DNA from: Romanomermis culicivorax | Taxonomy: Eukaryota > Nematoda > Enoplea > Mermithida > Mermithidae | Assembly: GCA_963922205.1 (NCBI GenBank) | Contig: CAWUHX010000351.1 | Location: forward strand, 1-64,000 | Length of the DNA: 64,000 nucleotides | Direction of reading: 5' to 3' | Part shown: positions 1 to 64,000 of the stretch, in pieces | How the letters are laid out: every line of letters begins with the position of its first letter | Position numbering within the stretch: position 1 is the first letter of the stretch | The notes under the pieces: generated by a model | What the model saw: only the letters and a program-made list of their open reading frames with translations | The model's database searches: none | Told to the model about the DNA's origin: nothing | Position numbers and translations under genes: made by a program

Positions 1-644
1 TACTTTTTTTAATTTTTGTATTTGGACTAAATGGTTTTTGCAATAAACAAAAATGATACATTGCTCCAAAAGTTTTACAATAAACAAAAATGTTACATTG
101 ATTTAAAAGTGTTTCCTTTTGATACATAAAGATTTTTGAACCCTCCAAGTTTTCTACATGCTTTTTATGCCTGGCTTATTCTGGTCATTTTTCTATAAAA
201 GACCTTTTTGGTCTTTTTTGGCAAGTAATCAACTTTATACACATGCTCGTCTAAGAATAATGTTTCATCATGTATCGACTCTTTTGAGATTTTACTCATA
301 AAACAGACCATTACTGACCAATCTGACAACTACTGACCAGAATGATAATTCAGTAATGGGACCTCCGAACATATTTATGCCTGCAGGGTGGCACCTTTTG
401 TCAAAGGGGGTCCAGGGGTGCAAATTTTTGAAAGACTTCCCCTGCCCATGGAGGAAGTCGTTTTTATACATGCTTTCTTTTTATTTCTTTTCCATTTTTT
501 TTTGTTCACTTCAGTTTTCCTTTTCCATTTTTTATTGTGCATCGATTTTCCTTTTCCACCTACAGTAACATGACTATTACCGTAACTCCACTTTCACCAT
601 AATCGAAATATTACCTTAATTCTAATATAGAACCCTGTATGCTT

Positions 645-785
645 AACCATACCCCCTGTAAATCGACAAAAAATTGAGCATATATGTTTACCATACCCCC
701 TATAAATCGGCCAAAAATGACAAATTATAGGGGGTACACAAAAGAAAGGGATATGCTTAACCAAACCCCCTATACGGGCCAGCCT
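645..785. repeat. Short tandem repeat, about 50 bp unit
   Basis: Three diverged units each carry the core ACCATACCCCCTGTAAATCG or ACCAAACCCCCTATA. The unit boundaries are approximate. Confidence 0.55.
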
Positions 786-1734
786 TACTACTACCACCCT
801 AGTTTTAGTACATGAGTAGGAACCAAAACCTGGCAAGTACCAGAATTGAAATTAACTTTCTGCAGCTTGCAGCTCCCCCGTCATATGGAGGATAAAATTA
901 GCACGTAATGGAGCAAAAAAACAAAAGATGTCTTCATCCTGTCTTGGCTTGCATGTTTGTTTGTTCCAGCATGTAAAGTTGTTACTTTGTGAATAAGGAT
1001 TCATTAGCATTTTGAGTCATGAATTTCTAATTCAGGGTTTTCACACATGCCATCGTGAGGAGTTCCTAAGCTTAGCTGGCTTAAGCAATTTTGAAGCAAA
1101 CAAACAATCATAAATTTAAGTGGAGTTCACGCCTGTGACGTGGTGGTCCACTATTAGGGAAAATGTGAGTATAGAGAAGTCTGCTGGTTCACAGAATCAA
1201 AAAAAGATTGGAGATTTTAAGAATTATACTGCCCTTCCTCCTCCATTGGTGGCGAAATTATCTTTTGATTGTAATAGCTATAAACAATGATGTCCTTACC
1301 AAAAGCATCCACTTTCTATTGAAATATTTATCATTCTCTCCTCATACTTCTTGATTTTTTATATTTCTCACCAGAAGAAACTGATGTTGAATGGAATACA
1401 TTGGATGGTGCTTTATAGGTTAAATTAACTGCTGTGAATAAGAATTTTTAAATTTATGTGACTCAAAAACATGCCCGTGTTTGGATATATCTTACACAAA
1501 AGACCATTCCATGCAAAATTAAGATTTAAAATTACCATTTTCTTTTTTGAAAAATCACATGTTTGTCATCGTATTTGAAAAATTGCCATTTTTCCCAGTT
1601 TCCAAGTCAGAAAAATACATCAACAAGTGAGCCTTTCCATTAGACTGAAGACATGTTCCCTCCTGCTCTATTCGTGAAAAAACAAGCATTATAAAGGAAC
1701 TAATGAACTGCTCATTGCCAATTCAAAGTTTACC

Positions 1735-1984
1735 TATAGTCTGTTTTTTATAAAATGCTTCCAAATAGAAAAGTGACACAAATCAGTACTGTTGCCAAAA
1801 TCGTTTACATAGAGCTTTTACCATAAAATTTTTCACTCCAAAAATTGTTAAAGGTGAGCTCAGTATTCTCAGAAATTTCCGGACCTATATGATATATTGT
1901 TCATCAGCAAATCATGAAAATGTGAAATACTACTTGCTTTCCACTCGTATTATTTAGAAGCATTTCAAGAAAAACAGACTATAG
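1735..1984. mobile_element. MITE, TATAGTCTG family, copy 1
   Basis: This is a 250 bp non-coding element. It starts TATAGTCTGTTTTT and ends AAAAACAGACTATA, so the ends are inverted repeats. The inverted similarity continues inward through an AAATGCTTCnAAAT block. The TA at each end fits Tc1/mariner-type target duplication. Other copies lie at 8472, 34561 and 41212, with decayed ones at about 27375 and 28411. Confidence 0.8.
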
Positions 1985-2249
1985 TGTTGCTAAACATTTG
2001 TTCAGGAAGACTCACATCTCACAAGATCTCAAATAAGATCTGCATAATACACAATTGTACATATTATAATAGCTGCTTGATCTGAGGGTTCAGAGAAATT
2101 GGTCACAGTAGTATAGAGGTGGTTCTCAGGCGCAAATCGGTGGTACATTATGTGTTAAGCATAGGGAGAAAAATCTACATCCAGAAAATCTTGGAGATCT
2201 CTAGTCACTTAACTGATGATGTCTTAGAGGAAATCCAGATGCTGGACTG

Positions 2250-2365
2250 TTCTCTTGAACTTTTTTATAGCACTTGTTCTCTTTGTTCTCTTGAACTTTT
2301 TTTATAGCACTTGTTCTTGAACTTTTTCTTATGGAAATTGTTCCTGAACTTTTTCTTATAGCAAC
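2250..2365. repeat. Tandem repeat, about 30 bp unit
   Basis: Four units share TGTTCTTGAACTTTTT followed by ATAGCA. The ORF crossing it has no significance beyond the repeat. Confidence 0.6.
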
Positions 2366-2668
2366 CCCAGAAAATTCTTGCCGTACATGTCTGAGTAGGA
2401 AACGTCATCATCCAGGTGCAGCCGGTGGGGCGTTTTGCATTTTGTCCATGTGGGCCTATCTCAAAACTGACACATGGCACATCATATCTTACACTACAAT
2501 CAGCCTGACTTGGCCCATCAATTTTTTTCCACCAGGCTTAGGCCCACTCATGAGCTGGGCGAGGCTTTGTAGGTACCTATGATGGACATAATGGGAATGA
2601 TTCCTTTATGTTTTCAGATTTGCAATTTCCATCAAAACATGAACTAACATGGATTTCATGTCAAAATT

Positions 2669-2909
2669 TCAATATCCTGCATTAACATAATGACATTCGA
2701 AAATCTTATCATGAACATCGTTGCATCTGCTGAATTTGATGGCACCGAACAGTGTGCTGGGCCAATCGAATTTACCGCCTGGGTTGCAGAACTGTTCACA
2801 CACTTCGTAGCCCTTCAAAAAGCCCTTCGACTGGCAACATTTGGAGTTATCTTTGAAATTGGAGGCGCATTGTTGGAAAAGTTTCATTTCCGAGATGGCA
2901 CAAGTGCTG
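2669..2909 (-). CDS. Possible DB-module terminal exon
   Basis: A minus-strand frame opens after a TTCAG acceptor at about 2911 and ends at TGA 2671-2669. It encodes about 79 residues rich in cysteine, with the run KCC, VCEQFC, RC, EC, then HYVNAG and the stop. The CC - 11 residues - C - 3 - CN - C - 9 - C spacing resembles the nematode DB module, a secreted extracellular domain of unknown function. A second AG three bases further in could also be the acceptor. Upstream exons, including a signal peptide, would lie at higher coordinates and were not found. The match is by eye only. It could be a pseudogene fragment or another cysteine-rich secreted domain. Confidence 0.45.
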
Positions 2910-2911
2910 CT

Positions 2912-3264
2912 GAATATACCACTTAGAGCAGACTTTACCTGTACAATGCATAATAATACAGGGAAAGGAAATCTTCAATTGAATACACCCATATTTAAGA
3001 AAGGAGGTCTTCAGGCGTAAATTCCAAATACTTACATGTTATAAATAGCGATTGACATAAATGCACGTAGGGCGTTTGGGTGTCGGGGATGGACATAGTC
3101 TATCTCAAGGTTATGCAGATTTGCCTGAAAGTCGAGGCGCTGACACCAATTTGCATGGGCAACACGCATAAAAGGCCCGTGTGTTCACCTGTTTGATCAT
3201 TATTAGTATTTTGTGAAAGAAGAGCGGCCTGTCTGGCCATTTTATTATTGATTATTTTTATGGT
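2912..3264. other. Non-coding stretch before the solo LTR
   Basis: No gene is recognised here. Exons upstream of the DB-like exon may lie here, but no splice-bounded frame could be fixed. Confidence 0.4.
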
Positions 3265-4056
3265 TGTAATGTACATGCTGAAGCATTAATGTAAATACAG
3301 ATTGTACAGTATGTGATATTCATTTATTAAATATAATTTCATTTATTAATCTATCATCTCAAGGGTGTCTGGGATTCACACCCAAATATTCCCATAAATT
3401 TATGTGAAGCACTTTATTTTGATCGTCCCACACCCCATTGACCCAATTAAGACATACATAATTATTTGCACATTGGCACCTGGCCCTCGTAATGCACATG
3501 AAAATATACATTCTATAGGTACAATAATCCCCCCAGACGCGTAAACACACCTGCCCATGTAGAAAATAAAGAAATCCCGACCCAGACAGAAGATTTAGGA
3601 GAAATGCATGGAAAACCGAAAAACACATGAAAAACCAAAAACATATGGGCGCGGCAAAGCATACTGTAGATTAAAGGCATGTAAGCGTGGAAATTAAGAA
3701 TAAATTAAAGCAAGAGGCGTGGCTAAAGAAGCATACAGTAGGCAGAAACAGGTAAGCAAAGCTGCGATTGGTTAGGCGAGCCGACGGAAGCGGACCTCCC
3801 ATGACGCGAGGGCATGGATTGAAGAATCGGTATAAAAGACAGATTTTATGCAGAGATTTGATTGAGATTTTTATTGATTCTGTGAAAGCGTTTATGCGGG
3901 ACGTGTCCTGAAGCATTCTATATTTTGTGTACGTCGACACAAAGAATTGTCGACAAATCGTTATTTATTATTTTACCGTATTCGTATCCCGTCCCGTTTG
4001 TCCGTCGCCCCTTCTTTAGGATCAAGTAAAGTAGAGTAGAGAATCTGGTCGTTACA
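3265..4056 (+). mobile_element. Solo LTR of the element 1 family
   Basis: This 792 bp block begins TGTAATGTACATGCTG and ends GGTCGTTACA. It aligns by eye along its length with the 3' LTR at 17542-18450. Shared landmarks are GTCTGGGATTCACACCCAAA near the left, ACTTTATTTTGATC, a GACCTCCC..GACGC block and a TATA box at 3831. No polypurine tract precedes it and no gag or primer-site sequence follows, so it is read as a solo LTR left by LTR-LTR recombination. The flanking four bases (TGGT and CGGT) are an imperfect target duplication. It is clearly diverged from the element 1 LTR. Confidence 0.8.
3831..3838 (+). promoter_or_regulatory. TATA box of the solo LTR
   Basis: TATAAAAG lies in the same context (AATCGG before it, ACAG after it) as the TATA box of the related LTR at 18137. 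It probably marks the U3 promoter of the family. Confidence 0.55.
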
Positions 4057-5140
4057 CGGTGTTTTATGGAGTGATTAGCCCCGAAATACAATGTCCCCCC
4101 TGTTCAGACATTTGAAAACGCAGTGGAGGGAACACGGGTTTGAGCCCCCATCTCAGGATGACCACCATGCATGCAAGTCCACATTTACAACTCAATTTTT
4201 TTCCTGACTTCTCCATATTACCTGTTGATTGGAAGTTCTTCGAGCTCAGAGAGTTGGAGTATCATCTGCAGTCAAGTGAACTGAAGCAGATGATTTATTG
4301 TTGAGATTGGGACAGACTGAATAGTTGCACTCTGTCTCTACCTCAGGACATGTCCTGTAAAGGCGAAGTTGTGGAGTAGCTAATTAGGTCCATTCATTCT
4401 CTAATTAACCCAAATCCCATTTCGACATAGGGGATTTTGACTCCCAGCAGATTATTGTTGACCCCCAGCAGATTTTACCCCAGCAATGATTGAGAAGATG
4501 ACGAAGGAAAATGAGCAAGGGAGAAGAGAAGGTTGTCATAAAAATGGAAATGATGCTGTAGTTTAAGAATTTTTCTAAACAAAGCATACTTGATTCCAAG
4601 CAAATAACTTCCCATATCTGACTAATATAGGTTGAAGATGATGCTGCTTGGACGTTAGAAAACCTTTCTTTTCGATACCAAGAACGAAAAAAGAGTTTCT
4701 ATTCCAACCCTCTGTCCTGGCTGACGCCCAGCAGAATTTCTGTGCTAGCTTGGAACATAAAACACAAAAAAATATTGGAACAGAAAACACAAAAAAATTT
4801 ACAAAATTGATCAATCAAAACATTGGAATAATTAGAAGACTATTGATTTCCATCCTATTCTTAGAGCAATAAAAACGGCTGTTATGAACAGATAGAGAGA
4901 TTCCAAGCTGCCTAGTTTTTTCGTCAATGAGCTAAAAATTTCGGCAAGAAAATATTTAGAGAGCTTCGAGAAACTGAAAGCCACATTTCATCGAAAAAAT
5001 TGGAAAATTTGTCAACAAACTGAACATTTCATCAGCAAAATCTCATCAATGAAATTTTTTTCGGGAAACCCAAAAAAAATTTCGTCAATGAAGTTCGGAA
5101 ATTTTGACGAATTAAGTTCGGGAGCCGGCCCCAGATCTTA
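4057..5140. other. Non-coding, repeat-bearing stretch
   Basis: No gene was seen. It contains a decayed copy of the CATACATGCAC hAT-like family (about 4418-4760). After it comes a stretch (about 4910-5110) with repeated TTTCGTCAATGAA words. Confidence 0.5.
4418..4760 (-). mobile_element. Decayed hAT-like MITE, CATACATGCAC family
   Basis: The inside matches the better-preserved copies at 7667-8082 and 25223-25616, including CCCAGCAGAATTTCT and the block around AAGAAAAATGAGCAAG. The terminal inverted repeats are not intact here, so the ends are approximate. It is in the same orientation as the 25 kb copy. Confidence 0.6.
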
Positions 5141-5223
5141 TTTTTCTGTGCTGTATTGTCCTGCGCTTTAATGTCCTTGTGCTCTATTGCGCCTATCCGT
5201 TATTGTCCTGCGCTCTATTGTCT
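5141..5223. repeat. GCGCTCTATTGTCC minisatellite, left part
   Basis: Degenerate units of about 15-16 bp with the core CTGCGCTCTATTGTCC. The array is interrupted by a hAT-like MITE (5224-5559) and continues to the right. Confidence 0.7.
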
Positions 5224-5559
5224 CAGTGGCCGACGCAAAAATTTTTTCAGGGGAGGGGCGGAAATTTTCTACTTACAATTTTTACATTTTTCTTAATTTG
5301 CTTCGATATGCAAATGATTATTTCTTTTTTTCCTTATTTTTCTTAAAATTTTTCCAAAAAAACAAAATGAAAAAAAACAATGGGGCAACTGACAAGAAAA
5401 TAGCGGATAGATGAAAGAAGAAAAAATTCGAAAAAGTTAACTTTGGCTACAGTATTTAATAAAATTTTGTAGATGATAATTTGCATTTAATCATTCGTGA
5501 TAATTTTTATTTTTAGACCATGGGTTTAGGAGGCGCGGCCGCCCCCGCATCCGCTACTG
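5224..5559 (+). mobile_element. hAT-like MITE inserted in a minisatellite
   Basis: This 336 bp element begins CAGTGGCCGACGCA and ends GCATCCGCTACTG, forming an imperfect CAG..CTG inverted repeat. It is flanked by an exact 8 bp duplication, TATTGTCT, at 5216-5223 and 5560-5567. An 8 bp duplication and CAG termini are typical of hAT transposons. It has no transposase and is non-autonomous. The inverted copy at 34452-35046 carries a nested insertion; this copy preserves the corresponding empty site near 5455-5480. Confidence 0.85.
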
Positions 5560-5835
5560 TATTGTCTCTAATGTTGGCGCTCTATTGCCCCTGCCCTTTA
5601 TTGACCTGCGCTCTATTGTCCCTGCACTCTATTGTCCTGCGCTCTATTGTCCTGTGCCCTAATGTCTCTGCACTCTATTGTCCTGTGCTTGTCCGCGCTC
5701 TATTGTCCGTGCTACGTCCGCGCTCTATTGTCCTGCGCTCTATTGTCCCTGCGCTCTATTGCCCTGCGCCCTAATGTCCCTGCACTCTATTGTCCTGCAC
5801 TCTCATGTCTCTGCGCTCTAATGTCTGGGTACTCA
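5560..5835. repeat. GCGCTCTATTGTCC minisatellite, right part
   Basis: Many units of CTGCGCTCTATTGTCC and CTGCGCTCTAATGTCC. The array creates repetitive peptides in several frames that are not genes. The same unit occurs at 34125-34451, 35047-35170 and 35583-36030. Confidence 0.85.
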
Positions 5836-7140
5836 TGTGTCTGTCATTCAGAATGAATGAGTTTGTGCTTGGCTGCATAAAAGTAAGGTGTTTTCACTCT
5901 ATCGATTTTTCGAAAATGTTTCTTCTGTTTATGACATGACTGTCTATCGATTGAATTATGCACCATGTACAGTGCCACTCAAATGCCTGGCTAAAATTAT
6001 ATAACAACTTTTCATCAAAATATTCGAAAGTGTAAACTACAGAAAAATTATTTATTGGTAAACAGAATGTGACGAATCTACTCGTGCTAGTTATTTTTCT
6101 TTGTTATGATGGAAAGAACAAGAAGTAAAGTCTTCGACCAACGAAATATTATAGCACTTTATATCGCTCGAGGTCATTGATGAAATCTGATAAACCACAA
6201 CCATTCATATTTTGAAAATAGATTTAATGAAAAGTTTTTTCATCAGCATTCAAATGATGGAGCATCTCTGATAAATTTAAGCTTTTGAACAGGTTCAAAT
6301 TATGACCTTTTTGGCGAATGATCTTTGTCCTTGACCATTCAACACAGAAATCAAAACAACGACAAAAACAGCTTTTCTGCCTACAATGTACGCTTCCCAA
6401 GAGAAGTTATAAAAAGCTAGTGTATAAAAACACAATTTTACAAAATGATCAGTGGCCACAATGATGACCTAACTGGTCAAAAATATGAAGAATTCAGCAG
6501 ACAAAATTTTAGAGTTATCACCTGAATAAACCATTCGGCCATCATTCGACCCTCAGAAGACCCGTAAATTATCCTTGTAATGATCTATGAGCACTTCTGA
6601 TTACTTCTATACCGAGAGATTATGAGAATGACCTTTGTCGCTCGGATTTATCTCTGGTTACCATACGAAAATCACCTCTATGAGTCTGGGAATATTTCAA
6701 TGAATAGCGAATGATCATCGAAAGGACTAAACGGACTCACGTCGCTCGAACGATTTCTAATTATCGTTCCCAACGTATGGACCCGCTTGCACCAACGACT
6801 TTTGAACTTTCAGAAATTCAGAAGTACCAAAACCCGCTGGCACCAATGTTCAGATTTCTGAACTTTTAGAAAAATTCAGAAACTGAAAAGTGTGCTATTT
6901 GCTTGTGCCAAAATTGGAACTTCGGAACTTTTTGAAAGGTTAAAAGTCCATTAGAAGAGTCGTTTTTCCACTACAGGTTTCGCTTGCATCAAAATCTAGA
7001 GGATCAGGAGTCTTTTGGCATACCCTTTTCTAATGGTCGAGAAACACTTTTGAAGAATGGTTCATTCTTCTATATTGAAACCGAAAATAATAGGTCCACT
7101 TTCTACATTGCGATGATGACATATACAGTTAGCATGAAAG
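5836..7140. other. Non-coding stretch
   Basis: No gene was seen. Around 6780-6990 there are repeated GAACTTTCAGAAATTCAG-like words and a CCGCTTGCACCAA motif partly mirrored near 6985. This could be a very decayed inverted-repeat element, but I cannot define its ends. Confidence 0.4.
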
Positions 7141-7325
7141 CAGTGGCGGATCCAGAAATTTTTTTCAGGGGGGGCGGTGCTCAAAAATAAGTATTTTTCC
7201 AAAATAAATTCAAAAAATTTTGAAAAATTTTCCAAATTCGCCTATACGTATACAGAAAAAAAATCGTATTTCAAAAGTTTCGGGGGGCGGCCGCCCCCCC
7301 CCCCGCCCCCCTTAATCCACACTTG
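7141..7325 (+). mobile_element. hAT-like MITE with exact 8 bp duplication
   Basis: This 185 bp element starts CAGTGGCGGATCCAG and ends TTAATCCACACTTG, imperfect inverted termini. It is flanked on both sides by CATGAAAG (7133-7140 and 7326-7333). It contains G-rich and C-rich runs near its ends and no coding potential. The CAGTGGCGGATCCA terminus and 8 bp duplication fit the hAT superfamily. It is related in end sequence to the elements at 5224 and 34452 but shorter. Confidence 0.88.
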
Positions 7326-7666
7326 CATGAAAGTGCCACTACAAAATCTCACAATGGCTCCGGTGACGTTGTAGCTGCAAATTTCGTTTGCGCACTTCTC
7401 TGAAATGTGCTTTGCGCAACATGTTTTGAACTTTTCATTGGCAGTTTTGATCTGGAAATGAACAATGTACCATAACGGCAGGCGAGCCATGGTTTTGTGT
7501 AATTTTCACACCACGGGGTGATTGTTTGAGACTTTTATGATTGTTGAGACCTTTACTCCGAACTTTCCTTGAGCAGCATCAAGATGCATTTCGTCAAACT
7601 TTTTACCATTTTAGCGAACAGTGTGCAAACGAGTGTAACTTGATTTTCACAAAAATGAGTCTCGAC
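7326..7666. other. Non-coding spacer between MITEs
   Basis: Nothing recognisable was seen here. Confidence 0.4.
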
Positions 7667-8082
7667 CATACATGCACGGCATAGAAATTCTGCTAGGGGC
7701 AGCCGGGACAGAGGGTAGAATTTAAAATTTTTTCGCTCTTGATAATGAAAAAAAGAGTCTCAGAAAGGTTTTCTAACATCCAAGCTGCATATCTTTCAAC
7801 CTATATTAGTCAGATATGTGAAATTATTTGCTTAGACAACACTATGTAAAGGTTTATGTTACTTCTTTGGAATCAAGTATGCTTTATTTAGAAAAATTGT
7901 TAAACTACAGCATCATTTCCATTTTTATGACGACTTTCTCTTTTCTCTTACTCATTTTTCTTCGTTATCTTCTCAATAATTGCTGGGAGATCTGCTGGAG
8001 GTCAGCACAAATCTGCAGGGGGTTCTATCAAAATTTTCTGGGGTCAAAATTCCCTCAATCCCACCCTATATGTGCATGTATG
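7667..8082 (+). mobile_element. hAT-like MITE, CATACATGCAC family, full copy
   Basis: This 416 bp element has terminal inverted repeats CATACATGCAC and GTGCATGTATG. The flanking octamers are GTCTCGAC (7659-7666) and CTTTCGAC (8083-8090), six of eight matching, as in an aged 8 bp target duplication. The interior matches the copy at 25223-25616. The ORF inside it is not conserved as protein across copies. Confidence 0.85.
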
Positions 8083-8471
8083 CTTTCGACGATGCAGAAT
8101 GTAAAACTCAAATGCAAAAAATAGAGAAAAATAATTTGACTAATGTGGCAGTAATTGGAGCTTACCAGTCTCATTTTTAAAAAATGGACAATTGCGCAAC
8201 GCTTTCTGGAATCGAAACTTCGCTCAGGCAGGATAAAATTTTTGTTATTTACAGAAAAATATTTCAAGTGTTAAATTATTACATGCTGAAATATAGGAAA
8301 ACTCACTTATTCTGTTCAGATTTTAGGAATAGTTGCCGCTTACTGTAAAACAATTATTTCGCCTTATTTCTTAATCACAGCCATATATGAAATTACAAGA
8401 TAAGATTTGTTGAGTTGATACAATGTCAGGAAAAAACTTTTTCTGCGGATTCTGCTGAAGTTAAAGGATAC

Positions 8472-8731
8472 TACAGTCTGTTTTTCTTGAAATACTTCTA
8501 AATTATGAAAATGGGAAGCAAGTAGTATTTCGGATTTTCACAATTTTCAGATAGATATTCAATCTTCAGATATCATTATGAGACTAGAAATTTGTGAGCA
8601 TACTGAGATAAACTTTCAATTTTTCGAGTGAAAAATTTTTCAGTTGAAGCTCTATGTAGACGATTTTGATGACAGTACTAATTTGTGTCACTTTTCTGTT
8701 TGGAAGCATTTTATAAAAAAAACAGACTATA
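8472..8731. mobile_element. MITE, TATAGTCTG family, copy 2
   Basis: This 260 bp copy begins TACAGTCTGTTTTTCTTG and ends AAACAGACTATA. It is in the opposite orientation to the copy at 1735: the AAATGCTTC / AAGTGGAAAGCAAGTAGT end comes first. Confidence 0.8.
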
Positions 8732-10164
8732 TGTATCTCTAATCAGCACCTGTGCACTTAAAATACTGCAAAACTTACGGAGGGATGTTTGGCTATGGAT
8801 GTTTGCACTATTAGCACAATAACGATAAATGTCGTATAAATGTTGCAAAATTGTATCATTATTTCCCGAATTCCTTTCCATTAAAAGAAATTATATCCAA
8901 GTTAGATTTTTATACCTCAGCCAGAACAATAATTTTTTGTTCCAAAACGCTACAAATCAATCTATAGATCTCGTCGAGATTTCTCCAGAAGTATGATCGG
9001 TGTATCCCCCTCGATGGAATTAAGGAGAGTTCAGCAACTTACGACCGATTTTTTTTCAAAAAATTTGATGCACGATTCCATTCAGCTAGAATTTTTGTTT
9101 CTAGAACTACTTCGATTTATGCTAAATTTAACCTACTTCGATTTATGCTAATATCTGGGGTTTTGGAATGACCTCATCCGAATATCAATCCGCTAGTTTC
9201 ACATGTGAATGCATGATCTGCAAGAGCGTTACAAAAAGGGCTATATCACTAGAAAATCACTTAGACACCTTAGTTGACAAAGCACAATTTCTAGAAGAAC
9301 ATTGTCTATAGTCACAGGAAATTCAGTATTATAGAATGAGATTAAGTTAGTTAAACCATCCACTACAAATGGACTTTAAAATGTTTTCATTTCGAGTACG
9401 TTAGTGCACCGAATTAGCATACCATTTCCTGACTATAGACACAAATTGATGAACGATGAAAAGTTTTGGAAGAAGGTACAGCCACGCATGTATAAAAAGC
9501 ACGCGTCATGGATTTTGAAAACGTCTCTGTATTGCGTTCAGGATGAAGCGTATTCACAGAATTGTAATTAATGGTCATATACACCGCGTTCTATCAAAGT
9601 TGATATCATCGCAATTCTTACTTTGAATTATCATACCTGTATTTGGGGTTAGAGGGCACCAGATCAATCGTGCCCTGTACCTATTTGTTTATAGCCGCAA
9701 CCTCCAGTTTCCCTAAATCCGGCTCTAATAATTGGGGAAAAACGCTTCTATTGACTTTTTGAAAAATTTTCGAAATTTTCGCCAGAAATTGGGCTCGTTT
9801 CGACTTTTCTAGGTCCATTTTTTTGACCTCCTCTAAAGATTTCAAGATTTTTGAAAAGTTAAATATTCCAAGATGTTTGGATTTACCTCCAATTCAACCC
9901 GATAGCCTCAGTTTGTTCGGCATTTAGCCCCTATACATAGCCTGCCATTCAGTCCTAATTTTGTCCCGCGTTTTGGCCTGCGATTTTACCCTGACTTTAG
10001 CCTGTCATTTGGCTCGAGATTTGCCCCAGGATTTGGCCCGCCAAATAGCCCACGATTTGCCCCGTGATTCGCCCCACACTTTAGCCCACGATTTGCCCTG
10101 CTGTTTTTCTTATACGCTTTAGCCCGCCATTTGCCTCAAGCCCACCTTTCGTCATTCGGCCCTT
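8732..10164. other. Non-coding stretch with a short minisatellite
   Basis: No gene was seen. A duplicated CCTACTTCGATTTATGCTA-like word occurs near 9107-9150, and a GCCCGCGATTTGGCC-like array occupies about 9905-10140. Confidence 0.5.
9905..10140. repeat. Minisatellite, TTTAGCCCGCGATTTGCCC type
   Basis: Degenerate units of about 15 bp alternate GCCC or GCCT with GATTT or CATTT, over roughly 235 bp. Confidence 0.65.
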
Positions 10165-10363
10165 AATGGTATTTCTTTGGAGTCAAGGATACACTTTGTT
10201 TAGGAAAATCGTTAAATTGCAGCATCGTTTTCATTCTTACGACGTCTTTCTTTTCTTTTTTTCTCATTTTGCTTCATCATCTTCTTGATCAATGCTTGGG
10301 GGTCGAATCTGTTGGGAATCTGCTGGGGTCCAGATCCTCTAACGCCCCATGTGAATGTGTGAT
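10165..10363 (+). mobile_element. Partial hAT-like MITE, CATACATGCAC family
   Basis: It matches the right half of the 7667-8082 copy (TTTGGAGTCAAGGATACACT through CTGCTGGGG). It ends near a TGTGAATGTGTG that resembles the GTGCATGTATG terminus. The left half is missing. Confidence 0.6.
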
Positions 10364-10637
10364 GGGACACTTCATGGGATACAATCAGACTTGATCGTTC
10401 AAACATTTGCTGCCTGACGTGTCAGCATCGAAAAAGATGCAGCTCCTCGTCTCTGAAACGGGTTCAGATAGAACTTCAGCATAAATAATTTCTTATTCCA
10501 GCTTGAGCTTGAAATTGCAAAAATATGAAACATAATCCTTACGGCTCGAATGACAGAAGGCTAGTTTATCACGATGGTAGCTAGTCGTCGATTAGGATTA
10601 ATGGCAACCTGTATGCCAGAATCAGGATTCGGATTGA

Positions 10638-13600
10638 ATCAGCCAATCGACGCCCCACACATACGAGCAGTATAAAGTCGCATTACAGGCATTTTTCCCA
10701 AACAATAGAGATAATAAGCTACACCAACAATTCTTACGCGAAAGAAAACAAAAGCGATCAGAAACAGTAACGGAATTCTTATTTGATCTAGAACATCTCG
10801 CAACCCTCGCCTACCCTAACTTTAACACAGACGCACGAGAAATGATCATAAAACCCCTCTTTGTAGAAGGCATGCAAAACGAAATCAGGGAAGCAATTAA
10901 GTATAGAAGGTTTGCAACTCTAAAAGAAATGTCAGACGAAGCAGCTTACATTGAACAGCAAATTCTTAGAAATGAGTTAAAGTCTAACGCCTTTCCCTTT
11001 ATACCCCCAAAACCCGAACCCATCTTTTCCCTAACCCAAAATACAGACCAACAGGATCTTTTGCATCAGTTAGAACAACAAGTAAAAGATTTACAGTTGC
11101 AGATCAAACAAAAACCTCAACCCCCACAACAGAGTAGCTACAACAATTTCAGTAACAATACTTTCAGCAGGAATAATGCTTACAGGAACAATACCACCCC
11201 CAGGCAACCCACATGCTTCCAGTGTGGACAAATCGGACACGTAGCTCGTAATTGTAAATCAGTAGGCACCCGAAAATCATGTGAAATCTGTTTCCGTAAT
11301 AATCACAGTACACGTGATTGTAAAAGCCCATGCATCCACTGCTCCCAAACAGGACATAGATCAGATAACTGCCCTTCAAAACCCTACTCCAATTTCCAAT
11401 GTTTCGCATGCAAGCAGAGAGGTCATACAAGCAGGTATTGTCCAAATCAGCAGAGTTGTAATATTCAAAATTGCATTGAGTACAGGCAACCCCAACCCCT
11501 CATGGACATTGACGACCCCGCATTTTACTCAAAATTACCCGCCATAACTAACGGCCCTCAGACTACTTTAGGAACTATCATGCCCAACACCCACCGCCGT
11601 AGTGACGAATACGTCCTTGATCTGGACGTACCCGATTGGTGCGCCATGTCACCACCCCCCACGCCTGAAGCCGCAAAAATCGAAAAATCGCCGCCCACCA
11701 TCCCCGTAGGCTACAAGATCCCCCGAAAACAAGACACAACGCCGCCCACCGCCCCCGAAACCCCGTCGAAAACAGGCCGCAACTTGTTATCCCTCTTACA
11801 CGGTCTGACCCCTGAACCCTACCAATTTCGCCCCCGCCAAACATTGCTACCGACCCCCGCAAGTAAGCAAGTCCAAACCCCATCCCATAACTCAAATTCC
11901 AAACTTTTACAGAATGTTCAGATTGCAAACCGGCCACCCCCTCAACCCAAAACCGAACAACACCAAGAGCTGCCACGCCAAACCGGCCAGAACGAAAACA
12001 TACAGTGCCCCGCCGCCTCCACTAAAACATTCTATTGGCCGATGTTTTGTATTTTTCTTTGTATAATAATCCCCACATCATGTAGTGCCCAATTTCAGAT
12101 GTGTGGAACTTCATTGAGCGGTCACTCAATCAGCATACCAAAACTTGTATCATGCATGCCCCCTTCCACAGTAGACAAACCCGTACAAACATTCGGAAAA
12201 ATCTATATCCCCTCCACTAAGCCCCACATTACAGATGCATACAAATGCAGTGTTCGTAAATGCAAAATTTGTACTAATACAGGATTTTTTGGATCAAAAG
12301 GTATTGTCTTTGACCAAACCGAAATGCAAAATCTAACCCCACATGTTTGTAAGGCAATCGTTATAGACAAAGAACACAATGGTCAAAAATTATACGAAAC
12401 CCAACCAGGATTTTGGTCAACAAATAACTCCCTAAGCGTAGAATACACATGGTGTTGTACAGACCATTGTACCTCGGTCACTAACGTCATCATAGAAATA
12501 GGACAAATAGCATCTTGGAATGGAAAATCTATGACAGGTACATTAGGCGACCTAGGGTCATGCAAACCGACATCAGGTCATTGTGTCACATCCGACGGAT
12601 CCACTATCTGGAACGAAACAGCATTTGAAAACTTATGCCCCTTCGAATACAAAAATACACACCCCATAAAACTCACGCCAACTCACATGATAATAGAAGA
12701 GCTACAAGGTGCATTTTCGGTTAAAAACACACTCTTTTCAAACCCCAATTGCCCAGAAATCCAAGACAGCATTCTAACCGAACAAGGCATTATTGTACAA
12801 TTAGACAAAAGCACACCACATCGTAACGCATTTTTAACCCCAAAAACCAACGAAACTCATACTACACTATACGATTTTGATGATTTTGAACCCATCAATG
12901 CAAAACTAAACTATCTAGCAGACAAAATACAGGAATTCGAAATTCAAAATTTCAAAAATGTATGGAATGAATTATGCAGACAGGCACAGCGTCACCTTGA
13001 TCTCGTATGGCAAATTTTATGTCTTGATGCAACCCTTGGAGCACGTGCATTCCTACAGCGAACAGACATAATAGCAGAATTCACAGGAGAAGCCCTCACA
13101 GTCTGGCCCTGCAAGCAGGTAAACGCATCCAAAGTCTTTTACAACCATAAAATCAACCAAACATGCTACAAACTTTTGCCCATTCTCGTAGGAACTGAAC
13201 TCATGTTTTCAAATCCAGGTGGCAACGATTTGACCCCTTTCTCACAAACCGTTGACTGCCATCACATGCATGTAGCCCTTTACAAACAGAATAATACATG
13301 GGTAAGTGAAACAGGATCCCCGCATGTCACAAATTTACCTTTAGAAATCGTCTGGAACCAAAATTTCTCCCTTTTCCATTTTAATACACCCGCCATTTTT
13401 CATGATCAACTTGCAACCATTTCAACCAACTTACTCTTTTTGAAACAATACATTTACAAAACTCACACACTCGAAAACATTGTCAAAAAACTCGTCAATT
13501 ACACCGCCCAAATGTCTCTCAATTCTGATACAGTTTACAACATGATCTCAGGCACTGGTCAAGCACTCGGAAATACACTCTCTGGCGCCGGTCAAGGCAT

Positions 13601-16600
13601 AGAACATGTAATAACCGGTAACACCCAAAGTCTCACGGACGGATTAAACAATTTACTCAAAGGACCCCTGCAAATCATTATCAATCTCGCCGTTATTACT
13701 GTAGTTATTGCAGGCGTCTTTTATTTGTTTCTCGTTCTTCGAAAATATTTCCCCTCTCCAAAGCATCATGCCACAAACGAACATGCATACGAAATACCAT
13801 CAAACAACAGACATTTACATGAGACCATACCCCCATCATTCGGCCATGCTCTCTTAGAATTAGCTAATCGTCGTGGGGCACAAACGCAGCAGAAATACGT
13901 CCTTGTCGATATTGATACCCCCCGAACTCCTGCAATCGAACTCATCAATCAAATTCAGCAATCCGCATCAAACAAGCCACCCCAGAATGTACCTGAGAAA
14001 CATACCCCTCATATCCCAATCACACTTAACGGCAAATTAATGACAAAAGGCATGATTGACACTGGTGCAGTTTACTCACTCATTGATTCCCGAATCGCTC
14101 AACTTTTACAGTTAGACATGAAACCCCCGCTGGTCCAAGCAAAAGCAGCAAATAATCTTCCGATTCACTTTGTAGGGACCACTTTTGTCTCAGTGACTGC
14201 CCAAACAATCCAGGAAACAATCATGGTCCATGTACAAAAAGATTGCACAGCCGACATCCTTCTAGGCAAAAACTTTCTCAGTCGATTTTCGGAATACACT
14301 ATCAACAATCAAAAATCACAGGTCAAATTTGGCAATGTCATACTACCTTGTGATGGCCTAGAATATAGCCCTCTTTCAACTCGTGGTGGAACTTATTTGG
14401 ATGAGAAATTAGAATTACCACCCCGTACAGTAACCGAATTTACTGTCCCCTTGCCCAAATCGTACCTACAGGTCAAACAGCTTGAATTCACCCCGAAACC
14501 CAAACAGAATCCCAAAGTCCATTTCGCAGCTTGTATCTCGGAAAATCAAAACAGTCGCATACGCATATCCGTCCTAAACACACAAGAAACAGCTCAAATT
14601 CTTTATCCTGGAACATGCATTGGCACAGTCTCTTGTTACATCCCAAAACAAAATGCTCCCGCTAATCTAACCCCTTCAACGCAAAACCAGCCCAGCCGCT
14701 TTGATACATTCACATGGTTAAAAGAAAATGTCAATTTAACCTCCAGTGACCTCACAGAAGCAGAAAAAACGCAACTCCTACGCGCCCTATCGAAGTACCC
14801 TACATTATATGCTAAATCCAAAATGGACGTAGGTAGAACCACCCTCGTTTCACATACAATTGACACCAATGGCTCCCAACCCGTACGTAGACAACTTTAT
14901 CGGACTTCCCCAAAAGAAAAACAAATCATACAAGCAGAAGTTGAGCAACTCGCAGCAGCAGGTGTCATAAGCCAAAGCAATTCCCCATGGTGTACCAACA
15001 CAGTTTTAGTCCCCAAAAAAGATGGAGGCCATCGTTTATGCATTGATTTTAGAGGCCTCAACAAAGTCACCAAAAAAGATACCTACCCCTTACCCCGTAT
15101 AGACGAAATTCTAGACACCCTCCGTGGAATGAAATATTTCACCTCCCTTGACCAATCCAATGCATACTATTCCATTCCCATAGCACAAGCAGACAGAGAA
15201 AAAACGGCCTTTAATTGCTCAGCTGGCCAGTATCAATTCAATTACCTCCCCTTTGGACTCACCAATGCCCCAGCCACATTCCAAAGGTTAATGGATGTTA
15301 TTCTTTCGGGTCTGCAATGGAACACATGCCTTGTGTATCTCGACGATGTTTTGGTATTCGCAGACTCCCATGCCCAGATGCTGGAACGTTTAGACACTAT
15401 TCTTGCCCGATTCTCACAAGCAGGCCTTAAGCTAAACATACAAAAATGCAAGTTCTGCCAGCCCCAAGTCCAATACTTAGGCCACGTCATTTCTCAGCAA
15501 GGCATTTCACCAGACCCCCATAAGGTACAGGCCATTTATGACATACCCACGCCCAAAAGCTCAAAAGAAGTTAAGTCATTCCTTGGCCTACCCTCATATT
15601 ATCGCAGATTCATCCCAAATTGCTCTCAAGTTTCTAGCCCACTCACATCGCTACTCAAAAAGAACTCAGAATTTTCCTGGGGCCCCGAACAGCAAAGTGC
15701 ATTCACTAAGCTCAAAGAATTACTCATCCATGCCCCAATACTACAGCACCCCGATTTCACAAAACCGTTTATTCTGCAAACCGACGCCTCAAAACACGGA
15801 ATCGGCGCCATTCTCAGCCAGCTGGATAGTAAAGGTCAGGATCGCCCCATTGCTTTTGGGAGCCGCACATTGAAACCCGCAGAACGCAACTATCCGATCA
15901 CTGAGTTAGAAACCCTTGCAGTAGTCGAATTTGTCAAGTATTTCCGCCCCTATCTTTTCCAGCAACATGTTATCGTACACACTGACCACACAGCACTTCA
16001 GGCAGTCTTACAAAAGGAAAACCCGTCCCCTCGCATTGCCCGTTGGGGATTAGCCCTCTCTGGTATTCAACTCGACATTCGACCTAAGAAAGGCACTGCT
16101 AACCGCAACGCAGATGCAGTTTCCCGATTCCCCTCACAGACAGCAAAGCAATTCTTTGATATTGAGCAATTAGAAACCCGCCCCGAAATATCAACTATCA
16201 ATTCAGTTTTGGAAGCCGAAGCAACTGAACAAGAAGAGCAACAGAAAAACTTCGCCGAACTCCAACGCACTGACCCAACTGTCAAGAGTATTTTAGCAAA
16301 AATCGCCCAAAAAAACCCCCTTACCCTTATCAAATTTGCAGTGCATCAAAACATTCTCTTCCGTATAGTCGACAAACAGGCAAAACTATACATTCCCAAG
16401 TCGCAAGTCCAGCATCTCATCGCCTCACATCATGACAGCAAATTCACAGGCCATTTTGCGGCCAGGAAAACTTTACACTTGCTCAGACAGAAATATTTTT
16501 GGCCCCAAATGAGCCGTGATATCAAACGTTACTGCAAAACTTGTCACCCATGCCAGACACAGAAAGCTCTTAGGCACAAAGTACATGCAAACCTGGTACC

Positions 16601-17510
16601 AATTCAGCCGACTGGCCCATTTGATCGAGTCGGTGTTGATTGCATGGGACCATTACCCCTCACTGAAGACGGCAACCGATTCATTGTCGTTTTCATCGAT
16701 TATTTCACAAAGTATGTAGAGGCATTCCCGACCCCTGACATCACTGCAGCCACTATTGCCAAGCTATTCGTAACCAAAATTGTTTGTCGTCATGGGTCCC
16801 CAAAAATCATCCATTGTGATCGTGGCACCGATTTCATATCCGATCTTTTCTCACGGATCACCAGTTTATGCAATACTCAGAAAATTCACACTACCCCATA
16901 TCATCCCATTGCCAATGGGGAAGTTGAGCGTTGCAACCAAACCCTAGCCACCCGTATCCGCATGTACATCAATTCAAATCACACTGATTGGGATACTTAT
17001 CTCCCATATGCTGTTTTTTCGATCAACATCCATAAAAATGATAGCACATCATATCCCCCATTTGAATTACTCCACGGTAGACAAGCTAATCTGCCATCAG
17101 ACGCAGCCTTAAACTTTTTCCCCACGTCCTACATGGTTGATTTAGACGATTACGCCCTTCGTGTAAAATCGCATTTCACAGAAGCACTCTCAACCGTGCA
17201 GAAAAGTTTGCAAAAAGCCCAAGCCCACTATACCCGTCAGTATAACAAACATGCTCAGAACATACATTACAAGGCAGGTGATCTTATTCTATACAAAAAT
17301 CATTCGTGTAAACAAGGGCTGACTCCCAAATTCCTCCCTCGCCAAAACGGACCCTATACAGTCACACATTTCATGTACCCCAACGTTACACTCAAACACC
17401 CCCATAAGAATATTACATTTACGGTGCATGTAAATGAGACAACCCCCTTCTACCCTCGGAAAGCAACTATCGAATCTACCCCCACCCTTCCTCAACCTCG
17501 AAAGCCTTGA
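10638..17510 (+). CDS. Gag-Env-like-Pro-RT-RNaseH-IN polyprotein
   Basis: The frame is open from 10638 to TGA 17508-17510 (2290 codons); the first ATG is at 10842, inside gag, because the true start is missing. Residues counted from that ATG: four CCHC zinc knuckles at 125-138, 147-160, 164-177 and 187-200; a proline-rich linker; a hydrophobic signal-like run at about 397-416; a cysteine-rich ectodomain; a membrane anchor at about 945-967; aspartic protease with DTGA at 1073 and ILLGKNFL later; RT with LDQSNAYY (Asp 1437) and YLDD at 1499-1502; RNase H with QTDASKHG (Asp 1648). Integrase has an HHCC finger from 1863, Asp 1933, Asp 1993 and Glu 2029 (D,D35E spacing), then a GPY/F motif. All catalytic residues looked for are present. 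The coding strand is A/C-rich and G-poor. No chromodomain was seen. Confidence 0.95.
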   Translation: MSQSTPHTYEQYKVALQAFFPNNRDNKLHQQFLRERKQKRSETVTEFLFDLEHLATLAYPNFNTDAREMIIKPLFVEGMQNEIREAIKYRRFATLKEMSDEAAYIEQQILRNELKSNAFPFIPPKPEPIFSLTQNTDQQDLLHQLEQQVKDLQLQIKQKPQPPQQSSYNNFSNNTFSRNNAYRNNTTPRQPTCFQCGQIGHVARNCKSVGTRKSCEICFRNNHSTRDCKSPCIHCSQTGHRSDNCPSKPYSNFQCFACKQRGHTSRYCPNQQSCNIQNCIEYRQPQPLMDIDDPAFYSKLPAITNGPQTTLGTIMPNTHRRSDEYVLDLDVPDWCAMSPPPTPEAAKIEKSPPTIPVGYKIPRKQDTTPPTAPETPSKTGRNLLSLLHGLTPEPYQFRPRQTLLPTPASKQVQTPSHNSNSKLLQNVQIANRPPPQPKTEQHQELPRQTGQNENIQCPAASTKTFYWPMFCIFLCIIIPTSCSAQFQMCGTSLSGHSISIPKLVSCMPPSTVDKPVQTFGKIYIPSTKPHITDAYKCSVRKCKICTNTGFFGSKGIVFDQTEMQNLTPHVCKAIVIDKEHNGQKLYETQPGFWSTNNSLSVEYTWCCTDHCTSVTNVIIEIGQIASWNGKSMTGTLGDLGSCKPTSGHCVTSDGSTIWNETAFENLCPFEYKNTHPIKLTPTHMIIEELQGAFSVKNTLFSNPNCPEIQDSILTEQGIIVQLDKSTPHRNAFLTPKTNETHTTLYDFDDFEPINAKLNYLADKIQEFEIQNFKNVWNELCRQAQRHLDLVWQILCLDATLGARAFLQRTDIIAEFTGEALTVWPCKQVNASKVFYNHKINQTCYKLLPILVGTELMFSNPGGNDLTPFSQTVDCHHMHVALYKQNNTWVSETGSPHVTNLPLEIVWNQNFSLFHFNTPAIFHDQLATISTNLLFLKQYIYKTHTLENIVKKLVNYTAQMSLNSDTVYNMISGTGQALGNTLSGAGQGIEHVITGNTQSLTDGLNNLLKGPLQIIINLAVITVVIAGVFYLFLVLRKYFPSPKHHATNEHAYEIPSNNRHLHETIPPSFGHALLELANRRGAQTQQKYVLVDIDTPRTPAIELINQIQQSASNKPPQNVPEKHTPHIPITLNGKLMTKGMIDTGAVYSLIDSRIAQLLQLDMKPPLVQAKAANNLPIHFVGTTFVSVTAQTIQETIMVHVQKDCTADILLGKNFLSRFSEYTINNQKSQVKFGNVILPCDGLEYSPLSTRGGTYLDEKLELPPRTVTEFTVPLPKSYLQVKQLEFTPKPKQNPKVHFAACISENQNSRIRISVLNTQETAQILYPGTCIGTVSCYIPKQNAPANLTPSTQNQPSRFDTFTWLKENVNLTSSDLTEAEKTQLLRALSKYPTLYAKSKMDVGRTTLVSHTIDTNGSQPVRRQLYRTSPKEKQIIQAEVEQLAAAGVISQSNSPWCTNTVLVPKKDGGHRLCIDFRGLNKVTKKDTYPLPRIDEILDTLRGMKYFTSLDQSNAYYSIPIAQADREKTAFNCSAGQYQFNYLPFGLTNAPATFQRLMDVILSGLQWNTCLVYLDDVLVFADSHAQMLERLDTILARFSQAGLKLNIQKCKFCQPQVQYLGHVISQQGISPDPHKVQAIYDIPTPKSSKEVKSFLGLPSYYRRFIPNCSQVSSPLTSLLKKNSEFSWGPEQQSAFTKLKELLIHAPILQHPDFTKPFILQTDASKHGIGAILSQLDSKGQDRPIAFGSRTLKPAERNYPITELETLAVVEFVKYFRPYLFQQHVIVHTDHTALQAVLQKENPSPRIARWGLALSGIQLDIRPKKGTANRNADAVSRFPSQTAKQFFDIEQLETRPEISTINSVLEAEATEQEEQQKNFAELQRTDPTVKSILAKIAQKNPLTLIKFAVHQNILFRIVDKQAKLYIPKSQVQHLIASHHDSKFTGHFAARKTLHLLRQKYFWPQMSRDIKRYCKTCHPCQTQKALRHKVHANLVPIQPTGPFDRVGVDCMGPLPLTEDGNRFIVVFIDYFTKYVEAFPTPDITAATIAKLFVTKIVCRHGSPKIIHCDRGTDFISDLFSRITSLCNTQKIHTTPYHPIANGEVERCNQTLATRIRMYINSNHTDWDTYLPYAVFSINIHKNDSTSYPPFELLHGRQANLPSDAALNFFPTSYMVDLDDYALRVKSHFTEALSTVQKSLQKAQAHYTRQYNKHAQNIHYKAGDLILYKNHSCKQGLTPKFLPRQNGPYTVTHFMYPNVTLKHPHKNITFTVHVNETTPFYPRKATIESTPTLPQPRKP
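12030..13860 (+). CDS. Envelope-like glycoprotein region inside element 1
   Basis: This is the part of the polyprotein between the zinc knuckles and protease. It starts with a hydrophobic stretch (12030-12092) that looks like an internal signal peptide. A roughly 520-residue ectodomain follows, with many cysteines and eight N-glycosylation sequons (for example NNS, NET, NAS, NQT, NFS, NYT). A single anchor lies at about 13674-13742, then a basic LRKYF and a tail containing GHALLELA. Element 2 has a clear homologue in the same place, sharing CGTS, GHSI.IPK, TICTNTGFFGSKGI-like and GARAFLQRT motifs. I infer a virus-derived envelope or fusion protein. I cannot assign the family: chuvirus/mononegavirus-like, phlebovirus Gc-like and baculovirus F-like origins all need testing. 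Confidence 0.7.
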
Positions 17511-17528
17511 ACGAGGACGTTCAACTCC

Positions 17529-17541
17529 GGAAGGAGGGAAA
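17529..17541 (+). promoter_or_regulatory. Polypurine tract of element 1
   Basis: A 13-base purine run, GGAAGGAGGGAAA, directly abuts the TG of the 3' LTR. This is the expected plus-strand primer. Similar tracts precede the LTRs of elements 2 and 3. Confidence 0.85.
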
Positions 17542-18450
17542 TGTAACGTACCTGCTAAAGCAGTACTGTAAATATGTAGCATACTGTATGTAATAGACAT
17601 TTATTAGATATTATTTTATTTTCACATTTTATCGTCTCAAGGATGTCTGGGATTCACACCCAAACATTCCTACAAAATTACGTGAAGTACTTTATTTTGA
17701 TCCGTTCACACCCCGGTAGCCCAATTAAGACGCCCTAATTAATTTGCACAAACGGCAGCTGTTCCCCTAGAACCCACACTAAACTACACATTCCACAGCT
17801 ACCGTAATCCCCAGTAAAAATCGTAAACAACACCTGCACACAGTAAAATGCGTAGAAGCCCCGCCGTACAGTAGTCTCAAGTGTAACGGTAGCGGCGGCC
17901 CCACAAAACATGTGTATACAGAGAAACCGATACAGGAAGCATGCACAGAAGCACAAAGGTGTGGCCAAGCCCACCGTAGAAAGCAAGCGAAGCACAGAAA
18001 GCATACAGTACCAGAAAAGCATTAGAGAGGCGTAACTAAGTAAGCATAAAAAGCGTAGCAGGAAACGACGATTGGCGGAAGAAGATGGACAGAAGCTCGA
18101 CCTCCCGCGACGCCCAGGGAGTGGCCAGAATCGCCGTATAAAAGAAGAAGCAAAGCGTGATTTGATCATTCTTATTCTTGTGGTTTTTTTTCCGTTTTGA
18201 CTTCCGCGCTCGCCCCGTCCTTTTTATACATTTGCAAGCGGCCGACTATTCGAAAGCAACTTAAACCGAGGCCCCCGTCCGTATTTTAACTCGAAGCGCG
18301 TTTATTGTCGACGTTCAAGCGACCGTCGATTGTTCGTATTATCGCCCCGTATTTGTAATCGTACGCCCGCGCCCCCGTCCCATTATTTGTCCCCGCCGTA
18401 TCGACCGATTGGTTAGAAGTAAAGTACCTCACACAAATCTGGTCGTTACA
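17542..18450 (+). repeat. 3' LTR of element 1
   Basis: This 909 bp LTR begins TGTAACGTACC and ends GGTCGTTACA, so TGTAACG/CGTTACA form the short inverted ends. It contains a TATA box at 18137 in the same context as in the solo LTR. The ORF on its minus strand is a shadow. There is no matching 5' LTR in the window apart from the diverged solo LTR at 3265. Confidence 0.88.
18137..18144 (+). promoter_or_regulatory. TATA box of the element 1 LTR
   Basis: TATAAAAG lies about 300 bp before the LTR end, placing U3 to its left. The context is shared with the solo LTR at 3831. Confidence 0.55.
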
Positions 18451-18639
18451 ACGTGATTAATTGGCGTTTTATAGGTTTTGTAGCCACAAAACTGTAGCTC
18501 AGCCTTTGTGTGTTACGTACAATATTGATTTACTTTAATAATATTACGTCTTTATGTACCTTGGGGGCCGGAAAATTTGAAAGCGGAAAGAACAATAACG
18601 AACTTATTGTGTATGGTACATACATGTTAATTTACTTTT

Positions 18640-18960
18640 AAAAGAAATCTTGAATAATATTACGCCGCCATATAACTTGAGCGTTTCCATCTTCCGCAAC
18701 TTCATTTCCGTACAATCCGGGGTCTTCGTCCAATGTATCACCATGAAGTTATGCAAAATTGTGAAGTACACAACATGCGATTATCACTATTCCACTCTTC
18801 AATAGTTTCGAGGAAAGAAGTGTTCCAAGACACGGGGATCGTCATTTCAATAAACACTCTTGCTGCACACTGGGCATAATTGTGCCGATTTTCGACAGCC
18901 CTTTGGGGGTTTGCCAAAGGGTTTGTCAAATAACGCAAGCGGGGGTTCAAAAAAATTCAA
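18640..18960 (-). pseudogene. Decayed Harbinger transposase fragment
   Basis: On the minus strand one frame (18950 downward) reads LTNPLANPQRAVENRHNYAQ and then CAARVFIE, matching the pattern near the end of PIF/Harbinger (HARBI1-like) DDE nucleases. A shifted frame at about 18795-18750 reads IVIIACCVLHNFA, the conserved ACCVLHN motif of the same family, then a stop. At least one frameshift and an early stop break it, so it is a relic. It may relate to the Harbinger-type MITE at 20680. The upstream catalytic half was not recognised. Confidence 0.6.
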
Positions 18961-19059
18961 ACGAGCTGGAGTTCGCACAATACTTCATTATCAGAATAAA
19001 TATATCCCACTTACTTTGAAATGACGGACGCAACGGCAACCAAAAAAAGTAGGTTCAAT

Positions 19060-19450
19060 TTGATACACAATTTTCAGGTGATCGAAAACTTTTTACTGTA
19101 GAAAAACGCCAAATTATACTATGACAATGGGAAAGCAACAATCATAGAATCCACTCTTGGCTTGGATATAATTGTGTTTGAAACCTGATATTGAAAACCA
19201 GTATTCGAGACCTTTGAACCACTCAACAAGGTCATGGAAAAAATTTTTAAGTTGATCTATTTACCACTAATTGACGAAAATTTTTGTTTCGTGTTCATTA
19301 CAATAATAAGTTTTTATAATTTTTGCTACTTACTTGTGTGTGGTCAGTGCATCGATCATTTTAAAATGAATGGAGTATGGATCGCTCAAAAAATCTATGA
19401 AGTCGACTATATTCATGTCTCAATACAACAAAATGTGTTTTTGCATTGAA
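19060..19450 (-). repeat. Dispersed repeat, TTTTTCTACAGTA family (inverted copy)
   Basis: It shares blocks (TACTGTAGAAAAACGCC; GATCATTTTAAAATGAATGGAGTAT) with stretches near 23630-24080, 49660-49890 and 52320-52580. No terminal repeats were defined. The short ORF in it is not convincing. Confidence 0.4.
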
Positions 19451-19980
19451 AAATATGTTTAATGGTGCATTTCATTCTGCTGCTGACGGGATTAGAATTA
19501 TGGATTAATTTTCATATTTTTCAAGCGTGGTTAATCGGCTTTCTGTCAAACAACAAAGAATAATCGACGATTCCAAATCAGACTTTAGTCGCAATTAGCC
19601 CAAATCCACTTTCTGTCATTGTTGATAATGAACTACCGTATCTCATGGTATGGGATATCCTAGCTACCACTGTAGCTCTGAGGACGAGTTGACTATAGCT
19701 ACTAAAATGTCTGGTCACTCTTGATCCTGTAAACTGCACAATCTTTTAAATGTTGTATAGTCGTACTTCATGCAAGGCCGCGAACATTTTCTCTGTCTCT
19801 GCGCATATTTTATGTCATACAGCATATCCAACTACCATCATCGACAGATTGTAGGTGATCAGTCTTCCAATAAATTAGTTGATCAGGCTTACAATAAAGT
19901 AGTAGATAAGATCAATTTAGACCTCTTCAGGTAAAAGATCAGGATAATGTACTTTATAAGATCTGATTATGCCTTTTATA
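19451..19980. other. Non-coding stretch
   Basis: Nothing was recognised here. Confidence 0.4.
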
Positions 19981-20400
19981 CATACATGTTATTGGGGGAA
20001 AGTGCTATGGGAACCCCCTCCCCCAGAAATCGTCGACCATATGGCTAGCCATTGGGCGACCGCCCCCCAGGATTTTCCAATCCAGTGGCTAGCCATATGG
20101 TAGTCGTAGGGAGTAGGGACCCCCATACTTTTGGTCGGAAAAATACTGAAAAATGTCAATTTTTGAAAAAAAAGTAAAAAATGTTAATTTTCTTGGCGCT
20201 TGGCGCATGAATACATTTTTTCGGTCTTTAACAAAAAAAATTACAATTTTTTGAACTATTTTTCGGACTTTTTCGCGAAAAAATCGATTTTTTTTCCTTG
20301 AGAGACCCCTTCCCCCAATATTTTGGGAATTACTGACCCCCGGCCCAAAAAAAGTCGCCCAAAACCCCCCCCCAGACCTTGGGGTCCCGTAACATGTATG
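19981..20400 (-). mobile_element. MITE with CATACATGTTA ends, copy 1
   Basis: This 420 bp element has inverted ends CATACATGTTA and TAACATGTATG. It is flanked by CTTTTATA and CTTTTTATA, an imperfect duplication. G/C-rich ends surround internal inverted words around CCATATGGCTAGCC. A second copy in opposite orientation lies at about 61224-61667. The ORFs within are low-complexity shadows. Confidence 0.75.
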
Positions 20401-20679
20401 CTTTTTATATGCCATAAGGAACAAGACAAGATCAATATAATTTTATATCAGGAATCCGTGACTTTATATCATATTCGATCTGGATACTTCTGGGAAATAT
20501 ATTGAATAATACTGTTAATGAGTGTAACCTAAAGTATATCCAAAAAGCTTACTCATACTCTGTTTGAAAACCAGTAGATTATACTCAAAATTCCGATTGA
20601 CTAATTCTAGGGCTGAATGGTGGGCCGATTCTCGAGGCAAATCGAAGGCTTAATTACGAGATAGTCAGTCCATCCCTTA

Positions 20680-21050
20680 AGGCCCATCTATACTTTTTTC
20701 TCGAAAAGCTGTCGCAAGTGATTGCAACGATCCAAATCGAACGAATCCCTCATTTTCTCTGTGCGCAAGAAAGATCTTGACGAGTTCTATCCAGTGAAGT
20801 ATATTTTGCAAAAAAAATTTGCATAATGTGGCAGAAATCAGCTATTTTGTAAGCATCTTGCGTTTCTTACGTTTCTTGCGTCAAAGCTGGATTTAAAGTG
20901 CTCAGTAGGTACTTGTCGAAGGTGTTTTATTATCTTTCGATCGGAAATTTCAATATCTACCTTGCGATGTATTATATACTGAAACTGCTCCAATACTTGA
21001 AGAGCAAATCGCTCGCGTATGTTTTTTAGCGAAAAAGTATAGATGGGCCT
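20680..21050. mobile_element. Harbinger-type MITE with TTA duplication
   Basis: This 371 bp element has inverted ends AGGCCCATCTATACTTTTT and AAAAAGTATAGATGGGCCT. TTA lies on both sides (20677-20679 and 21051-21053). The 3 bp TTA duplication is the signature of PIF/Harbinger elements. It carries no coding capacity. A decayed Harbinger transposase lies 1.7 kb to the left. Confidence 0.88.
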
Positions 21051-21307
21051 TTAGCCCTAGCCTGGCTCCTCTGGCTTTTTCTTTCGTCATTCCAGCCTGA
21101 ATGATTTTCACTAACTAGTCTGTTTCATGTACAAAATAAAATTCACATTGCACATATCTGTACACACGTTGCGTATAAACAAGACGATAAAATTTTAGTA
21201 GTTTATGATAAAAAAACATGATGCAAAGAGGGTGCCTAATGAAAAATCTATAAAACTTACAAAACGAAAAATTTCTCACACACAAGTATCAAATTTATCT
21301 TTCCTCT

Positions 21308-42016
<20,709 letters not shown>

Positions 42017-44911
42017 CTAGAAAAATGATGGTGAGATGAAAAATATTGTACACAATATGGCGCAAAAAACCAATTTAGGGTAAAAATCCTAAATCATTTG
42101 GCCAAGTTAAACAATATGCGATGCTGAAGAAGAATAACAAAACCGGATTTTTTCGGTAAATAAGAATTTCGTGTTTACTGTATCAATGATATGCATACTA
42201 ATCTTTTTATATGTAGACTGTGAAAAGGCTGACATTTGGGCATAGATTTCAAACTTTGAAGTGAAAATCTGTGTGACATTAGGCCTGTACCCACACAAAA
42301 CCTGCCTTTCCAAAATGCATTGGGTCGCGTTGTGAAAAAGCAGTGCCTATAATTCTATGTACATTTTACATAAGAAGAAAAAGAAAAATAGTAGCCTGGG
42401 GCGCCAAATCTGGCCGAAAAATATGATTTTTCATGCACTACAAAAACGGGTCTGCAGTGATTCAGCCAGCATTCGATCCAGCTATCGTCTCAATCCGGTA
42501 TCTGTGCTGGTTCAGCAGGGAGTATTGATTCTGTCACTGACTTGACCTTTCAGCTATTGTCTCAATTTAGCCACTTTTCCCCCTTCGCGGAAAATTAATT
42601 TATCATTTTTACTCAACTATTTATTATATATTTTCTTGAAATTTTGTATATTCAACGAGGAAATTCAAAGTAGAAAAACATTATGCACGATACACGTGGT
42701 CTTCTCTTGTCCAAGTTTGCAATGTCTTCTAGAAAGATAAACACTTGAAAAAACTGAACATTGCGACGTTCAAAAAGCTATTTGGTAAAACAATAGACAC
42801 CCAACAACCGATGAGATCTAATTATGTCTTGACGAAATTTTTGAAAGCGCAAATATTGTACCAGAAGAAGAAACAACTAACTCGCTGCCCGAATACTGAT
42901 CCATCTCAGCAGAAAATGAACGTTTCCAGTGAATTTCATTTGTCTTTCCCTCTTTTTGGGCTAAATTCTTGACCTGCATCTTGGAGGCATTGGACTTTAT
43001 TGGGCCTTATTCGTACAGTTAATTTTGATCCTAATTCACTGTACATAATACAGATTTATGATAACATGTATATTTGAGTGAGTGAATCGACCCAGTGACT
43101 GAAATGATATAGTCGATTGAAACAAAAAGATGACTGAATCGATAATCCGTTCGAAAAACGGTGGCTGAAAGATCACGGTTGCTGATGTACATGGTTGCTA
43201 AATCGAAAACAAGCAGCAGTAGAAACAACAAAATAAATGCGGAGAAAATAATTTTGCAATAAAGAAAATTGTTCTGGCAAAGCTAGAAAAAGAAAAAGCG
43301 AGAAACCATGGATACTGACTTGATAATCTTGAGAAATATGCAAATGAAGGAGAACGTTGACCGGGTTTACTACAGTAAGCACAGTGAATAACTTCCTCTG
43401 AATTTTTGTATTCTTTGCAGTAAGCTTGTGGATCAAGTCCAACATTTTTGGAACAAATTTTAATTTTGAAGAGCATCAATATCAATTGAGACTTTATTAA
43501 AAAAACATGGAGCTTAACTATAACAGGAGTTTTGAACTACTAGTCGAGAAATATCGCAAATGTAGCTGGATACCGTAATTTTGCCTAAAATCAATAAGAA
43601 CAAACTAGACAAGACAATATGGCTCTTTCAATCTACAGCAGACAAGTTCAAAACCAATTCGCATCAAATTGCAGATCCGATTTAAAATTGGCATCAAAAA
43701 TATTGATTTCTTGTTAATAAAACTTACTGCAGCTGAATTCGTGAATCTAAAGTAGAAAACTTAAAAAACTTTGATAAAGAATGGGAATCTCATATCAGCG
43801 CAACTATTAGTGGCCACTCAAACCATTACGAACAAGATCATGATAAATTGAGACATAGTGATTTTGCTTTTTGGAATAAGATTTGAATTGGCAATCATTC
43901 TTAGGCATTTTGAACAGGCTATTTCCAAACTTTGGATCTGGTATAAACTAAAAAATTATGAATTGCACAGAAAATCTTTTTTACTTGAAACAAGAGCTTC
44001 CACAAGATCAAAATGCCGCTGGGATATCTCAAAGACCTTACTACATTTCCATATGAAATTTCCCACAGAAAATATGGAAATTTAGCTGTACTGTTAGAGA
44101 AATGTAATAAATACGATTCTCATACTCAATTTTCATAGCCAATTTACAAATGTAAGAAAATTTCGCTATAAGTTCTTATCACTAAGTATGAATTTAAAAA
44201 CGTGGAATGAAGAAAATTGTTTCTACATCAGGGCAAAGAATACGCATGTGCAATTTTTAGCTAACGCGAGAAACCATGGAAACCGTTTTATCTTGAAAAA
44301 TATGTAAATAACACACAATTGTGCGCTTACATCAGCATATTACAGTAACTAGAGTAAGATATCGTCTTCTGAAATTTCGTATTCAGTATCAAAATTACTG
44401 CGGTCATTAAAGTTCCGTAATGTCCTCGAGTTTGACATGTTGATTTAACTTCCACCATACCTATCATTGCAAATTTAATATATGCTCAAATCAGAAAACT
44501 CAAAAAAGAGAAAAAAGCGTATGAAATCAGCAGGTGCTTGAAAAATCTTGCAGCCTTGACTACAGTAATTTTGCCGGAAATCCATAAGAATAGGCTGTAA
44601 ACTCAGAAACAAGAGACCGATTTTCCAATGCATCATATTTACGTTGTTGAAAGACATGCTGCAAGGTGACATGGCTGAGCTCAACTCACCCACGTTTAGC
44701 AGGTATGATGTAAAACGGGAATCAAAAAGATTACCGCCAATGAGCAAAGGCATAGATGCACACAAGGAGTATTAGAAAAAAATTACCAAAACACACTCCC
44801 TTAAATAACATTTTTGAGCTGAAATTAGCATTTTTCTCCGTGTTCGGTAATTGTTTTCAAATTTGTGCCATTATAATATGCTCCCAACCTGAATCAAATC
44901 TCCGACCGACC
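42017..44911. other. Upstream of the ATPase exons; no gene fixed
   Basis: This probably contains the 5' part of the ATPase gene (first exon, leader, promoter), but I could not identify it. A degenerate internal duplication links about 43290-43620 with 44262-44600; both carry GCGAGAAACCATGGA and later GTAATTTTGCC. Confidence 0.5.
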
Positions 44912-45090
44912 CAGTGTTTTCCCGTACCAGACGGATTTTTTCGGCTGGTACGGAAAACTTTTACCATGTTTTCCGTATGGTACGGATTTCATTATGTCAT
45001 TGATATTACACCCAATAAATTGTTACTTCTTGATGTACACCGATGACCGAATATAATAAAATCTGGAAAGTTTTTTATACTATATAGCGG

Positions 45091-45432
45091 GGGCCGGTTT
45101 CATGAAAGAGACTGGAGCTCCAGGTGAGGTGCAGCTTAGGCAGTAGCTCAACCCTATATGTTATACCATTGCAGTTAAGCTGCAGCTCATCTGTAGCTTA
45201 ACTCATACACCCAAAACATATCGGGAAAGTTAAGCTTCAGTTGAGCTGCACCTTAACGACAATGTTATAACGTACGGAGGTAAGCTAAAGCTCAGCTGCA
45301 GCTCAACTTTCTCGATATGTTTTGTGTGCATGAGTTAAGCTACAGCTGAGCTGCAGCTTAACGGCAATAGAGTTAAGCTACAGCTTAAGCTGCAGCTCAG
45401 CTAGAGCTTAAGTTTCTCTGATGAAACCGGGC
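45091..45432. mobile_element. MITE with GGCCCGGTTTCAT ends, AGCT-rich
   Basis: This 342 bp element has inverted ends GGGCCGGTTTCATGAAAGAGA and, read inward from the right, GGCCCGGTTTCATCAGAGAAA. The interior is many overlapping copies of AGCTGCAGCTCAACT-like words on both strands, giving it strong fold-back potential. A smaller relative lies at 51385. Confidence 0.75.
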
Positions 45433-46299
45433 CAGCAGGTTGTTTTTGCACACAGCAACCAAATTGGAGGCTGTGCAACCAAATTTTTCTGCAAAATTGC
45501 ACAATGCAACCTATTGCCCGACGACCTGTTCCATTTAGTTATAGGATTTTTTGTCCGGATATTCATTTTCATGCGTTTTAAAGCGAAAAATCCTAAAAAT
45601 TATCCGACACGCCAGATTTTGATTTGTTATTCTACATTTTATTTCTAGTTCACGGTTGAAAAATGTTTTATCTTATGCTTATAGCTTTTAAAACATCAAT
45701 ACATCATGGATGAATGCTTGATCTCATATTGTTTTTTGACATAATTGAAAAAATCAAAATTATTCTTAATTATTTTCTGAAAATCGTTTTGCAATAAATA
45801 TTTTTGTGTTTTGTGAACATAACTTTTTCAATTTGGAATATGACTCAATTATCTTCTGCGCAGAAGAATGACAGATGTTTTTCTGCTTGAGAAATCCAAA
45901 CTATCGGTTGCATGCCTAATTTTTGTATTTTACGCCACTGAAAAATCACTCACTTCGCAAAAAAAATAATTCTTTTGTCCAGGAAATAAATGTCGAAAAA
46001 GATTCCTTTTCCTGCATTCTAGAATAATTTGAATTTAAAACATTTTCTGGCGCCACGCGCCGGAATTAACGGTCTTCGACTAAAAGATGGAATGTCTGCC
46101 GCTGAATTCTTTGCAACCCGCATTCTAGTGCTTTAGATCATCTAAACTGACGTTTAGAACTGACGCGATTTCAATGAAGTTCAAAAAAATTAGCGTTTAA
46201 TTGTTTTTCTGATAAAAGTATGTAAATTTATTAATTTTAGAGTGAGCAACGAAAAAATTTTTCTGTGCAAATAATTTTTTGCCTAAGTTGCACATTGCA

Positions 46300-46585
46300 A
46301 CGATGCAGCTGTCCGCATGTGAGACACTGCTGTCCGCGAGTGACACGCAGCAACCCACAAGCAAGACGTTCCGATCCACAAGTGAGACGCAGCTGTCTGA
46401 AAGCGAGACACAGCCGTCTGCAAGTGAGACACAGCGAGATACAACCATCCAAAGGTGAAACGCTACAGTCCGCAAGTGAGACGCTGCCTTCCACAAGTGA
46501 GATGCAGCCATTCACAACTGAGGCACAGCAGGAAACAGCCATCCACAAGAGCGATGCAGCTGTTCGCAAGTGGAACGCAGCCGTC
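46300..46585. repeat. Minisatellite CCGCAAGTGAGACGCAGC, 21 bp unit
   Basis: About 13 degenerate units of a 21 bp sequence, a multiple of three. This keeps repetitive frames open on both strands and creates Cys/Ser-rich pseudo-ORFs. Confidence 0.75.
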
Positions 46586-46889
46586 TGCTGGCATTATAAC
46601 AATCCATCAGAACTTGGTAAAATTATCGAGTTCCAACTAGTCGGAGCAAAGTGAACAAAAGAAAAATATAATAGATAGTGAAATGAAAACTAATAAAAAT
46701 AGTTTTTGATCATATTTCACTTTGTTTACGACGTGTTTCAAGTCGTTTGCAGTCTGCACATGTTTGTTACTTCTGCCAAAAGTGAAGATTCGAAGCTTTA
46801 AGATTTTTTTATTGTTTCTCTGACGTTAACTTCAATGTGTTTCATCAATCAAGTTTTTCATGTATGGTCAAAGGCCAACTAAAAAAGGG

Positions 46890-48139
46890 TGGACTAGTTT
46901 ATTGGAAAATGCCCCGATGGGGCACAAAAAGGAGAATATACTTGTTTGGATTGTTGCCATGCTAGAAAAAGAGGTGGACTAGATTTTTAGAAACTTGGGT
47001 GATAGTTTAAAAAATTCAATTTTGGAATAATGAATTTTCATTCTTTCTCATTAAAAAATTTTCCCTTTCTGTGAAAACGTATATTCTGTAGCTGAGTGTA
47101 TCAGCACACTTTCCAACGATACATGAGCAGCTTTAACATTAACAGCTTAAACTTTGACGAGGATACTGGAGGCAGACTCTGGTTTTTAGCGTTTTTCAAG
47201 ACAAAACTCCAACAAAGTTGGCCAAAATTTTTTTCGCATCAACGATTTTCCAATTTCAAAACTATGGGGATATGCAACCCCATATCCCCGTTCGCACATG
47301 TGTGCTTCCAACTACATTGAACTTTTGTAATAAATTTAGTGTCCATAAAATAAGAATCAACTAGCTTTACCCTGCTGTCCCATTTGCACATGCCCAATGA
47401 CTGCAACCAGGGCCTATTTGCGCTAAAGGGTCTACGCTCAAGCTCAAGATAATCTCGAACAAAAACACGACCAGCTTGGTATCGGTGGTTGCACTAACAT
47501 GTTGATGATCTCAGGCTTGATATAATCTCAACGTCGCCAGGATTGTCCCGAGCGAGCTTGATGTCGAGATATCCCTAGCTCGAGCTGTCGGGTTGCATTA
47601 ACATTTTCTCGTAATTTCTTCATGTCTTGAGCAAATAAATATAAAAGTGTCTGCGATTCCGGAACTCAAGCTTAAACCTCAGTATTAGTTAATCCTGAAG
47701 TGAGGATTTTTAGTTCAACCGCAAGAAACTAATCTCGACATTGCAACTGAAACTGAAGATCAGCAATTTGATCCCAACGTTGAGATTATCCTCAGACTGG
47801 GTTAGTGCAAACAAATCACAACCATAGGTTTTAAAAAACAAAATAACTATAATATGATCATCCCTCACTATTTTTCAGGTAGAGTGAGAGGCATAGGTTT
47901 GAATCAGTCAGGTGTTAGAATGCTATTGGTTTACCATTTCTACGTATTTAAATGAAGTCAGCCATAGGGCGAAGCTGCAGAACATACTTTTTCACCGACA
48001 TGGAAATTTTTTTAATGGGATAGAACTCTCAACCAACTTCTCAAAAATCTAGTGCACCCCTTTTTTATCTTGGCAACTATTCAAGCAAGTATATTCTCCT
48101 TTTTCTGTCTCATCCGGACATTTTCCAATAAACTAGTGT
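46890..48139. mobile_element. Element with about 105 bp inverted repeats
   Basis: The arms at about 46889-46995 and 48031-48139 are reverse complements of each other at high identity. They share CTAGTTTATTGGAAAATG, GGAGAATATACTTG and TGCACTAGATTTTT-like blocks. The 1 kb between the arms has no recognisable gene. A further weak inverted pair (about 47413 and 47820; TTTGCGCTAAAGG and TTTGCACTAACC) may be a smaller nested element. The superfamily is not assigned. Confidence 0.6.
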
Positions 48140-48483
48140 AATTTGTTCGTACTTTTACGACGTATACTTTGAACTAATGTTCCAAACGAAATATGAAACA
48201 AGTAAAAAATATTAATAATTGAACGGAATTTTCTTTACTAGAATTACGGATCGACCGGTACGGAAAAAACCTGGACCCAGCCCACTGGAGAATTCTTGCC
48301 GTGCTTGTCTGAGCGCGACTGTAAACTCACTGTAGCTGAACATAATGAACTATGTCAGTGTGATTCGTTCCATACTAATGAACTGGTATGGGTCATTGAT
48401 CACAAACCACCTGAACCAATAGATCAACAATAGTCAAGTCACCCTATACACCATTCATTTTGAATTGATTGAATTGATCATTG

Positions 48484-48616
48484 TAATTCACGGCAAAGCC
48501 ACGTCCACTGCAGCCGTGAGCAATCAAATTTCAGTGGACAACCAATCATATTTCAGTTTTTCGTGACGCAATCTGATTGGTCACAACCGCCGTGAAAGCG
48601 GCCGTACCGTGAATTA
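48484..48616. mobile_element. Small fold-back MITE
   Basis: This 133 bp element has ends TAATTCACGG and CCGTGAATTA. Further inverted matches lie inside (GCCGTGAGCAATCA against TGATTGGTCACAACCGCC), giving a nearly continuous hairpin. Confidence 0.7.
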
Positions 48617-51384
48617 TAAATGCGGCTTAAATCCACTGAACATTCACTCGAGAAAAATATTAATTGAGATTTTCAAGACGGGCAGGTAGTTTTTGATAAC
48701 GCAGCAAATCGGGTAATAATCGATACGTCCCAGTGGGATCTATCTAAAATCTATCGGCATGGCAGAATTAGGAGTGATTGAAGGTTTGTTAAAATTTAGT
48801 TGACTTTCAGCAGATTATTGAAACCGCTGAAGCATTCTAATTATAATCACCACCATTTCTTCGATTTAATGACCTGTATAAAAAATTGAAACTGGTCAAG
48901 TTGATTCCCAACTCAAAACGGATTCAACAAAATGTACAGTAACAACTTGAAATCCTGAAATTTTGAGCACGAGTGGAAATATTTCCTTGAAAATTGATGG
49001 AGCACAATTGCAGAACGTTAGAGAACCCAAAAATATGCAAATTAAGCTGTATTTGGTTAGGGATATATCAATGATATAATGTAGACCTACATATTTCCTC
49101 CAAATTTATCTTTCCAGGAGGAGCTGGAAAACCACAACCAGAAAAAGACACAGAAATTTTTTCAGTGAAACTGGTAACAAAATTGCTTCCTCAAACTCCC
49201 CGATGCTACGTATAAGCTAAGCTATATAGTATACTTCGCTCAACATCTAGTCAATCACCATCATATAGAAGATCGTTGGAAAGATAAATCGAAGCAAAAT
49301 GATGGAGATGAACCATAAAAAACAAAAAAGGAAGAAAATAGCTGCATTTACGTCATCAGGTAATAACACACTCTAAAAATATAAAGCTTGTTGATGACGA
49401 ATAGTCATTTTCTTCTTCTAAAAAGCCTGTTTGCCGGAAAACGAACTTTTTTCTTTCAAAAAACAGTAAGTCGAAAAATGTTTGATCACCTGTTCCAGCA
49501 TTGATTTTTTTGACAAAAATTTGATTCGATGCATACGAATAGCTTACATAACTTACTTAAAATCCAAGTTCAAAAGTGCATCATGAAATTTTTCACCTCT
49601 TGAGAGCTTATGACTCCGAAAGAAATGGCAGGTGTCGTGCAGCTATACCAATAAAGTAACTTCAAAATGGAAAAAACTTGTAAAGCTATTACTGTGTTTG
49701 GTTTAAAAAAATTTCTCATTCACGAGCGGCGAACGGAATAACTGTTAAAATATCCGGTTAAATGGTCAAAATTTCTGGATGCGTAGCACTCACGTGTCGA
49801 TATAGTTTTTATCAAATCAAAGCTGAACGTACGTCGTATTTTTTCTATGATGTCTATGACATGAAAAAATTTAGCGTTTTTTCTACAGTATATGATTTTT
49901 TACCATGAGAAAATCAGCTTGTCTAATTGATCCTAGTTTTTTGATTGTCGATGCGCCTATAATTTTGAAGTAAATGGACTAAGGTAGCTTGGCGATCTAG
50001 GTCCTTAACCAAATGAAAATAAATGCGAATACGCTGCAAATTCAGGCAATGATCAAAAATGTTCCTGGTCTGTAGAAAATACGAAAACTGTCTCACAGGA
50101 AAAGCATGGAATTCAATGTTATCAATGAAGTGAGGCCCAAAAAATATGAAACTTTATCAAAAGTGGTCGAAGTCACTAAGTGTGAAAAATCAAGTGCGAA
50201 TTTGACCATTCTGTTTGCAATTAAGGCAACTGAACTTCACCTTTTCGTCATGAAATATGGCAGGTTTCAGAAAAATCTACGAATCGAGGTCCCCATCCGA
50301 AAGGTCTGATTTGAGTTAGTTTCAGATCAAGTTTTGATCATTCTACAACTCTTCAATGAGAAAAAGTATCTACTTTTCACAAAAGCATCAAATTTAGACG
50401 AAAAGTATGCTTTTGCACCCAACAATAATCAAAGTAAAAGCCTGCAAATACGGTTTTACATAACAATAAAGTGTAAAAACTTATAAAAAAATGATAGTTT
50501 AGTGTATATCCGAGGGCACATCTAAGTATGCAGTAGCCATTCGAATTATGAAATTTAGCTGCTTGAAAGAGAAGCTAACTGTGAAACTTTGCCTTGAGTT
50601 ACTATCAGCATTTTATGATGTACAAAATTTTTTAAATCAAAATTTAGAACTATAAATTATATACGGCATTTTTTCTTCCGTATCATTTTTACCAGATTTT
50701 TGTTGCCCTCTTCTTATTTTTTTCATGCGCCTCGAATTCAAAGTTCGACGCCGGATTCTTATTTTTATATTACATGTGGGAATTAAAATTATTTTCCGTA
50801 GTTCACACGCAAATACTGGATTGATGCTCTTCACGTCACGAATTCATCATCAAGGATATACTCTCATTGGTTGATTTCAACTCTATGTCATTTGGTACTC
50901 AGAATTACACACAAAAATACATGTTCATATGATCCGAGAATTATCAAACAAAAAATGTAAAAAATGACTAACCTGTTTTTTTATTCTCTGAACGAACACA
51001 TTAAACAAATATTTACAATTTCAGAGGGAAAAAACATTGAAACTGCGCGTTATTGACTTTTGACTAAAAATCAAGCAAAAATGTTAGTCGTTTGTACAGT
51101 TTTTGTTCAGGGAATAAATAAAAATTTCAACTTCTCATCCTTTGTTTTTGTTTTTTTAGTTTCTGTTGACCAGATAGATTTCTATATCATAGCTTTTTAT
51201 TATGCCAGTAAACATAAGCATACAGCCCACAATGTGTAGCAAACAAAAATATGGGACATTGATTCACAGGCGATATGATTTTTTTTGGTATGAAATAAAA
51301 TTCACATGAACTAAGAAACATTTAATTTACGCGTTTTGGATCATGTGGATGGGTTGATTTTCGCGTGATTATTCAAAACTCTTA
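48617..51384. other. Non-coding stretch
   Basis: No gene was seen. It contains one copy of the TTTTTCTACAGTA dispersed repeat (about 49660-49890). Confidence 0.45.
49660..49890 (+). repeat. Dispersed repeat, TTTTTCTACAGTA family
   Basis: It aligns by eye with 23925-24075 (GTAGCACTCACGTGTCGATATAG, then TTTTTCTACAGTA). A shorter relative lies at 52440-52580. Confidence 0.45.
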
Positions 51385-51566
51385 GATCGGTTTCATCAAA
51401 GAATTTCAAGCTCCAGCTGAACTGCAGCTTAAGCTGTAGAATAACTCTATATGTAATACAATTGTCGTGGAGGTGCAGCTCAGCAGCTTAATTCATACAT
51501 ACAAAACAATGCGAGACAGTAAAGCTAGAGCTCAGCTAGAGCTTAATTCTATATGATAAAACGGCT
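51385..51566. mobile_element. AGCT-rich MITE, short copy
   Basis: It begins ATCGGTTTCATCAAAGAATTT and ends AATTCTATATGATAAAACGG, inverted to each other. It is an internally deleted relative of the 45091 element. Confidence 0.65.
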
Positions 51567-51654
51567 TCTAGACTACTCGATTTGACACATTCACAGCAAA
51601 AAAGTACTGCAATGCGTGTGTTTGCTGAAGTTCAAGCGTTTGAAAAAAGATCGA

Positions 51655-52285
51655 CTATGTGAAAATAAAAAAAATCTAAAAATAGAAAATGAGGAAAACT
51701 AAATATGAACTAGTAAAAAATAAAAAGTAGAGCAAAGATATAAAGAATAGATCGTAGGAAAAACCGAAGAAAACAAAATAGAAAGAAAATGAATGAAAAA
51801 TAAAAAATAGCAGGAATAAAATATATTGAAAAATGGAAGAAAGGAATATAAAATAAAAAATTCAAGAAAATTCATAGAGAAAGTGAATGGTAGGAAAAAT
51901 TTTAAAAAATGAACGAAAAGATATAAAAAATTCAAGTTAGAGAAAAATAGGGAGTGAAAAATAAATTAAACAATAGGAAAAAAGCATAAATCAAAAATCG
52001 GGAGAAAACGAAAAAAGACATGAAAAAATATCAAGAATAAAAAATAGGAAAAATTGGAAAATTTAAAAAGGAAAAAATAAAAGAAAAATCATGAAAGAAA
52101 TGAAAAGTAGAAAGAATTGAAATGCAAAAAATGATCAATATAATCATTGAGTATTGGAAGTACCAAAGAAAAAAACAAAATCATAATGTAAAAAACATAA
52201 TAGAAACGGGAATAAACGAAAACAAGATAGTATAAAAAATTGAAACTGGAGGAAAATAGCAAATAGAAGAGTAAAAAATAGACAA
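51655..52285. repeat. Purine-rich low-complexity tract
   Basis: About 630 bp strongly biased to A and G on the plus strand, with GAAAAATAAAAAATA-like words. The minus-strand ORF here (poly-Phe/Leu/Ser) is a composition artefact. Confidence 0.75.
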
Positions 52286-52319
52286 CTATAGTCTATTTAT
52301 TATTTAATGATTGATGCAG

Positions 52320-52580
52320 TGATCCCATGAAAGTAGGTTCGACACGGAAAAGTGATAAGCTTTAATCAATGAAAAAAATTTTCTCGTCTATGAGTATCGT
52401 CTTTTCTTGTCTACCTGAAATATCATCCTTTAATGCATGGTTAAAGGGTCGAAATTTCTCTAGCAGCATTCAACTGTTGACGAAAATCTATCCAAGTCAA
52501 AAATGTGTAAGCGTGATTATTTACAACATTTGGGTATCCGTATTGTCATGAAGAAATTCGACGTTTTTCTACAGTATAAA
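52320..52580 (+). repeat. Dispersed repeat, TTTTTCTACAGTA family, short copy
   Basis: It contains GGTTAAAGGGTCGAAATTTC and later GACGTTTTTCTACAGTA, as in the 49.7 kb copy. Confidence 0.4.
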
Positions 52581-53725
52581 GTTTTAGACTATACGTATAA
52601 TATCAAATCTGTTTTTTTATCCAGGCCGCACAACATTCACTAATTTGGTGTTATGGAAAAATTAGGTCACTGCTCAAAGATCATAGTGCGGGACATCGTC
52701 TAGTAGAAGCTACGCAAGACTATGGCACAACGTACTCAAAAACCACCAATTCTACAAAAAGAAACTTTGAAGTTAAATGGATACTATGCAAATAGTTAAG
52801 ATGCCAAATAAGAAGTTGACTCAATTTTCGAGTGGATAGGGTTATCAGTAAGTGATGTTGTGAATGAATAAATAATGTTTTTCGTCAACTTACCATGTCT
52901 GTATATGGATGTATACGACCCTTTTCTCAATTTCCAGCTTTTCTATACAACGTCCAAACGTCGCAGTATAGAATACTAGTAATTGAGTTACGTTCCTGCA
53001 GCAAGATCCTGCAAAAATATATCCACCGTTAATTGCTTATCAAGTTTAAGCCTGAAATTTTAGCAGCCGAAGCTGCAGCGGCATTCGCACACACCACTGT
53101 CCGCTGGAGACTAAATTAAGCTGGCCTTCGGCGAAAATGGATATTGCTAGTTAAGCGTAACTTTTCCCAAAAGAAAGAGAGAAAGAGCAAGAGCGAGAGA
53201 GAGAGAAAATGTGTGCTATAATGTCAATGAGTTTCCGAAACTAACAAGCTATTTGGCCGAGCAACGAAGACAAAATGCAGTCGGAAGCTGAACAGCCTTT
53301 ATCAGCTCTTAGGGAGTATAGCGTCATTTGTACACTCTGGGCCATATTTACCAGCAAGAGAAAAGAACGGGTTGCCTACAACTGTGAAGCATGCATTTGA
53401 AAATGGCAATTACGATGGTGTAGTAAATAAAGATCGACGGGACAGGTAATTTTTGTGGCATTTGCCGAGCTAGAATTGGTTGCCAAGCAGCTCGGTTTTT
53501 TTCACCGACCACTATGATGAATCGACTCGGCGAATTTCCACTGTATATATAAGTCGTTGGAGTCGAATGATTAAGAGGTGCCTCTGAATCTCTAAAAAAT
53601 AGAAAGGTTCAGATGAGCGAGTTTCATTGGCACTAACGACCACTAAAAAGATTGTGTCATTATCAGTAGTAAACTAAATACAGAGTGTCTTAGAACTTAA
53701 TCGGTATGACTTAATATTTATTTTC
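52581..53725. other. Non-coding stretch with a GA microsatellite
   Basis: No gene was seen. A GA-rich microsatellite (AAAGAGAGAAAGAGCAAGAG) lies at about 53167-53211. Confidence 0.5.
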
Positions 53726-53916
53726 TTACTCGAAAAATATGTCTCCCAAGAATATGTCTCCACCGAAACGCTCAAAATCTGACACCAGTCGATAGATTTT
53801 CTTCGAGAACTGCTCAAAACCGCTAATAAGAATGCTGTACGCATGTTTGACCAGGGCCATTCTTCGGGTTTTAGCGGCTCTGAGCGAACTCAGATTTAGC
53901 GACCCTAAATTTTTTT
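53726..53916 (-). CDS. Unrecognised terminal exon candidate
   Basis: On the minus strand a frame follows an ATTTAG acceptor at about 53920 and encodes roughly 63 residues (SLRAAKTRRMALVKHAYSIL and onward, through FEQFSKKIYRLVSDFERF). It ends at TAA 53728-53726. An AATAAA lies only a few bases after the stop. The codon composition is less AT-rich than the surroundings. I do not recognise the family. It could be the last exon of a gene disrupted or flanked by LTR element 2 (54099), or a relic, or chance. Confidence 0.3.
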
Positions 53917-54098
53917 CATATTTATTATACACCACGTTAATTTTTTAGGTAATAGATGATTCACTATTTTACATAATTTTCGAATATCTGAAAACAATGT
54001 GTAATTGCGTTATTACAATATTTTATTCATTAAAAATAACACCTTTATGAACCGGTGGAACGACAACAACTCTGCGTATGCTCATGCATAATAGACTA

Positions 54099-54926
54099 TG
54101 TCACGAGGAGTGACAAAAATGTAAAGTTATGAAAAATTATGTTATGTACATTTTCTGCAAATTCTCGTCATGTTTTCCTCCAAAAAATTCCGGTTAAAAC
54201 CTGTTTTTGTACAGCTATTTTTCGTCTGTTGAAATTACGAGTAATATGCACTCAAGCACACTAATTATCGTAATTATGCACACTTCAATGGAAACGTTGG
54301 CGACATCTCAAAGACACTAATTACTGACACTTGCATAACAGGGCTAATTGTGGCGCCCTGTGGATTTCAGAACCTACAGTAATCCAAGTCTGGTCCGCGC
54401 CAACCACTGTGGATGTTTTTTGATGTTAATTCAAGTCTGGTCCGCGCCGACCACTGTGAATGTTTTGCATGTCAATTTAAGTCTGGTCCGCATCGACCAC
54501 TGTGGGTTTTTCATGTCTGAAATGAGGGTCAAGTGGGTCTGAAACGAAGAAGAAGACCCTGTTTTGACAAAGATAGTCAGTCTTGTTTTTTCGCGTCAAC
54601 CCCAATGGTGGAATCCCGCGCCGGATTCCATCGATAACCAGTCTTTGGTTTTTGCGTCGACCCCAGCAGTTGAATCCTGCGCCGGATTCTGTCAGTAATT
54701 TTGCCTTACGAGAATCGTCCCGCGACTGGACCATTATTTCGTTTTGTGCATTTTCACACCGAGCTTTACGTTGTGTAATTTCGCGCCTGTTTTACATTTG
54801 CGTTTTTGCACCGGTTTTACATTTCGTATCAAACCAACGTTTGTACGAAGGTTGTAAGTTGTAGATTAGTAAAGTCGAAAACCCAACTTGCTTAGGTACA
54901 CATCAACCCTTACAGTAACCCTGACA
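54099..54926 (+). repeat. 5' LTR of element 2
   Basis: It begins TGTCACGAGGAGTGACA and ends CAGTAACCCTGACA. Internally it has three GTCTGGTCCGCGCCAACCAC-like repeats and two AATCCCGCGCCGGATTC repeats. Confidence 0.95.
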
Positions 54927-54932
54927 TAAATG

Positions 54933-54945
54933 TGGTGACCTAATA
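54933..54945 (+). other. Possible primer-binding site of element 2
   Basis: TGGTGACCTAATA starts six bases after the 5' LTR, beginning with the TGG expected to pair with a tRNA CCA end. The tRNA is not identified. Confidence 0.35.
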
Positions 54946-55139
54946 ACAGGGGGACCCAGAAACTTTTTCTTTAGCCTTATCCAAACAAAAATTCATACAA
55001 TTCTTGGTCAAATCTTTTTTTTTCTCTTCCAAAAATTTCATCAAAACAGTCAGGTCGGTATACTGCAACTAAAGAAACATTGTGTGACGTCTTTAAACGC
55101 ATCGAGCGTGAAACTAGGGAACAAACCCTCAAGGAAAAA

Positions 55140-56567
55140 ATGCCTCATCAGGACCAAGTTATAGACCCATTGGGACATGTAGTTCAGGATGCTGTCGCCA
55201 CTGTTTTGGATGGGCGTCTGTGGGAGCTCGAAGCTCAAATTGCACGAAAAGTGTCCACTACTGAAGCGGGTCTGAATGAGTTAAGAATTGGACATCTTAG
55301 GAGCGAAATGTCCACAAAAAATCGCGATTTTCCACATTTCACTGGTAGGCCCTCTGAAAATTTCGAAGAATGGGCCAAGAAGCTTGAAAAACAAATGCTT
55401 TTAAAGGGGCTCAGAGCTGATGATGATGCCCTCAAGCTTATATTTTTGGAATTCCACTTGGATGGGGACGCCTTGGTAAAATTCGAAAATATTTCCAACT
55501 CCCCTAATCCTCCTGAGACGTACGATCAATTTAAACGGGCTCTGCTGGACGCCTTCCCTGTTGTTCAAGACACCCTGTTTCATCCTCAAATCTTGAGGGA
55601 TCGAAAACAAAAACGAACTGAAACAGTAATGGCTTTCTTTAACGAACTCAAAAAATTGGGTCGACTTGCCTATCCTAATTTTGAACTAGCTTTACGGGAG
55701 AATTTAATTGAACCCGTTTTCCGTGAGGGTCTGTTGAGTGATATTCAAAGCGTTATCAAGTACAAACAGTACCCTGATTTAGCTGCCCTCGTTTCTCAAG
55801 CCGTATTCATAGAACGACAAATGTTGCAGGATGAAGCCAAGCTGAGCCAAAAGTTTGACAAAATTTTGGATGAACTTTGAAATCACGGTAAAAATGAAAA
55901 ACAGAAGCATTCAGATCACGGTGTCACATGCTATAAATGTGGGAGAAAGGGGCATTATGCTAATACTTGCAAGAAAGCCTCTGACTCCCCTACAGTTCCT
56001 ACGGGTTCTTCGTGTTCTATTTGTAGTCAAGAAGGCCATGTGGCCTCTGAGTGTAAATCAAAATGTCACTTTTGTAAAAAAGTGGGACATAAGCACAATA
56101 AGTGCCCTACCATAGAATGTAGGAAATGTAAACACAAAGGGCATTTGGAAAAATATTGCCCCCAAAAGTATGGTCAGAATCACAATAATGGGTTATCTAT
56201 CAATCTTCTCGATAGTGACGACCCTGGAATGACCACTTTAAATCATTGTTCTGTCACAGGTCTGGTCATGTCACTAGCATACAACCCCGACTGCAGTAAC
56301 GACGAGACGGAAAATCTGGCATGGCCAGCATCCATTCCGCCAACGCCCAAACCAAGCGAGCCCATGTCTGAAGGCTTGTTAAGCGAGGGCGAGATCGAAC
56401 AGGTAGCTGCTGAAAAACTGACCTTGCCCAAAGACTATAAAATTCCGAAAAAGGGCAAAACCGACGTTCGCCCTGGATCCGACAGGCCCCCTGTCTTCGA
56501 CAGACTTGGTGAGAGGCTTGAAGCTCAAGAAAGTTATCTGCCCCATAAAAGGGCTTTTTCTTCATAA
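55140..56567 (+). pseudogene. Gag of element 2, with an in-frame stop
   Basis: The first ATG in frame is 55140; the frame also runs upstream to 55080 without ATG. Capsid-like sequence (FTGRPSENFEEWAKKLEKQM, then RDRKQKRTETV) leads to TGA at 55878-55880. The same frame continues at once into four CCHC knuckles (CYKCGRKGHYANTC, CSICSQEGHVASEC, CHFCKKVGHKHNKC, CRKCKHKGHLEKYC) and an acidic, proline-rich tail to a stop at 56565-56567. It matches element 1 over its 3' two thirds. The single TGA between capsid and nucleocapsid may be decay or readthrough. Confidence 0.85.
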
Positions 56568-56863
56568 CAGGGTATAATGGCAATCAGCGGTATTGCCGCT
56601 GCCCAAGGTGCAGGCAGGCTCGGACAGCCCGGAGAAGAAAACGTCGAAGTCGCACCCGAAACCTCAAGGGCCAAGGAAACTCATCGACCGGCCCAAGGAG
56701 CCCTCAACAGGGCCATCGACAAAATGGGCCACAGTTCTTCTTTTCTCCTACAAAGGGCCACAACGAAAATCGTGGCCAGGGGAAAAGAATGCGTGGAAAC
56801 CGTCCAAACTGGGGCCGACGCCCCTATTGAAAAGGCCACCACCGCCCATATGTTTTCTTTAAG

Positions 56864-58873
56864 ATGTGTGTATATTTTTTTACCATTTTCTTGGGCGTAA
56901 ATAAAGTTTCACCACTTCAAATTTGTGGAACCTCTCAAAATGGTCACTCAATCGAAATTCCTAAAACTGTTTTGTGTGTTAGACCCATGGTGGGTGATAA
57001 ACCCCTGACAACTATGGGTAAGCTTTTCGTACCTCGTGGGCACCCTAAGCTATCTCCAGCATTCAAGTGTAGCATCAGAACTCGAACAATTTGTACAAAT
57101 ACGGGATTTTTCGGTTCCAAAGGTATTGTGGGTGATGATACAAAACTTGCAACACTCACCCCTTTTGAATGAAAAACTTTTTGGTATTCAAAACTTTACA
57201 AGGGTCAAACTTTGAACGAGACCCTTCCGAACTTTTGGTCAACTGCAAATATGCTCAGTGTCGAATATAGGTGGTGTTGCAATGACCATTGCAGTTCCAT
57301 TGAGAATTTAATCATTGAGGAAGGGCAAGTGGCCTCCTGGGATAATTCGAATCTGCTGAGCACCCTTGGTGATCTTGGGGGCTGCAAACCCAGTTCAGGC
57401 CACTGTGTTGCATTAGACGGAGTGGTTGTTTGGAATGAAACGACCCTTGAATCTATATGCCCTTTTGAGTACAAAGACAGTTATATTGTGAAGCAAACAG
57501 GTCATCCTATCATCGTTAATGACCTGCAAGCTGCGTTTTTTGTTAAAAGATCAAATTTTCCTCACAAAAATTGCCCTAATATCACAAATGGGCTACTCAC
57601 CGAACAAGGTGTTGTGATCGAGATCAATCAAACCCTTGTAGAGATGGAGGGTCAGAATTCTCCACCTGTATTTGATCTAACAGATTCTGACCCCATCAAT
57701 GCCAAACTAAACTATTTGGCATTGAAAATGATTGATTTTGAAATGCAAAGCTTTCGAAACTTGTGGAGTGAACTATGTAGGCAGGCCCAATGCCATTTGG
57801 ATCTTGTATGGCAATTTTTACATCTAGACCCCACTCTGGGAGCAAGGGCTTTCCTCCAACGGACCAACATTATTGCTCAGTTCACGGGTGAGGCCATAAC
57901 AATTTGGCTGTGCAGGCAAGTGAAGGCCTCTCGAATTTACAAGAATCATAAAATCAATGGTACCTGTTATGAACATATGGGGGTCTTACTGGGAAATGAC
58001 TTGATGTTTGTTTCCCCAGGAGGTGTGGATCTCCTACCCTTTAGCCAAAGGGTGGATTGCAACCATCAGCCAATTCACCCTTACAAAATCAACCAAACTT
58101 GGCAAACAGAAATGGGTCCTATTCACGTCAGTAAGGTACCCTTAGAAGTCGTTTGGCAGGGAAACTTCTCAATCTTCAACTTCAAATCTCCGCCAATATT
58201 TCATGGTCAGTTGGCAGCAGTTTCAACTAGCCTATTGTTTTTGAAAAGCTATATGTTTCGGATCCATGATTTGGAACTTGTGGTCAAAAGACTAGTCAAT
58301 TATACCTCAGAAATGTCCCTTCACTCAGGGACAGTGTACGAATTTCTGGCTGGGTCCGGACAAGCAATCGGTAATAGCATTTCAGGGGCTGGTCAAGCCC
58401 TTGAACACGTGATTGTTGGGTCGCATCAAAGCATGACCCAAGGACTTAATAATTTGCTGAAAGGACCCTTGCAGATGTTGGTAAACTTGGCTGTCCTAAT
58501 AGCTTTTGTGGTTGGAGTTAGCTACTGGGTCTCTCGATGTGCTAAAAGACCCAGGCAATTGCCGAGGTATGAGCAGCCGAGGAATCGAATTGCTCCTCCC
58601 ATTACTCCTACCCTTGGGCAGGCCCTCTTGGAGTTGGCCAGTCTGAGGAATTCGGAAACCCAAAATAAATACATTATGGTGCCAAATCCACAGGCCCCTA
58701 GTGCCCCTTTGATGGAATGGGTGAATAATGCTACCCATGTGAGCGGCGAAAATCAAAGAACGCCCCATATTATGGTTAGGGTAAACAAAAACGTTACCGC
58801 CAATGCTATGGTAGACTGCGGGGCCACATTTACCTTAGTCGACAAACGAGTCATTGATCAATTGGGTTATTAA
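56864..58873 (+). pseudogene. Envelope-like glycoprotein and start of protease, element 2
   Basis: The frame differs from gag and starts at its own ATG (56864) with a short hydrophobic leader. The ectodomain continues past a single TGA at 57170-57172. It has many cysteines and N-glycosylation sequons (NET, NQT, NGT, NFS, NYT, NIT), the GARAFLQRTNIIAQFTGEA block, and an anchor around 58465-58530 (LAVLIAFVVGVSYWV). A GQALLELA tail follows, then the protease start with DCGA in place of DTGA. A frameshift near 58865 ends this frame. It is homologous along its length to element 1 12093-14100. Confidence 0.8.
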
Positions 58874-59708
58874 AATTGAACCCACAAATATGACCCCTAT
58901 AGCTGCCAACAACATGAGCATTCATGTTTTGGGTGCAGTTTATCTCACAATTGAAGTTGGTGCTATCAACGAAACAGTCACAGCACTAGTTCAAGAAAAC
59001 TGTGCTGTGGACCTTTTACTGGGGTCAAATTTCTTGTTTCCCTTCAAACAGTGGGCTATAAACAAGGAGAAATCATATGTGAAATTGGAAAATGAAATTG
59101 TACCCTGCACGGGAGTTAAATATCATTCGTTACGCCACCGAGGCGGCATTTACATGAATGAACGGGTCATTCTTACCCCAAGAAGTGTGACTGAATTCTC
59201 GGTCCCTGTTTCAAATCTTTACAGGAATGAGACTATGGACCAATTCTCCACTGAACCAAATGTGGCAGAAAAACTACACGTATGTTTTGCTGCCACTGTG
59301 AGTCCAGTCATTGACCACAACCTGCGGGTTTCAGTAATGAACCCCTTGAACTCAGAAGTCACACTGTATCCAAACATGTGCATTGGTTCCGTGGTTCGTT
59401 ACGTGGCAACCAAAAAAGAAGCATACAATGGTAATCTAGATGGGTCAGTCAAGGAGAAAGCCATAAAAGAATGGTTGAACCAAACGGTAGATTTGTCTGG
59501 TTCTGACCTTACAGATACGGAAAAGCAACTTCTTTTGGATCTGCTGACTAAATATCCAACCTTATACACCAAATTGTACAATTATCTCAACTCGTCCATC
59601 CATCAACAGTTGGAAATCGGCTGGCAACAAATGGCGCCGTCTATACAACCGACTCACATCCAAAAAAAATTGACGTCTGGACTGCGAACGAGGACGTCTG
59701 CTTTTTGA
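58854..59708 (+). pseudogene. Protease second half and linker, truncated before RT
   Basis: It continues the protease in a new frame after the 58865 shift (VDLLLGSNFL matches ILLGKNFL of element 1). It then runs through the pre-RT linker to LLTKYPTLYTK. A further frame change leaves a remnant resembling the pre-RT RRLYNRLTSKK segment. Then the pol deletion joins directly to the 3' terminal sequence. TGA is at 59706-59708. Confidence 0.8.
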
Positions 59709-59718
59709 AGGATGGGAA
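59707..59718 (+). promoter_or_regulatory. Polypurine tract of element 2
   Basis: GAAGGATGGGAA abuts the 3' LTR. It is interrupted by one T compared with element 1. Confidence 0.75.
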
Positions 59719-60546
59719 TGTCACGAGGAGTGACAAAAATGTAAAGTTATGAAAAATTATGTTGTGTACATTTTCTGCAAATTCTCGTCATGTTTTCCTC
59801 CAAAAAATTCCGGTTAAAACCTGTTTTTGTACAGCTATTTTTCGTCTGTTGAAATTACGAGTAATATGCACTCAAGCACACTAATTATCGTAATTATGCA
59901 CACTTCAATGGAAACGTTGGCGACATCTCAAAGACACTAATTACTGACACTTGCATAACAGGGCTAATTGTGGCGCCCTGTGGATTTCAGAACCTACAGT
60001 AATCCAAGTCTGGTCCGCGCCAACCACTGTGGATGTTTTTTGATGTTAATTCAAGTCTGGTCCGCGCCGACCACTGTGAATGTTTTGCATGTCAATTTAA
60101 GTCTGGTCCGCGTCGACCACTGTGGGTTTTTCATGTCTGAAATGAGGGTCAAGTGGGTCTGAAACGAAGAAGAAGACCCTGTTTTGACAAAGATAGTCAG
60201 TCTTGTTTTTTCGCGTCAACCCCAATGGTGGAATCCCGCGCCGGATTCCATCGATAACCAGTCTTTGGTTTTTGCGTCGACCCCAGCAGTTGAATCCCGC
60301 GCCGGATTCTGTCAGTAATTTTGCCTTACGAGAATCGTCCCGCAACTGGACCATTATTTCGTTTTGTGCATTTTCACACCGAGCTTTACGTTGTGTAATT
60401 TCGCGCCTGTTTTACATTTGCGTTTTTGCATCAGTTTTACATTTCGTATCAAACCAACGTTTGTACGAAGGTTGTAAGTTGTAGATTAGTAAAGTCGAAA
60501 ACCCAACTTGCTTAGGTACACATCAACCCTTACAGTAACCCTGACA
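59719..60546 (+). repeat. 3' LTR of element 2
   Basis: It is 828 bp, the same length and ends as the 5' LTR, with about six substitutions seen by eye and no indels needed. Confidence 0.95.
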
Positions 60547-61223
60547 ACTACATTACACAGCATATAACTTGTATGTAATGCAACATTTGCACATAACACC
60601 TTAATGAAACGCCCGAGATAAGGTAATTTCCCAGTTTTTTTGGGACAAAAATTCAATGCTACATAAAGTGATAAAAATATGTGTACCAAAGAGAGACCTG
60701 AGCAATGTTCTAATATTTTCAATCACCTAGATAATGCCGTCAACAAATTAGGAAATCAAAAACATCAACTAGAAATCAACCTTTTTTGGCCACTGTTGGT
60801 ACAAAGAAGTGCAGCGTAGGAAAAATAGGGGCTCTATATGCTCATGGAATGTGTGTGCTCGGATGCACATTCCATAATTTTGTAAACTGCAAAGCAGCCA
60901 AATTTTTTTCCCAAACAGGAAAGATTTTTTTAAAACACGTTTCTGCTCAAAAAAGCTTACATGGCTGCTGTTTATTAACAAGTTAGAATGATCAATACTT
61001 ACTGTAGGGACATTAGCGGTTTGAATGGTGTACTCATATGTACCTGAAGGAATCTTTTAGTACTTGTTTTATTTCTGAAATCGATAATCAGAAAATAGGT
61101 CGTCATCATGCAGTCGACCACCAGATCAGGAAACAACTTGAAACTAAAGTGATACCGATAAAATTCTTTTTATAAGCTGGAAAGTCGACATTTGAAACAA
61201 ACCCTCTCATATACAGTTTTCAT
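60547..61223. other. Non-coding stretch
   Basis: No gene was seen. A small hairpin, TGGAATGTG with CACATTCCA, lies at about 60843-60876. Confidence 0.5.
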
Positions 61224-61663
61224 CATACATGTAACGGAGCCCCGAGGTCTGGGGGGAGGGTCGGGCCATTTTTTTGGGGCCGGGGGTCAGTAATTCCTAA
61301 AACTTTGTGGGGAGGGGTCTCTGAAGGAAAAAAAATTAGATTTTTTCACGAAAAAAGTTCGAAAAACGGTTCTTCAAAAAGTAGTAAATTTTGTCTAAAA
61401 AATGATAAAAATGTATTTATGGCGCGAAACGCCGAGAAAATTGACGTTTTTGACCCTTTTTTGTTCAAAAGTTGACATTTTTCATAAAAAATTGACATTT
61501 TTCAGTATTTTCCCGACCAAAAGTATGGGGGTCCCTAGGGCTACCATATGGCTAGCCATAGAATTGAAAAATCCTGGGGGAGGGGGGGCGGTCGCCCAAT
61601 GGCTAGCCATATGGTCGACGATTTCTGGGGGGGGGTTCCCATAGCACTCCCCCCAATTACATG
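61224..61663 (+). mobile_element. MITE with CATACATGTAA ends, copy 2
   Basis: It is the inverse of the 19981-20400 element. It starts CATACATGTAACGG and ends AATTACATG, where the LTR of element 3 begins. The interior repeats CCATATGGCTAGCC words. The last few bases of its terminal repeat seem to be cut off by, or merged with, element 3. Confidence 0.7.
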
Positions 61664-62550
61664 TGTCACGACCTTTCTTGAGTTTAAGTGAATTACTGTA
61701 GAACTGGGGTTTTTTGATATTTATTAGATAACTTACAGTAAATAACGTGGATAAGGCAATACTTACAAAGGCGTGACAAAAAGGCGCGAGGGTGGCGCGT
61801 AGCGATTGGGCGTAAAAGATTGGCACAATTTACTTGAAAATAAATGCTCGTTTTCCGGGTATCGGATGACAATTTGGAAGCAGGGAAACGGCTGGTATCG
61901 AAGCCCGAGTCCCGTAAAGTATAGGCAACGCAATTGCCTCAAACCAAAACGTAAATCGTTTCAAAGTCCGACGGACTGTAAGGTGCGAGCGAGCGAAGTC
62001 GCATAAAGACAAACCAACTGGAGCAGCGAGCGTAGTCGCGTAAAGATCAACCAACCAAAGCAGCGAACGAAGTCGCGTAATGTACCAGCAAACTAAAACA
62101 GCGAGCGTAATCGCGTAAAGTCCAACCAGCCAACTCGAAAACTGCAGAACCAAAAGACTGAAAGAAGAACCACTCTTCTTCCATTTTCGAGTCAACATCC
62201 ACTTTCTTGGGGCGTGGTTCTGGGAGCCCCGCTGTGCATAATTAGTTTCCAATTTGTCGGAGGGTTCAAAACATATGAACCCATTTTTGTATGTTGAGGA
62301 AAAGTGTTTTTTGTTTTTAACATGTGCCAATCTTTTCGTTTCCTGCTGAGTAAATTACGAGTACGAAAATATGTGACAATAACAAGGTACTTGAAAAATA
62401 GTCTGGTTTCCAACTAGGAACCCAGACTCTTGAAAACAATAGAGAACACTAATGGATTTCTAATTATTGTACATGTGACGAGAAAATGAGGAATAAATAT
62501 TTTCGCGAAAACTTACATAAAAATTATACAAATTTTTGCACTCCTTGACA
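61664..62550 (-). repeat. 3' LTR of element 3
   Basis: This 887 bp LTR has TGTCAAGGAGTGC at its start (62550 downward) and GGTCGTGACA at its end. It contains four tandem units of about 36 bp around GCAGCGAGCGTAGTCGCGTAAAG (61985-62135). Confidence 0.8.
61985..62135. repeat. 36 bp tandem repeats within the element 3 LTR
   Basis: Four diverged units with the core AGCGAGCGTAGTCGCGTAAA lie in the part of the LTR preceding or within U3. They could be repeated enhancer-like sequences; that role is inference. Confidence 0.65.
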
Positions 62551-62562
62551 TTCCCCTCCTTA
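62551..62562 (-). promoter_or_regulatory. Polypurine tract of element 3
   Basis: TAAGGAGGGGAA on the minus strand abuts the LTR. Its first three bases are the stop codon of the integrase frame. Confidence 0.8.
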
Positions 62563-63999
62563 CAAAGGCGAACGCCCTCGGTCGCAACCTTCTCCCATGG
62601 TTTTGACGCCGTGCCGACTAAAGCAATGACGCCAAATCGAGCCGACTGATTGTTGATGATGTCTGACACGTTTGACGTTGCTGGACCGGTTAGATGATGT
62701 GGTACGATGGACGGCAGAGATGCGGGGATGGAACCGGACAGTGTCATTAACATGCAATTTGTAAAGTTTCCGTGTATCCGGGTGCTCGATTTCGACATTT
62801 GGATATGCAACTTTGACGACTTTGTACGGTCCATGCTGCTGCGAGATTAGCTTAGGACTCTGATTTTTACGAACGAGTCTAGTTTTCCGAAGGATTAGAT
62901 CTCCAGTTTGATATTGTACATTGTGTGATTTTTTGTTGTACTGTTCTGAGTACCGATTTTGTGAAGCCAACAGGGTGGCCTGTACGTTTTCAAATGCTTT
63001 TGACAAGTGATTTTTTATTTCGTTGGCATATTCGCTGAGATCAACCATATAGGGTGACTTTTTGAAACTGAATGCTGCATCAGATGGCAGCAAGGGTTGT
63101 CGCCCATACACGAGTTGGAAAGGTGAATAACCCGTGCTTTCATTTTTATGAACATTTGTAGAAAATACCGCGAAGGGAAGATAATCATCCCAATCTGAAT
63201 GATTTTCATTCACGTACATGCGAATACGGGTAACGAGGGTTTGATTGCACCTTTCTACTTCTCCATTACCCATCGGATGATAGGGGGTAGTGTGTACTTT
63301 TTCTGTGTTGCATAACTTTGTAATATTTGTAAAAAGTTGTGATGTGAAATCGGAAGCCCTGTCACAATGAAGGATTCTTGGGGCTCCATGATGACAAACG
63401 ATTTTTTCGACAAAAAGAGAAGCGATGGTCTGTGACGTTATGTTAGGGGTAGCAAAGGCTTCCACGTATTTAGTAAAATAGTCGATGAAAACTACAACAT
63501 AACGGTTTCCATTGCTGGAAATGGGGAGAGGACCCATGCAGTCCAATCCCACTCGCTCAAATGGTTGTGAAGCCCGAACTGGAACCAAATCGGCTTTGAT
63601 CGCATGTCTAGTGGGCTTGTTGAATTGGCACTTTTGACAAGTTTGGCAATATTCTTCCACAAATTTCCGCATTTGAGGCCAAAAGTATCGTTGTCGCACA
63701 TTTTCATAAGTTTTCCGGGAGGAAAAATGGCCTGCAAATTTGCTATCGTGATGCGATTTTAGGATTTCCGGGCGGAATGATTTTGGAACGTAGATTTTAT
63801 ATTCATTTTCGAATTTCCGGTATAACAGATTATTTTGGATGATGTAAACGTCGTTTATTTTTGCATCTGGACCCTTATTAATTTCATTGATGATTTGTCG
63901 TGTGTCAGGGTCAGAAAGTTGAAGTTCCGCTAAGTTTTTGATTATCTCCTGATTTTCGTCAATTTCATCCTCAAGCCCATATCCAAGGGCAAGGATTCT
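62560..63999 (-). CDS. Integrase end of element 3 Pol (partial)
   Basis: The frame is open from the window edge (codon 63999-63997) to TAA 62562-62560, about 479 codons. In order: a linker after RNase H; an HHCC zinc finger (HHDSKFAGHF, then CQTCQKC); and the catalytic core with Asp 63543-63541 (GLDCMGPLP), Asp 63363-63361 (HCDRASDF) and Glu 63255-63253 (GEVERCNQ), with D,D35E spacing. A GPY/F motif (QQHGPYKVVKVAYPN) and a basic tail follow. No stop or frameshift is seen in this part, so the element may be intact. It would insert the element's DNA copy into chromosomes. Confidence 0.93.
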   Translation of the reverse strand, partial: RILALGYGLEDEIDENQEIIKNLAELQLSDPDTRQIINEINKGPDAKINDVYIIQNNLLYRKFENEYKIYVPKSFRPEILKSHHDSKFAGHFSSRKTYENVRQRYFWPQMRKFVEEYCQTCQKCQFNKPTRHAIKADLVPVRASQPFERVGLDCMGPLPISSNGNRYVVVFIDYFTKYVEAFATPNITSQTIASLFVEKIVCHHGAPRILHCDRASDFTSQLFTNITKLCNTEKVHTTPYHPMGNGEVERCNQTLVTRIRMYVNENHSDWDDYLPFAVFSTNVHKNESTGYSPFQLVYGRQPLLPSDAAFSFKKSPYMVDLSEYANEIKNHLSKAFENVQATLLASQNRYSEQYNKKSHNVQYQTGDLILRKTRLVRKNQSPKLISQQHGPYKVVKVAYPNVEIEHPDTRKLYKLHVNDTVRFHPRISAVHRTTSSNRSSNVKRVRHHQQSVGSIWRHCFSRHGVKTMGEGCDRGRSPL

Positions 64000-64000
64000 G

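What the first reader, a model, noticed from the sequence alone, without database searches (positions are those of the whole stretch)
10638..17510. Envelope-like gene lies between gag and protease in one open polyprotein
Seen directly: a single 2290-codon frame with Gag zinc knuckles, a signal-like run, a cysteine-rich ectodomain with eight sequons, one anchor, and then protease, RT, RNase H and integrase. Known retroviruses and errantiviruses place env after pol. Here the topology would still work: Gag cytosolic, ectodomain lumenal, Pol cytosolic. This may be an undescribed class of env-bearing Ty3/gypsy element.
Basis: partly seen in the sequence, partly recalled or inferred. Interest (0 to 1): 0.88.

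Follow-up and report, generated by a model that had tools for sequence, protein, structure and literature searches.

The report
Envelope gene inside a Gag-Pol frame
In what appears to be a mosquito-parasitic roundworm, several families of virus-like jumping genes carry their cell-entry protein gene in the middle of the genome, between the shell and enzyme genes, instead of at the end, and seem to use a tiny removable RNA segment to choose between making shell protein alone and the whole chain.

Summary
Window 10638-17510 is one open frame (2290 codons) with Gag zinc knuckles, signal peptide, a class III-like fusion glycoprotein (Pfam Monjiviricetes_fusion, 3e-18), one anchor, then PR-RT-RNase H-IN. 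The copy is 5'-truncated and has a 3' LTR. It belongs to a young Ty3/gypsy family: 74 or more places, LTRs 884-910 bp with 0-10 mismatches, mostly 4-bp target duplications. The order is kept in diverged families, one in this window, one overlapping its end, others genome-wide (env 53-75% identical to the second family); 72 of 80 places run in frame from env well into PR. Assembly size and scaffold count match Romanomermis culicivorax v2, a mermithid nematode.

New here: before the signal peptide sits a 50-62-nt intron-like stretch. Its removal shifts Gag into a basic tail that stops just before Env. In three family pairs that tail is conserved in exactly this frame; pairs with family 1 or B show no such signal. 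Best model: unspliced RNA gives Gag-Env-Pol, spliced RNA gives Gag. BARE1 of barley offers a precedent for the switch. The listings I saw show no such gene order, but the main catalogue of such elements was not readable. No RNA or protein data.

The parts
10653..12035 (+). Gag, 5'-truncated in this copy (capsid end, zinc knuckles, linker)
   Evidence: homology to full copies starts at 10653; Gag of full copy L017 matches Retrotrans_gag 1.1e-5 and, below cut-off, Ty3_capsid 2.7e-4
11211..11438 (+). zinc knuckles of Gag (four CCHC-like by eye, three stretches by Pfam)
   Evidence: zf-CCHC 7.2e-10; translation
11863..11912 (+). candidate 50-nt mini-intron GTAAGC...TTTTACAG
11913..12025 (+). candidate second Gag exon in the shifted frame: basic tail ending at TAA 12023-12025
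12036..12092 (+). signal peptide of Env, in frame with Gag when unspliced
   Evidence: hydrophobic run, translation
12093..13859 (+).
12846..13388 (+). Monjiviricetes_fusion (PF24664) match, 3e-18
13650..13751 (+). membrane anchor
   Evidence: hydropathy
14016..14285 (+). aspartic protease
   Evidence: gag-asp_proteas 6.6e-9
15009..15491 (+). reverse transcriptase
   Evidence: RVT_1; PDB Ty3-G Gag-Pol 4.2e-76
15678..16061 (+). RNase H
   Evidence: RT_RNaseH_2 4e-39
16392..16907 (+). integrase (H2C2 and rve)
17529..17541 (+). polypurine tract GGAAGGAGGGAAA
   Evidence: same sequence before the 3' LTR in 10 of 10 copies
17542..18450 (+). 3' LTR TGTAAC...GTTACA
54098..60546 (+). second family, internally deleted copy: LTR 54098-54926 and 59718-60546, gag 55140-56231, env 56915-58633 (broken), start of PR and RT, rest of pol missing
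56509..56570 (+). candidate 62-nt mini-intron of the second family in this copy
   Evidence: read by eye; relatives with open frames
62695..63975 (-). integrase region of a third family; its RT, PR, env and gag continue beyond the window (L049)

Best explanation
This is a group of Ty3/gypsy-type (Metaviridae) LTR elements, endogenous and recently active in a genome that matches a mermithid nematode, whose order is gag - env - PR - RT - RNase H - IN in one open frame. Env is a class III-like fusion glycoprotein of the chuvirus/mononegavirus/gB kind. Unspliced RNA is read as a single Gag-Env-Pol chain: Gag stays in the cytosol, the internal signal peptide puts Env into the ER lumen, the anchor returns the chain, and PR-RT-RH-IN fold in the cytosol; signal peptidase and the element's own protease would cut it. 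A 50-62-nt mini-intron just before the signal peptide acts as the Gag/Gag-Env-Pol switch: when it is spliced out, Gag moves into a short Arg/Lys-rich tail and stops right before Env, giving Gag in excess. Shown: order, domains, recency, open frames, intron-like signals, a shifted-frame tail conserved among three families. Inferred: splicing itself, polyprotein translation and processing, membrane fusion, infectivity.
For: Order: 74 of 74 scored places hold the full env at 97-100%. With an env+PR-start query, 74 of 80 places pass the env/pol border and 72 of 80 reach residue 549 or beyond, well into PR; 25 of 80 lie in a frame of 2000 aa or more with no stop inside the match, in four env identity groups (my counts from the table). 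Gag-env-pol pieces lie in that order in the second and third families. Env: PF24664 3e-18; BDV_G 0.0017 and gB 0.02, both below cut-off. Recency: 9 of 9 complete LTR pairs differ at 0-10 positions (0-12 gap columns); 8 of 9 have a 4-bp duplication by my reading. Constraint: env pN/pS 0.056 (8 copies), pol 0.047 (10 copies). Intron: GT...AG at 50 nt in 39 of 39 family-1 loci read, 38 distinct copies. In 38 aligned loci 0 of 14 splice-motif columns vary against a third of flanking columns. Copies of four families with an open unspliced frame: 50, 62, 62, 56 nt, all 2 mod 3, same phase. Shifted-frame tails: F2/F3 84, F2/F70 107, F3/F70 60, each the best of nine frame pairings and reached by 0 of 500 shuffles; polyprotein-frame pairings F2/F3 17 and F3/F70 18 do not stand out. 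Family-1 pN/pS after the acceptor: 0.85 unspliced, 0.49 spliced, 2.04 third frame; before the donor 0.13 (18 loci, 17 copies).
Against: No RNA, ribosome or protein data. Pairs with family 1 or family B show no significant shifted-frame similarity (5 of 8 pairs). F2/F70 also score 42-44 in two other frame pairings (0-1 of 500 shuffles), and in an earlier broken-copy comparison one other F2/F3 pairing also beat the shuffles (46). Donors of F3 (GTAAAA) and FB (GTAATG) are weak: the donor scan did not list them and I picked them afterwards at the R-L-G position. The F70 copy is broken (4 stops, 63-nt stretch), so its frames are uncertain. Family-1 copies are close relatives, so their conservation is partly shared ancestry. 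The intron-pair pattern alone is not rare in 64 kb (2 matches, 0.54 expected, 9 of 100 shuffles as many). Three of 38 family-1 loci enter the tail only through local frame changes. One of nine places fetched (L057) has no linker or intron. Structure predictions failed (pLDDT 35). No furin-like site. Copies for pN/pS were chosen by protein match or frame length, which lowers pN.
Confidence: 0.68

Rival explanations
1. Same element, but Env is made separately: from a spliced env mRNA or by internal initiation, and the unspliced frame mainly serves Pol; or the same donor joins a distant acceptor at the env/pol border so that Env is itself an intron of a Gag-Pol mRNA.
For: In family 1 an AG at 13857 or 13863 is in phase with the donor, introns of 1995 or 2001 nt. 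The second AG is present in 8 of 8 copies compared. Retroviruses make Env from a separate spliced mRNA (PMC10309623 passage).
Against: The AG at 13857 is lost in L004 (1 of 8 copies) and in L041. In the second family's window copy the five pyrimidine-preceded AGs nearest the border (58621-58743) are all out of phase with its donor. Copies of four families keep Gag and Env in one frame across the linker, which a separate env mRNA would not need. In 11 of 18 loci the signal peptide has no Met of its own, though in-frame Mets lie further upstream in the linker.
Confidence: 0.2
2. The shifted-frame tail is reached by -1 ribosomal frameshifting, not splicing.
For: The tail lies in the -1 frame relative to Gag/Env; frameshifting between gag and pol is a common strategy (PMC3735527 passage).
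Against: The shifted frame has stops inside the intron-like stretch in the copies of families 1, 2, 3 and B read, so the shift would have to occur between the last of these and the acceptor. Interiors are not alike between families (363 and 430 of 500 shuffles as good for F2/F70 and F2/F3) while exon 2 is (6 and 0 of 500); exon 1 only weakly (19 and 32 of 500).
Confidence: 0.1
3. Env no longer serves infection but anchors an intracellular particle or serves another membrane step; the element is a retrotransposon with a membrane domain.
For: No infection data; near-identical copies known from one genome only.
Against: Strong constraint over all four quarters of Env (pN/pS 0.025-0.147); the second family's Env keeps 8 sequons and 13 cysteines in the part read.
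Confidence: 0.2
4. One-off insertion of a viral glycoprotein into one element, or an assembly artefact.
For: None found.
Against: Dozens of full places and several diverged families.
Confidence: 0.01

Closest known systems
Dingle, Ty3/gypsy element of the annelid Dimorphilus gyrociliatus (PMC7854359; passages read)
   Same: Ty3/gypsy LTR element with an Env likened to herpesvirus glycoprotein B
   Different: there the protein lies downstream of the integrase; here env is between Gag and PR
Anakin, BEL/Pao element with chuvirus glycoprotein in mosquitoes (PMC7642597; passages read)
   Same: captured chuvirus-type glycoprotein in an LTR element with young copies
   Different: BEL/Pao pol; its passages place the Env-like genes of Roo, Tas and Cer-7 downstream of the polyprotein and do not state Anakin's own order in words that I saw; no mini-intron in those passages
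Errantivirus (gypsy and relatives) and the metazoan catalogue of Chary and Hayashi 2025 (not held; cited in passages of PMC13172572)
   Same: env-carrying Ty3/gypsy elements
   Different: errantivirus env is likened to baculovirus env (PMC12440569 passage) and follows pol (recalled); the catalogue itself could not be checked
BARE1 of barley, Ty1/copia (PMC3735527; passages read)
   Same: single gag-pol frame in which a small alternative intron (104 nt) near the end of gag shifts the frame and stops after Gag, shown with RNA
   Different: Ty1/copia, and no env is mentioned in the passages; here the stretch is 50-62 nt, the tail is 34-85 residues long in the families with an open frame and conserved among three families, and no RNA is shown
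Cer1 of C. elegans (PMC10309623; passages read)
   Same: nematode Ty3/gypsy element without a stop between gag and pol, with regulated splicing
   Different: extra ORF lies after pol, does not resemble an Env, and is spliced to give the RNA-export protein CERV

Membership tests
Metaviridae (Ty3/gypsy) | pol order PR-RT-RNase H-IN | tested here: met
Metaviridae (Ty3/gypsy) | RT closest to Ty3 | tested here: met
   best of 12 PDB sequences listed is Transposon Ty3-G Gag-Pol, 4.2e-76; no tree built
Metaviridae (Ty3/gypsy) | LTRs with TG...CA ends and short target duplications | tested here: met
   TGTAAC...GTTACA, 4 bp in 8 of 9; 4-6 bp and TG/CA as criterion from PMC12440569 abstract
Errantivirus | env after pol | tested here: not met
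   criterion recalled
Errantivirus | integrase lacks the GPY/F module | tested here: not met
   NGPYTV seen by eye; criterion from a passage of PMC12440569
Errantivirus | baculovirus F-like Env | tested here: not met
   Env matches PF24664; the three Pfam families listed up to E 1 include no F protein
BEL/Pao with captured Env (Anakin type) | BEL/Pao-type pol | tested here: inconclusive
   Ty3-G is the best PDB match, but no BEL/Pao sequence was compared
Class III (gB / VSV-G-like) fusion proteins | sequence profile of the family | tested here: met
   PF24664 3e-18 over residues 252-432, above cut-off; that PF24664 is class III is recalled
Class III (gB / VSV-G-like) fusion proteins | fold | tested here: inconclusive
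   models at pLDDT 35; not searched further
Splicing-controlled Gag (BARE1-like strategy) | alternative intron at the end of gag whose removal stops translation after Gag | tested here: inconclusive
   sequence signature present in copies of four families; RNA not tested
Infectious retrovirus | extracellular infectious particles | not testable with these tools
   no experiment

The most novel reading that the evidence does not exclude
A distinct lineage of endogenous nematode retroviruses with gag-env-pol order, in which Env is translated inside the Gag-Pol chain and a mini-intron doubles as the Gag stop signal, with two proteins read from overlapping frames of the same linker DNA. Every copy of the Gag-Env-Pol precursor would then carry its own entry protein, tying Env and Pol in equal amounts to each particle.
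Probability: 0.55. Interest if true: 0.88.

Novelty: new variant of a known kind. Interest (0 to 1): 0.8.

Why it matters
In the passages that I read, retroviruses and env-bearing LTR elements keep env or the env-like gene after pol, and retroviruses make it from a separate RNA. A lineage with env in the middle of one frame would show that a membrane glycoprotein can sit inside a Gag-Pol precursor, offers another way to acquire env, and gives a test case for how Gag, Env and Pol amounts are balanced. The mini-intron gives a precise prediction that existing RNA reads of R. culicivorax could confirm or refute.

Tried and rejected
Rejected: one-off insertion or assembly error. Not favoured: env excised as a large intron, since one of two family-1 acceptors is lost in some copies and the nearest AGs of the second family are out of phase; not excluded. 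Led nowhere: IMG/VR scans and one GTDB scan found no relative; the homologue search for longer Gag-Env proteins scored 7995 candidates, none significant; the env profile search gave the same three fragments as before; PDB sequence searches with Env gave no match or only three weak unrelated ones; structure predictions were too poor for a fold search. The first env pN/pS was wrong because loci on the other strand had not been turned; one search replaces it. The linker and signal-peptide values (0.80, 0.71) were taken without alignment; one search replaces the first. mislabels the F2 offset. In one search the 'unspliced' control for F2/F70 is not valid, because the broken F70 copy reads its tail in that frame; one search gives all nine pairings instead. 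For these mends I lowered confidence from 0.70 to 0.68. Not done: pol tree, primer tRNA, survey of env-less relatives, COX1 check of the host.

Full report
What is there. The stretch 10638-17510 is one uninterrupted frame (2290 codons stop to stop). [quoted passage not shown] Env has 9 sequons and 18 cysteines. A polypurine tract and a 3' LTR of 909 bp follow. The copy lost its 5' LTR and Gag start; homology to the three full copies compared begins at 10653.

The middle region is a viral glycoprotein. Pfam gives Monjiviricetes_fusion at 3e-18 over residues 252-432, with matches below cut-off to Borna virus G (0.0017) and herpesvirus gB (0.02). The protein searches returned three fragments: one from Romanomermis culicivorax (53%) and two from metagenome sources (38-39%). 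Two structure predictions were too poor to use, so the fold is inferred from sequence only.

The host. The window lies in an assembly of 359,112,060 bases in 595 contigs. The published R. culicivorax v2 assembly has 359.1 Mb and 595 scaffolds (PMC10879605, passages). I infer the host from that match and from the Romanomermis hit; COX1 could not be tested.

A young family. With the Env piece as query, 74 of 74 scored places hold all 589 residues at 97-100% identity, one with a stop; by my count 48 of the 74 lie in frames of 2000 aa or more (the tool calls its counts lower bounds). Ten copies were read in separate upstream and downstream pieces. Nine have two complete LTRs, 884-910 bp, with 0-10 mismatches and 0-12 gap columns; by my reading 8 of these 9 have a 4-bp target duplication and one (L021/L022) does not; the tenth runs off its contig. 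In all 10 the frame from a Gag start codon to Env is open, 602-604 codons. Env pN/pS is 0.056 among 8 copies and pol 0.047 among 10; copies were chosen for good match or long frame, which biases these values down.

The order is kept in diverged relatives. Window 54098-60546 holds a second family (Env 54%, Gag 32% identical) with gag, env and PR in the same order; this copy is internally deleted and broken. A third family starts at 62695-63975 on the minus strand and continues beyond the window: gag (36%), env (50-55%), PR-RT-IN (45-70%) again in that order, also broken. A search with the second family's Env plus PR start gave 80 places. By identity to that query they fall at 81-100, 70-75, 59-60, 55-57 and 53-54%; 74 of the 80 pass residue 474, the env/pol border, 72 reach residue 549 or beyond, and 6 end before the border; 25 of 80 lie in frames of 2000 aa or more without a stop inside the match (my counts). 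I saw no copy with env after pol, but env-less or env-last relatives were not surveyed.

The mini-intron in family 1. Window 11863-11912 reads GTAAGC...TTTTACAG, 50 nt. It is present in 39 of 39 loci read: 18, 20, one; these are 38 distinct copies, since L008 and L027 are one copy, and L047/L048 have identical linkers. In the 38 loci aligned none of the 14 splice-motif columns varies, while a third of the columns on either side do (rough chance 0.003, ignoring ancestry). With the weights I used, it is the only donor-like site shared by 10 of 10 copies between the end of the 5' LTR and Env. As a bare pattern it is not rare in 64 kb. Leaving it out shifts the frame; the new frame ends at TAA just before the Env signal peptide. 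In 35 of 38 loci the tail is in that frame from its first residues; 3 of 38 reach it through local frame changes. The unspliced frame is open after the acceptor in 38 of 38.

The same design in other families. Short linker stretches were fetched from nine further places. Copies of families 2, 3 and B with open frames have a GT...CAG stretch of 62, 62 and 56 nt, in the same codon phase as family 1, after R-L-G; removal always shifts by the same amount, and the shifted frame gives a basic tail (Arg+Lys 23-38%, Asp+Glu 1-3%, family 1 included) that stops before the signal peptide. The donors of families 3 and B (GTAAAA, GTAATG) are weak and were chosen after seeing the R-L-G position; the scan had not listed them. 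A broken '70%' copy (4 stops) has a 63-nt stretch and the same kind of tail. Comparing all nine frame pairings after the acceptor, the shifted frames are the best for F2/F3 (84), F2/F70 (107) and F3/F70 (60), each reached by 0 of 500 shuffles; the polyprotein-frame pairings score 17 (311 of 500) for F2/F3 and 18 (262 of 500) for F3/F70, and for F2/F70 two other pairings also stand out (42 and 44). The five pairs with family 1 or family B show no significant shifted-frame similarity. One place of the nine (L057) has no linker or intron. Intron interiors are not alike between families, while exon 2 is for F2/F3 (0 of 500) and F2/F70 (6 of 500) and not for the two pairs with FB. The stretches are richer in T and poorer in G+C than their flanks in 5 of 5.

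Reading frames under constraint. In family 1 the polyprotein frame before the donor has pN/pS 0.13. After the acceptor it is 0.85 in the polyprotein frame, 0.49 in the spliced frame and 2.04 in the third (18 loci, 42-43 codons). So the DNA after the acceptor seems kept as protein mainly in the spliced frame, and merely kept open in the other. The numbers of changes are small and the loci are related.

How it probably works. Unspliced RNA is both genome and messenger for Gag-Env-Pol. The internal signal peptide and the anchor put Env on the outside and leave Gag and Pol in the cytosol. Spliced RNA makes Gag with a basic tail, probably for RNA binding, in excess. This is inference from sequence. 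Splicing as a Gag stop has a demonstrated precedent in BARE1 of barley, where a 104-nt intron shifts the frame and stops after Gag (PMC3735527, passages).

What is known. [quoted passage not shown] Searches for env between gag and pol, gag-env-pol, and class III Env in gypsy elements showed nothing with this order in the titles and abstract starts listed; most of these listings are a small part of the papers that matched. Chary and Hayashi 2025, the main catalogue, was not held, so novelty of the order is provisional.

Verdict. The finding is real and stronger than stated. It is a new variant of a known kind: an env-bearing Ty3/gypsy lineage with an unusual gene order and a predicted splicing switch.

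Noticed in passing
window 54098-60546: A second env-bearing family, with LTRs 99.3% identical (6 mismatches in 829) but most of pol deleted: a young non-autonomous copy.
   Followed up: yes
window 62560-64000 (minus) and L049: A third env-bearing family overlapping the window end; its Env is split between two frames in this copy.
   Followed up: partly
L057 (G000:C26:340939-341689): A diverged relative in which the zinc knuckles run almost straight into the signal peptide, with no linker and no mini-intron.
   Followed up: no
L047 and L048 (G000:C26, about 8.4 kb apart): Two family-1 places with identical linkers close together: a tandem arrangement, recombinant or assembly duplicate.
   Followed up: no
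window 3265-3557: A fragment about 75% identical to the family-1 LTR.
   Followed up: no
window 9900-10150: Degenerate repeats of the type GCCCGNNATTTGCCC just upstream of the truncated element, seen by eye.
   Followed up: no
L013:1978-1990: An acceptor-like TTTCCTACAG in the leader upstream of the Gag start, possibly relevant to trans-splicing.
   Followed up: no
window 28550-29107 (minus): Likely exon of a P-type cation ATPase gene (Cation_ATPase 1.1e-6).
   Followed up: no
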